Source: Pseudomonadota bacterium (GTDB lineage Bacteria; Pseudomonadota; Gammaproteobacteria; Steroidobacterales; Steroidobacteraceae). From it: a DNA stretch of 64,000 nucleotides. The stretch lies in NCBI GenBank assembly GCA_947449495.1, contig CANFSB010000002.1:62001-126000 (forward strand), read 5' to 3'. The notes under the pieces are model-generated. The model did no database searches. It was not told where the DNA came from and was given only the letters and a program-made list of their open reading frames with translations. Below are positions 1-64,000 of this stretch, one piece after another (the stretch's first letter is position 1; every line of letters starts with the position of its first letter). The translations under genes were made by a program, and so were the position numbers.

Positions 1-333
1 GTTGAGGCTCGTGTGCCGCCACAGGAGCGTGGGTCACTGCAGGTAGGTCAGCGCGCAGTTGTCAAAGTGGCCGCGTTTGATTTCACTGTCTTTGGAACGC
101 TGGATGCTCGTGTCACCGAGATCAGCCCCGACACCATCGCGGATGAAAAGGGCGAACGCTATTTTCGTATGAGCCTAGCGGTGGATCCGAAGAGCGTGGA
201 GCGATTCGGGCAAAGCATCACGCCGGGTCTTACGGTCAGCGCCGATGCTGTGACCGGCAGCCGCACCATTCTCCAATACCTGCTCTCACCTATTCGCGGT
301 CTTGGTGGGACCGCATTCCGGGATCGAAAATGA
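1..333 (+). CDS. HlyD/LapC-type type I secretion membrane-fusion protein, C-terminal fragment
   Basis: The reading frame is open at the left edge, so only the last 110 residues are seen. They match the end of HlyD-family adaptors: a beta-barrel stretch with GQRAVVKVAAFDFTVFG, then a VTEISPDTIADEKGERY-like strand and a PGLTV segment, ending in the TILQYLLSPI region that precedes the stop in this family. Such adaptors are inner-membrane-anchored periplasmic proteins that join an ABC exporter to a TolC-type outer-membrane channel. The next gene starts four bases before this stop (ATGA). With the LapD-like gene two positions downstream, a LapC role in adhesin export is likely; the ABC and TolC partners would lie to the left of the window. 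The exact substrate cannot be seen. Confidence 0.85.
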   Translation, partial: VEARVPPQERGSLQVGQRAVVKVAAFDFTVFGTLDARVTEISPDTIADEKGERYFRMSLAVDPKSVERFGQSITPGLTVSADAVTGSRTILQYLLSPIRGLGGTAFRDRK

Positions 334-1757
334 AAACTCTTCATGACAAGAATGTCGCTACTTCACCTGAGCTCAATACAAAGCCCAAGGGTGGCCTCGG
401 AATAGGGTCTGGAATATTGGTCTGGATGCCGGTCGCTGCGGTGGCTGCTGGTGCTGCGGGCCTATGGCACTTTGTCTACTTCGCCTTTACCTCCAATCCA
501 GTGCTCAACGGCCTTATTTTGGCGGTGGCCAGTTGGGGTGCTGCTTCGATGATTGGCCATGTGAGGCTCGCGTATCGCGAAGATCGCGTGTTCGCAGCCG
601 GCATGGAATGGTTGCGCAAGGGTGAATGGAGCAGCGAATCCAACCCAAGACTCGGCGGCCACACGTTTGTCGCTGGGATGCTGGGTCGCCTTGAGAAGTT
701 GGGCCTAGGTCACAACATCTCGATGCAGAGTCAGGTGACAGAGCCCGAGATTGAGGCGCTGAAACACCACTTTGAACAGAAGCAGGACTTATCGCAGTTC
801 CTGGTCGGCTTGATGGTCGGTCTGGGTCTGCTTGGTACCTTTGTGGGTCTGCTGGAAACGCTGGTTGCCACCAGTGAGCTGATTGGTTCTATTGCCAACA
901 GTGTCGGTGGCGGCGGCAATATGGAGTCCGAGTTTGCCAAGATTGTGGGCGGTCTTAAGGCGCCTTTAGCTGCGATGGGCACCGCGTTCTCGGCATCCAT
1001 GTTCGGTCTGATCGGCTCGATCATGCTGGGCTTTCAGATGGTGATCGTGAAGCGCACCTGCACCAATGTGGTGGATCACGTTCGCGAACAGGTGTTGTCG
1101 CTGGCAGAAAAGGCTGTTGGCGCCGGTAACGTAGAAATCACAGAGCGGTTTCTGGCGACGCTGCTGGCCGACATGATGGAACAGCATCGCCAGAGCGGCC
1201 AGGTGCTGGGAGCCGTGGTGGACCGCCTTGCCGAGTTCACACCGCGCTTTGAGCAGGCTGTGCAGACGCAGGAGGCGATGGGGCTGCAGCTGAAGGAACA
1301 TGAGCAAAGTCTGGCGCAGACTGTCGAGGCGGTTAGTCACGTAGCCTCGGTCATACCCATGATGTCGCAGTTGGCGGCACATTCGGCGTCGTTGCTCAAC
1401 GACACAGCACAGACTCGATTCGCCGTAGAGAATGTTATTCGCCAGATCCCGGATCTGCAAAATATCCGGGGTGATCTGGCGATGGCACTCATTGCCATTG
1501 AAGAGCTGGGCGAGAGCATCAAACAGACCAAATCACTGACGGCTGGCTTGGATGTTGAGCTTAAGCACCAAGGTGCAGTCAGTGCACGCTTGGAGAGTGC
1601 GCTGGTTGTTGCTGAACAGGATCGTATGAGCGGCCTGATCCTTAAGCCCGGCATGGGTTCTGTGCTCAAGTCCAAGCTCAAGCGGATGCTGCACAACAAT
1701 GATGACAGCGATCAAGGTGGTGGTGGGTCGGCTGAAGGTCAGCGTAACGCGTCCTAA
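330..1757 (+). CDS. MotA/TolQ/ExbB-like proton-channel family membrane protein
   Basis: This 475-residue protein has predicted membrane segments at about 30-52, 57-78, 157-180 and 211-240. The last two carry the family pattern: GLLGTFVGLLETL (about 166-178) and then GLKAPLAAMGTAFSASMFG (about 208-226), as in MotA/TolQ/ExbB channels. After residue 245 comes an unusually long, mostly helical cytoplasmic tail of about 230 residues. TolQ and ExbB are about 230 residues, so this is a long variant and not the tolQ of this genome, which lies at 17.8 kb. It overlaps the HlyD-type gene by 4 bases and precedes the LapD-like gene by 3, so all three are one transcript. Its partner, a MotB/OmpA-like protein, is not in the window. 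An energised role in adhesin export or anchoring is inference. Confidence 0.8.
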   Translation: MKTLHDKNVATSPELNTKPKGGLGIGSGILVWMPVAAVAAGAAGLWHFVYFAFTSNPVLNGLILAVASWGAASMIGHVRLAYREDRVFAAGMEWLRKGEWSSESNPRLGGHTFVAGMLGRLEKLGLGHNISMQSQVTEPEIEALKHHFEQKQDLSQFLVGLMVGLGLLGTFVGLLETLVATSELIGSIANSVGGGGNMESEFAKIVGGLKAPLAAMGTAFSASMFGLIGSIMLGFQMVIVKRTCTNVVDHVREQVLSLAEKAVGAGNVEITERFLATLLADMMEQHRQSGQVLGAVVDRLAEFTPRFEQAVQTQEAMGLQLKEHEQSLAQTVEAVSHVASVIPMMSQLAAHSASLLNDTAQTRFAVENVIRQIPDLQNIRGDLAMALIAIEELGESIKQTKSLTAGLDVELKHQGAVSARLESALVVAEQDRMSGLILKPGMGSVLKSKLKRMLHNNDDSDQGGGGSAEGQRNAS

Positions 1758-1760
1758 ACC

Positions 1761-3674
1761 ATGAACAGCTATCCCTCAGTTACACGTATCGCGATGGGGT
1801 TTGCCACGCTGTTCCTGCTGGTTAGCTGGAGCGTGGGCTTGTTTACGATGCTGCCAGCGCTGCGTGAGCACATGCAGGTGCAGATGAGTGCAGACAGCCA
1901 GCGAGCATCTCGTTCCGCAGCCGCCGAACTGGCTCTGTCAGACGCACCGCAGGGCCCGGATCTGGCTGCTTGGCTAGCCAAGCGCGCCTCGATCGAACAC
2001 TGGATTTGGTACGAATTGCGTGATGGCGCGCAGGCCAAGGTTGCCGGCGGTGCAGTAGCCGATGACCTTGCATTGCCAGGCAAGTTGTTACGCGGCAGCC
2101 TCGTCGATCCGGCTTGGTCGGCAACCGCTGGTGGAAGTTTGGGTGTGGTGGCGGCATCGCCCGGAATCGAAGCTCTGGCAGAGCGTGTGGGTCTGGGCTT
2201 ACTGCTTATGTTTGTGTTGTCCATCGGCTTGCTAATAGGTGGCCTGCTGATTCTCTGGCACCAGATGAAAACCAAGTTGTTGGCCATGGAAGCTCAGGCT
2301 CGTGGTCTCATTGAGCGCGATTACATCGAACTGCAGGAACCTGAGATTGAGGATTTGCGGCCACTGGCCCGCGCCCTCAACGTCATGGTTGTGCGAGTGC
2401 GTGCCATGCTGGCCAAGGGTGACCGTGAGGTCGCAGAAATACGCGATCAGCTCGGTCATGACCCACTGACTAAGGCCGTGGCACGTCCTGCCTTTGTAGA
2501 GGCTCTGCGTCGCTCACTTGAGACTGATGCCTATGGCGCAGTGCTGCTGGTGCATATTCAGGACATCGAGGGCCTTAACTTACGGCTTGGCCGCCGCCGT
2601 ACCGATGACTTTATTGTCGCGCTGGCCACTACGCTGCGCACACGCTTGATGCTGGCACTGGGTGCTGATGGCTTTGTGCTGGCTCGGCTCAATGGTGCGG
2701 ACTTTGGCGTGCTGATGCCAGGACTGGTCCCGGAGTCAGTCGTCACACAGGTGCGTCTCATCGAGGAAGCCTTGCAGGTGTTGTCCGAGGATGGCCTTAC
2801 CGATATGGCGCTGCCGGCAGCTTTGGGTGCCGCACGCTATCGTTTAAGTGATGCGTTGTCTGACGTTTTGGCGCGTGCGGATTCAGGTCTGGGTATTGCT
2901 ATTGCGGGTCGGCGGTTCGAGATCGTGGATGCCACACCGGACCGTATCAATAATCTGGGTGTGGGTCAGTGGCGCAGCGTCATCGAAAGCGCACTGGATG
3001 GCGGTCGCATTGAGATTAACTTGCTGAGAGTCGTTAACGCACGGGGTGCTGTGCTCCACCATGAAGCCCAGCCACTGCTCAATGAGGCAGACGGCAGCGT
3101 GGTAACGGCGGCCCAGTTGCTGCCTGCAGCTATACGCTGTGGTCGCAGCATAGATATTGGCGTGCGCGCCATTGAATTGGCATTGAGTGCATTGGCCAAT
3201 TTGGATGGACCGTTATCGGTCGGGGTAGCAGCACAGTGTCTGGAACACCCAGTGTTCCTGCGGCGCCTGCAAGCGCTATTGGACTTGCATCCGGTAGTGG
3301 CACCGCGCCTGGTGTTGGAGGTGCAAATGAACGATGCCAGCAGCCGCTCGCTGCGCAGCATGGACAACTTTGCCAAGGCAGTTAACAAGTTGGGCTGTAG
3401 CGTTGCGCTTGGCGAGCTCGGGACACAGGTGGAACTACTGTCGATTCTTGATCAGGCCCGACTGCGACATGTACGACTGGCTCAGCAGGCGGTAGTTGGC
3501 CTTGCGCGTCAGTCACACCGTCGCGTATTTGTGAAGCTGATTTGCGAGTTGGGTGCCCGCGAAGGCTTTGCGGTGGTCGGTCCCGAGGGCATTGCTGCCG
3601 AGGATCAAGCCGCCTTGTTTGCACTCGGCGGCGCCGGCGTGGTCACGCCGATGGAGCTTGCTGCCAGCGCTTGA
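1761..3674 (+). CDS. LapD-like membrane receptor with degenerate GGDEF and EAL domains
   Basis: The protein has 637 residues. Layout: membrane segment about 11-32, periplasmic sensor about 33-143 of LapD/MoxY type, second membrane segment about 144-166, HAMP linker about 168-225, GGDEF fold about 235-390 and EAL fold about 400-637. The GGDEF signature is replaced by NGADF (311-315) and the EAL signature by EAQ in HHEAQ (433-437), so neither synthesis nor hydrolysis of c-di-GMP is expected. That is the LapD state: the EAL domain binds c-di-GMP and the periplasmic output sequesters the LapG protease so a giant adhesin stays on the surface. Neighbouring adaptor and channel genes fit this. No LapG or adhesin gene is visible. 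The gene ends 32 bases inside the convergent cysQ. Confidence 0.82.
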   Translation: MNSYPSVTRIAMGFATLFLLVSWSVGLFTMLPALREHMQVQMSADSQRASRSAAAELALSDAPQGPDLAAWLAKRASIEHWIWYELRDGAQAKVAGGAVADDLALPGKLLRGSLVDPAWSATAGGSLGVVAASPGIEALAERVGLGLLLMFVLSIGLLIGGLLILWHQMKTKLLAMEAQARGLIERDYIELQEPEIEDLRPLARALNVMVVRVRAMLAKGDREVAEIRDQLGHDPLTKAVARPAFVEALRRSLETDAYGAVLLVHIQDIEGLNLRLGRRRTDDFIVALATTLRTRLMLALGADGFVLARLNGADFGVLMPGLVPESVVTQVRLIEEALQVLSEDGLTDMALPAALGAARYRLSDALSDVLARADSGLGIAIAGRRFEIVDATPDRINNLGVGQWRSVIESALDGGRIEINLLRVVNARGAVLHHEAQPLLNEADGSVVTAAQLLPAAIRCGRSIDIGVRAIELALSALANLDGPLSVGVAAQCLEHPVFLRRLQALLDLHPVVAPRLVLEVQMNDASSRSLRSMDNFAKAVNKLGCSVALGELGTQVELLSILDQARLRHVRLAQQAVVGLARQSHRRVFVKLICELGAREGFAVVGPEGIAAEDQAALFALGGAGVVTPMELAASA

Positions 3675-4461
3675 AACACTGCGGATCGCCATAGGCTAGA
3701 AAGTCCGGGTTCAACAAATCGGGTTTGTCGTTGTAACGCAGCGGCAGGCCCGTTTTCATATCTACCACCTGACCGCCAGCCGCCTCCAGCACAGCCTGGC
3801 CGGCTGCGATATCCCACTCTGAGGTTGGACCCATGCGCGGATACAGATCAGCGCTGCCCTCAGCGACAACACACAACTTGATGGAACTGCCTACTGCGCG
3901 AAGCTCGTGCGGGCCGATGGCCTGCAGCTTGGCAGCTAGCGCGGGATTGCCATGCGAGCGACTACCCAGAACGCGCAGCGGGCTGGCAGCGATGGTGCGC
4001 GCACCAATGCGCAGGCGTGCACGCTCGTTGGCTTCGCGCCAAGCGCCCACGCCTGGAATACCAGAGTAGGTGGTATCGCTGACCGGTATATGCACCACGC
4101 CCAGTATCGGACGATGGGCATCTATCAGGGCTATGTTTACCGTGAACTCGCCGTTTCGCGAGACAAACTCTTTGGTGCCATCCAGCGGATCGACCAGCCA
4201 ATAGCGCTGCCAGTCGCGACGTGTGCTGATATCGGTGTCGGCAGATTCTTCGGACAGCACTGGCAGCTGCGGTGTCAGCTGTGCCAGACCCTCGACGATA
4301 ACTTTATGAGCGCGCAGATCCGCTTGGGTCAGGGGTGAGGCATCGGCTTTACCCTGAACGGCAAAGTCGGTGCCATACACCTCAAGAATCTCTCGACCTG
4401 CCTTGCGTGACAGGTCGATGATCGCATCGAGCCACTCAGAGGGCAGCAAGGGCGCTGTCAT
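3643..4461 (-). CDS. cysQ: 3'(2'),5'-bisphosphate nucleotidase CysQ
   Basis: CysQ dephosphorylates PAP or PAPS to AMP or APS and so clears the by-product of sulfate assimilation. The 272-residue protein shows the inositol-monophosphatase fold signatures: SEESAD (metal-binding acid pair), [13 protein letters not shown] and [16 protein letters not shown] take the ATG at 4461; a TTG at 4473 and GTG at 4467 lie in frame just upstream. The start lies 26 bases inside the end of cysNC, consistent with translational coupling in a cysD-cysNC-cysQ operon. The 3' end overlaps the convergent LapD-like gene by 32 bases. Confidence 0.93.
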
Positions 4462-6367
4462 CGTCACTGTCAAACACGCCCTTGTCGTGCAGCATCGAGA
4501 TGATCCGCTCGGCTGCTAACTCGGCAGACAACTCGGTAGTGTCGATGCGGATCTCGGGATTCTCGGGAGCCTCGTAGGGTGAATCGATACCCGTAAAGTG
4601 CTTGAGTTCCCCGGCTCGTGCCTTGCGATAGAGACCTTTGGGGTCACGGCGCTCTGCCTCGGCCAGCGGTGTGTCGATAAACACTTCGAAGAACTCGCCA
4701 TCACCGAGTAAATCCCGGGCCAGTTGTCGCTCCGCGCGGAACGGCGAGATGAACGACACCAGTGTGAGCAGGCCCGCATCGACCATCAAGCGCGACACTT
4801 CTGCCACGCGACGAATGTTCTCGACGCGATCGGCATCGGTGAAGCCCAGGTCTTTATTAAGGCCGTGGCGCACGTTGTCGCCGTCGAGCAGATAGGTATG
4901 GCGGCCATTGGCATGCAGACGCTTTTCGACCAGATTGGCAATGGTCGACTTACCCGAACCCGACAGGCCGGTGAACCACAGCACGCAGGCGCGCTGGTGT
5001 TTGAGCGTTGATCGCGAGCGTTTGTTTACATCCAGTGCTTGCCAATGGATGTTATCGGCACGACGCAGCGCGAACTGCAGCAGACCGGCGCCGACGGTGT
5101 CGTTGCTCAACCTGTCGATCAGGATGAAGCCGCCGGTCTCACGGTTATCGGCATACGGATCAAACGCGATGCTGCGATCCAGGTTGAGGTTGCAAACCCC
5201 AATCTCGTTGAGCTCCAGTTGACGCGCGGGCAGTTGCTCCAGCGTGTTCACATTGATCTTGTGGCGCGGCGCGCTGAGTGTGGCCGTGACCGTTCGAGCA
5301 CCGACCTTCAGCAGATAAGGCCGACCCGGCAGCAGGGGTTGCTCATGCATCCAGATCAGCGTGGCCTGAAACTGGTCTGCAACGCTTGCCGGTTGAGCAG
5401 CCGCCACCAGTACGTCGCCACGGCTCACATCGATTTCACGATCCAGCGTTAGCGTGACCGACTGACCAGCCACCGCATGCGGCAGATCGCCATCGTGAGT
5501 GACGATGCGCGACAGGATGGCTTCGTGACCCGACGGCAGGGCTCGTACCCGGTCTCCCGGAGCGATGCGTCCGCTGGCGATCATGCCGGCAAAGCCACGA
5601 AAATCCTGATTAGGACGATTGACCCATTGCACCGGCAGCCGGAACGGCTTTGCTTGATTGTCTTGCTCGACCACCACTGTTTCCAGGTGTTCCATCAGTG
5701 ATGGCCCGGTGTACCAAGGCATGACAGCGGAGTGGCTCGTGATGTTCTCGCCGCACAGCGCCGACATTGGAATGCAGGTGATGCCGTGCAGGCCGATCTG
5801 GGCCGCAAAGGTGTGGTATTCAGCCACGATCTGATCGAAGCGCTCTTGCGACCACTCGACCATGTCCATCTTGTTAACCGCAACAACTACATGGCGGATG
5901 CCGAGCAGCGACACGATATAGCTGTGACGGCGTGTTTGCGTCAGCACCCCCTTGCGTGCATCGAGCAAGATCACCGCAAGGTCGGCTGTAGAGGCACCAG
6001 TGACCATGTTGCGCGTGTACTGCTCGTGTCCCGGCGTATCGGCCACGATGAACTTGCGCCGCTCGGTGGAGAAGAAGCGGTAGGCCACGTCGATGGTGAT
6101 GCCTTGCTCGCGCTCGGCGGCCAGACCATCGACCAGCAGTGCGAAGTCCAGGTTGTCACCCTGTGTGCCGACTTTCTTGGAATCTGCTTCCAGCGCGGCC
6201 AACTGATCCTCGTAGACCAGCTTTGATTCGTATAGCAGGCGGCCGATGAGCGTGCTCTTGCCATCATCGACGCTGCCGCAGGTGATGAACCGCAGCAAAC
6301 TCTTGTGCTCATGGGCGCGCAGGTAGCCGAGGATGTCACTACCGATAAGGTCGGAACTGTGCGACAT
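4436..6367 (-). CDS. cysNC: Bifunctional sulfate adenylyltransferase subunit 1 / APS kinase (CysN-CysC fusion)
   Basis: The 643-residue fusion performs the GTP-driven part of APS synthesis and then phosphorylates APS to PAPS. The N-terminal GTPase shows GSVDDGKST at 31-39, the [12 protein letters not shown] switch II region and NKMD. The APS kinase part begins near 460 with its own P-loop GLSGSGKST (467-475) and contains [10 protein letters not shown] and [10 protein letters not shown] use the ATG at 6367, not the longer open frame to 6526, because that extension lies inside cysD and has no family similarity. The ATG shares one base with the cysD stop (TGATG). CysN-CysC fusions are common in Xanthomonas, Pseudomonas and rhizobia. 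Confidence 0.95.
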
Positions 6368-7269
6368 CAGAAATACCCTTCCTGCTTCTTCTTTTCCATA
6401 GAGCCTGACGAGTCGTGGTCGATCACCCGGCCCTCGCGCTCCGAATTGCGTGCCAGCAGCATCTCTTGGATGACCTCTGGCAAGGTGGCGGCATTGCTCT
6501 CGACGGCGCCGGTGAGCGGGTAGCAACCCAAGGTACGAAACCTCACGTTGAGCATCTCGGGGGTTTCGCCCGGTTCCAGCGGCATGCGCTCGTCATCGAC
6601 CATGATCAAAGTGCCGTTGCGACGCACCACAGGTCGCTTGGCGGCCAGGTACAGCGGCACGATGGGGATGTTCTGCTGGTGGATGTACTGCCAGATGTCC
6701 AGCTCGGTCCAATTGGACAGTGGGAACACTCGCAGGCTCTCACCCTTATTTATGCGGGTGTTGTAGCAGCTCCACAGCTCGGGGCGCTGACGCTTGGGGT
6801 CCCAGCGGTGCGCCGCAGAGCGGAACGAGATAATCCGTTCCTTGGCACGCGACTTTTCTTCGTCGCGGCGCGCGCCGCCAAATGCCGCATCAAATCCATA
6901 ATGGTTTAATGCCTGCCGCAAGCTCTGGGTCTTCATGATGTCGGTATGGACCGCGGAACCATGCGTGAAAGGCCCAACGCCCTGTGCAACACCCTCCTGA
7001 TTGATGTGCACAATCAGATCAAGACCCAGTTGCTTGGCGAGCTGATCCCGAAAACTGATCATTTCGCGGAACTTCCAAGTGGTGTCCACGTGCAGCAACC
7101 GGAACGGGAGCGGGGCAGGGTAGAAGGCCTTAACTGCCAGATGCAGCATGACCGAGCTGTCTTTGCCTATTGAATAGAGCATGACCGGGTTTTCGCACTC
7201 GGCCACCACTTCTCTGAAGATGTGGATGCTTTCGGCTTCGAGGCGCTGTAGATGGGTCAACGGATGCAT
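6367..7269 (-). CDS. cysD: Sulfate adenylyltransferase subunit 2 (CysD)
   Basis: CysD is the PP-loop ATP pyrophosphatase subunit that forms APS from ATP and sulfate together with CysN. The 300-residue protein starts [14 protein letters not shown] and carries [12 protein letters not shown] (PP-loop), [24 protein letters not shown] and [12 protein letters not shown]. The usual family length is about 300. The open frame continues upstream to 7359 but the extra 30 residues are not conserved. It is the first gene of the minus-strand cys operon and diverges from sucA across about 200 bases. Confidence 0.96.
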
Positions 7270-7472
7270 GGTGTCGTCAGAATCCCGGGAAGGTCTTACG
7301 GGGTGCGTAGTGTAGCCACTCACCCCAGACCGGATGGGTTGTAAGGTGATACCCGTCACGTTATGCAGGGCGACGCGAAGCAGTTCCGTTCCTTACACTC
7401 TCCACTTGCTTTAGAATCATCAGATTAAGTCACATTCCCGCCCCCAGCTAAGTGCAGGTTTCCTCAGACATC
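7270..7472. promoter_or_regulatory. Divergent cysD/sucA intergenic region, the longest non-coding stretch
   Basis: These 203 bases separate the cys operon (minus) from sucABlpd (plus). A TAGAAT at 7412-7417 is a possible -10 for sucA, but the -35 at the right distance (TTCCTT, 7389-7394) is poor. In the cysD leader a stem of six pairs, GGGGTG (7300-7305) with CACCCC (7321-7326), contains an inner GTG/CAC stem; it lies about 30-57 bases upstream of the cysD ATG. No known riboswitch is recognised. Both signals are weak and only by eye. Confidence 0.3.
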
Positions 7473-10361
<2,889 letters not shown>

Positions 10362-10384
10362 TTCACTCAACTGCTAGAGAGCCC

Positions 10385-11572
<1,188 letters not shown>

Positions 11573-11575
11573 CCC

Positions 11576-13003
11576 ATGTCCGATTCGTTTGACGTCATCG
11601 TCATCGGTGGTGGCCCGGGCGGTTATCCGGCTGCGCTGCGGGCTGCTCAGAACAAGCTGTCGGTCGCCTGCATCGATGGCTGGAAGAATTACGATGGCAG
11701 CTATGCCTTCGGCGGTACCTGCCTTAATGCCGGCTGTATACCGTCCAAGGCACTGCTCGAATCATCAGAGCTGTTTCATCGGGCCGGCCATGAGTTCAAG
11801 GCTCATGGCATCAGTCTGTCTGCCCTGAAGATGGACATCACGGCCATGCAAAAGCGCAAGGCCGACATCGTCAAAGGCATGACTGGCGGCATTGCCGGCT
11901 TGCTCAAGGCGGCTGGTGTGACTGCGCTGCAGGGCCATGGGCAGTTGTTGCCTGGTCGCAAAGTGCTGTTCACCGCGCCGGATGGCAGTACGCGTGAGCT
12001 GTCGGCCAAGCATGTGGTGTTGGCCAGTGGTTCAGTGCCCATGCCGCTCAAATCCGCTGCCGTCGATGGCAAGCAGATTGTGGATTCCTGGGGCGCGCTG
12101 GAGTTTGATGCGGTGCCGGCACGCCTTGGCGTGATCGGTGCAGGTGTCATCGGCCTGGAGTTGGGCAGTGTGTGGGCGCGACTGGGCGCCAAGGTCACAG
12201 TGCTGGAAGCATCGGCTGATTTTCTGCCGGTAGCCGATCGCCAGGTGTCCAAAGAAGCGCTCAAGCAGTTCACGAAGCAGGGTCTTGACGTGCGTTTGGG
12301 TGCCAAGGTTTCTGCGGCCAAGGCCGGCAAAGCTGGCGTTGATGTGCTCTACACCGATGCCGCAGGCGAGCAGAAGGCGCAGTTCGACAAGTTGGTTGTC
12401 GCTATCGGTCGCAAGCCCTTTACTGAAGGCCTGTTGGCTGACGGCACCGGCGTGCGAGTCGATGCGCGGGGCTTTATAGAAGTGGATGCGCACTGCCACA
12501 CCGGTGTCGAGGGTGTATATGCCGTGGGCGACTGCGTGCGTGGCCCGATGCTGGCGCACAAGGCCAAGGAAGAGGGTGTGATGGTGGGTGACCTGGTCGC
12601 TGGCAACTATGGCCACACCAACCTCGATATGGTGCCCTCGGTTATTTACACCGCACCTGAGATTGGCTGGGTCGGTAAGACCGAAGAGCAGGCCCGTGCG
12701 GCTGGCTTTACCGTCAAGCTCGGCGTGTTCCCGTTTGTGGCCAGTGGTCGTGCTCGAGCCATGGAAGCCTCTGGTGGCTTTGCCAAGGTCGTGGCCGATG
12801 CGGCCACCGATCGCATCCTGGGCGTGCACATCATCGGGCCAATGGCCGGTGAGTTGATCGCTGAGGCTGTGCTGGCACTTGAATATGGCGCCAGCTGCGA
12901 AGACCTGCAGCGCACAATTCATGCGCATCCGACCTTGTCGGAAGCAGTACATGAAGCTGCATTGGCCGCTGACAAGCGCGCCATCGATATGCCCAACCGC
13001 TGA
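11576..13003 (+). CDS. lpdA: Dihydrolipoyl dehydrogenase (E3)
   Basis: E3 reoxidises the dihydrolipoyl arm with FAD and passes electrons to NAD+. In 475 residues: the FAD-binding GGGPGGYPAAL near the N-terminus, the redox disulfide in GGTCLNAGCIPSKALL, the NAD-binding GAGVIGLELGSVWARLG, YAVGDCVRGPMLAHKA, and the HAHPTLSEAVHEA catalytic His-Glu at the C-terminus. Its position directly behind sucB indicates service to the 2-oxoglutarate complex; it may also serve other 2-oxoacid complexes. The convergent relA stop is 29 bases away, with no clear terminator between. Confidence 0.96.
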   Translation: MSDSFDVIVIGGGPGGYPAALRAAQNKLSVACIDGWKNYDGSYAFGGTCLNAGCIPSKALLESSELFHRAGHEFKAHGISLSALKMDITAMQKRKADIVKGMTGGIAGLLKAAGVTALQGHGQLLPGRKVLFTAPDGSTRELSAKHVVLASGSVPMPLKSAAVDGKQIVDSWGALEFDAVPARLGVIGAGVIGLELGSVWARLGAKVTVLEASADFLPVADRQVSKEALKQFTKQGLDVRLGAKVSAAKAGKAGVDVLYTDAAGEQKAQFDKLVVAIGRKPFTEGLLADGTGVRVDARGFIEVDAHCHTGVEGVYAVGDCVRGPMLAHKAKEEGVMVGDLVAGNYGHTNLDMVPSVIYTAPEIGWVGKTEEQARAAGFTVKLGVFPFVASGRARAMEASGGFAKVVADAATDRILGVHIIGPMAGELIAEAVLALEYGASCEDLQRTIHAHPTLSEAVHEAALAADKRAIDMPNR

Positions 13004-13032
13004 CCTGCGGTCGGGCGGGGCGCTGCGCCGTA

Positions 13033-15057
13033 TCAGTCGGCGCGGCGCACCTTAAACACGTTGGGGATGCGCAGCAATCGCTTGATCAGCTTGGTCAACG
13101 CGCCGTCGTTAGGCACTGCCAGCCTCACCACAAATCGCGCGATGCGATCTTGCGGATCGGTGTCACTGCTCACGCCTTCAATCGACAGTTTCTCTTCGGC
13201 AATGCTGTCGGAGATGTCGCGCAGCAAACCACGCCTGTCGAAGGCCTCGATCAGTAGACGCGCCGGCAGCAGATCTTGCGAACCGCTGGACCATTCCACC
13301 TGCAGTTGGCGTTCGGGTTTGGTTTGCAGCATGCGCAGCAGACCATTGCAGCCGCTGCGATGGATGGTGACGCCCCGGCCCAGCGTCAGATAGCCGGAGA
13401 TGGGTTGGGGTCGCATCGGTGCGCAACACCGCGCCAACGTGATGGGCAGATCGCCCACGCCTTCGATCTCTACGGGTGATTTACCACTGACCACGGGCTT
13501 GCGTTGGCGCTGCAATAACGCGATGTCTGGATCCGGCGGCGGTGGCGTTGCATTGGCCGGCATTGGTGGTGCCGCTGAACCGGGGCTGGTGGCTTCGTCG
13601 ATGCGGCGGAAATAGTTGCGCAGCTTGCTGCGGCTGCGCGCTGACACCAGATAGCCGAGTTGGGGCGACAGCCAGTCACGACTAGGCACGGCGTTCTTGG
13701 CGGTGCGGATCTCGACCACATCGCCATTGGCCAGCTTGTGGTCAAAGCTGGCAATGCGACCGTTGACCTTGGCGCCCACGCAGCGCTGCCCCAGATCACT
13801 GTGCAGATGAAAGGCGAAGTCCAGCGGCGTTGCACCCTGCGGCAGATCAACCACTTCGCCCTTGGGTGTCATGGCATAGACCCGATCTTCGAACAGGCCC
13901 GCGGTGGCACGGGCAAAGGCGTCTGACTCCTGAGCACGTGCGTTGCCGGGATGCAGTAGTTCGCGCACGGCTTGAATCTTGAGCTCGTAATCCGCGCCTT
14001 GTGAACCGCCTTCTTTATAGGCCCAGTGGGCAGCCACACCCAGTTCGGCTTGATCTTGCATCTCTTGGGTGCGGATCTGGATTTCCAGCGAACGGCCATC
14101 CGGGCCATGCACAGCGGTGTGGATAGACCGGTAGTTGTTCTCTTTGGGCGTGGCGATGTAGTCATCGAACTCGCCGGGAATAAAGGGCCACAGACCATGC
14201 ACCAAACCTAGCGCGGCATAGCAGTCAGCGATGTTGGCGGTAATGATGCGCACGGCACGCACATCAAACAGCTGCTCGAAGTCCAGCCGCTTGCTTTGCA
14301 TTTTGCGCCAGATGCTGAAGATGTGTTTGGGTCGACCCTGTACCGTGGCTTCGATACCTGCGGTACGCAGCTCGGTGTCGAGCAAGGCACAGGTGCGCGT
14401 CATATAGGCTTCGCGCACCAAGCGCTTCTCGTTGAGAGTGGCAGCGATGCGCCGGTAGTCCTCTGGCTGTAATTCGCGAAACGCCAGGTCTTCAAGCTCC
14501 CATTTAAGGGAGCCCATGCCCAAGCGATTGGCCAGCGGCGCATACAGGTCGCGGGTTTCCAGAGCCACGCGCCGGCGTTCAGCTGGTTCAAGTTCGCGAC
14601 CATGACGGGCGCGCACCATTTGTTGGGCCAGGCGTGCCAATACCAAGCGCGGGTCACCGACGACGGCCAGCAACATCTTGCGCAGGGTCTCTGCCTGACT
14701 GGAATCCAGCGCCTGCTGATCGGCCCAGCTTGCATCCAAACTGAATTCACCCAGACGCTGCAGCTCACCGCAGCGCCGCACGGCTTCGGCGCCTGCCAGC
14801 GCACGCAGCGCGGTGTTATCGGCCAGCGTGGAGCCGGGCAATTGGCAAGCGTGTAGCTGCGCCCCGGCAGCCAAAGGCAGGTCATCCGCCAGATCGAGCA
14901 CCAATTGCGCTATCTCGCGTGCTTGCTCGCGCAGGCTAGCGGCGATGTCGAGCGTTGCCAGCTCCGCATCGAGCCGCTGGATCAATGCATCGGGCGGCGG
15001 ATTGAAGGCTGTAGGTCGGGTCTTGGGCATGAAGGGAACCTGCGTTGCGGGTATCAT
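13033..15057 (-). CDS. relA: GTP pyrophosphokinase RelA (ppGpp synthetase)
   Basis: RelA makes (p)ppGpp from ATP and GTP/GDP on starved ribosomes. The protein (up to 674 residues) has the N-terminal hydrolase-like domain without the HD and HxxxED metal motifs, a synthetase domain with EFDDYIATPKENNYRSIHT at about 296-314, a TGS domain beginning VYAMTPKGEVVDLPQG and a C-terminal ACT-type domain. The acidic EFDD form in place of the RxKD of bifunctional SpoT, plus the lost HD site, indicates a synthesis-only RelA. Start: ATG 15057 or ATG 15030; conservation begins later and does not decide. It faces lpdA convergently and diverges from ruvC. Confidence 0.92.
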   Translation of the reverse strand: MIPATQVPFMPKTRPTAFNPPPDALIQRLDAELATLDIAASLREQAREIAQLVLDLADDLPLAAGAQLHACQLPGSTLADNTALRALAGAEAVRRCGELQRLGEFSLDASWADQQALDSSQAETLRKMLLAVVGDPRLVLARLAQQMVRARHGRELEPAERRRVALETRDLYAPLANRLGMGSLKWELEDLAFRELQPEDYRRIAATLNEKRLVREAYMTRTCALLDTELRTAGIEATVQGRPKHIFSIWRKMQSKRLDFEQLFDVRAVRIITANIADCYAALGLVHGLWPFIPGEFDDYIATPKENNYRSIHTAVHGPDGRSLEIQIRTQEMQDQAELGVAAHWAYKEGGSQGADYELKIQAVRELLHPGNARAQESDAFARATAGLFEDRVYAMTPKGEVVDLPQGATPLDFAFHLHSDLGQRCVGAKVNGRIASFDHKLANGDVVEIRTAKNAVPSRDWLSPQLGYLVSARSRSKLRNYFRRIDEATSPGSAAPPMPANATPPPPDPDIALLQRQRKPVVSGKSPVEIEGVGDLPITLARCCAPMRPQPISGYLTLGRGVTIHRSGCNGLLRMLQTKPERQLQVEWSSGSQDLLPARLLIEAFDRRGLLRDISDSIAEEKLSIEGVSSDTDPQDRIARFVVRLAVPNDGALTKLIKRLLRIPNVFKVRRAD

Positions 15058-15225
15058 ACTCCCGACCTGCAGCGCTGCTTAGGATGCCGGACGGCGCTGC
15101 GCCGCGGCGCCTGCAGCAGGTGATACCAAATGCCCAGATACCGCAAAAGTTCCTGGCGCGGCTTCGATCCGGAAGCACAGCGTCCTGCCGCCCAAACCGC
15201 GGCCGTGGTGGCTGCCGGGGCAGCG

Positions 15226-15729
15226 GTGCGCTGTCGCATCCTGGGTTTGGATCCGGGCTCGGTGCGGACCGGTTATGGCGTGGTGGAATGCGACGGCGCT
15301 GCTCAGCGCTTCATCGAGGCCGGTTGCATCCGCCCGCCGCCCGGATCACAGGCCCAGCGTCTGCATTACATCCATCGCACGCTGGCTGCATTGGTAGACA
15401 CCCACCGTCCCGACGAAGTGGCTATCGAGCGGGTGTTTGTGGCGCGCAATCCCGACAGCGCGCTCAAACTCGGCCAAGCTCGCGGCGTGGCCATGGCCGC
15501 TGCTGTCAGTCAGGGTGCCCAGTTGCATGAGTACGCCCCACGCAGCGTCAAGCTGGCGGTGGTGGGCAGCGGCAGTGCAGAGAAGTTGCAGGTGGCGCAT
15601 ATGGTCAAGGCGATGCTTGGGATCACGCAAGTACTGGGTCTGGATGCCACCGATGCGCTAGCACTGGCGCTTTGTCATGCGCAGTCGCGCCGCATGGCTG
15701 TGCTGATTGGCGCAGTGGGTGGCGCATGA
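15226..15729 (+). CDS. ruvC: Crossover junction endodeoxyribonuclease RuvC
   Basis: RuvC cuts Holliday junctions as a dimer. Acidic residues of the RNase H-like active site are seen in ILGLDPGS, VAIERVF and DATDALALA. I choose the GTG at 15226 because the family begins directly with RILGxDPGS; this gives 167 residues, close to the usual 173. An in-frame ATG at 15130 would add 32 residues with no family similarity. The stop overlaps the ruvA start (ATGA). The usual upstream neighbour yebC is absent; relA diverges instead. Confidence 0.93.
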   Translation: MRCRILGLDPGSVRTGYGVVECDGAAQRFIEAGCIRPPPGSQAQRLHYIHRTLAALVDTHRPDEVAIERVFVARNPDSALKLGQARGVAMAAAVSQGAQLHEYAPRSVKLAVVGSGSAEKLQVAHMVKAMLGITQVLGLDATDALALALCHAQSRRMAVLIGAVGGA

Positions 15730-16313
15730 TTGGTTCTTTAACGGGCGTGCTAGCTGAAAAAGCACCCCCGCGCATCCTCATCGATGTGCAAGGCGTCGGC
15801 TATGACGTCGAAGTGCCCATGTCCACTTTTTATGCGTTGCCGGCTACCGGCGTAGCACTGCGCTTGCTCATCCATCAGGTGGTTCGCGAAGACGCGCTGC
15901 TGCTATACGGGTTTGCCACCGATCCTGAACGCGTGCTGTTTCGCCATCTGCTCAAAGTGTCGGGGGTAGGGCCGCGTATTGCGCTGGCGATACTCTCCGG
16001 CATCAGTCTGGATGCCTTTGCGCAGTTGATGCAGGCCGACGATGTGGCCGCTTTGACACGTATACCTGGCGTGGGCCGCAAGACCGCCGAACGGTTGCTG
16101 GTGGAATTGCGTGACCGCGTGAAGCCTATGGACGGCGCTGCGGCAGTTGCGGGCGCTGTTGCGGCTGGCGCGCCGGCTGAAGCGCTGCAGGCCTTGCTGG
16201 CGTTGGGCTACAAGGAAGCTGAGGCTACGCGGTTGGTGTCGCTGGCAGGCGACGGTGCGCAGACCACCGAAGAGATCATTCGCCGTGCATTGCAAAGTGC
16301 GGGGCGGGGCTGA
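15726..16313 (+). CDS. ruvA: Holliday junction branch migration protein RuvA
   Basis: RuvA binds four-way junctions and loads RuvB. The 195-residue protein starts [12 protein letters not shown] (OB-fold domain I). Domain II has two helix-hairpin-helix motifs, [15 protein letters not shown] and [16 protein letters not shown], and the C-terminal three-helix domain III that touches RuvB contains [16 protein letters not shown]. The ATG lies in the ruvC stop (ATGA) and ruvB follows after 5 bases, so ruvCAB are translated together. Confidence 0.96.
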
Positions 16314-16318
16314 AGGCT

Positions 16319-17356
16319 ATGGCAGACGAACGCATTATCGCTGCAGAAGCGGCTCCGGCTGAGGACTCGCAGGATCGCGCAATACGCCCCAAGCGGCTCG
16401 CCGACTATGTAGGGCAGGAGCCGGTCAAGGCGCAGCTCGACATCTATGTGTCGGCAGCGCGCGCGCGCGCTGAAGCACTGGATCATGTGCTGGTGTTCGG
16501 CCCGCCAGGGCTGGGCAAAACCACCTTGGCGCACATTCTTGCGGCAGAGCTGGGTGTGAACCTGCGTCAAACCTCAGGTCCCGTGCTGGAGCGCCCCGGT
16601 GACCTTGCCGCCATCCTCACCAACCTTCAGCCGCGCGATCTGCTGTTCATCGATGAGATCCATCGTTTGAGCCCAGTGGTTGAAGAGGTGCTTTATCCGG
16701 CGATGGAAGACTATGAGTTGGACATCCTCATTGGTGATGGCCCGGCAGCACGCTCTATCAAGTTGAGTTTGCCGCCGTTTACGCTGGTCGGTGCGACCAC
16801 GCGTGCCGGCCTGCTCACGTCCCCGCTGCGTGATCGTTTTGGCATCGTGCAGCGCTTAGAGTTTTATAACCATGAGCAGTTGCAGCACATCGTCACCCGC
16901 TCGGCGGGCATCTTCGGCATCCCGATAGAGTCGGGCGGAGCGCTATCTATTGCGCAGCGTTCCCGGGGCACGCCCCGGATTGCCAATCGATTGCTGCGCC
17001 GCGTGCGTGATTACGCGCAGGTGCGCGCCGACGGTGTCATTACAGCAGCGGTAGCCGCCGAGGCACTCAACCTTTTGGAAGTGGATCCGCAAGGCCTTGA
17101 TCAACTCGATCGTCGCTTGCTTGAAACGCTGGTGCACAAATTCGATGGCGGCCCCGTGGGCATCGACAGTCTGTCTGTTGCTATCGGCGAAGAGCGCGGC
17201 ACACTCGAAGATGTGGTCGAGCCGTTTCTCATTCAGCAGGGCTTCTTGATGCGCACTTCGCGTGGGCGAGTGGCCACGCGGCTGGCCTGGCGGCATCTTG
17301 GATTGACTGAGCCAGAGCGTGTTCCCGGTCAGGGCTTCGAAGAGGTTGGCCCATGA
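16319..17356 (+). CDS. ruvB: Holliday junction DNA helicase RuvB
   Basis: RuvB is the hexameric AAA+ motor that drives branch migration. In 345 residues: a [13 protein letters not shown]-terminal region, Walker [12 protein letters not shown], Walker [11 protein letters not shown], the sensor region [20 protein letters not shown], and the winged-helix C-terminal domain with [18 protein letters not shown]. Length and motif order are normal. Its stop overlaps ybgC (ATGA), which links DNA repair to the Tol operon as in many gammaproteobacteria. Confidence 0.97.
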
Positions 17357-17757
17357 CACACTTTGATTGGCCGGTGCGTGTGTACTACGAAGACACTGAT
17401 GCCGGCGGCGTGGTCTACCATGCCAACTACCTGCGGTTTTTTGAGCGGGCGCGGACCGAGTGGTTGCGTCAGCTGGGCTACTCTCAGGCCGAGATGGCAC
17501 GCGATCAGCAACTGCTGTTTACGGTGGTCAGTCTGGAAACACGCTTTCATCTGCCGGCGCGACTGGACGATGCACTGCGCGTGCGCAGCGTTGCCAGCGT
17601 TGCCGGTGGAGCCTCGGTCAATTTCATGCAAGAGCTGTGGCGCGACGCAGAGTCGCCGCAGCTGCTGGTCAGCGCGACGGTGCGTGTGGCCTGCTTGCAA
17701 CCTGTCACTTTCAAACCGCGCCGCCTGCCGGATGCCTTGCGCAAGGAACTGTGCTGA
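17353..17757 (+). CDS. ybgC: Tol-Pal system-associated acyl-CoA thioesterase YbgC
   Basis: This hotdog-fold thioesterase of 134 residues shows the family signature [20 protein letters not shown], whose Asp is catalytic in 4-hydroxybenzoyl-CoA-type thioesterases, and a following [12 protein letters not shown] helix. It is conserved as the first gene of tol operons although its physiological substrate is unsettled. One-base overlap with tolQ (TGATG) and a 4-base overlap with ruvB. Confidence 0.95.
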
Positions 17758-18446
17758 TGGAATCCCAACTGTCTATCGTCAAACTGGTGCTCGATGCGAG
17801 CTTCGTCGTGCAACTGGTGTTGTTGCTGTTGTTGTCTGCATCGGTCATGTCCTGGACACTGATCTTCTCCAAACGCAGCATGCTGGCGCGCACCAAGGCA
17901 GACGCGGCAGAGTTCGAAGAGAGCTTCTGGTCCGGCGGCGATCTGGGCGCGCTGTATCGCACTATTCAGCAACGCGGTGATTCCACCGGTATGAGCAGTA
18001 TCTTTGAGTTCGGGTTTCGCGAGTTTGCACGCCTGCGCCAAGCTGGCTGCACGCCAGACCAAACCTTGGATGGCGCGCGGCGCGCAATGAAAGTGGCCCA
18101 GCTCAAAGAGATCGAACGTCTGGAGCAAAGCCTGGCCACGCTAGCCACGGTCGGTTCGATCAGTCCCTACGTGGGACTGTTTGGTACGGTGTGGGGCATC
18201 ATGAGTTCATTCATTGCATTGGGCAGCGTGCAACAGGCCACGCTGGCCATGGTGGCGCCCGGTATCGCCGAGGCGCTGATTGCCACGGCCATTGGTTTGT
18301 TTGCCGCCATTCCTGCCGTCATTGCTTACAACCGTTATGCGGATCAGGTTGGGCGACTGGAGTTGCGGTTCGACGGTTTTACCGAAGAGCTCTCGACTAT
18401 CCTGCAGCGCCACGCGCATCGGCCTGCCGCCACGCAGGGGGCTTAA
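17757..18446 (+). CDS. tolQ: Tol-Pal system proton channel subunit TolQ
   Basis: TolQ forms, with TolR, the inner-membrane proton channel that energises TolA during outer-membrane constriction at division. The 229-residue protein has three membrane segments: about 15-37, about 135-160 (ISPYVGLFGTVWGIMSSFI) and about 168-192 (GIAEALIATAIGLFAAIPAV). I start at the ATG sharing a base with the ybgC stop; an open frame running back to 17460 lies within ybgC and is rejected. tolR follows after 3 bases. Confidence 0.96.
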   Translation: MESQLSIVKLVLDASFVVQLVLLLLLSASVMSWTLIFSKRSMLARTKADAAEFEESFWSGGDLGALYRTIQQRGDSTGMSSIFEFGFREFARLRQAGCTPDQTLDGARRAMKVAQLKEIERLEQSLATLATVGSISPYVGLFGTVWGIMSSFIALGSVQQATLAMVAPGIAEALIATAIGLFAAIPAVIAYNRYADQVGRLELRFDGFTEELSTILQRHAHRPAATQGA

Positions 18447-18449
18447 GTC

Positions 18450-18905
18450 ATGGCGCAGGGTCGCAGACAGCGACGCATGATGGGTGAGATAAACGTCGTG
18501 CCTTACATCGACGTGATGTTGGTGTTGCTGATCATATTCATGGTGACGGCACCGATGCTCACACAGGGCGTCAAGGTGGACTTGCCAGCGGCCGGTGCTG
18601 AGCCGCTGCCTGTCAGTCAAAATCCCCAAGACAAACCGCTGGTGCTGTCTGTGGACCGTGCTGGTCTGCTGTATCTGAACCGCGGCGACGATCCGGCTGC
18701 GGCGCTGACGGAGCAGGTGGTATTGGAGCAAACCTCTGCAGTGTTACGCCGTAATCCGCAGTTGGATGTTCTGGTCAAGGCCGACACTGCAGTCGCCTAT
18801 GGTCGGGTCATGAGTGCCATGGTACTGCTGCAGCGTGCTGGTGCCCGCAAGATCGGTTTTTTGACGGACCCCTTGCCGCCGATTCGTGACGCGCCGGGGA
18901 CATGA
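18450..18905 (+). CDS. tolR: Tol-Pal system protein TolR
   Basis: TolR (151 residues) is the ExbD-family partner of TolQ. The single N-terminal membrane helix holds the proton-relay Asp in EINVVPYIDVMLVLLIIFMV. The rest is a periplasmic domain with VDLPAAGAEPLP after the membrane and a LVKADTAVAYGRVM strand-helix. The stop overlaps tolA (ATGA). Confidence 0.96.
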   Translation: MAQGRRQRRMMGEINVVPYIDVMLVLLIIFMVTAPMLTQGVKVDLPAAGAEPLPVSQNPQDKPLVLSVDRAGLLYLNRGDDPAAALTEQVVLEQTSAVLRRNPQLDVLVKADTAVAYGRVMSAMVLLQRAGARKIGFLTDPLPPIRDAPGT

Positions 18906-19840
18906 GCTCGAAGTCGACTCTCAAAGGCGGATCGCTGGCGCTGTCCATCGGTGCACACCTGTTGGTGGTGGCCGCGTTGCTGCTCGGTTTGTGGGAATGG
19001 CAGGCGCCACCGCCGCCACTGCAGCGACTGGCCATAGAGGCCACTATTGTTGATCCCCGTAGCGTGCAGGGGCTGACGGGTCCGCAGTTGCCCGAGCCGC
19101 AGCCGGTGGCACCGGAACCAGAGTTGCCCCCGCAGCCGACACCCACGCCGCCTGTTGAGCCTCCGGCACCCAAGCCTGACCAGCGCATCGCGCAGGAAAA
19201 GTCGCAGCGCGAGCAGGCGGAAAAGGCTGAGCAAGCTCGCAAGACCAAGGCTGCTGCCGACAAGATAGCCAGCGAAAAGGCTGTGCGCGAGAAGGCAGCA
19301 CAGGAGAAGGCCGTTAAAGACAAGGCGGCCAAAGAAAAGACAGCCAAAGAACAAGCCGAAAAAGCCGCGCGTGACAAAGCCGACAAAGAGCGTAAGGACA
19401 AGGCTGATCGCGAGAAGGCGCTGCATGACAAGGCCTTGGCAGAAGAAAAGGCTGAGGCAGAACGGCAGAAGGCGGTGCGTGAGTCAGAGCTGCGAGCGCG
19501 ACTGGCAGTTGAAGAGCAACAACTGGCGGCGCAAGCAGCAGCCCAGGCAGCAGCGCGCAACAGCGCTGCCATGGCGCAATATCAGGAGCAGATTCGTGCG
19601 CGCATTGAGCGGGCTTGGATACGTCCTGCATCGGCGCGTACGGGGTTGCGCTGCGAAGTACGTATTACACAGGTACCCGGTGGCGAAGTTGTCGGCGTAA
19701 AAGTGGGCACGTGCAATGGCGATGAGTCGGTGCGTCAGTCCATCGAAGCCGCTGCCTATCGCGCTTCGCCATTGCCTTTGCCACCGGATCAGGCCTTGTT
19801 CGATCGCAATCTAGTCGTTACCTTCAGACCCCAGGATTGA
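18902..19840 (+). CDS. tolA: Cell envelope integrity protein TolA
   Basis: TolA spans the periplasm from the TolQR motor to Pal and TolB. The 312-residue protein begins with one membrane helix containing the SxxxH contact motif (SIGAHLLVV), then a Pro-rich stretch (about 60-90), a long Ala/Lys/Glu helix with repeated AxEKA-type units (about 95-225), and a C-terminal domain that starts near QIRARIERAWIRP and includes RCEVRITQVPGGEVVGV. The order matches the family. The repeat region is translated Lys/Ala codon bias, not a DNA tandem repeat. Confidence 0.95.
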   Translation: MSSKSTLKGGSLALSIGAHLLVVAALLLGLWEWQAPPPPLQRLAIEATIVDPRSVQGLTGPQLPEPQPVAPEPELPPQPTPTPPVEPPAPKPDQRIAQEKSQREQAEKAEQARKTKAAADKIASEKAVREKAAQEKAVKDKAAKEKTAKEQAEKAARDKADKERKDKADREKALHDKALAEEKAEAERQKAVRESELRARLAVEEQQLAAQAAAQAAARNSAAMAQYQEQIRARIERAWIRPASARTGLRCEVRITQVPGGEVVGVKVGTCNGDESVRQSIEAAAYRASPLPLPPDQALFDRNLVVTFRPQD

Positions 19841-19851
19841 CACTACTCGTG

Positions 19852-21171
19852 ATGGCTTCAATGACTGCCTCGAACAGATTGCCGCTGCGGTTGCTTGCGC
19901 TATGTTTGGTGCTGCTTGCACCAATGGCGCGTGCTGACTTGCTTATTGATGTGACGCGCGGTGTAACCGATGCCATGCCCATCGCCGTTGTGCCGTTTGC
20001 CCGCGCCGTGCCGGCTGATGGCGGTCTGGATGTTGGTGCTGTGGTGCAACACGATCTCGATAGCAGCGGCCGGTTCAAATCCATGGAACGGCGCGACATG
20101 CTCACTCAGCCGGTACGCGCGCGTGATGTGCAGGTAGCCGATTGGCGCGCTGCCCGCAACGACTACATGGTGGTGGGCCGTGTGGTGGCGGCAGTGCCCA
20201 ATGAGCTGACCATCGAATTTGAACTGCTGAACTTGTTGTCGGGTCAGGTGTTGCTGGAACAGCGTGTCACCACATCACCGTCTACGTTGCGGTTTGCGGC
20301 ACACCGCGTAGCAGACTTGATCTATGAGCGCCTGACGGGTATTCGCGGCGCGTTTTCCACACGCATCGCCTATGTGTCAGTGGATGGCGGAGCGCCCAAT
20401 CAGCGTTATCAGTTATTGCTGGCAGACTCCGATGGCGAGAATCTGCGCACTATCCTGGAGTCGCCGCAGCCCATTATGTCGCCCAGTTGGTCGGCTGATG
20501 GCGAGTGGTTGGCCTATGTGTCGTTCGAGAACCATGCTTCCGCGGTGTATGTGCAGCGCGTGCGTACTGGTGAGCGGCGCATGGTGTCGGCCCGTGCCGG
20601 CATCAATGGCGCGCCGGCGTTTTCTCCTGACGGTCGTAAATTGGCACTGACACTGTCTGGCACTAGCGGCAATCCCGACATCTACGTGCTGGATCTTGCC
20701 ACCCAGGGCCTGACAAGGATTACGGAAGATCCCGCGATCGACACCGAAGCGGCGTGGTCCGCCGATGGTCGGTTTCTGTTCTTCACTTCTGATCGGGCAG
20801 GTGGGCCGCAGGTATATCGAGTGGCTGCTCAAGCCGGCGAGCAGGCCAAGCGCCTGACCTTTGGCGTGCCCTATGCCGCACGGCCGCGATTGTCTGCAGA
20901 TGGTAGCCAGCTGGCGCTGATGATGCGCGATGGCTCCGGTTATCACATTGCCGTGCAAGATCTCAGCAGTGGTCAGTTGCGAGTGCTAACCCGAGGCGCA
21001 CAGGACGAATCCCCCAGCTTCGCGCCCAATGGAGCACAGATCATGTATGCCTCCCGTGAGCGCGGTCAGGGAGTGTTGGCTGCAGTGTCTTCGGACGGGC
21101 AGGTGAGCCAGCGGCTCAAATCCGATCGGGGTGAGGTGCGAGAGCCTGCGTGGGGGCCGTTCCCGAACTGA
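19852..21171 (+). CDS. tolB: Tol-Pal system beta-propeller protein TolB
   Basis: TolB is a periplasmic protein that binds Pal and TolA. The 439 residues have a signal peptide (LLALCLVLLAPMARA, cleavage after ARA), an N-terminal domain with DIDV-like LLIDVTRGVTDAMPIAVVPF and a C-terminal propeller built of repeated SPxWSxDG-type blades (SPSWSADGEWLAYVS, PAFSPDGRKLALTL, EAAWSADGRFLFFTS, RPRLSADGSQLALM, SPSFAPNGAQIMYAS). Start is uncertain: TTG 19837 overlaps the tolA stop, GTG 19849 and ATG 19852 follow; I take the ATG. Confidence 0.95.
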   Translation: MASMTASNRLPLRLLALCLVLLAPMARADLLIDVTRGVTDAMPIAVVPFARAVPADGGLDVGAVVQHDLDSSGRFKSMERRDMLTQPVRARDVQVADWRAARNDYMVVGRVVAAVPNELTIEFELLNLLSGQVLLEQRVTTSPSTLRFAAHRVADLIYERLTGIRGAFSTRIAYVSVDGGAPNQRYQLLLADSDGENLRTILESPQPIMSPSWSADGEWLAYVSFENHASAVYVQRVRTGERRMVSARAGINGAPAFSPDGRKLALTLSGTSGNPDIYVLDLATQGLTRITEDPAIDTEAAWSADGRFLFFTSDRAGGPQVYRVAAQAGEQAKRLTFGVPYAARPRLSADGSQLALMMRDGSGYHIAVQDLSSGQLRVLTRGAQDESPSFAPNGAQIMYASRERGQGVLAAVSSDGQVSQRLKSDRGEVREPAWGPFPN

Positions 21172-21176
21172 GGCTG

Positions 21177-21222
21177 TGTCATAATCGGCAGGCGGAAACG
21201 CCCTTGATGGGCCTGGAGACGA
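21177..21222 (+). promoter_or_regulatory. Possible extended -10 promoter and hairpin leader upstream of pal
   Basis: TGTCATAAT at 21177-21185 fits an extended -10 (TGnTATAAT-like), with no good -35. Just downstream GGCG-GAAA-CGCC (21191-21202) forms a short stem with a GNRA-type loop, and GCCC-TTGAT-GGGC (21200-21212) forms a second stem sharing three bases with it, so they exclude each other. The second stem ends next to the GGAG ribosome binding site (21215-21218) of pal. This may allow pal to be expressed more than tolB. By-eye evidence only. Confidence 0.3.
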
Positions 21223-21225
21223 TAC

Positions 21226-21780
21226 ATGCGCAAGATGTCTATGGTGTTGGTGACGCTCGTCGCTTTGGTGGCTGTTACCGGTTGCGGTAAAAAGCCCAAG
21301 CCTTCTTCTACGCCCAGCGGAGATGTGGTGACGTTGGTGCAGACGCCTTCTGCGCAGCCGTCAGGTGCTGCAGGTGCAGGGGCCAATACCGGTGGCTTCA
21401 ATCAAGGCGGCACGGCTTCCGGTGCCTTGGGACCCGCGGGCGAATTGGGCTCGCAGCGCGTCATCTATTTCGATTTTGACAACAGCGACATCCGTCCGGA
21501 GTTTGTCGATGTGGTGGCCGCACATGGTCGCTTCCTCGCCGCCAATCCGGCGCTGCGGGTACGGCTGGAAGGCCACACCGATGAGCGTGGTTCGCGTGAA
21601 TACAATATCGCTTTGGGCGAGCGTCGTTCGCAGACCGTGCGCCGTGCGCTTGCTTTGCAAGGCGTGAAGGAATCGCAGATCGCCACGGTCAGCTATGGTG
21701 AAGAGCGTCCGGCTGTGGCCGGCAGCGACGAGTCGGCTTACACCAAGAACCGTCGTGTCGAGCTCTTCTACATTAACTAA
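21226..21780 (+). CDS. pal: Peptidoglycan-associated lipoprotein Pal
   Basis: Pal anchors the outer membrane to peptidoglycan and binds TolB. In 184 residues: a lipoprotein signal with lipobox VAVTGC (lipidated Cys about residue 20), a Gly/Ala-rich linker, and an OmpA-like domain with VIYFDFDNSDIRPEF, LEGHTDERGSREYNIALGER and VSYGEERPAV, the residues that hold diaminopimelate. GGAG lies 7 bases before the ATG. The last 26 bases overlap the proposed cpoB start. Confidence 0.97.
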   Translation: MRKMSMVLVTLVALVAVTGCGKKPKPSSTPSGDVVTLVQTPSAQPSGAAGAGANTGGFNQGGTASGALGPAGELGSQRVIYFDFDNSDIRPEFVDVVAAHGRFLAANPALRVRLEGHTDERGSREYNIALGERRSQTVRRALALQGVKESQIATVSYGEERPAVAGSDESAYTKNRRVELFYIN

Positions 21781-22528
21781 GCTGTGGTGCTTGGCTGCAG
21801 CAACAGCGGGGCTGTTGCTGACGGCTTGCGCATCGCAGCCGACAGGTCCAGATCCGCTTCAGCAGCGTCTCTCCGAACTGGAAGAGCGCATTGCACGTGT
21901 GGACCGCATTGTCGACAATCAAAGTCTGGTGCAGTTAGAGCAGCGCATTGAGCTGCAGCAGGGCCAGTTGCGCGAGCTCAATGGCCGTATAGACGAGCTG
22001 CAAAACGCTAACGAGCAGCTCAAGCGGCAACAGCGCGATCTGTACGCTGATCTGGATCAACGCATCAAGGCCGCGCCAGCTGCGTCTGCCCAACAAGAGC
22101 CGGCTGCGGTATTGGCCACACCCGTAGTAGCCCAAGTTGCCGGCGATGAGCAGCACCAATACACGCGTGCCTTCGATTTGCTCAAAAATGGTGATTACGC
22201 TGCGGCAGTCGCTGCGTTCAAGCAGCAGGCGATCAGCTTTCCAGCCGGCGCACTGGCAGACAACACGCAGTACTGGCTGGGTGAGGCCTATTACGTGATG
22301 CGTGATTATCCAGCCGCTGCGCTAGCCTTCGAAAAAGTGCTCTCGGGCTGGCCCAGCTCTCGCAAGCTGGCTGACGCTCAACTCAAGTTGGGCTTTACAC
22401 AGTTTGAGCAAAAGCGTCTGGCGCAAGCGCGCGCGACGCTGCAGCAGGTGATAACTCGCTTCCCAGGCACCGATGCGGCGAAGCTGGCAGCAGAGCGGCT
22501 GTCCAAGATTCCCGCTGACGCGCGCTAA
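21755..22528 (+). CDS. cpoB: Cell division coordinator CpoB (YbgF), TolA-binding TPR protein
   Basis: CpoB links Tol energy to septal peptidoglycan synthesis. With the GTG at 21755 the product has 257 residues: a signal region with a lysine and hydrophobic core ending LLLTACAS, a coiled coil at about 35-105 (LSELEERIARVDRIVDNQ, LEQRIELQQGQLRELNGRI) and a C-terminal TPR domain with YTRAFDLLKNGDYAAAVAAF and SNTQYWLGEAYY-like repeats. The LTAC sequence also fits a lipobox, so the protein may be lipidated, unlike E. coli CpoB. No ATG exists between pal and the signal peptide; an in-frame ATG at 21695 lies inside pal and is unlikely. Confidence 0.88.
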   Translation: MSSSSTLTKLWCLAAATAGLLLTACASQPTGPDPLQQRLSELEERIARVDRIVDNQSLVQLEQRIELQQGQLRELNGRIDELQNANEQLKRQQRDLYADLDQRIKAAPAASAQQEPAAVLATPVVAQVAGDEQHQYTRAFDLLKNGDYAAAVAAFKQQAISFPAGALADNTQYWLGEAYYVMRDYPAAALAFEKVLSGWPSSRKLADAQLKLGFTQFEQKRLAQARATLQQVITRFPGTDAAKLAAERLSKIPADAR

Positions 22529-22533
22529 AGAGC

Positions 22534-23196
22534 GTGGGCACTGCTACCGCGGTTGAGCCGCGCCTCAAGATCACCGAGATCTTTTATTCTCTGCAGGGCG
22601 AGGCCGACAGCGTGGGGCAGCCCACGGTGTTCGTGCGCCTTACCGGCTGCCCGCTGCGTTGCAACTATTGCGACACGGCTTATGCCTTTACCGGCGGCGA
22701 CTGGATGAGCCTCGAGGCAGTGGTTTCTAGAGTGGGCCAACTGGCTCTGCGACATGTGTGCGTGACGGGTGGCGAGCCGCTGGCACAGAAGGCCTGTCTG
22801 CCGCTTCTGACTCGCTTGTGTGATGCCGGCTACAGCGTGTCGCTGGAAACCAGCGGTGCCTTGTCGCTGGAGGGTGTGGACGCACGTGTTACAAAAGTAG
22901 TCGACGTTAAAACGCCGGCATCGGGCGAGGCACAGCGCAATCTGTACGCTGAGCTGGCGCACTTGCTGCCTCACGACCAGATCAAGTTTGTGATTTGTGA
23001 CCGTGCGGACTATGACTGGAGCCGTGATTGCATCGAGCGATTGGACCTGGCAGGCAAGGCCAATGTGTTGTTCTCACCCAGTGCAGGGCAGCTCGCGCCG
23101 CGTGAGTTGGCGGACTGGATTCTGGCCGACCGGTTGCCTGTACGTTTGCAGCTGCAACTACACAAGCTTTTGTGGGGCGAGGTACCGGGTCGATGA
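22534..23196 (+). CDS. queE: 7-carboxy-7-deazaguanine synthase QueE
   Basis: This radical-SAM enzyme converts 6-carboxytetrahydropterin to 7-carboxy-7-deazaguanine in the queuosine pathway. The 220-residue protein has the cluster motif CPLRCNYC (CxxxCxxC) and CDTAYAF, preceded by [10 protein letters not shown] that is typical of QueE, and a [12 protein letters not shown]-binding strand. It starts with GTG. queC follows with an ATGA overlap. No preQ1 riboswitch is seen upstream. Confidence 0.94.
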
Positions 23197-23870
23197 GCGA
23201 GCGTGAGTCGGCCATCGTGTTGCTGTCTGGTGGGCTCGATTCCGCCACGGTGCTGGCTTTGGCGCGTGAACAGGGGCTGGCGTGCCGCACACTGGCTGTG
23301 GCCTATGGACAGCGCCATAGCGCCGAGCTTGCCGCGGCAGCGCGCTTGTCGCGACAGATGGGTGCGCTGGAACATCGGCAGATGGCCATTGATCTAGGCG
23401 GTATCGGCGGCTCTGCACTGACCGACACCTCCATCGCCGTGCCCGATGCCGGCGGCACCGGCATCCCCATCACCTATGTGCCGGCGCGCAATACGCTGTT
23501 GCTGTCGCTAGCGCTGGGCTGGGCCGAGGTGGTGGGTGCGCGGCATATCTATATCGGTGTCAATGCCGTCGATTACTCGGGTTATCCGGATTGTCGCCCC
23601 GAGTTTATTGCGGCATTTTCCAAGCTGGCGCAGTTGGCCACCAAGGCGGGCGTTGAGGGAGAGGCCTTCAATGTGCATACGCCGCTGATCGGCTGGACCA
23701 AGTCGCGCATCATCCAGGAGGGCTGGCGGCTAGGGGTCGATTACGGCGCGACGGTGTCCTGCTATCAGGCGACGCCGGAGGGTTTGGCCTGTGGCCGGTG
23801 CGATTCTTGCCACCTGCGCCGGGAAGGTTTTGCGGCTGCCGGTTTTTCTGATCCGACACGCTACGCTTGA
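23193..23870 (+). CDS. queC: 7-cyano-7-deazaguanine synthase QueC
   Basis: QueC turns carboxy-deazaguanine into preQ0 with ATP and ammonia. The 225-residue protein shows the PP-loop [15 protein letters not shown], the [10 protein letters not shown] segment, [30 protein letters not shown], and the zinc-binding Cys set near the C-terminus ([20 protein letters not shown]). The start lies in the queE stop (ATGA). Confidence 0.96.
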
Positions 23871-23904
23871 GGCGTCGCAATCCGGTATCATCCGCGCCCG
23901 AACC

Positions 23905-23980
23905 GGGCCGTTAGCTCAGCCGGTAGAGCAGCTGGCTTTTAACCAGTTGGTCGCGCGTTCGAATCGCGCACGGCCCACCA
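23905..23980 (+). tRNA. tRNA-Lys (anticodon TTT)
   Basis: The 76-base gene folds as a cloverleaf. The acceptor stem pairs GGGCCGT (23905-23911) with ACGGCCC (23970-23976), followed by discriminator A and an encoded CCA (23978-23980). The D arm is AGCTCAGCCGGTAGAGC, the anticodon stem CTGG/CCAG encloses CTTTTAA with TTT as anticodon, and the T loop is GTTCGAATC. A TATCAT at 23886-23891 followed by a GC-rich discriminator (CCGCGCCC) is a plausible stringently controlled -10, but a good -35 is missing. Confidence 0.97.
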
Positions 23981-24003
23981 TTTTGCATGTAAGGACTTCC
24001 GCC

Positions 24004-24177
24004 ATGGCCAACGACCTCCCCGACGACCAGGAAGAGACCCTCGATGATTACGAGGCCGGCTTCCTCGACGGATACTTCGCTGCCCGCGGCATAAACAGTC
24101 CCAACGAAGAGCAACTGGTCGAGGCCTTTCAGGTGCTCGACGATTTCATCGAGCGCAATCAGCCCGACGAAGAGTAA
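24004..24177 (+). CDS. Small acidic protein of unknown function
   Basis: This 57-residue reading frame begins MANDLPDDQEETLDDYEAG 23 bases after tRNA-Lys. AAGGA lies about 9 bases before the ATG. Roughly a third of the residues are Asp or Glu and only two are Arg, with no Lys, so the pI must be very low. The predicted structure is two short helices (LDDYEAGFLDGYFAARG and EQLVEAFQVLDDFIERN) around an NSPNEE turn, without membrane segment or signal. I do not recognise a family. The good ribosome binding site and helix amphipathicity support coding. It may be cotranscribed with the tRNA. Confidence 0.65.
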   Translation: MANDLPDDQEETLDDYEAGFLDGYFAARGINSPNEEQLVEAFQVLDDFIERNQPDEE

Positions 24178-24186
24178 GCGCGGACG

Positions 24187-24204
24187 CCATCGTTGACGCG
24201 ATGG
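24187..24204 (+). terminator. Stem-loop after the small acidic gene
   Basis: CCATCG (24187-24192), loop TTGACG, CGATGG (24199-24204): six perfect pairs, and GGA/TCC can extend the stem past a two-base bulge. No T-tract follows, so it is not a classical intrinsic terminator. It could be a processing or Rho-assisted end for the tRNA-Lys/small-protein transcript. Confidence 0.35.
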
Positions 24205-24222
24205 TCCTGCAGCGCTAACACA

Positions 24223-24993
24223 GTGGAATTCGGCACTCTCGGTTGGATCGTGGCGGCATTGGCCGTCCTCGTTACCGGTATTTCCAAGTCTGGTTTAGGC
24301 GGTGCTCTCACCGGCATCGCTGTACCGATCATGGCGATATGGATTTCTCCGCGAGATGCGGCGGCGGTCATGCTGCCGGTGCTCATTGCCATCGATTGGT
24401 CAGGCATTGGTGCGTGGCGTGGCAAGGCCAACTGGGCCGACCTGCGCTGGTTGTTCGTGGCCTCAGTGCCGGGCATCGTCGGCGGTACGCTGGCATTTGG
24501 TGTGCTGCCCGAAGCCCTGTTCAAGTTGCTGGTGGGCCTCATCGCGGTGGGTTTTGCACTAGATCGTCTGCTGCGCCGCAATCGTCCGCCGCAGGACGCT
24601 GCCACGCCAAAACCGCTGCTGGCCGTGTTGGCTGGCGCCACCTCGGGCTTTACCAGCACCATCGCCCACCAAGGCGGCCCGCCGGTGGTGGCTTATCTGT
24701 TGCACCGTCAGATGCCGCGGCAGATGTTTGCGGCGACCTCGGTGTATTTCTTTGCTGCGCTCAATTTGGCCAAGCTGCCAACCTATATTGGCTTGGGCGT
24801 GTTCACCAAGACGACGCTGATTGCCTCGGCGGCGTTATTGCCCTTGGCGCCGCTGGGCGCTTGGCTTGGCGTCAAAGTGCTGTCGGGCATTCCTGAAAAG
24901 CCGTTTTACTGGTTTGCCACGGCCATTCTCGGGCTCACCGGTGCCAAGCTGCTGTGGGATGTACTGAGCGCGGGAGCGATCCTCAGCCCTTGA
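24223..24993 (+). CDS. TauE/SafE family anion permease
   Basis: The 256-residue integral membrane protein has about eight hydrophobic segments in two similar halves, with the family-typical GISKSGLGGALTGIAVPIM near the start and GATSGFTSTIAHQGGPPVV opening the second half. TauE/SafE members move sulfite, sulfoacetate or other small organic anions. The start is a GTG at 24223; a TTG at 24193 is rejected since it sits in the loop of a hairpin. Its 3' end overlaps the convergent aldehyde dehydrogenase by 11 bases. Substrate unknown; uptake or export of an aromatic acid or sulfur compound would be a guess. Confidence 0.85.
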   Translation: MEFGTLGWIVAALAVLVTGISKSGLGGALTGIAVPIMAIWISPRDAAAVMLPVLIAIDWSGIGAWRGKANWADLRWLFVASVPGIVGGTLAFGVLPEALFKLLVGLIAVGFALDRLLRRNRPPQDAATPKPLLAVLAGATSGFTSTIAHQGGPPVVAYLLHRQMPRQMFAATSVYFFAALNLAKLPTYIGLGVFTKTTLIASAALLPLAPLGAWLGVKVLSGIPEKPFYWFATAILGLTGAKLLWDVLSAGAILSP

Positions 24994-26404
24994 GGATGCT
25001 AACCACGCGCGGCTCCATGTTGCCGCGCAGACCCAGTAGCGAATAGTTGCGGCCCATGCCCGACTCCTTGGCACCGCCGAAGGGCACCGTAGCCATGGTG
25101 TGGCGGTGTTGGTTAACCCAGGCAGTGCCGACCTCTAACCGAGCTGCAATGGCAGCAGCGCGTGCGGTGTCAGCGCTCCAGACCGAACCTGCCAATCCAT
25201 AGCGAGTGTCGTTGGCGCGGCGCACGGCGTCGTCGATATCGCTGAACTTCATGACCGGGATCACCGGCCCGAACTGCTCTTCGGTGACGATGCGACTGCC
25301 GTCGCCGGGCTCAGCAACCACCACGGGGTTGATGAAATAGCCCTCGCCAGTGGGCTGGTCGGCGCCGGCCAGCACCGTGCCGGGACCCTTGCGTAGATCT
25401 TCGATGAAGCCCTTCACGCGCTCGTATTGCCGGTGGTTTTGTATAGGGCCCAGCACTGTGCCGTCGGCAAGTCCATTGCCGACCCGTGCGTTATGCGCCT
25501 CAGCGGCCAGTGCGTCGCACAGCGCGTCGTATACGGTCTCGTGGGCATAGATGCGCTTGATGGCCATGCACACCTGGCCGCTGTTGACGGTGGCAGCAAA
25601 GAACAACTTTTTGGCGACGGCCACCGGATCGACATCGTCGAGCACGATGGCCGCATCGTTACCGCCGAGTTCGAGGGTGACGCGCTTGAGTGTGCCTGCG
25701 GCACTGGCCATGACCTTTTTGCCAGTGGCCACCGAGCCGGTAAACGAGATCTTGTCGATACCAGAGTGCGCGGTCATCAGTGCGCCTAACTCATCGCCAC
25801 CGGCCAGGATGTTGACCACACCGGCTGGAAAGATGTCGCGCATCAGTTCACCGATGCGCAGTGTGCACAGCGGCGTGAACGGCGAGGGCTTGAGCACGAT
25901 GCAATTGCCGGTGTATAGCGCCGCGGTCATCGGCCCGATAGCCAGATTGATGGGCGCATTCCACGGCGTGATAACACCGACCACGCCCAGCGGCGCCCAA
26001 TGCAGTTCGATATGCCGCTCGGCGTCATCGACCAGTACTTCTGGCTCAATTTTGATGCGTGTCATGCCCATCGACAGCGCCCCTGCGCGACCTACCTCAT
26101 CGCGGGCCTGTCCCAGTGGCTTGCCCTGTTCTTGGACTAGCAAGCGAGCCAGCGGTTCTACCTGCGCGCTGATGGCCTCGGCCAGGCGGGCGATGTAACC
26201 GGCGCGGACGTCAAACCCAAGCTCCCGCCAGCTGGTGGCAGCCGCCCGGGCGGCGCTGACAGCGGCATCGAGTTCGGCACTGCCCGCAGCGGGGCAGTGC
26301 GCAAACACCTGACCTGTTGCGGGGTTGATGACGTCCAGTTGGTTGGGTGCCGGTTGAGCCTGGCCGTTGATGCAGAGCGTATAGGGGGCGTTGAAGTCGA
26401 TCAT
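24983..26404 (-). CDS. NAD(P)-dependent aldehyde dehydrogenase
   Basis: This class of enzyme oxidises aldehydes to acids. The 473-residue protein has the ALDH signatures VITPWNAPINLAIGP, SFTGSVATGKK, VTLELGGND with the general-base Glu, and NSGQVCMAI with the nucleophilic Cys. It diverges from ligA and shares the palindromic promoter region with it, so it may be co-regulated and act on an aromatic aldehyde (vanillin- or 5-carboxyvanillin-like), but sequence alone does not fix the substrate. GTG 26413 is an alternative start three codons upstream. Confidence 0.88.
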   Translation of the reverse strand: MIDFNAPYTLCINGQAQPAPNQLDVINPATGQVFAHCPAAGSAELDAAVSAARAAATSWRELGFDVRAGYIARLAEAISAQVEPLARLLVQEQGKPLGQARDEVGRAGALSMGMTRIKIEPEVLVDDAERHIELHWAPLGVVGVITPWNAPINLAIGPMTAALYTGNCIVLKPSPFTPLCTLRIGELMRDIFPAGVVNILAGGDELGALMTAHSGIDKISFTGSVATGKKVMASAAGTLKRVTLELGGNDAAIVLDDVDPVAVAKKLFFAATVNSGQVCMAIKRIYAHETVYDALCDALAAEAHNARVGNGLADGTVLGPIQNHRQYERVKGFIEDLRKGPGTVLAGADQPTGEGYFINPVVVAEPGDGSRIVTEEQFGPVIPVMKFSDIDDAVRRANDTRYGLAGSVWSADTARAAAIAARLEVGTAWVNQHRHTMATVPFGGAKESGMGRNYSLLGLRGNMEPRVVSILKG

Positions 26405-26435
26405 GGCGTGCACCGGTGGTTTGGACGGTCGACAA

Positions 26436-26453
26436 TGCTAAAATCCGATTTTA
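26436..26453. promoter_or_regulatory. Palindromic operator overlapping the extended -10 of ligABC
   Basis: TAAAATC-C-GATTTTA (26439-26453) is a perfect 7+7 inverted repeat with one central base. With the TG at 26436-26437 it makes TGCTAAAAT, a good extended -10 for ligA, whose ATG is at 26490. By symmetry the other strand also offers a TAAAAT towards the aldehyde dehydrogenase start at 26404. The location between divergent catabolic genes suits a repressor or activator site; the regulator gene is not in the window. Confidence 0.5.
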
Positions 26454-26489
26454 CCCGAACCTCATCGCAGGTCCGTGGAAGGAATATCG

Positions 26490-26900
26490 ATGACCGAGCC
26501 ACAACTGTCCCCCTATCTCACCGAGTTCGAGGACATCCCTGGCACCTACGTCTTCAACACCTTCCGTTCGCGTCAGGGGTTTCACCTGAACCAGTTCTGC
26601 ATGTCGCTCATGAAGGCCGACAACCGTGTGGCCTTTAAGGCAGACAACGCGGCTTATCTTGCCGCCTGGGAGCTGACCGATGCGCAGCGCGATGCGGTGT
26701 TGGCGCGGGACTGGACCGGCATGATGCGTGAGGGCGGCAACATTTATTTTTTGTCTAAGCTGTTCTCGACCGATGGACATTCGTTCCAGCATGTCGCGGC
26801 GATCATGACCGGCGCGACCCAGGCCCAGTACGCGAAGATGATGCTGGACGGTGGTCGCGCGCCGCAGGGCTGTCGCAGCAAGTCGGACCCTTCTCTGTAA
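26490..26900 (+). CDS. ligA: Protocatechuate 4,5-dioxygenase alpha subunit LigA
   Basis: LigA is the small subunit of the extradiol dioxygenase that opens protocatechuate between C4 and C5. The 136-residue protein (family about 139) shows DIPGTYVFNTFRSRQGFHLN, MSLMKADNR and GGNIYFLSKLFSTDG, with the MTGATQAQYAKMML tail. GGAAGG precedes the ATG by about 7 bases. The stop shares a base with ligB (TAATG), typical for the separate alpha/beta arrangement. Confidence 0.95.
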   Translation: MTEPQLSPYLTEFEDIPGTYVFNTFRSRQGFHLNQFCMSLMKADNRVAFKADNAAYLAAWELTDAQRDAVLARDWTGMMREGGNIYFLSKLFSTDGHSFQHVAAIMTGATQAQYAKMMLDGGRAPQGCRSKSDPSL

Positions 26901-27748
26901 TGGCACGCATCGTCGCAGGGGTCACCACCTCGCATGTGCCGGCTATCGGCGCCATGATCGACCAAGGTCGTCAGCAAGAGCCTTATTGGGCGCCCATCTT
27001 TGGCGGATTTGAGTTTTCCAAGCGTTGGATGGCCGAGCTCAAGCCCGATGTGGCCATTGTCATCTACAACGACCATGCCTCGGCCTTCGATGCGAGCATT
27101 TTTCCGACCTTTGCGCTGGGCTGTGCCGATCGGTATTTGCCGGCCGATGAGGGCTGGGGCCGGCGACCCGTGCCAACGGTGAGGGGCCATGCAGATCTGG
27201 CCTGTCACATTGCACAGCACATGATCCTGGATGAGTTCGACCTCACGGTGGTCAACCGCATGGACGTGGATCATGGGCTGACCGTGCCGCTGAATCTGCT
27301 GTTTGGCGATCTCAAGGCCGATCAGGCTTGGCCGTGTCAGGTAATCCCGCTGCCCATCAACGTCATTCAGTACCCGCCGCCCACCGGCAAGCGCTGCTAT
27401 GCAATGGGGCAGGCGCTGCGTCGTGCCGTGGAGTCCTGGCCCGGTAACGAGCGAGTAGTGGTGTTTGGCACCGGTGGCATGTCGCATCAATTGCAGGGCA
27501 CGCGTGCCGGGTTCATTAACACCCCTTGGGACACGCGCTTTTTGGATAATCTCACCCGTGATCCGCTGGCACTGACACGCATCACGCACGCCGAATACGT
27601 GCGCGAAGCCGGCTCCGAGGGCATCGAACTGGTCATGTGGCTGGCGATGCGCGGCGCGCTCGATGAGCACGTGCGTGAGGTGTACCGTTTCTATCACGTG
27701 CCCTGCTCGAACACCGCGCTGGGTCACATCATTCTCGAGAACGACTGA
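26900..27748 (+). CDS. ligB: Protocatechuate 4,5-dioxygenase beta subunit LigB
   Basis: LigB is the catalytic subunit with a non-haem Fe(II) that gives 4-carboxy-2-hydroxymuconate-6-semialdehyde. In 282 residues the iron ligands and acid/base residues expected from the Sphingobium enzyme can be placed: His in TTSHVPAIG, His in YNDHASAFD, the catalytic His in GGMSHQLQG and Glu in GSEGIELVMW. The long opposite-strand frame across this gene is a shadow. ligC follows after 10 bases. Confidence 0.96.
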   Translation: MARIVAGVTTSHVPAIGAMIDQGRQQEPYWAPIFGGFEFSKRWMAELKPDVAIVIYNDHASAFDASIFPTFALGCADRYLPADEGWGRRPVPTVRGHADLACHIAQHMILDEFDLTVVNRMDVDHGLTVPLNLLFGDLKADQAWPCQVIPLPINVIQYPPPTGKRCYAMGQALRRAVESWPGNERVVVFGTGGMSHQLQGTRAGFINTPWDTRFLDNLTRDPLALTRITHAEYVREAGSEGIELVMWLAMRGALDEHVREVYRFYHVPCSNTALGHIILEND

Positions 27749-27758
27749 GGTCAACGTC

Positions 27759-28706
27759 ATGAAGATTGGATTGGCAGGACAGGGCGCATTCGGCATCAAG
27801 CATCTGGAGGCAGTGGCCAACATCCCCGGCATTGAGGTCATCACCCTCACCGGTGGTAACCAGGAAACCACCGCCGAAGTGGCGCGCAAGTTCAACATAC
27901 CGCACTACACCGGCGACCTAGGCGAAAGCCTCAAGCAGCCCGGCCTTGAAGCCATGCTGCTCGCTACACCGACGCAGATGCACGTTGCGCAGGCCACCCA
28001 GACTCTGCGTGCCGGCAAGCACGTGATGATCGAGATCCCGATGGCCGACAGCCTGGCCGGCGCAGAACAGGTGGTTCAGGTTGCTCGCGAAACTGGACTG
28101 ATCGCCATGGCCGGCCACACCCGCCGCTTCAACCCCAGCCACCAGTGGATCCACAACAAGATTGTGGCCGGTGAGCTCAAGCTGCAGCAGCTGGACGTGC
28201 AGACCTATTTTTTCCGGCGCAGCAACATGAACGCCCTGGGCAAGCCGCGCAGCTGGACCGATCACCTGCTGTGGCACCACGCCTGCCATACCGTCGACTT
28301 GTTCCACTACCAGACCGGCGAAGTGGCTTCGGTGGCGCGTGGCGTGCAGGGTCCCATACACCCGGGCTTGGGTATCGCCATGGACATGTCGATCCAGATG
28401 AAGGTGGCCATGGGCGCGGTCTGCACCTTGTCACTGTCATTTAACAACGACGGCCCGTTGGGCACGTTCTTCCGCTACATCTGCGACAACGGTACTTACC
28501 TGTGCCGCTATGACGATCTGTTTGACGGCAAGGGCAACCAGATCGACGTGTCCAAGGTCGATGTGTCGATGAACGGTATCGAGCTGCAGGATCGTGAGTT
28601 CTTTGCGGCCATCAAGGAAGGCCGTGAGCCCAACGCCAGCGTGGCGCAGGCGCTGCCGGCCATGCAGGTGCTCGACCGTATTGAGAAGACCCTCGAAGAG
28701 GGTTAA
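27759..28706 (+). CDS. ligC: 4-carboxy-2-hydroxymuconate-6-semialdehyde dehydrogenase LigC
   Basis: LigC oxidises the hemiacetal of the ring-cleavage product to 2-pyrone-4,6-dicarboxylate with NAD(P). The 315-residue protein is of the Gfo/Idh/MocA fold: Rossmann motif GLAGQGAFGIKHLEAV at the N-terminus, a cofactor-binding GKHVMIEIPMADS segment, then TRRFNPSHQWI and HLLWHHACHTVDLF in the substrate domain. GAGG lies 8 bases before the ATG. The last 4 bases overlap the convergent aldo/keto reductase (shared TTAA). Confidence 0.95.
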   Translation: MKIGLAGQGAFGIKHLEAVANIPGIEVITLTGGNQETTAEVARKFNIPHYTGDLGESLKQPGLEAMLLATPTQMHVAQATQTLRAGKHVMIEIPMADSLAGAEQVVQVARETGLIAMAGHTRRFNPSHQWIHNKIVAGELKLQQLDVQTYFFRRSNMNALGKPRSWTDHLLWHHACHTVDLFHYQTGEVASVARGVQGPIHPGLGIAMDMSIQMKVAMGAVCTLSLSFNNDGPLGTFFRYICDNGTYLCRYDDLFDGKGNQIDVSKVDVSMNGIELQDREFFAAIKEGREPNASVAQALPAMQVLDRIEKTLEEG

Positions 28707-29701
28707 CGGTCGACGATCTGCATCATCGCGGGCGGGTGACGCTCGCCCGCGATGCTCACCTGTTCGGCGCGTGCGGTAATCCGAGCCACTTGGGCTGCAT
28801 CCAGCTGCAATGTGCCACCGGCGAGGTTCTCGCGCAGGTGCGGCAGGGTTTTCATGCCCGGAATGGTGACGATGTGCGGTGCCTGAGCCAGAACCCAGGC
28901 AATGGCTACCTGTGCCGGTGTGGCACCCCCCAACTCTTGTCCTAGGTCACGCAGCACCTGCACCAATGCAGCGTTGCGCTCTGCCACCGCATCCTGAAAA
29001 CGCGGCTGGTTGCGCCGGTTATCGTTGGCCGGCAAGTCTGCAAGACGCGTGAAATTGCCGGCTAGAAAGCCACGGCCCAACGGGCTGTAGGCCACAAACG
29101 TAGTGCTCAGTTCAGCACAGGCCTGCAACATGCCGAGCTCTGGATCGCGTGACCACAGTGAGTATTCACTTTGCACTGCGGCCACCGGATGCACCGCTGC
29201 TGCACGGCGCAACGTGGTCACGCTGCACTCCGACAGCCCGATATGGCGGATCTTGCCGACCCGCACCAGGTCGGCCAACGTGCCTACCGAATCTTCAATA
29301 GGGACGGTCTGGTCGATGCGGTGCAGATAGAACAGGTCGATGTAGTCGGTGCCCAATCGCGCCAAACTGGCGTCCAGTGAGCTGCGGATGGTGGCCGGTT
29401 TGTTATCGGCAATGGCGCTGCCGTCCGGCCCACGGGCCAGCCCGCACTTGGAGGCAATCACAATGCGCTCTCGATAGGGCGCCAGGATGGGCCCGATGAA
29501 CTTCTCGTTCTCGCCCACTTGATAGCTGGCAGCCGTATCGAAGTGGTTGATACCGGCCTCGACAGCCTCGAGGAGCGTGGCGGTGGACTGCGCATCGTCG
29601 CGCGTGCCGTACCAGCCGACCAATCCCATGCAACCGAAGCCTACCGCCGACAGGCGGGCAGGGGCCGTGCCCAGAGGGCGAAGTGCAGCAGTGCTGTTCA
29701 T
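28703..29701 (-). CDS. Aldo/keto reductase
   Basis: The 332-residue (beta/alpha)8 barrel shows the AKR tetrad: Asp and Tyr in HFDTAASYQVGENE, Lys in VIASKCGLARG and His in FYLHRIDQ, plus the NADPH-binding KTLPHLRENL region near the end. It most resembles the YakC/AKR13-type group. It is inserted, on the opposite strand, between ligC and ligJ. It could reduce an aromatic aldehyde or a keto intermediate of the pathway, but nothing in the sequence proves a catabolic role. Confidence 0.88.
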   Translation of the reverse strand: MNSTAALRPLGTAPARLSAVGFGCMGLVGWYGTRDDAQSTATLLEAVEAGINHFDTAASYQVGENEKFIGPILAPYRERIVIASKCGLARGPDGSAIADNKPATIRSSLDASLARLGTDYIDLFYLHRIDQTVPIEDSVGTLADLVRVGKIRHIGLSECSVTTLRRAAAVHPVAAVQSEYSLWSRDPELGMLQACAELSTTFVAYSPLGRGFLAGNFTRLADLPANDNRRNQPRFQDAVAERNAALVQVLRDLGQELGGATPAQVAIAWVLAQAPHIVTIPGMKTLPHLRENLAGGTLQLDAAQVARITARAEQVSIAGERHPPAMMQIVDR

Positions 29702-29808
29702 AGGGGGTGGACTGTAAACCAGCTGCGCGGCTGCCGCAGCTACCGGTCGGGCGCTGGAGTATCATCGCGGCTCGTCCCGGCCTCGGGCCCAACTTGAGAG
29801 CGACCCGC

Positions 29809-30822
29809 ATGATCATCGACTGCCACGGCCATTACACTACCGCCCCTTCGGAGCTGACCACTTACCGTGATGCGCAGATTGCCGCGCTCAAGGATCCGGC
29901 TCAGACACCAACGCGCGAGTCGCTCAAGATCAGCGACGACCAGATCCGCGACAGCCTCGAAGGCGCGCAGCTCAAGCTGCAGCGTGAACGCGGTTCAGAC
30001 CTCACCATCTTCTCGCCGCGTGCCTCGACCATGTCGCATCACATCGGCACCGAATCAACCAGCCTCGAGTGGACGCAGATCTGCAACGATCTCATCGAGC
30101 GTTGCGTGGGTCTGTACCCCAAGAACTTTGTGGGTGTGTGCCAATTGCCGCAGTCGCCCGGTGCCCCCTTGGCCGGCAGCGTGCGTGAACTGCAGCGCTG
30201 CGCCGACATGGGCTTTATCGGTGCCAACCTGAATCCGGATCCGTCGGGTGGTCATTGGACCGCGCCGCCGTTGACCGACAAGTACTGGTACCCGATCTAC
30301 GAGAAGCTGGTCGAGCTCGATATGCCTGCGATGGTGCACGTTAGCTCATCGTGCAATCACAACTTCCACGCCACCGGCGCGCACTACATCAATGCCGACA
30401 CCACGGCGTTCATGCAGTTCATCCAGGGTGACTTGTTCAAGGATTTCCCCACGCTGCGCTTGATCATTCCTCACGGCGGCGGTGCAGTGCCTTATCACTG
30501 GGGTCGCTATCGCGGTCTGGCTCAGGACATGAAGCGTCCGCTGCTCGGTGAGCACGTGATGAAGAACGTGTTCTTTGATACTTGCGTCTACCACCAGCCT
30601 GGCATCGACCTGCTGCTCAAAGTCATCGACGTGAGCAACATCCTGTTCGGTAGCGAGATGGTCGGTGCTGTGCGGGGCATCGACCCGACCACGGGCCAGT
30701 TCTATGACGACACCAAGCGTTACATCGACAACTCCGGTTTGAGCGATGCGGACAAGCAGCGCATTTTCTCGCAGAACGCGCTGCGCGTGTATCCGCGTCT
30801 CAAGGCTCGCTTGGCGGGCTGA
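29809..30822 (+). CDS. ligJ: 4-oxalomesaconate hydratase LigJ (amidohydrolase family)
   Basis: LigJ hydrates the pathway product of 2-pyrone-4,6-dicarboxylate opening to 4-carboxy-4-hydroxy-2-oxoadipate. The 337-residue protein begins [16 protein letters not shown], with the zinc-binding HxH at 6 and 8, and has [36 protein letters not shown] and a Glu in [12 protein letters not shown], all as in the Sphingobium LigJ type. It starts a plus-strand pair with the secreted protein downstream, and diverges from the aldo/keto reductase; TATCAT at about 29759 may be its -10. It is not the GalB type of hydratase. Confidence 0.9.
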
Positions 30823-30881
30823 GTGGGGCGGTAAATTTCAAACAGATCAGCAGCGCCAATAGCGCCGCGAGGATAAAAAGC

Positions 30882-32351
30882 ATGACCAAGCAAACACGGG
30901 TTCGCGCTGCGCTGACGGCAGCCGTTGCGATCGGAGCATTGGTTTGGGCAGTGCCGGGCAGTGCGCAGAAGGTGGCCGATCCAGGCTTTAAGAGCGTTGG
31001 TCGGGGAGCACCCCTTGTTGCTGCGCTGCCGACGGTGCGAATGCCGCCTTTCGTGCCTGGCGTCGCGCCGCCACCGGCGGCGCAGGCCCTGTTCGTTGAG
31101 GACATGAAGAACTATCCCTTCGTCGGTCCCATGGGTAGCCCGCCCGGAGCGCCGCCACCACGACTGAACTTGTTTCCGGTGACCTTGGCCGGTGCTTGGA
31201 ACGGTGCAGTGCCGCCGGGCATCACCGCGCTGCCTATTGACCTGTTCACCTCCAAAGATTTCTACAAGGACCGCGCCTTGTGGAGCGATCCGCGCTACTT
31301 CCGTTGCAACAGTCCGCAGGCGCTGGAGAACCAGCGCGGTGGCGTGGGCCCGGCCATGATCGGCCCGGATCCGCCGCGCACAGCAGCTTGGGGCCTGTGT
31401 GATAAGGGCTTGCCGCGTGCAGCGCTGGTCAGCCCCTATGGTTTTAAGACAGCGCAGGCGCATTACGACGCATTGATGGCCGAGACCAAAAAGCGCGGCG
31501 GTCCGACCAAACACACCTATGCCACGGTCCCCGGCGAGCTCAATGGCCGTTATGCACCTGGCGGGTTTCTGGATAACTGGTACGCGATGATGCTGGCTGT
31601 GCAGACGCCCACCGTGCTGTCGTTGCTCACGCCCGAGTACCAAAAGCGCATGGTGCAGGACGCCTATCATCAGGCCACCACCGACACGCCGCACTGGCCG
31701 TCGCAGTACTGCTGGCCCGAAGGCTTCATCCGTCGTTGGTATTCGGCCGCCATCCAGTTCCCCATGTCGTACATCGTCACACCCGATCTGGTGCAGCTGA
31801 TGGCCGGCGTTGCGGACAACTTCACTACCAATATCCATGTGGGTCGCAGTTTTCGCATGGATGGTGCGGTGCCGCGCTTAGGTGCCGATGTACCGCGCTG
31901 GTTTGGCGAGACCATCGGCTTTTGGGACAAGGACGCGTTGATCACCTGGACGTCCAACATTCAGGGTTGGGCCGCACATGGCGCCTTCGAGTTCTCGAGC
32001 AAAATGCAGGCGATCGAGATCTATACGCCAGTGCGCGATGCCAAGGGCAAGGTCACTGCACTCAATCACGAAGCCATCTTGTATGACCCGGAAGCGCTGG
32101 TTGATCCGATCCGTATCATTCGCAATTACACGCGACTGAGCGGCTTCGACCAGGGCGACCCGTACGTTTACATCCGCTGCAACCCAACGATTTACCCGGT
32201 CAAGGGCAAGGCTACGCCGGTGTCGCCGGGTACGGTCATCGAATACGAAGTGCCCGACATGTTCGGTCGCCCGTGGGCACAGATGTGGGAGAAGTACAGC
32301 GAGAAAGGCATGGAGCGTCCCAAGCAGGACGACATCTTCAAGATAGATTGA
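30882..32351 (+). CDS. Secreted protein of unknown function in the lig cluster
   Basis: The 489-residue product has a clear Sec signal ([21 protein letters not shown], cut after SAQ) and no further membrane segment, so it is periplasmic or exported. A Pro-rich stretch ([17 protein letters not shown]) follows. The C-terminal half has short units [19 protein letters not shown] and [13 protein letters not shown] that recall uncharacterised secreted proteins common in sphingomonads and Acidobacteria, in which a G..G.WxGDxL strand is followed by an E.Y segment. At least six Cys are spaced through the mature part and could form disulfides. It starts 60 bases after ligJ, so it is probably cotranscribed. 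No catalytic motif is recognised; a binding or conditioning role for aromatic oligomers is only a guess. Confidence 0.75.
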
Positions 32352-32363
32352 AGTGTTAGTGCC

Positions 32364-33767
32364 TTAAGGCTCGTATCGCCAGCCGTGATAGCTGGCGATG
32401 GCGAGGCCTGCCGCCACGCTGGTAAAAGGGTCGTGGGCCACGACCCTTCCTTCAAACAACTCTTCCAGCAACTGCCTCACCGCCACAATCTGTGAGGTGC
32501 CGCCAGTGCGAACGACCATGTCGACATCGCGTGGTTGCAAACCGGCCTGATCCAGAACCTGATCAATCAGTTGTTGCAGCGTGGCCAACGGCTCTGCCAG
32601 TAGCGACTCAAACTGCGTGCGACTGAACGGCAATTTTAGGTTGATTTCCGGGATGTCGATGAACGTATCGGTGGTCTCTGATAGCGCTGCCTTGGCCGTA
32701 CGAATCGCCTGAAAGCAGGTGTACCCATAGTTGAAGCTGATCAGATCCAGCAGCCGTTGGAACTTTTCTGCAGCAGCGCCGCCCTTGGCTACACGGTCAA
32801 TAACCATGGTGCGCGTACGGTTCTGATTCAGCGTATGGGTGATGGGCCAATTGAGCAGGCCTGTCTCAAATTCTTCAAAGGGGAACAGCGTGTCGACGTC
32901 GTAGCCATCGACCACGCGCTGCCAGCGCTCGCCCTTGCCCAAGGCCGGAAACAGCAGCGTGCGATAGATGAGTTGGTCAATTTTGTCGCCGCCCATTGAG
33001 GCGCCGGCTGTGCCCAGTACTGTAAAGCGCATGCCGTCATGGCGCAGCAGCGCCAGATCGAGTGTGCCACCGCCAAAGTCCACAGCCAGTGCGATGCCGG
33101 GTTTGCCGGGCTGTGCGCGCCACAGCCAACTCAGCGTGGCAGCCACAGGCTCTGGATAAAAGTGATGGTCTCCCAGACCGGCATGGCCTGCTGCTTCTGA
33201 CAAGCGAGCTACCGCCAGTGTGCTGGCGCCAGCCTCCCGACCCTCAAACTGCACCGGCCGACCAAGATGCACAGTAGCCAGAGGCGCACGCAATTCACGC
33301 TGCAGTGTCTGGCGGATGCGCAGCAGTATCGGTGTGAGCAGCGCCACCAAGCGAAAGTACCGGCCAAATACCGGTAGGCGTTCGTGTTCTGTATCACCGA
33401 GTAAGCGCTTGAGGCCCAGAAACAGTCGCCCGGGTTGGCCACGATCGGTCAGCGGCCCGTACAGCGTGCGGCGCTGGGTTTCGAGCTCTCCGGTAATCTC
33501 CATATCGACGGCACCGATGCCCGAGGCGGCTTCACCGATGACCTCGGCTACCAGCTCAACACGTCTGCCGCGGTTCTCCTCGACATAGCGACTGATGGCT
33601 TCTTGACCGGTCAGTGAGGCGAACTCACGATCCAGATGGATAGCAGTGGGCAACACTGCGCTGCCGTGTTCGAGGCGCACACTGTGTAGTGTGCGACCGT
33701 CGAACCAAGCGGCGGTGGAGTTGGACGTGCCGAAGTCTATGCCGACACCAGGCCGCGGAGTATTCAT
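32364..33767 (-). CDS. Hsp70-family protein, YegD-like
   Basis: The 467-residue protein has an actin-like ATPase: phosphate-1 motif GIDFGTSNSTAAW at the N-terminus, phosphate-2 LAVDFGGGTLDLALL and the adenosine motif VVRTGGTSQIVAVRQLL near the end. DnaK has over 600 residues; here the substrate-binding and lid domains are missing, as in E. coli YegD. It is last in a minus-strand series ligW-ligK-hsp70 (23 bases after ligK) and faces the secreted protein 12 bases away. The role in an aromatic operon is unknown; it might be a chance neighbour. Confidence 0.88.
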   Translation of the reverse strand: MNTPRPGVGIDFGTSNSTAAWFDGRTLHSVRLEHGSAVLPTAIHLDREFASLTGQEAISRYVEENRGRRVELVAEVIGEAASGIGAVDMEITGELETQRRTLYGPLTDRGQPGRLFLGLKRLLGDTEHERLPVFGRYFRLVALLTPILLRIRQTLQRELRAPLATVHLGRPVQFEGREAGASTLAVARLSEAAGHAGLGDHHFYPEPVAATLSWLWRAQPGKPGIALAVDFGGGTLDLALLRHDGMRFTVLGTAGASMGGDKIDQLIYRTLLFPALGKGERWQRVVDGYDVDTLFPFEEFETGLLNWPITHTLNQNRTRTMVIDRVAKGGAAAEKFQRLLDLISFNYGYTCFQAIRTAKAALSETTDTFIDIPEINLKLPFSRTQFESLLAEPLATLQQLIDQVLDQAGLQPRDVDMVVRTGGTSQIVAVRQLLEELFEGRVVAHDPFTSVAAGLAIASYHGWRYEP

Positions 33768-33790
33768 GCTGCGGCCCGGATGCTGTGCAC

Positions 33791-34468
33791 TCAGATGTAC
33801 TTCAGGCCCAGCTCGGCGAGCTTCTCGCGGAACTTGTAGATGTCCATGCCCAGTTCACCGGAAGCCAGGCGCTTGCGCTTGTCTTCTTCCATGGCGCCAC
33901 GCTTGGCAGCTGTCTCAGCAACCAGTGCTGCATCGCTGCAACGCACCACGCACACGCCGTCATCGTCGGCGACGATGACATCACCCGGGTTGACCAGTTG
34001 CGCGGCGCAAATCACCGGCACATTGACCGAGCCGAGGCTCGCCTTGATGGTGCCCTGTGCAAACACGGCTTTGCTCCAGACCGGGAAGTCCATCTGCTTG
34101 AGCGTGGCGACATCGCGAACACCGGCATTAATGATCAAAGCCTGTACGCCATGGGCCTGCAGCGAGGTGGCCAGCAGGTCGCCGAAGTAGCCGTCTTCAC
34201 AGGGCGACGTGGGGGCAACCACCAGAATGTCGCCTGGTTTGCACACTTCAACAGCCACATGAATCATCCAGTTGTCGCCCGGCGGCGCAGACACGGTGAC
34301 TGCAGGTCCTGCGATCGACTTTCCCGAATAGATGGGACGCATGTACGAGGCCAACAGGCCGGTGCGACCCTGCGCCTCGTGCACGGTGGCCACACCATAG
34401 GTGGCAAGCGCCTGGCAGACGGCCGGGTCGGGACGGGGAATCTCGCGTACGCAGACATGCTTGCTCAT
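33791..34468 (-). CDS. ligK: 4-carboxy-4-hydroxy-2-oxoadipate aldolase LigK
   Basis: LigK splits the LigJ product into pyruvate and oxaloacetate and can decarboxylate oxaloacetate. The 225-residue protein is of the RraA-like class II aldolase fold with [39 protein letters not shown] and the active-site [18 protein letters not shown] (Arg-Asp pair). Metal-dependent hexamers are typical. It follows ligW by 48 bases on the minus strand and so lies on a different transcript from ligABC and ligJ. Confidence 0.93.
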
Positions 34469-34516
34469 GGTGTGTCCTGGTCTGTATCGATGAATGAATG
34501 CAGCGGTATTGGCGAC

Positions 34517-35572
34517 TTAACGGCCAAGCTTGAATACGCGCTCGGCGTTGGTCTGGAAGAACATCTTCTTGTGCTCGGCCGGAATAGTCATCTCGTCCAG
34601 AGTGCGTACTTCGTCCGCCTGGAACTGATATGGATAGTCCATTGCGTAAAGTACGCGCTCCACACCGATGACTTTCTGGCAGAACTCAATGGCGGGCTGC
34701 CAAGCCACGCCGCTGTTGGTGATGTAGACGTTGTGCGAGAGATAGTGGCTGATCGGGTGTTCGAGCAGCGGCATGTGCGGATACCGGCGTGAGCGCTGGC
34801 CGGCGCCGTACATGTAATCGAGACGGTACTGCCAAAAGGGCAGAGCTTCACCGGCATGGCCGATGATGAACTGCAGCTTAGGGAAGCGATCGAATACACC
34901 GGAGCAGATGATGCGCAGCATATGCAGGCCGGTATCAACACCAAAGCCGTACACCGCGCCGTCTAGGCCGGACTCGAGAAACGGCTGGATCATCGCCTTG
35001 GGCGGCGCGTTGGGATGCAGATACACCGGTACGTCCAGCGCTTGACACGCCTCATAGATGGGCCAGTAGCGCTGCGCGTCGTGATACTCGCCCAGCGTAT
35101 GACCGTTGAGGATCACGGCCTTGAAGCCCAGTTGTTTGACGCCGCGCTCTATCTCGCGCACGGCGCTGTCGGGATTGTGCGGCGCCATCGCCACCATGCC
35201 TGTGTAACGATCCGGATGCGCGTTGACGGCTGCAGATAACTCGTCGTTGGCATCGATGGCAATTGCAGCGGCGGTGGCCGCGTCAAACACCTGGGTGCCG
35301 GGCGAGGTGAGTGCAATGACCTGATGGTCGATGCCGGAGGCGTCCATGTCTGCAAGGCGCTCGCCGCCTAAATCCTGCAAGCGACGGATGACCGATTGAG
35401 CCCGCTCGCTGGGACTGCCGAGATAAAAGCCCCACAGACTGTTAAAGCCCGGATCGTCGAGCTTGAGCTTGCGGTAGTGCTCCAGAACGCTGGCAGGGGC
35501 AAAGGCCTCTTCGGTGGCAATGCGCAGGTAGCCCCGGGCGTTGCTGCGGTCGATCGAGTCTTTGATTAACAT
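34517..35572 (-). CDS. ligW: LigW-like 5-carboxyvanillate decarboxylase (amidohydrolase family)
   Basis: LigW removes the 5-carboxyl of 5-carboxyvanillate, a product of biphenyl-type lignin dimers, to give vanillate. The 351-residue protein shows the metal and catalytic residues of that group: Glu in ATEEAFAP, His in VYLHPNAPP, His in FIIGHAGEALPFWQYRLDYM and Asp in YAMDYPYQ, plus SLWGFYLGSPSERAQ as in the Sphingobium enzyme. Gamma-resorcylate decarboxylase is the nearest alternative. I use the ATG at 35572; the open frame runs 16 codons further. It diverges from the second aldehyde dehydrogenase. Confidence 0.85.
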   Translation of the reverse strand: MLIKDSIDRSNARGYLRIATEEAFAPASVLEHYRKLKLDDPGFNSLWGFYLGSPSERAQSVIRRLQDLGGERLADMDASGIDHQVIALTSPGTQVFDAATAAAIAIDANDELSAAVNAHPDRYTGMVAMAPHNPDSAVREIERGVKQLGFKAVILNGHTLGEYHDAQRYWPIYEACQALDVPVYLHPNAPPKAMIQPFLESGLDGAVYGFGVDTGLHMLRIICSGVFDRFPKLQFIIGHAGEALPFWQYRLDYMYGAGQRSRRYPHMPLLEHPISHYLSHNVYITNSGVAWQPAIEFCQKVIGVERVLYAMDYPYQFQADEVRTLDEMTIPAEHKKMFFQTNAERVFKLGR

Positions 35573-35644
35573 GGCGTATCCATCAATGCTGGCGGTGTAG
35601 CGCGGTATTTTCCTACGCATCGCAGTTCAAACCAAGCGAATCCC

Positions 35645-37075
35645 ATGCAATATCCCCAACTAGCCCTGCTTATCGATGGTCAATGGCTCTCTGGCGAAGG
35701 CCGCGCCACCGTTCCGGTCATCAATCCGGCTACTGAAGACGTGCTGGGGCATCTGCCGCTGGCCACCAAAGCAGATTTGGATCGTGCCCTGGCGGCCGCA
35801 GAGCGCGCCTGGCCGGTATGGCGCGCAAAGCCGCCCGGTGAGCGCGGTCGCATCCTGCACAAGGCCGCGGAGCTGCTGCGTGAGCGCGCGCCCTTGCTGG
35901 CGTGGCTTGCCACCATAGAAGAGGGCAAAACCCTACCCGAATCGCGCATCGAGGCTGGCATGGCCGCAGAGATCTTCACTTGGTACGCGGAGGAAGGTCG
36001 CAGAGCCTATGGCCGCGTATTGCCGCAGCGGCTACCGGGTGTGCGCATGACTGTGGTCAAAGAGCCCATCGGCCCAGTGGCTGGCTTTGCGCCGTGGAAC
36101 TTCCCGCTAGGCAATCCGTCTCGCAAGCTCGGGGCAGCATTGGGCGGTGGCTGTAGCTGCATCGTCAAGCCAGCCGAAGAAACCCCGGCCTGCGCCATTG
36201 TCATCGCGCAGGCCTTGATCGACGCGGGTGTGCCAGCCGGCGTCATCAATGTGGTGTTCGGTGTGCCGTCCGAGGTCTCGCAACATCTGCTTACCTCGCC
36301 GGTCATACGCGCCATGTCGTTCACCGGATCAGTACCAGTGGGCAAAGAGTTGGCGAAACTCTCTGCTGAGGGTATGAAGCGCACCACCATGGAATTGGGC
36401 GGTCATGCACCTGTGCTGGTTTTTGATGATGTGGATGTCGAAGCAGTGCTCGACTTGGCGGTGGCAGCCAAGTTTCGCAATGCCGGTCAGGTGTGCGTAT
36501 CACCTACGCGTTTCTATGTACATCAAGCGATCTACGATCGCTTTGTGGCTGGATTCACTGCGCGCGCACGCGCACTACAAGTGGGCGATGGCTTGATCGA
36601 AGGCAATCGTATGGGGCCCTTGGCCCACGAGCGCCGTGCGCCAGTGGTCCAAGCATTCATTGATGACGCTGTGCGCTGTGGCGGTACGCTGCATACCGGT
36701 GGCAGGCCTATTGCGGGCAAGGGTTATTTTTTCGAGCCGACAGTGCTCAGCGGTGTGCCAGAGACGGCGCGCATCATGAACGAAGAGCCGTTCGGCCCAA
36801 TCGCCATCATCAATCCCTTTACCGAGTTTGATGCGGTGATCCGTCAGGCAAATCGCTTGCCCTATGGGCTGGCTGCTTATGCGTTCACGCAGTCGGCCAA
36901 GCGGGTGAACTTGCTGGGTGAGCAGATTGAAGCCGGCATGATCGGTATCAATAGCTTCACCATTGCCGTGCCCGAATCACCGTTTGGTGGCGTGAAAGAA
37001 AGCGGTCACGGATCTGAAGAAGGAATCGAAGGACTCGACGCCGTGATGGTCACCAAGTTTATTACAGAGTCTTGA
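35645..37075 (+). CDS. NAD(P)-dependent aldehyde dehydrogenase, GabD-like group
   Basis: The 476-residue protein has APWNFPLGNPSRKLGAAL, SFTGSVPVGKE, TMELGGHAPVLVFDD with the general-base Glu and RNAGQVCVSPTRFYV with the nucleophilic Cys, placing it near succinate-semialdehyde dehydrogenases. It diverges from ligW over 72 bases, which suggests a shared control region and a substrate such as 5-formylvanillate, vanillin or another aldehyde from lignin dimers. It differs clearly from the aldehyde dehydrogenase at 25-26.4 kb. The end overlaps the convergent MFS gene by 14 bases. Confidence 0.88.
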   Translation: MQYPQLALLIDGQWLSGEGRATVPVINPATEDVLGHLPLATKADLDRALAAAERAWPVWRAKPPGERGRILHKAAELLRERAPLLAWLATIEEGKTLPESRIEAGMAAEIFTWYAEEGRRAYGRVLPQRLPGVRMTVVKEPIGPVAGFAPWNFPLGNPSRKLGAALGGGCSCIVKPAEETPACAIVIAQALIDAGVPAGVINVVFGVPSEVSQHLLTSPVIRAMSFTGSVPVGKELAKLSAEGMKRTTMELGGHAPVLVFDDVDVEAVLDLAVAAKFRNAGQVCVSPTRFYVHQAIYDRFVAGFTARARALQVGDGLIEGNRMGPLAHERRAPVVQAFIDDAVRCGGTLHTGGRPIAGKGYFFEPTVLSGVPETARIMNEEPFGPIAIINPFTEFDAVIRQANRLPYGLAAYAFTQSAKRVNLLGEQIEAGMIGINSFTIAVPESPFGGVKESGHGSEEGIEGLDAVMVTKFITES

Positions 37076-38474
37076 GTTGGTGGCCGCTGACACTGTTGCC
37101 TGCTGCTGGGTGTAAGCGCATGTACACCAGCAAGGGCAGCAAGCTGACGACGCCCAGCACCAGATAAGCGGCGGGAAAGTCGTCGGCTTGCAGTAGCGTG
37201 TGACCTTGCAGGTGGGCCGACCATTGCAGCACTTGTGCGGCCAACGCCACGCCGGCAGTCAAGGCTAGTTGCTGAGCTGTTCCGGCAAAGCTGGTGGCTT
37301 GGCTCATGCGCTGGTCATCCATGTCTGAATAGCCCATCGTGTTCACGCAGGTGTACATGATCGAGCGCGACAGACCCACTGCAGTAAACAGCACCATCAG
37401 CACCGTGCGCGGTGTGTCGGGCGTCAGCAAAGCCCCTGCAGCCATCAGTGCAGCGCTGATCAGCGCGTCGGTGAGCATCACTTGGCGAAAGCCATAGCGA
37501 CGTACCAGTGCTGCTGCGCGCGTGCGCATGGCCATCGCCCCAACGGCACCCATAAAAGTCATGCCGCCGGAGGCGGCGGCACTGTAGCCGAAGCCCGTCT
37601 GCAGCATCAGCGGTAGCAGGAATGTGGTGGCTCCTGCGCTAATGCGAAACAAGCTGCCACCGAGGACGGCAGCGCGGAAGGTGGCTACTTTGAGCAGTGA
37701 CAACTGCAGGATGGGATGGGGTATGCGCAGCGCATGCACTACATACAGCGACAGTGAGCCGAGACCGATAAGCGCCAGCGCTGCGTCGGCTCGCGGGTCG
37801 ATCAAACCCTTGCCCATCAGTTCTAACGCAAACAGCAGCGATGCCAGACCCGTGCCCAAGAGGCTCCACCCCTTTAGATCCAGCGGCTCAATCGTGCGCT
37901 GATCGTCGTGGGGGATGTAACGGTTGGCGATGAGCAGACCGGCGAGGCCGATGGGCACATTGATGAAAAAGATCCAACGCCAGGACGTGTAGGTGGCAAT
38001 CACACCACCTAGCAGCGGTGCAATGATCGGTGCAACCAGTGCGGGCAGTGTGATCCAGGCCATCGAAGCCACCATCTCGTGCTTGGGCAGGCGACGCAGC
38101 ACAACCAGCCGTCCTACCGGCACCATCATCGCGCCACCTACGCCTTGTAGGGCGCGTGCCGCGACCAATTGCAGGGTGTTCTGTGCAATGCCGCAGATGA
38201 TGGAACCAAACAGGAACACCAGCACTGCGGCGCCAAACACTCGCCTTGCGCCATGACGATCGGCGATCCAACCACTCAACGGTATGAACAGCGCTAATCC
38301 CAGCAGATACGCGGTAAGCGCCAGGCTCAAATGCAGCGGGTTGGCTTGCAAAGACACGGCTACTGCGGGCAAGGCAGTAGCGAGGATCGTGGAGTCGAGG
38401 TTCTCCATGAAGAACGCACCAGCTACGATCAGCAGGATGCGCCGCTGGGCGCGGCGCTCATCAGTATCAGGCAT
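37062..38474 (-). CDS. MFS transporter, DHA2 (EmrB/QacA-like) family
   Basis: The 470-residue polytopic protein starts MPDTDERRAQRRILLIVAG and shows DHA2 marks: MENLDSTILATALPAVAVSL in helix 1, GWIADRHGARRVFGAAV between helices 2 and 3, and ALQGVGGAMMVPVGR in helix 4 with 12-14 segments in all. Such proteins export drugs or aromatic acids by proton antiport. The ATG lies 8 bases inside the uppP 3' end, so it belongs to a minus-strand S8 peptidase-uppP-MFS series. The neighbouring aromatic genes make an aromatic substrate possible. Confidence 0.88.
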   Translation of the reverse strand: MPDTDERRAQRRILLIVAGAFFMENLDSTILATALPAVAVSLQANPLHLSLALTAYLLGLALFIPLSGWIADRHGARRVFGAAVLVFLFGSIICGIAQNTLQLVAARALQGVGGAMMVPVGRLVVLRRLPKHEMVASMAWITLPALVAPIIAPLLGGVIATYTSWRWIFFINVPIGLAGLLIANRYIPHDDQRTIEPLDLKGWSLLGTGLASLLFALELMGKGLIDPRADAALALIGLGSLSLYVVHALRIPHPILQLSLLKVATFRAAVLGGSLFRISAGATTFLLPLMLQTGFGYSAAASGGMTFMGAVGAMAMRTRAAALVRRYGFRQVMLTDALISAALMAAGALLTPDTPRTVLMVLFTAVGLSRSIMYTCVNTMGYSDMDDQRMSQATSFAGTAQQLALTAGVALAAQVLQWSAHLQGHTLLQADDFPAAYLVLGVVSLLPLLVYMRLHPAAGNSVSGHQLKTL

Positions 38475-39273
38475 GTAGCAATACCGCTGCAGCCACACCG
38501 GCCGCAGCAAGGCGCCACCAGGCAAACACGGTCAAACCATGGCGGTTGAGCCAGCCGACCATCCACTTGACCGAGACCGCTGCTGATACTGCTGCGGCTG
38601 CAAAGCCGACTAGCAATGCTGTCCAGCCATAGGCATCGACCATGCCGGGGCCGACCTTAAGACTTTTGTAGGCCGTAGCTGCGGTAAGTGTCAGCAGGCC
38701 CAGCAGGAATGAAAACTCTACGGCAGCAGCCATAGACAGTCCGACTGCCAGTCCGCCCAGAATAGTGACCAGACTACGGCTTGTGCCAGGCCACATAGCA
38801 ATGCACTGCACCAGACCAATGAGCACTGCCTGCTGCCACTGCAACTGCTCGAGGCTTCGACCTTGATGGCGCTTTTGTATCCAACGTGACAACGCAAGGA
38901 TCACCAGCGCGCCGAGGACCCAGGCAACGATGATCGGCTTAACACCAAACAACACCGCTTCGATGCGTTTGTCGAAGATCACGCCGATGACTGCTGCCGG
39001 CAAGAACGCCGCTATGACAGACAGCGTCAGATTAAGGCCTGTGGCATCGCGGCCCAGCACACCGGTAAGCATTTGTATGACGCGTTGTCGATATAGCCCC
39101 AGCACCGCAAGGATTGCACCTGCTTGAATGACGATGGCATAGGCGTTGGCAGTGTCGCTGGCCTCTATCCCCAACAGACGTTGTGCTATGAGCAGATGAC
39201 CTGTTGAGCTGACGGGCAGGTATTCAGTGATTCCTTCGACCAGGCCGAGGATCAACGCTTGTATCAGGTCCAT
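38467..39273 (-). CDS. uppP: Undecaprenyl-diphosphatase UppP (BacA)
   Basis: UppP recycles undecaprenyl diphosphate to the lipid carrier used for peptidoglycan and other surface polymers. The 268-residue membrane protein has both active-site motifs, EGITEYLPVSSTGHL near the N-terminus and MWPGTSRSLVTILGG in the second half. The ATG shares a base with the S8 peptidase stop (TAATG); a longer frame up to 39303 is rejected as it lies in the peptidase gene. Bacitracin tolerance is a known effect of this family. Confidence 0.95.
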   Translation of the reverse strand: MDLIQALILGLVEGITEYLPVSSTGHLLIAQRLLGIEASDTANAYAIVIQAGAILAVLGLYRQRVIQMLTGVLGRDATGLNLTLSVIAAFLPAAVIGVIFDKRIEAVLFGVKPIIVAWVLGALVILALSRWIQKRHQGRSLEQLQWQQAVLIGLVQCIAMWPGTSRSLVTILGGLAVGLSMAAAVEFSFLLGLLTLTAATAYKSLKVGPGMVDAYGWTALLVGFAAAAVSAAVSVKWMVGWLNRHGLTVFAWWRLAAAGVAAAVLLHA

Positions 39274-41270
39274 TAAATATTCCCGTAGCGAGTGTTGCGC
39301 CAACCGCGCAGCGCGATAAGTCCGGTCAGCAGCAGTAGCAACCAGGATGAGAAACGGCCGCCGCCACCTGAACTGGCGCTTGACGACGGCGGGGGTGCGG
39401 CCGAAGCAGTCAGTGTGAGGTCAGCGGTATCGGTGAGTGCATAGTCGTCGGTAATGATGACGCGCAGGGTGTAGCTGCCTGCTTGGCTCAGGACGACGCT
39501 GGCCTTGGCGCTGCTGCCATTGGTCAGTGTCGCGGTGGCGCCGGCGGGGCTGCTGACGACCGACCACATATAGGTAACAACCGTGTGTCCTGCCACAGCG
39601 GTGCTGCCGCTTGCATCCAATGCTGCGCTTTGACCGGCAGTCACTGCGCCGCCGCCGGTGGCCACAGCCGTGGGCTTGGCGGCCAAAGTGATCGCAGCAC
39701 CCACATCAAGCATTCCCGCGCCGCAGATACCCGCTGCACAGATGCATTCACTGCCTTGGACGTCTTTACTGTCTACCGGCAGATGGCAAGCCGGCGGCGC
39801 CGGTGTGGTGGTGCTGGTAGTTGGAAACGTACGGGCCGATGCTTTTAGGCGTGCAATCACCTGTGAGGGCGATAGCATTGGATTGGCTGCCATCACCAGG
39901 CCTGCGGCCGCAGCCGCCAAGGGCGCTGAGAAGCTGGTGCCAACGTTAGTGCGGTACTGATCCGTATAGGTCGGACTCACCGGGACTGTGGTGCCGCTGT
40001 CTGTGGTGGTGTCCAGCGAGAAAAGGCAGGGGTCCCCGGCACCAGTAAGTACACAGTTGCCCGCCGGGGCGGAGATGCCTACTTCAGCACCCAGATTGCT
40101 GTAGCCGACTTTGGTGCCGATGTGGCGCAGACCGCCAACACCGAGCACCCCTGCACAATTGGCAGGAGCATCCACTGGCCCACCTTCGTTGCCAGCAGAG
40201 GCCACAACCACGACGCCCTTATTTGTGAGGTCTTGAATCACGGTGTTATAGGCGGCAGGACAGCTGCCCACACCACCGAGACTTAGATTGATGACCTGCG
40301 CCGGATTGGGGTTGGCGGCGGGTGTGCCTGCCAGCAGCGGCGGCGGAATGCTCAGGCCCGCAGCCCAATACATACCAGCGATGACATCCGAGTCATAACC
40401 ACCACACTTGCCCAGCACGCGTACTGGTAGTATCCGCACGTTGTAGGCAGCACCCGCAATGCCAATGCCATTGTTGGTATCGGCGCCGATCATTCCTGAC
40501 ACTCGCGTGCCATGCCAACTGCTGCTGGTGGGTTGGTCATTGTTGGTGCCGGCGCCGCACTTCTTGCCGGCATAGACCGGATTGGCTAAATCTGCAACGG
40601 AGATAAAGTCACCCGGGTCGCTGGGATCCGTGTCCCAGCCATCACCGTCATTGGCCGAGGTGAAGTTGCCCGGCTTGTCGGCAGACACAAAGTCATACCC
40701 TGGCAGCAGTTTGCCGCCCGCAGCAGCACGGCGCAGATCCGGGTGATCAAACCGCACGCCGGTGTCGAGCACTGCAACCACCACAGGCACACCAGAAACT
40801 GCACCGATACCCTTGGTGAAATCCCAAGCACTATTTGCGCGGATGGCTGCAATTTCCTGCGCCTGCAGGTACCACTGTTTGGCATACAGCGAGTCCCCTG
40901 GCGTCGTTACGTTTGCGTGTACACGCCGATCGGGCACTGCCAAGGCTATCTGAGGATCGCTGCGCAGCAGGGCCAATACTTGATCTAGCGCTACGCCTTG
41001 TGTCATGGCATCGAGTTGCAACACATGCAGGTTGCCACCCAAAGCATGATGCGCACGCAATGCCACGCCCGCACGGCGACCGCTGGCGCGCACCTGGGTA
41101 TCGAACTGCTCATCGACCGAGGTTTGGTTGGCACTGCGCCATTGCACGATGATTCGGTCGGTCGCCTCTACGGGAGCCGCTTGCGCCAACCCGCCGCAGT
41201 ACAGCGCGAGGGTCGCCAGAAGGGCCGCCGAAGCGGGCCTGCAAATGCGTGCGAGGCGTGTGGTGTTCAT
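39273..41270 (-). CDS. Subtilisin-like S8 serine protease with GlyGly-CTERM-type tail
   Basis: The 665-residue secreted protease has a signal peptide (cut near LAQA, about 31), a propeptide to about 120, and an S8 domain with catalytic Asp169 (VAVLDTGV), His253 (SSWHGTRVSG) and Ser446 (NVGTSFSAP). An Ig/PKD-like domain follows at about 540-625. The tail is GlyGly-CTERM-like: a Ser/Gly run ending GGGG, then a hydrophobic helix (SSWLLLLLTGLIAL) and basic residues (RGWRNTR). Such tails are cut by rhombosortase and direct a protein to the surface through type II secretion. It diverges from the Tad operon across 117 bases and shares a transcript with uppP. Confidence 0.9.
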   Translation of the reverse strand: MNTTRLARICRPASAALLATLALYCGGLAQAAPVEATDRIIVQWRSANQTSVDEQFDTQVRASGRRAGVALRAHHALGGNLHVLQLDAMTQGVALDQVLALLRSDPQIALAVPDRRVHANVTTPGDSLYAKQWYLQAQEIAAIRANSAWDFTKGIGAVSGVPVVVAVLDTGVRFDHPDLRRAAAGGKLLPGYDFVSADKPGNFTSANDGDGWDTDPSDPGDFISVADLANPVYAGKKCGAGTNNDQPTSSSWHGTRVSGMIGADTNNGIGIAGAAYNVRILPVRVLGKCGGYDSDVIAGMYWAAGLSIPPPLLAGTPAANPNPAQVINLSLGGVGSCPAAYNTVIQDLTNKGVVVVASAGNEGGPVDAPANCAGVLGVGGLRHIGTKVGYSNLGAEVGISAPAGNCVLTGAGDPCLFSLDTTTDSGTTVPVSPTYTDQYRTNVGTSFSAPLAAAAAGLVMAANPMLSPSQVIARLKASARTFPTTSTTTPAPPACHLPVDSKDVQGSECICAAGICGAGMLDVGAAITLAAKPTAVATGGGAVTAGQSAALDASGSTAVAGHTVVTYMWSVVSSPAGATATLTNGSSAKASVVLSQAGSYTLRVIITDDYALTDTADLTLTASAAPPPSSSASSGGGGRFSSWLLLLLTGLIALRGWRNTRYGNI

Positions 41271-41387
41271 AGGTGGGATGTTGCCACGCTTGGGGCTTTA
41301 AGTGCGCGATCCGACCAGATAACCCGGCTGCATTGAGCGTGATGCAGCGATCAAATGCTCTTCGTGTTTCAACCGGAGGGCATAGTC

Positions 41388-41642
41388 ATGATTAACACCA
41401 AGCGCTGCCGCGGGCAGGGCATGACCGAATACATCGTGGTGGTTGCGCTAGTGGCAGTGGCGGCCATTGGTGTCTATACCGCCTTTGGCAAGACTTTGCG
41501 TGGGCAGATGGCGGCTACGGCGCAATCGCTGGCGGGCAAAAGCACCAGCCAGGCGCGCAGCGATAGCAACGATGCGGGTGAGGAGGCAGAAGCCCAGGCC
41601 GGTCGAGCCATCAAGCTCGACAACTTCGACCAGGTGCGTTGA
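41388..41642 (+). CDS. Flp/TadE-like pilin subunit (class III leader)
   Basis: This 84-residue protein starts MINTKRCRGQGMTEYIVVV. The short basic leader and G-QGMT-EY fit the Tad prepilin site (cleavage after Gly, Glu at +5, Tyr at +6), followed by a 20-residue hydrophobic helix. After it comes a soluble tail rich in Ala, Ser, Asp and Glu. The mature size, about 75 residues, fits a Flp pilin or minor pilin. GGAGG lies about 9 bases before the ATG. It opens a nine-kb operon and is the best candidate for the main subunit, though 44322-44495 competes. Confidence 0.75.
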   Translation: MINTKRCRGQGMTEYIVVVALVAVAAIGVYTAFGKTLRGQMAATAQSLAGKSTSQARSDSNDAGEEAEAQAGRAIKLDNFDQVR

Positions 41643-42959
41643 ATGCTGCGGCATCAAGCGGCGGGTCAGGCGTTGGTTCCGGCACTGGGCTTTGCCGCCC
41701 TCCTGGCAGCGCTACTGTTGTGGGTGGTGGGTCTAGGTCAGACGATCACCGACAAGATTCGTTTGCAGAACGCCGCTGATGCCGCAGCCTACAGCGCCGC
41801 CCAGTGGCAAGCGCGCGCGCTGAACTTTCAGGCCTATACCAACCGGGCCATCGTTGCCAATGAAGTGGCCATAGCGCAGTTTGTCAGTCTGCGTTCCTGG
41901 TCGCAGTACGTGCAGCAGACACTGGGCAACACCGCGGCAGTGGGTCGCTATGTGCCGCCCGCAGCGGCCACCTTGCAAGCACTGTCACGGGGCTGGTCTG
42001 CCGTCAACAGTGGCATTCAATCCACGTTGCCTCTGATCGAGACAGGCATCAGTCATTGGAATGTGGATGTGCTGGCGCGCACGCAAGCCATCGCTCATCA
42101 ACAAGCGTTGATCGGCTCAGCAGAACTAGTGCCACAGGTCGCGCGTTACCACGATCCTCGCATTGAGGTGGCAGGCGGTACACGCCTGTTGCAGCTTGCC
42201 AATGCCGCCGGCTGGCAGAACCGCCTGACTGCGCGCTACAGGCGCGGGTCCGGCGAGTTGGCGCGTGTGTCGCAGTTACTCATGGATTCACGCGATGGCT
42301 TCAGTGCCGAGCGGCGCAATAATCTGCTGTTCTCCAATCCACTGCTAAAACTTCCAAAGCGTGGCGGTACAGACCTGTTGGCTGAACGTGGTTGGCGGGG
42401 CATGGATAGCCTGTCCCTGCATATCAATTACTTTTTCGGATCAACCGAAGTGCCATATGGCTGGGGTGCAGCCGAGAACCGCTTGCAGCCAGTGACTGTG
42501 CGCGGAGTGCATGGTGGCAGTTGGAACGACAATTACCGCGCCACGCGCAATGCCGAGCGCGCGTTAGTCGCACGCACCGGCTATTCAGGCTTGCCCGAAG
42601 TGCGTGACATCGTTCAGCCGCAGCGCCAGCAGGATCTGCGGCTGGGTTATTCAGTGCATCTGGCTTTGCCGCAACAGCGTTTGTGGACTGCAGCGCGTGA
42701 GGTAACCCCCGCACTGCACTTACCCTCTGGCGATGTTTTGCACCTGGGTACCACACTGCCCAGTGACGCATTGCATGCTTTGGCCTCTGCCGAAGTGTTC
42801 TTTCAAAGGCCGACTGAACGTGCCGATGGCAGGGCGGAGTACCCGAGCCTGTTTAATCCGTATTGGCAGGTGCATCTGCTGCCAGTCAGTGCCCGTACAC
42901 GCAGCCTCACTGCACCAAGCCGTGGTGTGGCGTTAGATCCTTATGCGGTGTTGCCGTGA
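41643..42959 (+). CDS. TadG-like pilus assembly protein
   Basis: The 438-residue protein has a single N-terminal membrane helix in GQALVPALGFAALLAALLLW, the start typical of the TadE/G-like group, and then a NAADAAAYSAAQWQARALNF segment as in TadG-like proteins. The Glu of the class III motif is Pro here. The large remaining part is probably periplasmic and has no recognised domain such as a VWA fold. It starts on the base after the preceding stop and overlaps the next gene by 4 bases. Confidence 0.7.
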   Translation: MLRHQAAGQALVPALGFAALLAALLLWVVGLGQTITDKIRLQNAADAAAYSAAQWQARALNFQAYTNRAIVANEVAIAQFVSLRSWSQYVQQTLGNTAAVGRYVPPAAATLQALSRGWSAVNSGIQSTLPLIETGISHWNVDVLARTQAIAHQQALIGSAELVPQVARYHDPRIEVAGGTRLLQLANAAGWQNRLTARYRRGSGELARVSQLLMDSRDGFSAERRNNLLFSNPLLKLPKRGGTDLLAERGWRGMDSLSLHINYFFGSTEVPYGWGAAENRLQPVTVRGVHGGSWNDNYRATRNAERALVARTGYSGLPEVRDIVQPQRQQDLRLGYSVHLALPQQRLWTAAREVTPALHLPSGDVLHLGTTLPSDALHALASAEVFFQRPTERADGRAEYPSLFNPYWQVHLLPVSARTRSLTAPSRGVALDPYAVLP

Positions 42960-43699
42960 AACGCATGACTGGGCAGGCACTGATCGAGTTCTGCGTCATG
43001 GTTGGTGTCTTTGTGGCGCTGGGCATCGGCATGCAGGTCCTGTCTGGTTGGCAGCGTTTGCAGCGGCAAGCTGTTATTGCGGCACGCGAGACGGCCTTCA
43101 GTGCGGCATGGAATCCGCGACTGCCCAGTACCCAAGACCTGCAGGCGCGTTTGTATGCACTGCACTTGGACGCAGTGGGGACTGTGGCGCCGATCACCGG
43201 CCAGTCCCTGCTGCAGCAGGATCCTGGGCCAACGGTGCAAGTCGCGGATGCGCCACCGCCTGGCACTACGCCCGGTTTGTTGCTGCAAGTTCTGCGTCCC
43301 TTGCAGGCCGTTGGGGGTTTTCTCGGCTCCGATTTCTCACTTTCACAGCAGGGCTTTACGCAAGCGACTGTTGCATTGCGCATGGCAGATTTGCCGACAT
43401 TGCCTACTCCCTGGGCTAGTGCTGCGCTGCAAGTAGAAGAGCACTCAGCTGTGCTCGGTGATGACTGGTCTGCTGCTGGTCCGGCACAGGTCGCCCAGCG
43501 CACGGGAGGGCTCGTGCCTACCGCCGTATTGGCTCGACAGGCCGCAGTGCTGCGGCCGTTGCTGTGGCCGGCCCGGCTCATCGAGCCGGCACTTGGGCGG
43601 CTGTGTTTAGGGCTTATCGAACCGGAGCGCGTGCCGGTCGATCGCCTTGCTGGTTCGGTTGCCGCTGCTGCCCAGCCTGGGGATGCCACATGTCACTGA
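42956..43699 (+). CDS. TadE-like minor pseudopilin
   Basis: The 247-residue product starts at a GTG in a GTGA overlap; its N-terminus has KRMTG-QALI-EF, the class III site G-x4-E-F, and then a hydrophobic helix (CVMVGVFVALGIGMQVL). The remaining 215 residues have several Pro-rich turns and no recognised domain. It fits the TadE/TadF minor pseudopilin group by leader, position and size. ATG 42965 is an alternative start. Confidence 0.65.
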   Translation: MKRMTGQALIEFCVMVGVFVALGIGMQVLSGWQRLQRQAVIAARETAFSAAWNPRLPSTQDLQARLYALHLDAVGTVAPITGQSLLQQDPGPTVQVADAPPPGTTPGLLLQVLRPLQAVGGFLGSDFSLSQQGFTQATVALRMADLPTLPTPWASAALQVEEHSAVLGDDWSAAGPAQVAQRTGGLVPTAVLARQAAVLRPLLWPARLIEPALGRLCLGLIEPERVPVDRLAGSVAAAAQPGDATCH

Positions 43700-44325
43700 G
43701 AGCGGCAGCAACAGGTCTTCTTGTGGCGTTGTGGCCAGTAGAGGTGCCAGCCCAGCTGCCGCCGTATCCAAATGTCATAAGTGAAGAATTGCCTTCGTCG
43801 CTGCGCATCAACGGGCTATCGGTAGAGATCACCCACCTTAGCGGTACAGGTGTTCCCGGATTGATCCGCACCTTGGCACAGCGCTGGCGTGTGGCTGCTA
43901 TGGCGCAAGGGGACTGGTTGCAGTTGGCGCATCAATCCAATGGCTGGTCAGAGGTGTTGCAGTGGCGCCCGGAAAGCGCTTCAACCGAAGCGCTGTACTC
44001 GCGCCTGCGCGTGGATCAGTCGCCGGGGCCGCCGGCAACGCTGTCCCTACAGCTACCGGCTGTCTGTCAAAGCCGCAGCTACCTTCAACTCGGTAGCACC
44101 GCACAACCGGTGCTGCAGCTTACCGCCCGCTGCGAGGGCAGTCTGAATCTGGTGCAGTCATTGCTACTGCAAGCGGCAAAGCGCAGCGGTTGGCGAGTGG
44201 CGGACGGTGCTGCTCCACCGCGGCTGTGGACTCGCAGCGGATTGGCGTTGCAACTCGATGTCCTGCAATCACCTCAGGGTGTGGTGCTGGTTGCCTTGCA
44301 ACACGGTCGGGCATCACAGCCATGA
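43690..44325 (+). CDS. Unrecognised periplasmic protein of the Tad operon
   Basis: This 211-residue frame has a Sec signal (AAATGLLVALWPVEVPAQ) and no other membrane segment. The mature part includes two Cys (in PAVCQSRSYL and TARCEGSLNL) that may form a disulfide. Repeated short strands such as LAQRWRVAAMAQGDW and AAKRSGWRVADG suggest two related alpha/beta modules, possibly similar to secretin N-domains or to TonB-box-type periplasmic modules. It overlaps both neighbours (10 and 4 bases), so it is translated with the pilus genes. A role as a periplasmic part of the machine, perhaps replacing RcpB or TadD, is inference. Confidence 0.6.
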   Translation: MSLRAAATGLLVALWPVEVPAQLPPYPNVISEELPSSLRINGLSVEITHLSGTGVPGLIRTLAQRWRVAAMAQGDWLQLAHQSNGWSEVLQWRPESASTEALYSRLRVDQSPGPPATLSLQLPAVCQSRSYLQLGSTAQPVLQLTARCEGSLNLVQSLLLQAAKRSGWRVADGAAPPRLWTRSGLALQLDVLQSPQGVVLVALQHGRASQP

Positions 44326-44495
44326 ACACCGCATCCCAACAGGGCCAGGCCTTGGCCGAGTACCTGCTGTGTACAAGCGTGCTGGTGAGCGCCTTGCTGG
44401 TGCCGTGGTGGGGGGGCGAACCGGTGGTAGTGCAATGGGTTCATGTGCTGCGCGAGTGGGTGCAGTCCATCACCTGGTTGTTGGCGCTGTCTTGA
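44322..44495 (+). CDS. Second small Flp-like pilin with class III leader
   Basis: The 57-residue protein reads MNTASQQGQALAEYLLCTS at its start: a short leader, G-QALA-EY cleavage site and a hydrophobic helix to about residue 30. The mature form would be about 49 residues, with a Trp-rich C-terminus. The ATG overlaps the preceding stop (ATGA); CpaB follows after 13 bases with a GGAGG site. Small size and leader fit Flp pilins, but the Trp-rich end and Cys are unusual. Confidence 0.65.
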   Translation: MNTASQQGQALAEYLLCTSVLVSALLVPWWGGEPVVVQWVHVLREWVQSITWLLALS

Positions 44496-44508
44496 ATCTG
44501 GAGGCTTG

Positions 44509-45390
44509 ATGAAAATATCTACATTTTGGGCAGGTGCTGTCCGATCCAACCTGTTGCTCGGTGCGGCAGCACTATTGGCTGGCACGGCTGCTTTTTTGCT
44601 GGCCAAGCACTACCTCGCTAGTCAGGCCGCGCTGCTCGAGCAGCAGTTCGCACAGCGGCTGCAAGCGCGCCCGGTCCTGGTGGCAGCAAAGCCTTTGGCC
44701 ACCGGCGATGTGGCAGCAGAGGGCAGTCTTGCTAGGCGGGACATGCCGGTCAGTTTTTTGCGCGGTGATGCTTTGGATCCACAAGCTGCCAATCGCATCG
44801 CAGGTCGACGTGTATTGCACCCCGTTGCAGCAGGGGATGCACTCGCGGACACAGATTTCGCACCACGCTCCACGCCTGCCTTAGCTGCGGTGCTCCCTGC
44901 CGGCCAGCGTGCATTCACCGTGGCTGTAGACGAGGTGGCAGGCCAGTCGGGCCTCCTGCGTGCCGGCGACAAAGTAGATGTGTACTGGCAACACCAACGC
45001 GGCAGCGACATAGCAATGGTCACTTTGCTGCTACAGACGGTGCCGGTGTTGGCAACAGGTCGTCAAATTGCCGGGCAATCGCCTGCGGCTAGCGCTGCTG
45101 AGTTCAGCACTATCACGCTGCAGGTGGACGCCGACGACACCGCGCGCCTGCTGCTGGCTCAGCGTAGTGGTCAGCTGGCCGTGGTGCTGCGAGGCAGCGC
45201 AGATACCCAACAGCAGACGCTGAAAATTCGTGACAGCCGGCAGTTGTCGCAGCGCGTCAGCGGCATTAACAGCACAGCTGCGCCCGATCCACCGTTGCAG
45301 GTGATTGTCGGTGGCAGTGGGGCCGCAGTTGCACCAATGCAAAACCTGCCGGTGAGCCCGCAGATCTTTCCCAACGGAGGCCTTCCATGA
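44509..45390 (+). CDS. cpaB: Flp pilus assembly protein CpaB (RcpC)
   Basis: CpaB is a periplasmic, membrane-anchored component linked to the secretin. The 293-residue protein has an N-terminal membrane helix (LLLGAAALLAGTAAFLLA), a SAF domain with PVLVAAKPLATGDVAAEG and RRVLHPVAAGDALADTD, and the family-typical VLPAGQRAFTVAVDEVAGQSGLLRAGDKVDVYW. Strong GGAGG ahead of the ATG; overlap with cpaC (ATGA). Confidence 0.93.
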   Translation: MKISTFWAGAVRSNLLLGAAALLAGTAAFLLAKHYLASQAALLEQQFAQRLQARPVLVAAKPLATGDVAAEGSLARRDMPVSFLRGDALDPQAANRIAGRRVLHPVAAGDALADTDFAPRSTPALAAVLPAGQRAFTVAVDEVAGQSGLLRAGDKVDVYWQHQRGSDIAMVTLLLQTVPVLATGRQIAGQSPAASAAEFSTITLQVDADDTARLLLAQRSGQLAVVLRGSADTQQQTLKIRDSRQLSQRVSGINSTAAPDPPLQVIVGGSGAAVAPMQNLPVSPQIFPNGGLP

Positions 45391-46610
45391 TGCGTCGCAT
45401 AGTGCTGCTGTTGATGGTGCTGTTGTCGGTATCACCTGTCGTGCTGGCAGATCCACTGCCCGATGAATTGACTTTGACGGTTGGCGAAACCCAGTTGCTG
45501 GTAGCTGACGTGCAACGGCTAGCGCTGGGCAGTGGCAGGCTGTTGTCGGTATCGCGTCCCGAACGCGGTCAACTGTTGTTGTTGGCCGAATCAGTGGGCA
45601 CCACCACAGTACAGCTATGGTTGCGCGACGGTAGCCGGCATCGCGTGCGTGTGACTATCCGTGATCAAGACCTGCAGCCGCGGCTTGAACAAGTCCAGCG
45701 CCTACTCGAGGGAACCCGAAACATCACAGCGCATATCGCCGGCAGTCATGTGGTGCTGGAAGGCTTACGTGTCAGTGAGGCTGATCAGTTGCGAGCGGCA
45801 CAGATCACGGAGGGCTTTGGTGGTGTGGTGCTCAACTTCATTGGACGTCTCGGCTGGGAGGCCATGATCCAGATGGAGGTGCGCATCATTGAGGTGCGCC
45901 GTGACAAGTTGCGTGATTTGGGGCTTCGTTGGGATGCGACGGCACAGGGCCCGGTTGCTGGCCTGCGGTTGGGGCAGACGCCCGGCGCACCAGCAGCCAG
46001 CTTTGCCATGGCCAGTCAGTTGGCAACACGCCTCGATCTGCTTGCACAGCAAGGCATGGCAGAGACTGTGGCGCAGCCGCTGCTCAGCTGCCGCAGCGGC
46101 GGTTCCGCTCGCTTTGTATCCGGTGGCGAGGTGCCTATTCCGGTGGTCGACGGCCTCGGCGGCACTGATGTGCAATACAAAGAATATGGCGTGATTCTGG
46201 AGGTCCGGCCCAAGGCCGATGCGGGCGGCTCCATCTATGCAGAGATCGAAGCTGAGCTAAGCCAGATCGACGATGCGGTACGCGTGCAGAACTTTCCCGG
46301 CTTCATCAAACGTCGGTCCGCCACTGCGGTCAACGTGCGGGCTGGTGAAACCATCGTGATTGGCGGCTTGTTGGCGCGCGAGCGCAGTAACAGTCGTCAG
46401 TCGGTGCCCGGCCTGGGTAGGTTGCCTCTGGCAGGCGGTCTATTTGGCTCGCGCCATCGTTTGGAGCGCCAAACCGAACTGCTGGTATTGATCACGCCTC
46501 GATTGGTGGGCGAGGGGCCTATCGGTCCTGCTCAGGTTGCGCCCGCCGAGCAGGTGCAGCGTGCCGATGCTCTGGTCGAGGCCTACACGGTACCTGTAGA
46601 GGCCAAATAA
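45387..46610 (+). CDS. cpaC: Tad pilus outer-membrane secretin CpaC (RcpA)
   Basis: CpaC forms the outer-membrane pore for the pilus. In 407 residues: signal peptide (LLLMVLLSVSPVVLA), pilus-secretin N-domain with LTLTVGETQLL, a BON-like repeat (LEGTRNITAHIAGSHVVLEG), and the secretin beta-domain with QMEVRIIEVRRDKLRDLGL, SARFVSGGEVPIPV, KEYGVILEVRPKAD and VNVRAGETIVIGGLLARE. The C-terminus keeps LLVLITPRLV. It ends 1 base before cpaF. Confidence 0.94.
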   Translation: MMRRIVLLLMVLLSVSPVVLADPLPDELTLTVGETQLLVADVQRLALGSGRLLSVSRPERGQLLLLAESVGTTTVQLWLRDGSRHRVRVTIRDQDLQPRLEQVQRLLEGTRNITAHIAGSHVVLEGLRVSEADQLRAAQITEGFGGVVLNFIGRLGWEAMIQMEVRIIEVRRDKLRDLGLRWDATAQGPVAGLRLGQTPGAPAASFAMASQLATRLDLLAQQGMAETVAQPLLSCRSGGSARFVSGGEVPIPVVDGLGGTDVQYKEYGVILEVRPKADAGGSIYAEIEAELSQIDDAVRVQNFPGFIKRRSATAVNVRAGETIVIGGLLARERSNSRQSVPGLGRLPLAGGLFGSRHRLERQTELLVLITPRLVGEGPIGPAQVAPAEQVQRADALVEAYTVPVEAK

Positions 46611-46611
46611 C

Positions 46612-47877
46612 ATGGATATCACGCCAGAGTTTATCAGTGCTGTGCAGGGCGAGTTGGTTGCGGCACTGGATCTGCGCCGTAACGACATCGCTGGCATGCA
46701 CGACGGGCAACTGCGTGCGTTGGCGCAACGCTGCATTGGCGACATCGTGGCACGCCATGCATTGCCAAACGGCATTGATCGCCAGGGGATCGAGCGACAG
46801 TTGCTGCAGGAGGCAGTTGGGCGCGGAGTCCTCGAAGACTTGCTGTCCGATGATTCGATCACCGAGATCATGGTCAATGGACCCGACGCGGTTTTCATTG
46901 AACGCGCAGGTCGACTTGCGCCAGCGCCCGTGCGGTTTTCCAGCGCGGGCGCGCTGTCCCGCGTCATCGAACGTCTCTTGTCAGACTCGGGTCGTCGTGT
47001 GGACGAGGGCATGCCCATGGTTGACGCTCGCCTTGCAGATGGTTCACGCCTCAACGTGATCATTGGTCCCCTAGCGCTCAACGGTCCGGCGCTGACCATA
47101 CGCAAATTCGCTCGACATGCGCTGAGTCTCGAAGATTTGATTGCACGTGGAGCACTGTCTGCGCAGATGGCGGATCTGTTACGCCATGCTGTGCACCATC
47201 GCCGCAATATTGTGGTGTCCGGTGGGACCGGATCTGGCAAGACGACGCTGCTTAACGTGCTGTCGGCGCTGATACCTGAGACCGAGCGTGTGGTCACCAT
47301 CGAGGACTCTGCCGAGCTGCAGTTGCAGCATCCTAACCGCGTAATTTTGCAGGCGCGTCCAAGCAACCTTGAAGGTCAGGGTACGGTCACCATTCGCGAT
47401 CTGGTGCGCAACGCACTACGTATGCGACCGGATCGAATCGTCATTGGCGAGTGTCGCGGTGCCGAGGCGCTGGACATGTTGCAAGCGATGAACACCGGGC
47501 ACAACGGCTCACTCACGACAGCCCATGCCAATACGCCCCGCGATCTGCTGTCGCGCCTGGAAGTCATGGTTTTGATGGCTGGAATGGATCTGCCCGTGCA
47601 GGCCATCCGCGAGCAGATGGCCAGTGCGGTCAACCTGATTGTGCAACAGGCACGCTTTGCCTGTGGCGCGCGTCGGATTGTCTCGATCACAGAAATAACC
47701 GGCATGGAAGGCGGCCGCGTACAGATGCAGGATCTGTTTCGATTTCAGCAGACCGGCGTGGATGCAGAGGGTCGCAGCCAAGGCCGCTTTGCCGGCTGTG
47801 GAAACCTGCCCGTCTACCTTGAGGGCAGCAACTGTCACGGGCTCGATAGAGGCTTGTTCGACCGGAGAGTGCTGTGA
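46612..47877 (+). CDS. cpaF: Tad pilus secretion ATPase CpaF (TadA)
   Basis: This cytoplasmic hexameric ATPase powers pilus assembly. In 421 residues: an N-terminal three-helix region, a DSITEIMVNGPDAVFIERAG linker, Walker A VVSGGTGSGKTTLLN, the Asp box VVTIEDSAELQL, Walker B MRPDRIVIGECRGAEALDML and the His box TTAHANTPRDLLSRLE. All motifs are intact. It stands alone as motor protein; no second assembly ATPase is present. One-base overlap with tadB (TGATG). Confidence 0.95.
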   Translation: MDITPEFISAVQGELVAALDLRRNDIAGMHDGQLRALAQRCIGDIVARHALPNGIDRQGIERQLLQEAVGRGVLEDLLSDDSITEIMVNGPDAVFIERAGRLAPAPVRFSSAGALSRVIERLLSDSGRRVDEGMPMVDARLADGSRLNVIIGPLALNGPALTIRKFARHALSLEDLIARGALSAQMADLLRHAVHHRRNIVVSGGTGSGKTTLLNVLSALIPETERVVTIEDSAELQLQHPNRVILQARPSNLEGQGTVTIRDLVRNALRMRPDRIVIGECRGAEALDMLQAMNTGHNGSLTTAHANTPRDLLSRLEVMVLMAGMDLPVQAIREQMASAVNLIVQQARFACGARRIVSITEITGMEGGRVQMQDLFRFQQTGVDAEGRSQGRFAGCGNLPVYLEGSNCHGLDRGLFDRRVL

Positions 47878-48722
47878 TGCAAGCACTGACCTCCTTATGT
47901 GTTGCAGTAGCCAGTATGTGTTGCGGCATAGTGTTGTGGCGCAGCGGGGAAGGTCTTGCACAATGGTTGCGGGCAGGGCACAAACGCCTAGCAGAGCGCG
48001 ATCTAGCCGATCTGTTCATTTTCATCGATCCGCGTCGATTGGCGCTGGCCGGTGCCGGCAGTGCGTTGCTGTTGCTGCTTGTACTGTGGTCCGTAGGGTT
48101 GCCGCTGCTGGCCGCGTTACTGCCCGCTTTGGCAACAGTGCTGTGTCCGCGCTGGCTTATCTTTTGGCTACGGGCTCGCCGCAGTCGAAGATTACTGTCC
48201 CAATTGCCCGACGCCCTGGCCTTGCTGGCTGGTTTGCTGCGCTCCGGTCATGGACTGACTCAAGCCCTGTCGCAGCTGGCTTCGCGGCAGGCGGCACCTC
48301 TGGGGCAGGAGTTGCAGCTGCTGCTGCGCAAGCATCGCTTGGGCCTGCCCTTGGATAAGGCGCTGGCCGAGTTGCACCAGCGCGTACCAGAGCCCGATAT
48401 CGCGCTGCTGGCCACAGCGATACGAGTGTCTCGAGAGTTAGGTGGCAACCTTGCCGAAACCTTGCAGCGTTTGGCAGAGGGCGTACGCAGTCGGTTGGTT
48501 TTGCGCGGCAAAATTCACGCGCTGACATCGCAGGGACGGTTGCAGGGCGTGATCGTTGGCCTGATGCCAATGGGATTGATGGCAGTGCTGTCCATCATGG
48601 ATCCGGGGCCTATGGGCTTGCTGTTCTCGACGGTTCCCGGCTGGTGTGCGCTAGCACTGATCCTGCTGCTGGAGGGTGTCGGCTTTTATCTTATACGCGG
48701 CATCATCAGGATCGATGTATGA
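47877..48722 (+). CDS. tadB: Tad pilus inner-membrane platform protein TadB
   Basis: The 281-residue protein is a type II/GspF-like platform component. It has membrane segments near the N-terminus, at about 60-100, and two at the C-terminus, with the T2SF domain in between (LPDALALLAGLLRSGHGLTQAL, LPLDKALAELHQRVPEPD, LGGNLAETLQRLAEGVRSR). TadB and TadC are expected to form a heteromeric platform over CpaF. Start at ATG 47877 within the cpaF stop; stop overlaps tadC (ATGA). Confidence 0.92.
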   Translation: MQALTSLCVAVASMCCGIVLWRSGEGLAQWLRAGHKRLAERDLADLFIFIDPRRLALAGAGSALLLLLVLWSVGLPLLAALLPALATVLCPRWLIFWLRARRSRRLLSQLPDALALLAGLLRSGHGLTQALSQLASRQAAPLGQELQLLLRKHRLGLPLDKALAELHQRVPEPDIALLATAIRVSRELGGNLAETLQRLAEGVRSRLVLRGKIHALTSQGRLQGVIVGLMPMGLMAVLSIMDPGPMGLLFSTVPGWCALALILLLEGVGFYLIRGIIRIDV

Positions 48723-49606
48723 CTGTCTTACCGGTGTTGTTGAGCTGGGCTGCGCCTGTGCTTGCGGCCGTAGCGGCACTGTTGTCAGTGTTGTGCTTGC
48801 GAGGGCTGTCATTGCCCATGCAGCGTGCGCCGTCGGTCGCACGTGTGCTTCCATGGCCACTGCGTGCAGGTTGGTTGCCTGCTCGCTGGGTGGCTGTGAT
48901 GGTGCGCAGGACTGCACCAGCACAGCATTTGAGCCGCATTCAGGCAGAGCTGGCTCGCTGTGATTTGGATTCTGTGTTGGATGCGTCACAGTGGCTCGGT
49001 TTGAGATTGGTAGTGCTTGTCATACTGATGACAGTGGCCATTCTGCTGGCGGTTTCGCTGCAGTGGCAGGCAATACCACTAGCACTACTGGTTGGTGGAT
49101 TGAGCTGGTTGATGACTGGTCGCTGGCTGCACAACCTTAGAGTGGCTCGTGAGAATCAGATACTGAAGGAGTTGCCCGCCAGCTTGGATGTGCTGACCCT
49201 CTGCGTTGAAGCCGGTGCAACGCTCACGGCAGCGTTGCGCATGGTGATGGATAAGGCTCCGGACACCCCATTACGCGGTGTTTTTGAACGTGTGTTGCGT
49301 GAGGTGCGTGCCGGCCGTACTCGCGTCGAAGCGCTTGAGCATATTGCCAGCATCTACAGACTCGATTGCCTCGATGCCTTGGTTAGCGCGTTGCTGCACA
49401 GTGAAGGTGCAGGGGTCAGTTTGGGATCCTTGTTGCGTGCACAGGCCGAACAACGAAGTGCAGAGCGACACTTGCGCGCTGAACGTCTCGCGCTGCAGGC
49501 CCCGGTCAAAATGCTAGGACCGTTGGTGCTGTGTATTTTCCCCTGCACGTTTGTCGTGATCAGCGTACCGATCGTTGCTCGTGTGCTGGAGGCGACAACG
49601 CCATGA
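48719..49606 (+). CDS. tadC: Tad pilus inner-membrane platform protein TadC
   Basis: The 295-residue paralogue of TadB has its T2SF domain at about 150-260, with LPASLDVLTLCVEAGATLTAAL and SIYRLDCLDALVSALLHSEG, a pair of membrane segments at about 100-140 and one at the end (LGPLVLCIFPCTFVVISVPIV). The gene order cpaF-tadB-tadC is the core of all Tad systems. The stop overlaps the DUF192 gene (ATGA). Confidence 0.92.
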   Translation: MTVLPVLLSWAAPVLAAVAALLSVLCLRGLSLPMQRAPSVARVLPWPLRAGWLPARWVAVMVRRTAPAQHLSRIQAELARCDLDSVLDASQWLGLRLVVLVILMTVAILLAVSLQWQAIPLALLVGGLSWLMTGRWLHNLRVARENQILKELPASLDVLTLCVEAGATLTAALRMVMDKAPDTPLRGVFERVLREVRAGRTRVEALEHIASIYRLDCLDALVSALLHSEGAGVSLGSLLRAQAEQRSAERHLRAERLALQAPVKMLGPLVLCIFPCTFVVISVPIVARVLEATTP

Positions 49607-49944
49607 GGCACTGTCGCATCGAGGTCAATCACCGCCGCCTTCGCCAGGTAACGGTGTGTATCTGCCAAACACGCGTGGAGCGTGCCCGGGGTTTGTTGTT
49701 TCGCCGCTGGAGCAGCAGCACTGCACTGCTGCTGCAGGCTTGCAATGCCGTTCATACCTGGGGCATGGATCAGCCGCTGGATCTGCTGTTTTGCGATCAG
49801 GAAGATCGCATCATTCATATGGTCTGCGGTCTGCAGCCGTGGCGCTTCGCCAGACGCTCCAGAGCTCACAGCGTCTGGGAATTCAGAGCGGGTGCCATCA
49901 CCGAGCTGGGTCTGCGCTGTGGAGATCGAATCCGGCCATGCTAA
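49603..49944 (+). CDS. DUF192 family protein in the Tad operon
   Basis: The 113-residue protein resembles DUF192: VERARGLLFRR matches the family's ARGLMFR segment, and HTWGMDQPLDLLFCDQEDRIIHM matches the MxxTxxPLDxxFxDxxxxI stretch. DUF192 proteins are mostly exported, but this one lacks a signal peptide and begins with a basic, Cys-containing segment, so it should be cytoplasmic. It overlaps tadC by 4 and the next pseudopilin by 7 bases. Genes of this family recur in Tad loci; the function is not known. Confidence 0.75.
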   Translation: MRHCRIEVNHRRLRQVTVCICQTRVERARGLLFRRWSSSTALLLQACNAVHTWGMDQPLDLLFCDQEDRIIHMVCGLQPWRFARRSRAHSVWEFRAGAITELGLRCGDRIRPC

Positions 49945-50591
49945 AGCGGGCTCAAGCCGGTGCGACGCTGGTCGAGTTCCAGGTGGTCGGTCTATTGTGT
50001 TTGTTGCCGTTGCTGCTGGGTCTGCTGCAGCTGGCCTTGCTGTTACTTGCTAGCCCGCTGCTGCATTACGCGACCTTCCAAGCTGTTCGGGCCGGCACGT
50101 TTGCCGGTGCTGACCCCGCAGTGATGCGGCGTGCCCTGGCCGTAGGCCTGATGCCCTTGCAGGTTGAGGGTGGCAAAACCCTGAGCGCGTCTAACGCACC
50201 GGGCGTGGCGGCCGCTGCCGCGGCGCGCTCGATGGCCGATGTACTAGTGTTCGCACGCATCACACTGATGCAACCTGGCACGGCAGCGTTTGAAGATTTT
50301 TCGGTCGACACCGCGCAGGGCAGGGCGATACCCAACACCTCGTTGTTGCAGCGCTCTGGCGCGCCGGGACTGCGCAGTGGCAGATCCATTCAGCAAGCCA
50401 ATGTGCTGCAGGTTCGCGTCGATTGGTGCGCGCCCTTGGTCGTGCCGCTGATCGATCGTTTGCTGGTGGGTGTACTGCGCGGGTTGGATGCTGATTTGCA
50501 CAGCCAAGTCTGCTATGCCGCCGGTCGCGTGCCCTTGCGCGGCAGCGCGGCGCTCAACATGCAGTCAGATGTTCGTTTTCACGGCGATTGA
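49938..50591 (+). CDS. tadE: TadE-like minor pseudopilin
   Basis: The 217-residue protein starts MLKRAQAGATLVEFQVVGLL: short basic leader, G-ATLV-EF class III cleavage site, hydrophobic helix to about residue 38. A soluble C-terminal part with two Cys (in RVDWCAPLVVP and SQVCYAAG) follows. This is the classical TadE layout. It is the last gene of the operon, and its 3' end overlaps the convergent nucleotidyltransferase by 13 bases. Confidence 0.8.
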   Translation: MLKRAQAGATLVEFQVVGLLCLLPLLLGLLQLALLLLASPLLHYATFQAVRAGTFAGADPAVMRRALAVGLMPLQVEGGKTLSASNAPGVAAAAAARSMADVLVFARITLMQPGTAAFEDFSVDTAQGRAIPNTSLLQRSGAPGLRSGRSIQQANVLQVRVDWCAPLVVPLIDRLLVGVLRGLDADLHSQVCYAAGRVPLRGSAALNMQSDVRFHGD

Positions 50592-51178
50592 GCCAGTGCC
50601 TGCAAATCTTCGGGATGATCAATGTCCCACTCTGCTGCAGGCATAGGTACCCGCAGTAGGCTGTCTAAGTGTCGCTGCAATACGGTTCTGGCCCCGGCGT
50701 CGCCCCGTAGTGCTCCTAGCTGTGCCAAGCAACTGGCCGGAAAAATGGCTGGCACCCCCACGGTGCCGCTATACGCCGCGGCGACAATGCTGCCGCTGCG
50801 GCTCATCCAGACATCTTGCAGGCGCTGTAGATCCACCACCGTGACAGCAGGTTGATCCACCAAGGTCACCAGTAGGCCGTCGCACTGCCCATCGACATCG
50901 TTGGCCATCAGGCGCAACGAGCTGGCCATGCCTTCCTCCCAGTCACGGTTTATGCGCACCGATGCCGCTGAACGGCGCAGCAGCAGCGCCAATTCGGCAG
51001 CCCCGCACCCCAACACGACAGTGACCGGGCCGGCCCCCAAGGCCAGAGCCCGGGCGGTTGCGCCCTCCAGCAGCGTCTGGCCAGCCAAACGCGCCAATTG
51101 CTTTGGCGAGCCATAACGGCGCGAGGCTCCGGCGGCAAGGACGACGGTGTGCAGGACAGGGGGGCTATCGATCGTCAT
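50579..51178 (-). CDS. MobA/MocA-like nucleotidyltransferase
   Basis: The 199-residue protein has the NTP-transferase fold with VVLAAGASRRYGSPKQL at the N-terminus (GxSxRxGxxKxL-type nucleotide-binding loop) and LVTLVDQPAV, where the Asp binds metal. MocA and MobA transfer CMP or GMP to molybdopterin; the TLVDQP form is seen in MocA-like enzymes. No molybdenum cofactor gene is adjacent, although msrP, a molybdenum enzyme, lies 10 kb on. It diverges from thrA. Confidence 0.85.
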   Translation of the reverse strand: MTIDSPPVLHTVVLAAGASRRYGSPKQLARLAGQTLLEGATARALALGAGPVTVVLGCGAAELALLLRRSAASVRINRDWEEGMASSLRLMANDVDGQCDGLLVTLVDQPAVTVVDLQRLQDVWMSRSGSIVAAAYSGTVGVPAIFPASCLAQLGALRGDAGARTVLQRHLDSLLRVPMPAAEWDIDHPEDLQALAQSP

Positions 51179-51296
51179 GGGACGGGGGTCTCGGAACTGT
51201 TTCGTGACAGAATATGCGCCTTGCCTAGCCTAGCCCCGCTCGCTACCATTCAAAAGTTTTTTCCCTATCAAACAGCAACTTCTGCAGCAAAATACG

Positions 51297-53789
51297 ATGA
51301 CGCATCACGCAAACGCGGCCTGGGTCGTGCACAAATTCGGTGGCTCCAGCGTCGCCGACGCCGGCTGTTTCCGCCGGGTGGCCGATATCCTCGACTCGCA
51401 GCCCTCGCCGCGACTGGGCGTTGTGCTTTCGGCCTGCAAGGGTGTCACCGACGCGCTGCTGGGCCTAGTGGCCCTAGCCGAGAGGCAGGATGACAGTTGG
51501 CGGGCCGCCCTGGTGGCGTTGCGCGAGCGTCATGCCGTCATCGCCAACACCCTGCTCGACGCCGACGGGGCGGGGCTGTGGTTGCAGCGTTTTGATAAAG
51601 ACAGCGCCGACATTGCCGGCATCCTGCAGACCACGCACATCATGCGGTCCGCTGCGCAGAACGTGCGCGACCTGGTGGCCGGCTATGGCGAGATCTGGTC
51701 CACCTCTTTGTTCGTGCCGTTCCTGGCCCGGCACAGGGGTCCCACGGGCGCACCGGTACGCTGGATCGATGCCCGCCGCTGCGTGGTTGTTGAGTGGGGC
51801 CCACTGGGTCCGGCTGTCCTATGGGACGTGTCACGCCAGAAGCTGTCGGCGCTTGTCGAATCGGACTTTGCCGGCACACTCATCATTACCGGTTTCATTG
51901 CCAGCGATGGTGCGGGCATTCAGACCACGCTGGGACGCAACGGCAGCGATTTCTCTGCGTCGGTGTTTGGCTCACTGCTGGATGCGGCAGAGATTCACAT
52001 CTGGACAGACGTTGACGGCGTATTGTCAGCCGACCCGCGCCGCGTGCCTAACGCACAAGTCATTGATTCGCTCTCATACAATGAAGCGATGGAGCTGGCG
52101 TATTTCGGCGCCAAGGTGATCCATCCGCAGACGATGGCACCGGCGGTGGGGCGTTCCATACCCATCTATATCCGCAACACCTTCAATCCTGCGGGTCCCG
52201 GCACTCTCATCTGTGCCAAGCCGGATTCGCAACTCTTGGTCAAAGGCATCACCACCATAGAGGGTATTGCCCTGGTCAACATCGAGGGTGCCGGCATGAT
52301 TGGCGTGCCCGGTACTGCGCACCGGCTGTTCGGGGCACTGCGCGAAGAGGGCATATCGGTCATTCTCATTTCGCAGGGCAGTTCAGAACACTCCATCTGC
52401 TGCGCCATCCCGCAGGACCAGTCTGAGCGGGCCTTGCGCGTGGTGCGCGCCGCATTTCGTCGTGAACTCGACGAAGGCCAAATCCAAAGCGTAGAAGCAT
52501 CACCAGATCTGGCAATCCTTGCTGTGGTGGGTGATGGCATGGCCGGCACACCCGGTGTGTCTGCCAAGGTCTTCAATGCACTCGGTGCCGCCGCTGTTAA
52601 TGTGCGGGCAATTGCGCAGGGCGCCTCAGAGCGCAACATTTCAGTTGTTGTCGATGGCAAGCACGCCACGCGTGCGCTGCGCGCGACGCATGCCAGCTTC
52701 TATCTTTCGCCCAACACCTTCTCCATTGGTTTGATCGGACCCGGCACAGTAGGGCGCGTGCTGCTGGATCAGCTCGCCTCACAACAGGCGCGCTTGTCAC
52801 GCGAGTTCAAGCTCGATCTGCGAGTGCGCGGCATCATGGGTAGCAAACGCATGTTGCTGTCGGAGCCGGGCGCAGACCTTGATCACTGGCGTGACGAACT
52901 GCAGTCGCAGGCTGTACCAGCCGATCTGAAGCGATTTGTTGAACATGTGCAGGCAGATTATTTGCCGCACACAGTCATCATCGATTGCACCGCCGATGGT
53001 GAGGTGGCAAGCCACTATCGCGATTGGCTGGAAGCCGGCATTCATGTGGTGACCCCGAACAAGAAAGCCAACAGCGCCAGCATGGACTACTACGATTCGC
53101 TCAAGGCCGCGCGTCGTGTTGGCGGTTCACACTACCTGTACGAAGGCACTGTAGGTGCCGGTCTGCCTGTCGTTCAAACCTTGCGTGACTTGCGCGAGAC
53201 CGGCGACGAGATCGAGAGCATCGAAGGTATTTTCTCCGGCACGCTCGCTTATCTGTTCAATGTTTATGACGGCAGCGTGCCGTTCTCCGCCATCGTGCGT
53301 GAGGCCAAGCAGCGCGGCTATACAGAGCCGGATCCGCGCGATGATCTATCTGGTACCGATGTGGCACGCAAGCTCACCATCCTGGCGCGTGAAATGGGCC
53401 TGCGCCTGGAGATGTCCGACGTGAAGGTGGCAAGCCTTGTGCCGGTAGATCTGGAGCACGGCACCATCGACGGCTTTCTCGATGGCTTGTCGGCTTACGA
53501 TGCCGGCATGCAAGAGCGCTTTGCTGCAGCCGCAGCCGCCGGCAAAGTGTTGCGCTATGTCGGTCGCATCACCAGCACTGGCGAGGCCACTGTGGGCTTG
53601 GTCGAACTGGATCGCAAACACGCGTTTGCCAACATTGCCCTCACCGACAACGTGGTGCGCTTCTCCACTGCGCGCTACAACACAAATGCTCTGATCGTGC
53701 AGGGGCCCGGCGCTGGGCCTGAAGTCACGGCAGGTGGCGTGTTCGGCGACCTGCTCAGACTGTCTGCTTACCTCGGAGCCCGTTTATGA
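51297..53789 (+). CDS. thrA: Bifunctional aspartokinase / homoserine dehydrogenase
   Basis: The 830-residue fusion (E. coli ThrA 820) phosphorylates aspartate and later reduces aspartate semialdehyde to homoserine. The kinase starts with WVVHKFGGSSVADAG and has GRNGSDFSASVFGSLLDA. Two ACT regulatory modules lie at about 320-460, with QGSSEHSICCAI and QGASERNISVVV. The dehydrogenase begins with FSIGLIGPGTVGRVLLDQL and has HVVTPNKKANS, HYLYEGTVGAGLPV and GIFSGTLAYLFN. ACT domains imply threonine feedback. No leader peptide or attenuator is evident in the 118 bases upstream. The stop overlaps thrB (ATGA). Confidence 0.96.
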   Translation: MTHHANAAWVVHKFGGSSVADAGCFRRVADILDSQPSPRLGVVLSACKGVTDALLGLVALAERQDDSWRAALVALRERHAVIANTLLDADGAGLWLQRFDKDSADIAGILQTTHIMRSAAQNVRDLVAGYGEIWSTSLFVPFLARHRGPTGAPVRWIDARRCVVVEWGPLGPAVLWDVSRQKLSALVESDFAGTLIITGFIASDGAGIQTTLGRNGSDFSASVFGSLLDAAEIHIWTDVDGVLSADPRRVPNAQVIDSLSYNEAMELAYFGAKVIHPQTMAPAVGRSIPIYIRNTFNPAGPGTLICAKPDSQLLVKGITTIEGIALVNIEGAGMIGVPGTAHRLFGALREEGISVILISQGSSEHSICCAIPQDQSERALRVVRAAFRRELDEGQIQSVEASPDLAILAVVGDGMAGTPGVSAKVFNALGAAAVNVRAIAQGASERNISVVVDGKHATRALRATHASFYLSPNTFSIGLIGPGTVGRVLLDQLASQQARLSREFKLDLRVRGIMGSKRMLLSEPGADLDHWRDELQSQAVPADLKRFVEHVQADYLPHTVIIDCTADGEVASHYRDWLEAGIHVVTPNKKANSASMDYYDSLKAARRVGGSHYLYEGTVGAGLPVVQTLRDLRETGDEIESIEGIFSGTLAYLFNVYDGSVPFSAIVREAKQRGYTEPDPRDDLSGTDVARKLTILAREMGLRLEMSDVKVASLVPVDLEHGTIDGFLDGLSAYDAGMQERFAAAAAAGKVLRYVGRITSTGEATVGLVELDRKHAFANIALTDNVVRFSTARYNTNALIVQGPGAGPEVTAGGVFGDLLRLSAYLGARL

Positions 53790-54721
53790 GCGTGACACGC
53801 GCTACCGCCTTTGCGCCGGGCTCGGTGGCCAATGTGGCCATCGGCTTCGACATCCTGGGCTTTTCGGTCGATGCGGTTGGCGATCGCGTCACAGCCACGC
53901 GCAGCGCCACCCCCGGTGTACGGGTGCTGGCCATACGCGGCACCAAAGACGATCTGCCACTCGAGGCTGCGCGCAATACCGCTGGGCGCGCAGTGATGGC
54001 CATGGTTGAGGCTTTGGGCCTGGACTACGGCATCGATCTGGAGATCGACAAGGGCATTCCTCTGAGCTCCGGTTTGGGTGGGTCTGCAGCCTCTGCGGTT
54101 GCCGCAGTGGTTGCGGTCAACGCCTTGTTGCCGGTGCCGCTGGCGCGCATCGAACTGCTCGGTTACGCCATGCAAGGCGAGGCGGTGGCCAGCGGGTCAC
54201 GCCATGCGGACAACATCTCCCCGTCGCTGTTTGGTGGCCTGGTTCTCACCGTTGGCATCGACCATCCGCGGGTCAAGCAGATCCCTGTACCCAAGGGCGT
54301 CAGTGCCGTTATTGCGCATCCGCATTTGTATGTGTCGACCAAGCAGGCGCGCGCCATCCTCAGCGGCACGGTCCTCATGTCCGACTTTGTCTGGCAGACG
54401 GCCAATCTCGCTGGCTTTATTTCAGCTTGCTACACCGACGACATCGACCTTATTCGCGAGACCTTGCAGGACGTGGTGATTGAGCCGCAGCGACAGTTGC
54501 TCATCCCGGGTTTCATGCAAGTGCGTGATGCAGCGATGGCCCAGGGTGCATTGGGCTGTTCCATCTCCGGTGCTGGTCCAACCATGTTTGCGCTGGCTCT
54601 CGATGCCGATGCCGAACGCGTTCGCCAAGCCATGATTGAACAGTTCTCTCTGCGCAAACTCGAAGTCGATCATTGGATCGTGCCGATGAGCTCGGCCGGT
54701 GCACGCGTGGTGGCTGCCTGA
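53786..54721 (+). CDS. thrB: Homoserine kinase
   Basis: This GHMP kinase phosphorylates homoserine. In 311 residues: the N-terminal VTRATAFAPGSVANVAIGFD, the ATP-binding loop IPLSSGLGGSAASAVAAV and the C-terminal GALGCSISGAGPTMFAL. Length is close to E. coli ThrB (310). Start and stop overlap with its neighbours by 4 and 1 bases. Confidence 0.97.
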   Translation: MSVTRATAFAPGSVANVAIGFDILGFSVDAVGDRVTATRSATPGVRVLAIRGTKDDLPLEAARNTAGRAVMAMVEALGLDYGIDLEIDKGIPLSSGLGGSAASAVAAVVAVNALLPVPLARIELLGYAMQGEAVASGSRHADNISPSLFGGLVLTVGIDHPRVKQIPVPKGVSAVIAHPHLYVSTKQARAILSGTVLMSDFVWQTANLAGFISACYTDDIDLIRETLQDVVIEPQRQLLIPGFMQVRDAAMAQGALGCSISGAGPTMFALALDADAERVRQAMIEQFSLRKLEVDHWIVPMSSAGARVVAA

Positions 54722-56016
54722 TGCGGTTTGCCAGTACGCGCGGTGGCGCGCCTGAGGTTGGCTTCAGTGCGGCTTTGGTGCAGGGCCTGGCGCCAGATGG
54801 TGGCCTGTATGTGCCGCAGCAGTGGCCGCAGTTGCCACTGGATAGCTGGCCTGCCGCCAGTGACCTTGCATCACTTGCAGAGCCTCTGGTGCAGCGCTTT
54901 ACCCAAGGTGATGCGCTGGCTGATCAGGCCGGCAACATCGTGCGCGATGCATTCAATTTTCCGGTCCCGCTGGTGCCGTTGGAGGCTGACGGCCGGCTGA
55001 GTGTGCTCGAACTGTTCCACGGTCCTACCGCGGCCTTTAAAGATTTTGGCGCGCGATTCCTTGCGGCCTGCATGACCCGCATCCGCAGCGGCAATCCCAA
55101 GCCTCTGCGCATCCTAGTCGCCACGTCCGGTGACACAGGCGGTGCCGTGGCCGCAGCGTTTCACCGGCGCCCCGGCATCGAGGTGGTGGTGCTGTTTCCA
55201 AAGGGGCTCGTGTCACCCACCCAAGAGCGGCAGCTGACGTGCTGGGGCGAGAACGTTACCAGCCTTGCCGTGCGCGGCACCTTTGATGACTGCCAGCGAC
55301 TGGTTAAAGAAGCATTTCTTGATCCGCAGCTGCAGGCCTCGGCCGAACTGTCCTCGGCCAACAGCATTAATCTGGGGCGCTTACTGCCGCAGGCCGCTTA
55401 TTACGTGGCCACCAGTCTGGCTGTGTGGCGCAGCACCGGCGAGAAAGCCTCGTTCATTATTCCCAGCGGCAACTTGGGTAACTCCGTGGCCTGTTTATGG
55501 GCTCGTCAGATGGGCCTGCCGATCGCAGACATCGTGCTGGCTCACAATGCCAATCGCACTGTGCCGGATTATCTTCAGACCGGTGTGCTGCGACCGCGCC
55601 CGAGCATAGCCACCTTGGCCTCGGCGATGGATGTCGGCAGCCCCAGTAACCTTGAGCGTATGTCCTGGCTGTATCCGGATGCGGCGCAGTTGGGCCAGCA
55701 GGTCGAAGCTGTTTCGATCAGCGACGCACAGATCCGTACGCGCATAGTCACCGACTTTGCAGCACGCGGGCAGGTGTGGTGTCCGCACACAGCCACTGCG
55801 GCAGAAGCCTACGAGATGTTGCCGGCAGAGCGCCGCGCAGCAGGGCGCTGGGTATTGGTGGGTACTGCGCACCCAGCCAAGTTTCGCGAAATCGTCGAGC
55901 CGCTCATTGGGCAGCCCGTCGAGGTTCCGGATAACCTGCGCCGCTTGTTCGAGCTGCCATCGCAATCGACCGAGATTGACGCCAGTCTGGCGGCTTTACG
56001 CAAAGTCATTGGCTGA
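54721..56016 (+). CDS. thrC: Threonine synthase
   Basis: ThrC converts O-phosphohomoserine to threonine with PLP. The 431-residue protein starts MRFASTRGGAPEVGFSAAL, has the PLP lysine in FHGPTAAFKDFGARFLA, the phosphate-binding VATSGDTGGAVAAAFH and IPSGNLGNSVACL. Its ATG shares a base with the thrB stop (TGATG); a frame reaching back to 54673 is inside thrB. This completes thrABC. Confidence 0.97.
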   Translation: MRFASTRGGAPEVGFSAALVQGLAPDGGLYVPQQWPQLPLDSWPAASDLASLAEPLVQRFTQGDALADQAGNIVRDAFNFPVPLVPLEADGRLSVLELFHGPTAAFKDFGARFLAACMTRIRSGNPKPLRILVATSGDTGGAVAAAFHRRPGIEVVVLFPKGLVSPTQERQLTCWGENVTSLAVRGTFDDCQRLVKEAFLDPQLQASAELSSANSINLGRLLPQAAYYVATSLAVWRSTGEKASFIIPSGNLGNSVACLWARQMGLPIADIVLAHNANRTVPDYLQTGVLRPRPSIATLASAMDVGSPSNLERMSWLYPDAAQLGQQVEAVSISDAQIRTRIVTDFAARGQVWCPHTATAAEAYEMLPAERRAAGRWVLVGTAHPAKFREIVEPLIGQPVEVPDNLRRLFELPSQSTEIDASLAALRKVIG

Positions 56017-56024
56017 AACTGTTC

Positions 56025-56651
56025 ATGGACGAGCTGTTAACAGTCGAAAACCGCATGATCGCAGCCGTGACTGGCTCGATCATGCTCGCTGCTATGTTGG
56101 TGTCGGTGTGGCGGGTGTGGCGTCGCCGGCACGCGCGGGCCAAGTTGCAAAACACCATTCGTAAGCTGGGTCTGGATGCAGTGCAGGATGCGCTGGTGCC
56201 GGATGGGATGGGCGGCTGGTTGCATATCGACTTTATGCTGCTGACGCCCAATGGCGTGTTGCTGGTTGAGTTGCACGACATTGCGGGCAATGTGTTCGGT
56301 GGCGATCAGATGACCCAGTGGACGGTTATTGATGGGCCGCGCCGCAGTACGTTTGGCAATCCGCAGGGTGCTATGTATGACCGCGTCGCGGCGGTTAAGT
56401 CGCTGACCAATGACTTGCAGGTACAAGGCCGGCTGGTGTTTGGCCGCCGTGCTCGCTTCCCCAAAGGCTTGCCACGTTGGACAACCAGCTTTGATTCACT
56501 GCGGGCGGAGTTTCCGCTGCTCGATGCGTCCACTCGCAACGATCTACTGGCACGGTTCCGCGATGAATGGACGGCGCTGCGAGCAGCGTTGGAGACCAGC
56601 ACGGGCCTGCATCAGTCGCGATCTTTTTTGCAGGAAGTGTTTTTCGAATAG
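56025..56651 (+). CDS. NERD-domain membrane protein
   Basis: The 208-residue protein has one N-terminal membrane segment (about 11-30), a basic stretch (WRRRHARAKL) and a nuclease-related NERD domain at about 38-150 with DGMGGWLHIDFMLLTPNGV, LLVELHDIAGNVFGG and the Trp in QMTQWTVIDG. The Asp-Glu-x-x pattern of PD-(D/E)xK folds is present as D..D/E but the Lys is His here (VELHD where VExK is usual), so nuclease activity is doubtful. It lies 8 bases after thrC and may be cotranscribed with thrABC. No function is assigned. Confidence 0.75.
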   Translation: MDELLTVENRMIAAVTGSIMLAAMLVSVWRVWRRRHARAKLQNTIRKLGLDAVQDALVPDGMGGWLHIDFMLLTPNGVLLVELHDIAGNVFGGDQMTQWTVIDGPRRSTFGNPQGAMYDRVAAVKSLTNDLQVQGRLVFGRRARFPKGLPRWTTSFDSLRAEFPLLDASTRNDLLARFRDEWTALRAALETSTGLHQSRSFLQEVFFE

Positions 56652-56663
56652 CGTCGTCGCGAT

Positions 56664-57461
56664 TCAGGCCGCCGCAGGCAATCCAAAAAAGCGCCGCGCG
56701 TTGGCAGTGGTGACCGCTGCCAGTTCAACCACATCTTCGCCACGCGCGTGGGCGATCACGCGTGCTACTTCCGGCAAGAACGCCGGCTCGTTGCGACGAC
56801 CGGCAGGCTTGGGCCGAAGGCTGCGTGGCAGTAGATAGGGTGCGTCCGTCTCAATCATCAAGCGATCGGCAGGGATGTGGCGCACCAACTCCTGCAGGTG
56901 CAGGCCGCGACGTTCATCGCATATCCAACCGGTAATGCCAATGTGCAAACCCAGCGCCAGACAGTCATCGAGCTCAGCGCGTTGGCCGGTAAAGCAATGC
57001 GCTATGCCACCCGCCAATGAACCGATGTGCTCGCGCAGCACCGCCATGAAGTCGGCATGGGCATCGCGCTGATGGAGAAACACTGGCAGCCGGTGTTGGG
57101 ATGCCACTGACAACTGCGCGGCAAACGCGTGGCACTGTGCCTGGTGCGGCGCGAAGTTGCGAAAGTAGTCCAGACCACATTCACCGATAGCCACAGCACC
57201 AGGCTGCAGCGCCAGGGCTTGCAGGCTGGATAGCGCCTCGGTTGTCAGTTGCTCTGCATGGTGCGGATGCACACCAACAGTGGCAAACAGTTGCTGTGGA
57301 TAGCGTGCGTGTAACGCCAGTGCGGCGGCGCTAGCTTCAACTGAAGTGCCGGTAACAACTTGTTGCACCACACCGGCTGTACCGGCGCGCTGCAGCACCG
57401 CATCGAAATCTGCGACAAAGCTTTCGTGCGTAAGGTTCGAACCGATGTCGATCAACTCCAT
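56664..57461 (-). CDS. tatD: TatD family metal-dependent 3'-5' exonuclease
   Basis: The 265-residue protein follows E. coli TatD closely: IDIGSNLTHESF in place of the HxH of YcfH/YjjV relatives, VGVHPHHAEQL, AIGECGLDYFRNF (Glu ligand), VFLHQRDAHADF (His), IAHCFTGQRAEL (His), GITGWICDERRG and MIETDAPYLLPR (Asp). TatD degrades DNA and RNA from 3' ends and aids repair of oxidative damage. The gene follows the threonine aldolase with a 10-base overlap and faces the NERD gene 12 bases away. Confidence 0.93.
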   Translation of the reverse strand: MELIDIGSNLTHESFVADFDAVLQRAGTAGVVQQVVTGTSVEASAAALALHARYPQQLFATVGVHPHHAEQLTTEALSSLQALALQPGAVAIGECGLDYFRNFAPHQAQCHAFAAQLSVASQHRLPVFLHQRDAHADFMAVLREHIGSLAGGIAHCFTGQRAELDDCLALGLHIGITGWICDERRGLHLQELVRHIPADRLMIETDAPYLLPRSLRPKPAGRRNEPAFLPEVARVIAHARGEDVVELAAVTTANARRFFGLPAAA

Positions 57462-58468
57462 GCGCTAAGCGCCTTGCACAGTGTCTCTACATCACTTTCA
57501 GGTTGATTCCACGAGACCACCAATCTGATGCTCGACTCTGCCTCAGTGCCCCATGGATAAAACTCGAAGCCCAGATCGCGCAACTGTTGCTGGCGCCCGG
57601 CATCGAGCCGAAGAAACGCCATGTTGGCCTGTACTGGCCAGCGCAGTGAAGACCCAGCCGCTACACCAATACGCTGCGCCAGTTGGTTGGCACGCGCTGC
57701 GTTGTCCATGAACCAACTGCCTTGCAGGCAGGTAATCAACTGCGCTGACAAATAGCGCAGCTTGGAAAATAAGTGTGCGGCACGCTTGCGCCGCAATTCG
57801 AATTGCGCCGCCAGTTGAGCGTTGAAGAACACCACTGCCTCGGCGCCCATTGCGCCATTTTTGGTGGCGCCAAACGACAGCACATCTACGCCCGCTCGCC
57901 ATGTGATATCGGCAGGATGGCAGTGCAGTGATGCCACGGCGTTGGCAAATCGCGCTCCATCCATATGCAGATGCAGGCGCTGTGCGCGGGCAATGTCGCC
58001 CAGCGCTGCCACTTGATCCGGCGCGTAGACCGTTCCACATTCCGTCGCTTGCGTCAGGGTGATGGCTGCCGGTTGGACGCTGTGCACCGCGCGCGGGTGA
58101 TCGGCCACGATGCGCGCTAACTGCGCCGCATCGATGCGTCCTGCCTCAGTGGCCACCGGCACCAGTCGCGCGCCGGCAGATTGCAGCTCGCAGGCACCAC
58201 ATTCATCGCGCAGTACATGCGCCTCCTCACTGCAAAACACCGCACCCCAGGGTGGACTCAGGCAGGCCAACGACAGCGCATTGGCCGCCGTGCCCGTAGC
58301 CACAGCCCATGCCCGTACGGGTGTACCAAACCAGTCACTGAAAGCGATGTCGAGACCCTTGGACCAGTCATCGTCGCCATAGGAGCCCGTTGCGGCCGTG
58401 TTGGCCTGAGCCAAGGCAGCCATGATTTCGGGGGTGGCAGGGGCGGTGTTGTCGCTGAGGAACTTCAT
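57452..58468 (-). CDS. ltaE: Low-specificity L-threonine aldolase (beta-eliminating lyase family)
   Basis: This PLP enzyme splits threonine or allo-threonine into glycine and acetaldehyde. In 338 residues: FLSDNTAPATPEIMAAL at the N-terminus, SYGDDDWSKGLD, the PLP Asp in HLHMDGARFANAVASL and the PLP lysine in SFGATKNGAMGAEAVVFF. Position next to thrABC on the opposite strand may be incidental. It diverges from the metallopeptidase gene over 62 bases. Confidence 0.92.
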   Translation of the reverse strand: MKFLSDNTAPATPEIMAALAQANTAATGSYGDDDWSKGLDIAFSDWFGTPVRAWAVATGTAANALSLACLSPPWGAVFCSEEAHVLRDECGACELQSAGARLVPVATEAGRIDAAQLARIVADHPRAVHSVQPAAITLTQATECGTVYAPDQVAALGDIARAQRLHLHMDGARFANAVASLHCHPADITWRAGVDVLSFGATKNGAMGAEAVVFFNAQLAAQFELRRKRAAHLFSKLRYLSAQLITCLQGSWFMDNAARANQLAQRIGVAAGSSLRWPVQANMAFLRLDAGRQQQLRDLGFEFYPWGTEAESSIRLVVSWNQPESDVETLCKALSAWS

Positions 58469-58530
58469 ATGGCCATGCTAGGCAAAATTCGCGCAGTTTG
58501 GCAGCTGGATCGCACTGCTATGATCCGCCC

Positions 58531-59301
58531 ATGGAGTTGTTCTCACGCCGCAAGCGCCTTCCCTTGCCGGTTCCCGCCGCCTTGCAGGGATCAGACGACG
58601 TAATCATTCGCGAGAGTGTGCGTGCCCGGCGCTTGCTGCTGCGGGTGCACGAGAGCGCGCAGGTGGAAATCGTGGTGCCGCGAGGGACACCACTGCCGCT
58701 GGTCGATGCCTTTGTCTGCAGCCACCTAGACTGGATTGCACAGCGGGTCGCACGCGCGCGCTCAGTGGCCCGGCCCGCCGAAGCCTTTCCGCCGCTGCGC
58801 ATTGAGTTGGCCAGTCTGGGCGAGCAGTGGGACGTGGTCGCCAAGCCTGACGAGGGCGGTTGGCGATTGCGCGAGTCCGGTGAAGGCCAGTTGCAGTTGC
58901 GTGGCAGTGGTACCGATGCCGCCTGCCGTGCGGCGTTACGCCGTTGGCTGGTGCTGCGCGGCCAGCAGGTGTTGGTGCCCTGGCTTGAAGAGCTTGCCCA
59001 AGAGCATGGCTTTCGCCACGGCGCGGTCAGTCTTCGCTTGCAGCGTACTCGCTGGGGCAGTTGTTCCAGTCGCGGTGCGATCAGTCTGAATCTGGCATTG
59101 CTGTTCCAGCCACCTCCTGTGTTGCGCTATGTGCTGCTGCATGAATTGGCCCACACACGCCATCACGACCATTCGCGCGCCTTCTGGGCGTTGGTTGCCA
59201 GCTGCGAGCCAGATTACCGCCGCCTGGATGTGCAGCTGCGCACTCAAGGGTGGCGCAATGTTCCCGATTGGTTGCGCCCGGGGCGCGGAGTTCGTGCATG
59301 A
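58531..59301 (+). CDS. YgjP-like zinc metallopeptidase domain protein
   Basis: The 256-residue protein is of the YgjP/DUF45 (WLM-like M48) group: zinc motif YVLLHELAHTRHHDHSRAFW near residue 215, preceded by RTRWGSCSSRGAISLNL, the two hallmark stretches of the family. The N-terminal half contains a LVDAFVCSHLDWIAQRV segment that is also typical. No membrane helix. The substrate of this family is unknown. The ATG at 58531 is preferred; kynA starts in its stop (ATGA). Confidence 0.88.
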   Translation: MELFSRRKRLPLPVPAALQGSDDVIIRESVRARRLLLRVHESAQVEIVVPRGTPLPLVDAFVCSHLDWIAQRVARARSVARPAEAFPPLRIELASLGEQWDVVAKPDEGGWRLRESGEGQLQLRGSGTDAACRAALRRWLVLRGQQVLVPWLEELAQEHGFRHGAVSLRLQRTRWGSCSSRGAISLNLALLFQPPPVLRYVLLHELAHTRHHDHSRAFWALVASCEPDYRRLDVQLRTQGWRNVPDWLRPGRGVRA

Positions 59302-60179
59302 GTCAGTTGCCCCCCGAACAGCCTGCGCCGCTAAATCTGCCCGGCGTGGCGCGCATTGATCTGAGCGACGAACCGGTCCATTGGGACTTGGGGGGTTCCC
59401 GCTCTTATGGTCAATACCTTGGGCTGGACAAGCTATTGGCCGCACAGCAGCCCGCGTCGGTCGAACACGACGAGATGCTGTTCATCATCGTGCATCAAAC
59501 CTCCGAACTATGGATGCGCTTGTTCCTGCACGAACTCGATGCGGTGCTGCAGCATGTGCGGCGCGACGAATTATTGCCCTCATTCCGGCTGCTGCGGCGC
59601 ATCACTGCCGTGCAGATACAAATGCGCAACATCTGGGATGTGCTGGCCACCATGTCGCCGGCAGACTACTCCGCATTTCGCAATGCGCTGGGTCGCTCGT
59701 CCGGATTTCAATCCTGGCAGTACCGGTTGATGGAATTTCGGCTGGGCAACAAGAATGCGGACATGATCCGCGTGCATCAACGTGACCCTGAGGTTCATAC
59801 CACCCTGAGCCGTGCGTTGCAGGCGCCGAGTCTGTACGACGAAGTGTTGCGATTGCTCAGTCGTCGCGGCTATGGCATCCCGTCAGAGCTACTGGATCGC
59901 GATTTTGCCGAGCCCTATGCGGCCAATAAAACAGTGGCCGGTGCCTGGCTTGCGATTTATCACAATGCGGCTAAGGACTTTGAGCTCTATGAACTGGCCG
60001 AGCGCATGGTCGATCTGGATCATCAGTTTCAGCTGTGGCGCTTTCATCACATGAAGACCGTCGAGCGCATCATTGGTCACAAGCCTGGCACGGGCGGCAC
60101 GGGCGGCGTGTCTTATCTGACCAAGGCGCTGGAGCTCAGGCTGTTCCCTGAGTTGTGGCAGGTGCGGACCGCGCTTTAG
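59298..60179 (+). CDS. kynA: Tryptophan 2,3-dioxygenase
   Basis: This haem enzyme opens the indole ring to N-formylkynurenine. In 293 residues: SYGQYLGLDKLLAAQQP, DEMLFIIVHQTSELWM (distal His), SGFQSWQYRLMEF, and RFHHMKTVERIIGHKPGTG with the proximal haem His and the GTGGT loop. kynB and kynU are not adjacent. The gene overlaps the metallopeptidase by 4 bases, and its 3' end overlaps the convergent msrQ by 44 bases, the longest overlap here. Confidence 0.95.
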   Translation: MSQLPPEQPAPLNLPGVARIDLSDEPVHWDLGGSRSYGQYLGLDKLLAAQQPASVEHDEMLFIIVHQTSELWMRLFLHELDAVLQHVRRDELLPSFRLLRRITAVQIQMRNIWDVLATMSPADYSAFRNALGRSSGFQSWQYRLMEFRLGNKNADMIRVHQRDPEVHTTLSRALQAPSLYDEVLRLLSRRGYGIPSELLDRDFAEPYAANKTVAGAWLAIYHNAAKDFELYELAERMVDLDHQFQLWRFHHMKTVERIIGHKPGTGGTGGVSYLTKALELRLFPELWQVRTAL

Positions 60180-60777
60180 CTGCACGCGGCCGCTTCCACA
60201 CACGCCAGCCCAACAACACGGTGACGATCACTGCATAGGCAATCGGTTCCCGCAGATCTTTTTTGACCTGCCACCAGAAATGCCACACAGCCAGCACAGC
60301 GATTACATAGGTAAGTCGATGAAGCTGGGTCCAGCGGCGCTTGAGCCAGCGCTGCGCGGCCGTGGTGGAGGTCAGTGCCAGCGGCAGCATCAGCATGGCC
60401 GCAGACAAGCCCACCAGCAGATAAGGACGTTTGACCACTTCTGAGAGGATCATCTGCAGGTCCATGCCCTGGTCAAAGACCACCCAACTGCTCAGATGCA
60501 GCAGGGCATAAAAGAACGCAAACAATCCCAACATGCGCCGAAGCCGCAGTAAGTCTGAGTGCCCGGTGAGTTGTCGCAGTGGGGTGATAGCCAGTGTGGC
60601 CACCAGCATACGCAGCGCCATGGTGCCGTTCTCGTGCACCAGACTGCGCACCGGATCCATACCCAACGAAACACCGGCTACACCTAGTGCGCCCGCTGCC
60701 AGCCATAGGGCTGGCGAGATGAACACTGCAAACACCGCCGGCTTGATCAGCCAGCGGTAGGCCTGCGCCGCAGTCAG
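60136..60777 (-). CDS. msrQ: Haem-binding subunit MsrQ of the periplasmic methionine sulfoxide reductase
   Basis: MsrQ (YedZ) is a haem b membrane protein that passes quinol electrons to MsrP. Six membrane segments are predicted, with [21 protein letters not shown] and [18 protein letters not shown] holding haem His residues. The first canonical start (GTG 60735) would remove [17 protein letters not shown], which aligns with the LTAKQVTWLK start of E. coli MsrQ. The only start that keeps it is a CTG at 60777 in a CTGA overlap with the msrP stop, giving 213 residues. I annotate that start as likely. The gene overlaps kynA by 44 bases. Confidence 0.9.
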
Positions 60778-61727
60778 AAGTTGCGCCTCAGGTCCATGCC
60801 CTTGTAGAGATCTGCCACCTGATCAGCGTAACCGTTAAAGGGCAGAGTGGCCTGACGTCGCGCCAGCAACGAGCCGCCGATGCGCCGCTCGGTAGCCTGG
60901 CTCCAGCGCGGATGATCCACAGCCGGATTGACGTTGGCATAGAAGCCATATTCATTGGGTGCAGCATGCGACCAACTGGTGCGCGGCTGCTGTTCGACAA
61001 AGCTGATGCGCACGATCGACTTGATGCCCTTGAAGCCATACTTCCAGGGCACTACCAAGCGCAGCGGTGCACCGCACTGATTGGGCAGCGCCTTGCCATA
61101 CACACCCACTGCCAGCAGCGTCAGCGGATTCATGGCTTCATCAATGCGCAGGCCTTCGACATAGGGCCAGTCGAGCACGCGCTCGCGCTGCCCTGGCATC
61201 TGCTTGGGGTCGTTGAGGGTGGTAAAGGCCACATACTTGGCCTTGGAAGTGGGCTTGTGGCGCTTGAGCAGTTCTGCCAACGGGAAGCCCACCCAAGGGA
61301 TCACCATCGACCATGCTTCTACGCAGCGCATCCGGTAGACACGTTCTTCCAAGGTCTGCGGAGCCAGCAAGTCTTCGAGGGCAAAGCTGCCTTTCACTTC
61401 GCATTCACCATCGACCGTGACATTCCACGGCAGGGGCTTGAAGTTGCGAGAGTTGGCAGCCGGGTCTGACTTGTCGGTGCCAAACTCATAAAAGTTGTTG
61501 TATCCGGAGATCTCTTCAAAGCTGTTGGGGGTCTCTGTTACGGACAGGCGCGCATTGCGCGCAGCCTTGTAACGCTCTGCAGGGATGTCGCCCAGTGCCG
61601 TCAACGGTGTTGCAGCACCCAGCGCGGCGCCAGCCAAACCCATGGCCAATACGGCGCGGCGATCGTGAAACAGCGCTTCCGAGGTGATCTCTGAGGGCAG
61701 AATGATCGATGCAGATTTGTGGGCCAT
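60774..61727 (-). CDS. msrP: Protein-methionine-sulfoxide reductase catalytic subunit MsrP
   Basis: MsrP (YedY) is a periplasmic molybdopterin enzyme that repairs oxidised methionine in envelope proteins. The 317-residue protein has a twin-arginine signal ([20 protein letters not shown]), the molybdenum-binding Cys in [17 protein letters not shown], and [20 protein letters not shown], typical of the sulfite-oxidase fold. It needs folding with cofactor before Tat export. msrQ follows, as in most genomes. Confidence 0.96.
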
Positions 61728-61771
61728 GCGATGCCTCCGTGACTAGGCGTCCAGCTTACACCGCGCCAGCG

Positions 61772-62431
61772 TCAGTTCCAGTGCACCACGCGCAGTCCCT
61801 CGCGTATCAGCGCTTGCGCAAGCGCTGGAGAGGCATTCACATAAACCGCTGCATCACAGGCTCGCAGATGCAGCAGGTCGGGCAGGCTGTTGCCGTAGCC
61901 GGTGACGTGGCAACTAGGATATTGGGCACGCAGCGCCTGCAGGACGAGCAGCTTTTCATAGCCGCGACGATTGGCAGTGGTCAGTGCACCGTGGAGGCGT
62001 TCGGCGTTCCAGCGCACACCGGTGCAAAGCACTTGGTCAAAACCCAGCGCTGCGCCCAGTGCCGGCACGAACAGGTCCGGGCTGGCTGACAGCAGTACCA
62101 GTGTGTCTGCCTGAGCCCGGTGTGCTTGGATTGCTGTCAGTGCCTCGGCGAACAGTCTTGCCGGCACCACTTGGCGAACGTAGGCCGCCGTATACGCATC
62201 AACTTGCTGTCGCTGCAGACCACCCAGCAGCACACGGATCACTGCGGATTTGAGTCCGCCGTGATCAATGCGTTTGAACAAAAAGGCTGCCAGTGGCCAC
62301 AACAGCAGCGGCGCTCGAAGCAAGCGCCAGGGCTGCTTGCGCAGCAGCCCCAGCACCCAAGGCCCGAACGTATCGCGCCGCGCGATCGTGCCATCGAGAT
62401 CGAACAGCGCGATGCGCGGCGCAGGGCTCAG
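61772..62431 (-). CDS. HAD-IB family phosphatase with a probable CTG start
   Basis: The 219-residue product, if read from CTG 62431, has motif I LFDLDGTIARRD, motif II LLSASPDLF, motif III Lys in RRGYEKLLVLQ and motif IV GYGNSLPDLL, in SerB-like (HAD-IB) order with a helical cap. Motif IV has Asn where Asp is usual (GYGDS). The first canonical start, GTG 62356, would cut off the nucleophile Asp, and a stop codon at 62438-62440 bounds the frame. The CTG overlaps the acnA stop as CTGA. The substrate may be a phospholipid-like or amino-acid phosphate; not determined. Confidence 0.78.
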   Translation of the reverse strand: MSPAPRIALFDLDGTIARRDTFGPWVLGLLRKQPWRLLRAPLLLWPLAAFLFKRIDHGGLKSAVIRVLLGGLQRQQVDAYTAAYVRQVVPARLFAEALTAIQAHRAQADTLVLLSASPDLFVPALGAALGFDQVLCTGVRWNAERLHGALTTANRRGYEKLLVLQALRAQYPSCHVTGYGNSLPDLLHLRACDAAVYVNASPALAQALIREGLRVVHWN

Positions 62432-64000
62432 GCCGCGTTACCCGCAACAACCAGCTGCCGCAGCACGTACTGCAGGATGCCGCCGTGACGGAAGTACTCA
62501 CGCTCTTTGGGCGTGTCGATACGCACACGCGCCACAAAGCTGCTTTCACTGCCATCGGCAGCGGTTGCTTTGACGGTGACGCTGCGCCCATCGCCGGCAT
62601 CCAGACCGATGATGGCAAAGGTCTCTGTGCCGGTGAGGCCCAGCGACAGTGCCGTCTGGCCCTCGGCAAACTGCAGCGGCAACACGCCCATACCGATGAG
62701 GTTGGAGCGGTGGATGCGCTCGTAGCTCTCGGCAATAACGGCCTTGACGCCCAGCAGCATCGTGCCCTTGGCAGCCCAGTCGCGCGATGAACCCGTGCCG
62801 TATTCCTTGCCGGCCAGGATGATGAGCGGCGTGCCCTCAGCCTTGTAGCGCATGGCAGCATCGAAGATCGACAACTGCTCACCCGATGGGATGTGCAACG
62901 TGATGCCACCCTCGGTGCCCGGCAGCAGCAGGTTGCGCAGACGGATGTTGGCAAAGGTGCCGCGCATCATCACTTCATGGTTACCACGTCGTGCACCGTA
63001 CTGATTGAAGTCGGCAGGCTGCACGCCTTGCTCCATCAGATAGCGCGCCGCCGGGCTGCTCTTGGCAATGTTGCCGGCCGGTGAGATGTGATCGGTGGTG
63101 ACCGAGTCACCCAGCAGCGCCAGTGCACGCGCACCGGTGATCTGCGACTTGATAGCAGGCTCCATGGTCATGCCATCGAAGTAGGGCGGATTCTTGACGT
63201 ATGTCGACTTGTCATCCCACGAATAGATCTTGCCCGCCGGTACCTTGATGGCTTGCCAGCGCTCGTCACCATCAAACACACCCGCATAGCTCTTGCGGAA
63301 CATGGCCGAGGTGATGAACTGGCCGACGAAATCAGCGATCTCTTTAGGAGTAGGCCAGATGTCCTTAAGGAACACCGGCTGACCATTGCTGCCTAGGCCC
63401 AGCGGCTCGGTATTGAGATCCAGATCCAGCGTACCTGCCAAGGCATAAGCCACCACCAGCGGCGGTGAGGCCAGGTAGTTCTGCTTGATCTCAGGGTGCA
63501 CGCGACCGTCAAAGTTACGGTTGCCCGACAACACCGAACAGCCGATGACATCGCCGGCCTTAACGGCTGCCGAGATCTCGGGCTTGAGCGGGCCGGAGTT
63601 GCCGATGCAAGTGGTGCAGCCATAGCCGACCACGTCAAAGCCGATACCGGCCAGTTCATCGAGCAGACCTGCAGCCTGCAGGTAATCGGTGACCACGCGC
63701 GAACCCGGGGCCAGACTGGTCTTGACCCAAGGCTTGCTGGCAAGTCCCGCGCGGCGCGCATTGCGTGCCACCAAGCCGGCGGCCATCAGCACATAGGGGT
63801 TAGAGGTGTTGGTGCAGCTGGTGATGGCAGCGATCAGTACAGCGCCGTCCTTAACGTCGAAGGCGGTGCCATCGACCACCGCCGCACCGACACCGGTGGC
63901 AGCAGGGTTCTTGCTGGCACGCTCAGCGGACTGCTTGGCATAGTGCTTGGAAAAGGTGCTCTTGGCCACGCGCAACGGCACACGATCTTGCGGACGGCTA
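62428..64000 (-). CDS. acnA: Aconitate hydratase AcnA, C-terminal 520 residues
   Basis: The frame is open at the right edge; the visible part begins SRPQDRVPL. AcnA isomerises citrate and isocitrate with a 4Fe-4S cluster. The three cluster cysteines are present: one in AITSCTNTSNPYVLM and two in GYGCTTCIGNSGPL. Domain 4 shows KEYGTGSSRDWAAKG and ERIHRSNLIGMGVLPLQF. The form is AcnA/IRP1-like rather than AcnB. About 370 N-terminal residues lie outside the window. Its stop overlaps the HAD phosphatase start. Confidence 0.95.
   Translation of the reverse strand, partial: SRPQDRVPLRVAKSTFSKHYAKQSAERASKNPAATGVGAAVVDGTAFDVKDGAVLIAAITSCTNTSNPYVLMAAGLVARNARRAGLASKPWVKTSLAPGSRVVTDYLQAAGLLDELAGIGFDVVGYGCTTCIGNSGPLKPEISAAVKAGDVIGCSVLSGNRNFDGRVHPEIKQNYLASPPLVVAYALAGTLDLDLNTEPLGLGSNGQPVFLKDIWPTPKEIADFVGQFITSAMFRKSYAGVFDGDERWQAIKVPAGKIYSWDDKSTYVKNPPYFDGMTMEPAIKSQITGARALALLGDSVTTDHISPAGNIAKSSPAARYLMEQGVQPADFNQYGARRGNHEVMMRGTFANIRLRNLLLPGTEGGITLHIPSGEQLSIFDAAMRYKAEGTPLIILAGKEYGTGSSRDWAAKGTMLLGVKAVIAESYERIHRSNLIGMGVLPLQFAEGQTALSLGLTGTETFAIIGLDAGDGRSVTVKATAADGSESSFVARVRIDTPKEREYFRHGGILQYVLRQLVVAGNAA

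Follow-up and report, generated by a model that had tools for sequence, protein, structure and literature searches.

A Tad-type pilus locus of Steroidobacteraceae without TadZ/CpaE or a prepilin peptidase of its own probably represents a distinct, PilD-dependent subtype

The locus at positions 41388-50591 of a 64,000-nucleotide stretch of a Steroidobacteraceae genome (Pseudomonadota; the window, hereafter) probably encodes all of a Tad-type (type IVc) pilus machine and belongs to a distinct subtype, found mostly in Pseudomonadota, which has neither TadZ/CpaE nor its own peptidase and depends on PilD. We put the probability of this reading at roughly 70%. The pilus probably lacks TadZ-based placement at a pole, and the subtype probably uses PilD, the cutting enzyme of another pilus. 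In the open-access passages that we consulted, we found no description of this subtype as a class.

The locus is an operon of 12 genes on the forward strand, in which the largest gap is 13 bases and most junctions overlap or abut. An Flp-like major prepilin of 84 aa (41388..41642; predicted cut RG^QGMTEY) is followed by a TadG-like protein of 438 aa (41643..42959; PF13400 Tad, 32.8 bits against a cut-off of 22.3; position conserved) and a TadE-like minor prepilin of 244 aa (42965..43699; G^QALIEF), for which an alternative GTG start at 42956 is possible. A probably exported protein of 211 aa (43690..44325) and a prepilin-like protein of 57 aa (44322..44495; G^QALAEY, a motif conserved in related loci) precede cpaB/rcpC (44509..45390; TIGR03177, 151.2 bits, cut-off 71; PF16976 over its cut-off), the secretin gene cpaC/rcpA (45387..46610; PF00263, 124.3 bits, and PF13629, 38.3 bits, both over cut-off) and the motor ATPase gene cpaF/tadA (46612..47877; 421 aa; PF00437, 222.9 bits, over cut-off). 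The last two lie 1 base apart, with no cpaE between them. The operon continues with the platform genes tadB (47877..48722; matched by profile with tadB from canonical as well as related loci; NCBIfam gave weak matches only) and tadC (48719..49606; PF00482, 62.9 bits, over cut-off; profile match to canonical tadC), a DUF192 gene (49603..49944; PF02643, 50.3 bits, over cut-off) and a second TadE-like minor prepilin of 217 aa (49938..50591; G^ATLVEF). Both TadE-like proteins were recognised by their conserved position and cleavage motif, and neither matched Pfam, its TadE family included. CpaF of the window aligned with CpaF of canonical loci; its best NCBIfam match was TIGR03819 (TadA family; 329.7 bits, under the cut-off of 373.15).

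The preliminary description had reported cpaB, cpaC, cpaF, tadB and tadC, tightly packed, and these genes are indeed present, in that order, with matches to TIGR03177, PF00263, PF13629 and PF00437. Its further statement that only these five core genes are present was right in that the locus contains neither cpaE nor a prepilin peptidase gene, but it overlooked the Flp-like prepilin, the TadG-like protein, the two TadE-like proteins, the 57-aa prepilin, the exported protein and the DUF192 protein of the same block. Further, the exported protein, which matched no family, had a profile match at the same place in 27 of 32 loci of the window's type, and a DUF192 match adjoined tadC in 21 of the 32. 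The AF2 model of the exported protein (pLDDT 85.1) has two alpha/beta domains. The best Foldseek match was MucB (E 2.4e-3, TM 0.22); the best VIA-align match, BamC (Z 6.2), was less than 1 from unrelated folds and below the informative level, and we therefore assigned no fold. A divergent S8 protease gene (39273-41270) adjoins the pilin gene in the window. Among the other loci that we read, an S8 protease was also next to flp in four of the same genus (L128-L131) and was not obvious in six.

TadV is the Tad peptidase. The preliminary description had offered two explanations for the missing genes: that cpaE and cpaA lie elsewhere, or that the variant uses another peptidase such as PilD and does without polar placement. 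When we searched the organism's own genome (a 2.58 Mb assembly of 159 contigs, scored 100% complete) for cpaE, cpaA and pilD, only pilD was found, so that the first explanation did not hold. No second Tad cluster was found there either, and the genome encodes a single CpaF-type ATPase. Its sole A24 prepilin peptidase is PilD, which carries PF06750 and is encoded beside pilB/pilC on a contig of only 8.75 kb; a short A24 peptidase of the CpaA/TadV kind was not found in the genome. The locus contains no tadD. Five small TPR lipoproteins encoded in related loci (not canonical TadD) were combined into a profile, and its best match in this genome was partial, at 31.7 bits, whereas three genomes known to encode such a protein scored 196-230 bits; the window's genus appears to lack this lipoprotein, which occurs in some other loci.

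No CpaE/TadZ was present in the locus or recognisable among the genome's seven ParA/MinD-family matches over cut-off, one of which (contig C6) received no family name from the search. The genome does encode MinD and two FlhG-like proteins, and FlhG is known from other bacteria as a polar factor. One of these proteins could have taken over the role of TadZ, in which case the pilus would be polar after all. We consider this unlikely, since none of the three is encoded near the locus and the ParA/MinD matches to the CpaE profile are confined to its ATPase half. More generally, polar placement could also come from MinD, FlhG or another factor, which counts against the preferred reading.

The four prepilins of the locus keep intact cleavage motifs. 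The 84-aa prepilin has the Flp-type site G^xxxxEY, though its match to Pfam Flp_Fap (PF04964) was below cut-off (19.2 bits against 32.2). G-1, Q+1, E+5 and Y+6 were invariant across 19 aligned Flp-like pilins, and the motif was present in all 27 loci with a match to this pilin. Among loci with a match, the motif was also present in 26/26 for the 57-aa prepilin, 27/29 for the 217-aa TadE-like protein and 22/28 for the 244-aa one. Of 370 genomes sampled from the class, 35 had this pilin type. The short pilin, the three minor prepilins and the S8 protease gene beside the pilin gene in the window and four same-genus loci would also suit a filament for protein export or DNA uptake instead of an adhesive pilus; this is improbable in our view, and the six loci without an obvious S8 protease neighbour argue against it.

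Compared with a genome of the same genus (G002), dN/dS was 0.016-0.295 for all 12 genes. Judged from these sequence comparisons, the locus is not a remnant, and purifying selection acts on all 12 genes. It is thus very improbable that the Tad locus is truncated and decaying and has stopped making a pilus. Such decay would account for the absence of components that model systems need and for the splitting of the window-type cpaF over two overlapping frames in one genome (G011); further, a similar second locus of Kerstersia gyiorum is described as truncated and, for lack of flp, "likely to be null" in the published account of the cluster (PMC6461280). Against it, all 12 genes are open, with dN/dS far below 1, the gene order is kept across genera, the cleavage residues are invariant in the aligned pilins, and an flp-like gene is present, below the Pfam cut-off.

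Single absences could be gaps, since the assembly consists of 159 contigs and the PilD contig is short, but gaps are unlikely to recur in genome after genome: six further genomes of the genus with the window's CpaF had no full-length CpaE and no non-PilD A24 peptidase, and the same absence was seen in 12 named genomes, some recorded as isolates, so that it is scarcely credible that the organism has CpaE and CpaA and the assembly missed them. Further, a regular-expression search of the stretches around all 19 named loci of the window's type detected no MinD-type P-loop ORF or A24-motif ORF near the locus.

We counted 25 genomes as having only the window's CpaF type (E <= 1e-60). Exactly one A24 peptidase was encoded in 23 of them, two in one and none in one, and every A24 peptidase in these 25 genomes also carried the PilD-type domain PF06750. 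Thus the second explanation of the preliminary description, a variant served by another peptidase such as PilD, agrees with the sole A24 peptidase of the organism and with the 23 genomes that have only a PilD-type enzyme. When 23 of the 25 genomes (all except G008 and G011) were searched with the CpaE profile, no match among the best ones listed spanned both CpaE halves. Seven named genomes carry a canonical CpaF in addition. In these, all 10 A24 peptidases without PF06750 and all 11 full CpaE matches (E <= 1.2e-39) lay within 10 kb of a canonical CpaF, a natural experiment that supports the use of PilD by the window's type. Some genomes count against this reading: G004 encodes two PilD-type peptidases and G007 (82% complete) no A24 peptidase. 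There was also no A24 match in G020 (100% complete), where a canonical locus accompanies one of the window's type, despite its PilB/GspE-type ATPase, or in G027 (canonical type, 91% complete).

The window's gene order recurs in beta- and gammaproteobacteria. In the CpaF phylogeny, a check that the preliminary description had proposed, the window's type formed one group of 31 rows (19 named loci, the window and 11 loci of its family) with an SH-aLRT of 94, just under the program's star at 95. This group was separate from CpaE-bearing CpaF, including those from the same family and order; because the tree is unrooted, it is compatible with loss of CpaE and with later gain. Judging by these sequence comparisons, an entire group of loci has this layout as its normal state, and "reduced", the term used earlier, fits only partly.

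Among 98 CpaF loci, a CpaE neighbour occurred in 31, a fused MinD-type domain in 12 (mainly in Bdellovibrionota and Omnitrophota) and an FHA domain on CpaF in 39, and these were never found together, a pattern that rests on 4-6 independent pairs or changes. CpaE status here refers to the stretch around CpaF. Of the 55 tree rows with neither CpaE nor a MinD fusion, 39 thus had FHA, and the remaining 16, the window's among them, had none of the three. The 80 named loci were the top-ranking ones among at least 588 confirmed matches to the window's CpaF, so the proportions are not population frequencies. Two loci with partial CpaF (L143 and L144) were left out of the tree, and L144 also out of the Pfam scan; L049, L096 and L135 end near contig ends, which makes their FHA or CpaE status uncertain. 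The window's CpaF has no N-terminal MinD domain and had no FHA match in the domain scan. Relatives outside its family carry FHA on CpaF, and the domain is also missing in several loci of the family. Tentatively, and with somewhat more doubt than conviction, we suggest that Tad motors follow mutually exclusive placement designs, namely TadZ/CpaE, a fused MinD-type domain or FHA, and that the window's lineage represents a fourth, without a dedicated placement module and with a peptidase shared with T4aP.

The canonical Tad/Flp locus is flp-tadV-rcpCAB-tadZABCDEFG, or cpaABCDEF in Caulobacter. The window's locus resembles it in the CpaF motor, the TadB/TadC pair, CpaB, the CpaC secretin, a short pilin with Glu+5 and Tyr+6, and TadG-like and TadE-like proteins. 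It differs in having no TadZ/CpaE, TadV/CpaA or TadD, in its own fixed gene order with the DUF192 protein, the exported protein and the 57-aa prepilin, and in its separate CpaF group. The nearest studied relative is the Kil system of Myxococcus. Its motor KilF has FHA, like CpaF of the window's named relatives and unlike that of the window, and clusters where the cell touches its prey, not at one specific site in the cell. Kil has retained a short peptidase (KilA), whereas the window's locus has none, and two Myxococcaceae loci taken as Kil-type (L063 and L071) fall on another CpaF branch. The main text of the Kil paper names no TadZ or CpaE and calls TadD missing (PMC8460266). By the published account, KilA is not the peptidase that cuts the major Kil pilin, and PilD has been suggested instead (PMC12075869).

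In the PilD-dependent reading that we prefer, all four prepilins (the Flp-like, the 57-aa and both TadE-like ones) would be cut at G^Q or G^A by PilD from the pilBCD cluster. CpaF would then drive extension, and perhaps retraction, via TadB/TadC and the CpaB-CpaC conduit, in a machine that would not be placed by a TadZ at the pole. Two points weigh against PilD. Gln at +1 is unusual among PilD substrates, and Flp of P. aeruginosa is reportedly cut by FppA and not by PilD, so that the use of PilD is not a given. By analogy with the assembly of KilF at contact sites, FHA on CpaF of the relatives may replace TadZ and could recruit the motor by contact or a phospho-signal. In the window's genus, the motor may be recruited by the platform itself, with no fixed site or with a site marked by an outside factor; recruitment by the platform is the simplest, since this genus apparently lost FHA on CpaF too. 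TadZ has been described as a polar hub that recruits other Tad parts (PMC6668835). That a subtype without TadZ and TadV is conserved and widespread suggests that the machine needs neither, and this subtype offers an uncluttered case for studying what determines where a Tad pilus sits.

Loci of this kind can be missed or discarded when annotation relies on TadZ, TadV or the Pfam Flp family, which may have been the case in Kerstersia. The second, "incomplete" tad cluster of K. gyiorum is described as tadE-orf-rcpCA-tadABC, with no tadZ, tadV or tadD listed and no flp (PMC6461280). Compared by this published description, it shares with the window the order tadE, unknown gene, cpaB, cpaC, cpaF, tadB, tadC. 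The MSHA (MSH) pilus is likewise a type IV filament without its own peptidase; according to the published account, its loci may use the peptidase of another system, and it differs in belonging to another branch of the superfamily, derived from T4aP (PMC6668835).

The window contained 12 closely packed genes on the + strand (41388-50591), in which the biggest gap was 13 bases and most junctions overlapped or abutted. In order, these were flp-like, tadG-like and tadE-like (tadE1) genes, a gene for an unknown, probably exported protein, a gene for a 57-aa prepilin, cpaB, cpaC, cpaF, tadB, tadC, a DUF192 gene and a second tadE-like gene (tadE2). In family searches, cpaB, cpaC, TadG-like, TadC and DUF192 passed curated cut-offs. 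The pilin scored 19.2 bits against Flp_Fap (cut-off 32.2), and annotation based on Flp_Fap would therefore miss it. A single base separated the end of cpaC from the start of cpaF, which leaves no room for cpaE. Beside the pilin gene, on the - strand (39273-41270), we observed a gene for an S8-type serine protease, with its best NCBIfam match below cut-off. Its C-terminus was glycine-rich, hydrophobic and basic, and we take it to resemble GlyGly-CTERM tails.

We analyzed the whole genome (G000; 2.58 Mb in 159 contigs, completeness score 100%, window at G000:C2:62001-126000). The motor ATPase domain PF00437 had nine matches, among which the window's CpaF was the sole CpaF. PilB was confirmed by TIGR02538, and the others were assigned by eye as one GspE-like protein, five PilT-like frames (L004-L008; three in tandem on contig C50, two on C39) and one weak match. 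The only A24 prepilin peptidase adjoined genes reading as pilC and pilB, carried the PilD-type N-terminal domain (PF06750) and, by eye, kept the GxGD motif and two CxxC pairs. A profile built from 11 CpaE proteins detected no full CpaE in G000; its five matches were all half-length, one spanning the receiver-like half and the other four the ATPase half (about 129-392). The preliminary description of a Tad locus lacking CpaE and a peptidase of its own was right, and no recognisable CpaE or CpaA-type gene was found anywhere in the genome.

AAA_31 matched nine proteins of G000, seven over cut-off. MinD, BchL and Mrp/ApbC exceeded curated cut-offs; a ParA/Soj-type and two FlhG-like proteins had family matches below cut-off and were named also from their neighbours by eye, and one protein on contig C6 had no family name. 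Two stretches, L013 (G000:C64:8220-11201) and L014 (G000:C46:1-3196), each read by eye as FlhF-FlhG-FliA, suggesting two flagellar systems in this 2.58 Mb genome. The BchL match (L016, G000:C6:960-4109; TIGR01281, 452.1 bits) indicates that the organism probably makes bacteriochlorophyll.

With the window's CpaF we fetched 80 named loci, of which 19 (L024-L038, L043, L044, L046 and L049) had the window's gene order as far as their contigs extended; cpaC adjoined cpaF wherever both fell within the stretch. The exceptions in order were two Acidithiobacillus loci (L034 and L035) without tadB and tadC between cpaF and tadE2; L035 had a tadB-like gene on the opposite strand at the stretch end. A regular-expression search found no A24-motif ORF or MinD-type P-loop ORF in any of the 19 (at most 10 kb either side). 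Seventeen were labelled Pseudomonadota, L026 was titled deltaproteobacterium and L046 carried no lineage. Among the window's relatives, CpaF was found at E <= 1e-60 in 20 of 60 genomes (G000 counted), and 19 stretches taken from them comprised 13 window-type and 6 canonical loci. DUF192 matched in 21 of 32 window-type loci.

In a tree of 98 CpaF rows, the window grouped with all 19 named loci and 11 from its family, 31 rows altogether (SH-aLRT 94, slightly under the program's star). The canonical CpaF from within the window's family and order (those of G014, G027, G039, G051 and G058, and G020's second copy) were distant, inside a CpaE-bearing group of 35 rows (support 99). By eye, an S8 protease gene adjoined flp in all four same-genus loci inspected (L128-L131) and a thrA-like gene lay at the other side in three, which points to vertical inheritance of the locus. 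In L144 (G011:C7), the window-type cpaF was split over two overlapping frames and looked broken.

All 12 operon genes were intact compared with the same-genus genome G002, and dN/dS was 0.016 for flp, 0.039 for cpaF and 0.070 for cpaC, with the highest value (0.295) for the 57-aa prepilin. G-1, Q+1, E+5 and Y+6 were invariant across 19 aligned pilins. The cleavage motif [GA]^xxxxE preceding a hydrophobic stretch, counted over profile-matched genes in 32 loci, occurred in flp (27/27), the 57-aa prepilin (26/26), tadE1 (22/28) and tadE2 (27/29). It was present in only 3 of 27 tadG, suggesting that TadG is probably uncut. The locus belongs to a distinct and widespread Tad subtype that lacks TadZ and a peptidase of its own, and its sequence predicts that it is functional. 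The pilin type occurred in 35 of 370 genomes sampled from the class (completeness >=90%), and the subtype is therefore common enough to matter. The sole earlier sighting that we found is an incomplete tad cluster of Kerstersia gyiorum, a probable match by its published gene order, which was dismissed as truncated and likely null (PMC6461280).

A24 peptidases and PilD-type N-terminal domains were counted in the same 40 genomes. In twenty-five, all CpaF matches at E <= 1e-60 were of the window's type: 13 of the window's family (G000-G005, G007, G008, G010, G011, G022, G028 and G034; CpaF in two fragments in G008 and split in G011) and 12 named (G060, G061, G062, G064, G067-G073 and G077). A single A24 was present in 23 of these 25 (a fragment at a contig end in G003); G004 had two, both PilD-type, and G007 (82% complete) had none. 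Seven named genomes (G063, G065, G066, G074, G075, G076 and G078) possessed a canonical CpaF (47-53% identical) in addition. In these genomes, the 10 A24 that lacked PF06750 and the 11 CpaE matches (E <= 1.2e-39) were all on the contig of a canonical CpaF, at most 10 kb from it, and none was at a window-type locus; one canonical CpaF (G078:C129) had CpaE alongside but no A24. Counting against the pattern, no A24 match was found in G020 (both types, L133 and L142; completeness score 100%), despite a PilB/GspE-type ATPase, or in G027 (canonical type, 91% complete). Use of PilD by window-type loci is a well-supported prediction from co-occurrence. Of the two earlier suggestions, the second is supported, a variant served by another peptidase such as PilD and working without polar placement by CpaE; for the latter part, we reasonably infer that the window-type machine is placed non-polarly.

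Pfam FHA was detected in 18 of 32 window-type CpaF (window counted, L144 left out). It was also detected in 19 of the 24 other CpaF that lacked a neighbouring CpaE, and in none of the 31 CpaF that had one. An FHA profile built here added one find to each of the two CpaE-less sets. With it, the 98 tree rows divided into 31 with a CpaE neighbour (FHA in 0), 12 with a fused MinD-type domain (FHA in 0) and 55 with neither (FHA in 39). The 16 rows without any of the three were the window, six loci of its genus (L126-L131), family loci L132, L134, L136 and L137, and L049, L086, L096, L102 and L135, three of these last five being interrupted by contig ends. FHA, CpaE and fused MinD never occurred together, a pattern and no statistical proof, as the distribution rests on only 4 to 6 state changes on the tree. 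The pattern gains weight from Myxococcus, in which the FHA-bearing CpaF, KilF, stays diffuse before contact and then clusters at the prey touch point with no specific cellular site (PMC8460266), and KilP is cut by a peptidase other than KilA, with PilD proposed (PMC12075869). FHA was present in 18 of the 19 named window-type loci (the remaining L049 is cut) and, among family window-type loci in the tree, in G020 alone; the domain was apparently lost in the window's genus. A small TPR lipoprotein gene between DUF192 and tadE2 in L025, L026, L031, L036 and L037 was also missing in that genus. The CpaF frames of about 700-750 aa with an N-terminal MinD/CpaE-type ATPase domain (L045, L060, L062, L067, L070, L073, L077, L078, L081, L083, L095 and L101) were mostly from Bdellovibrionota and Omnitrophota.
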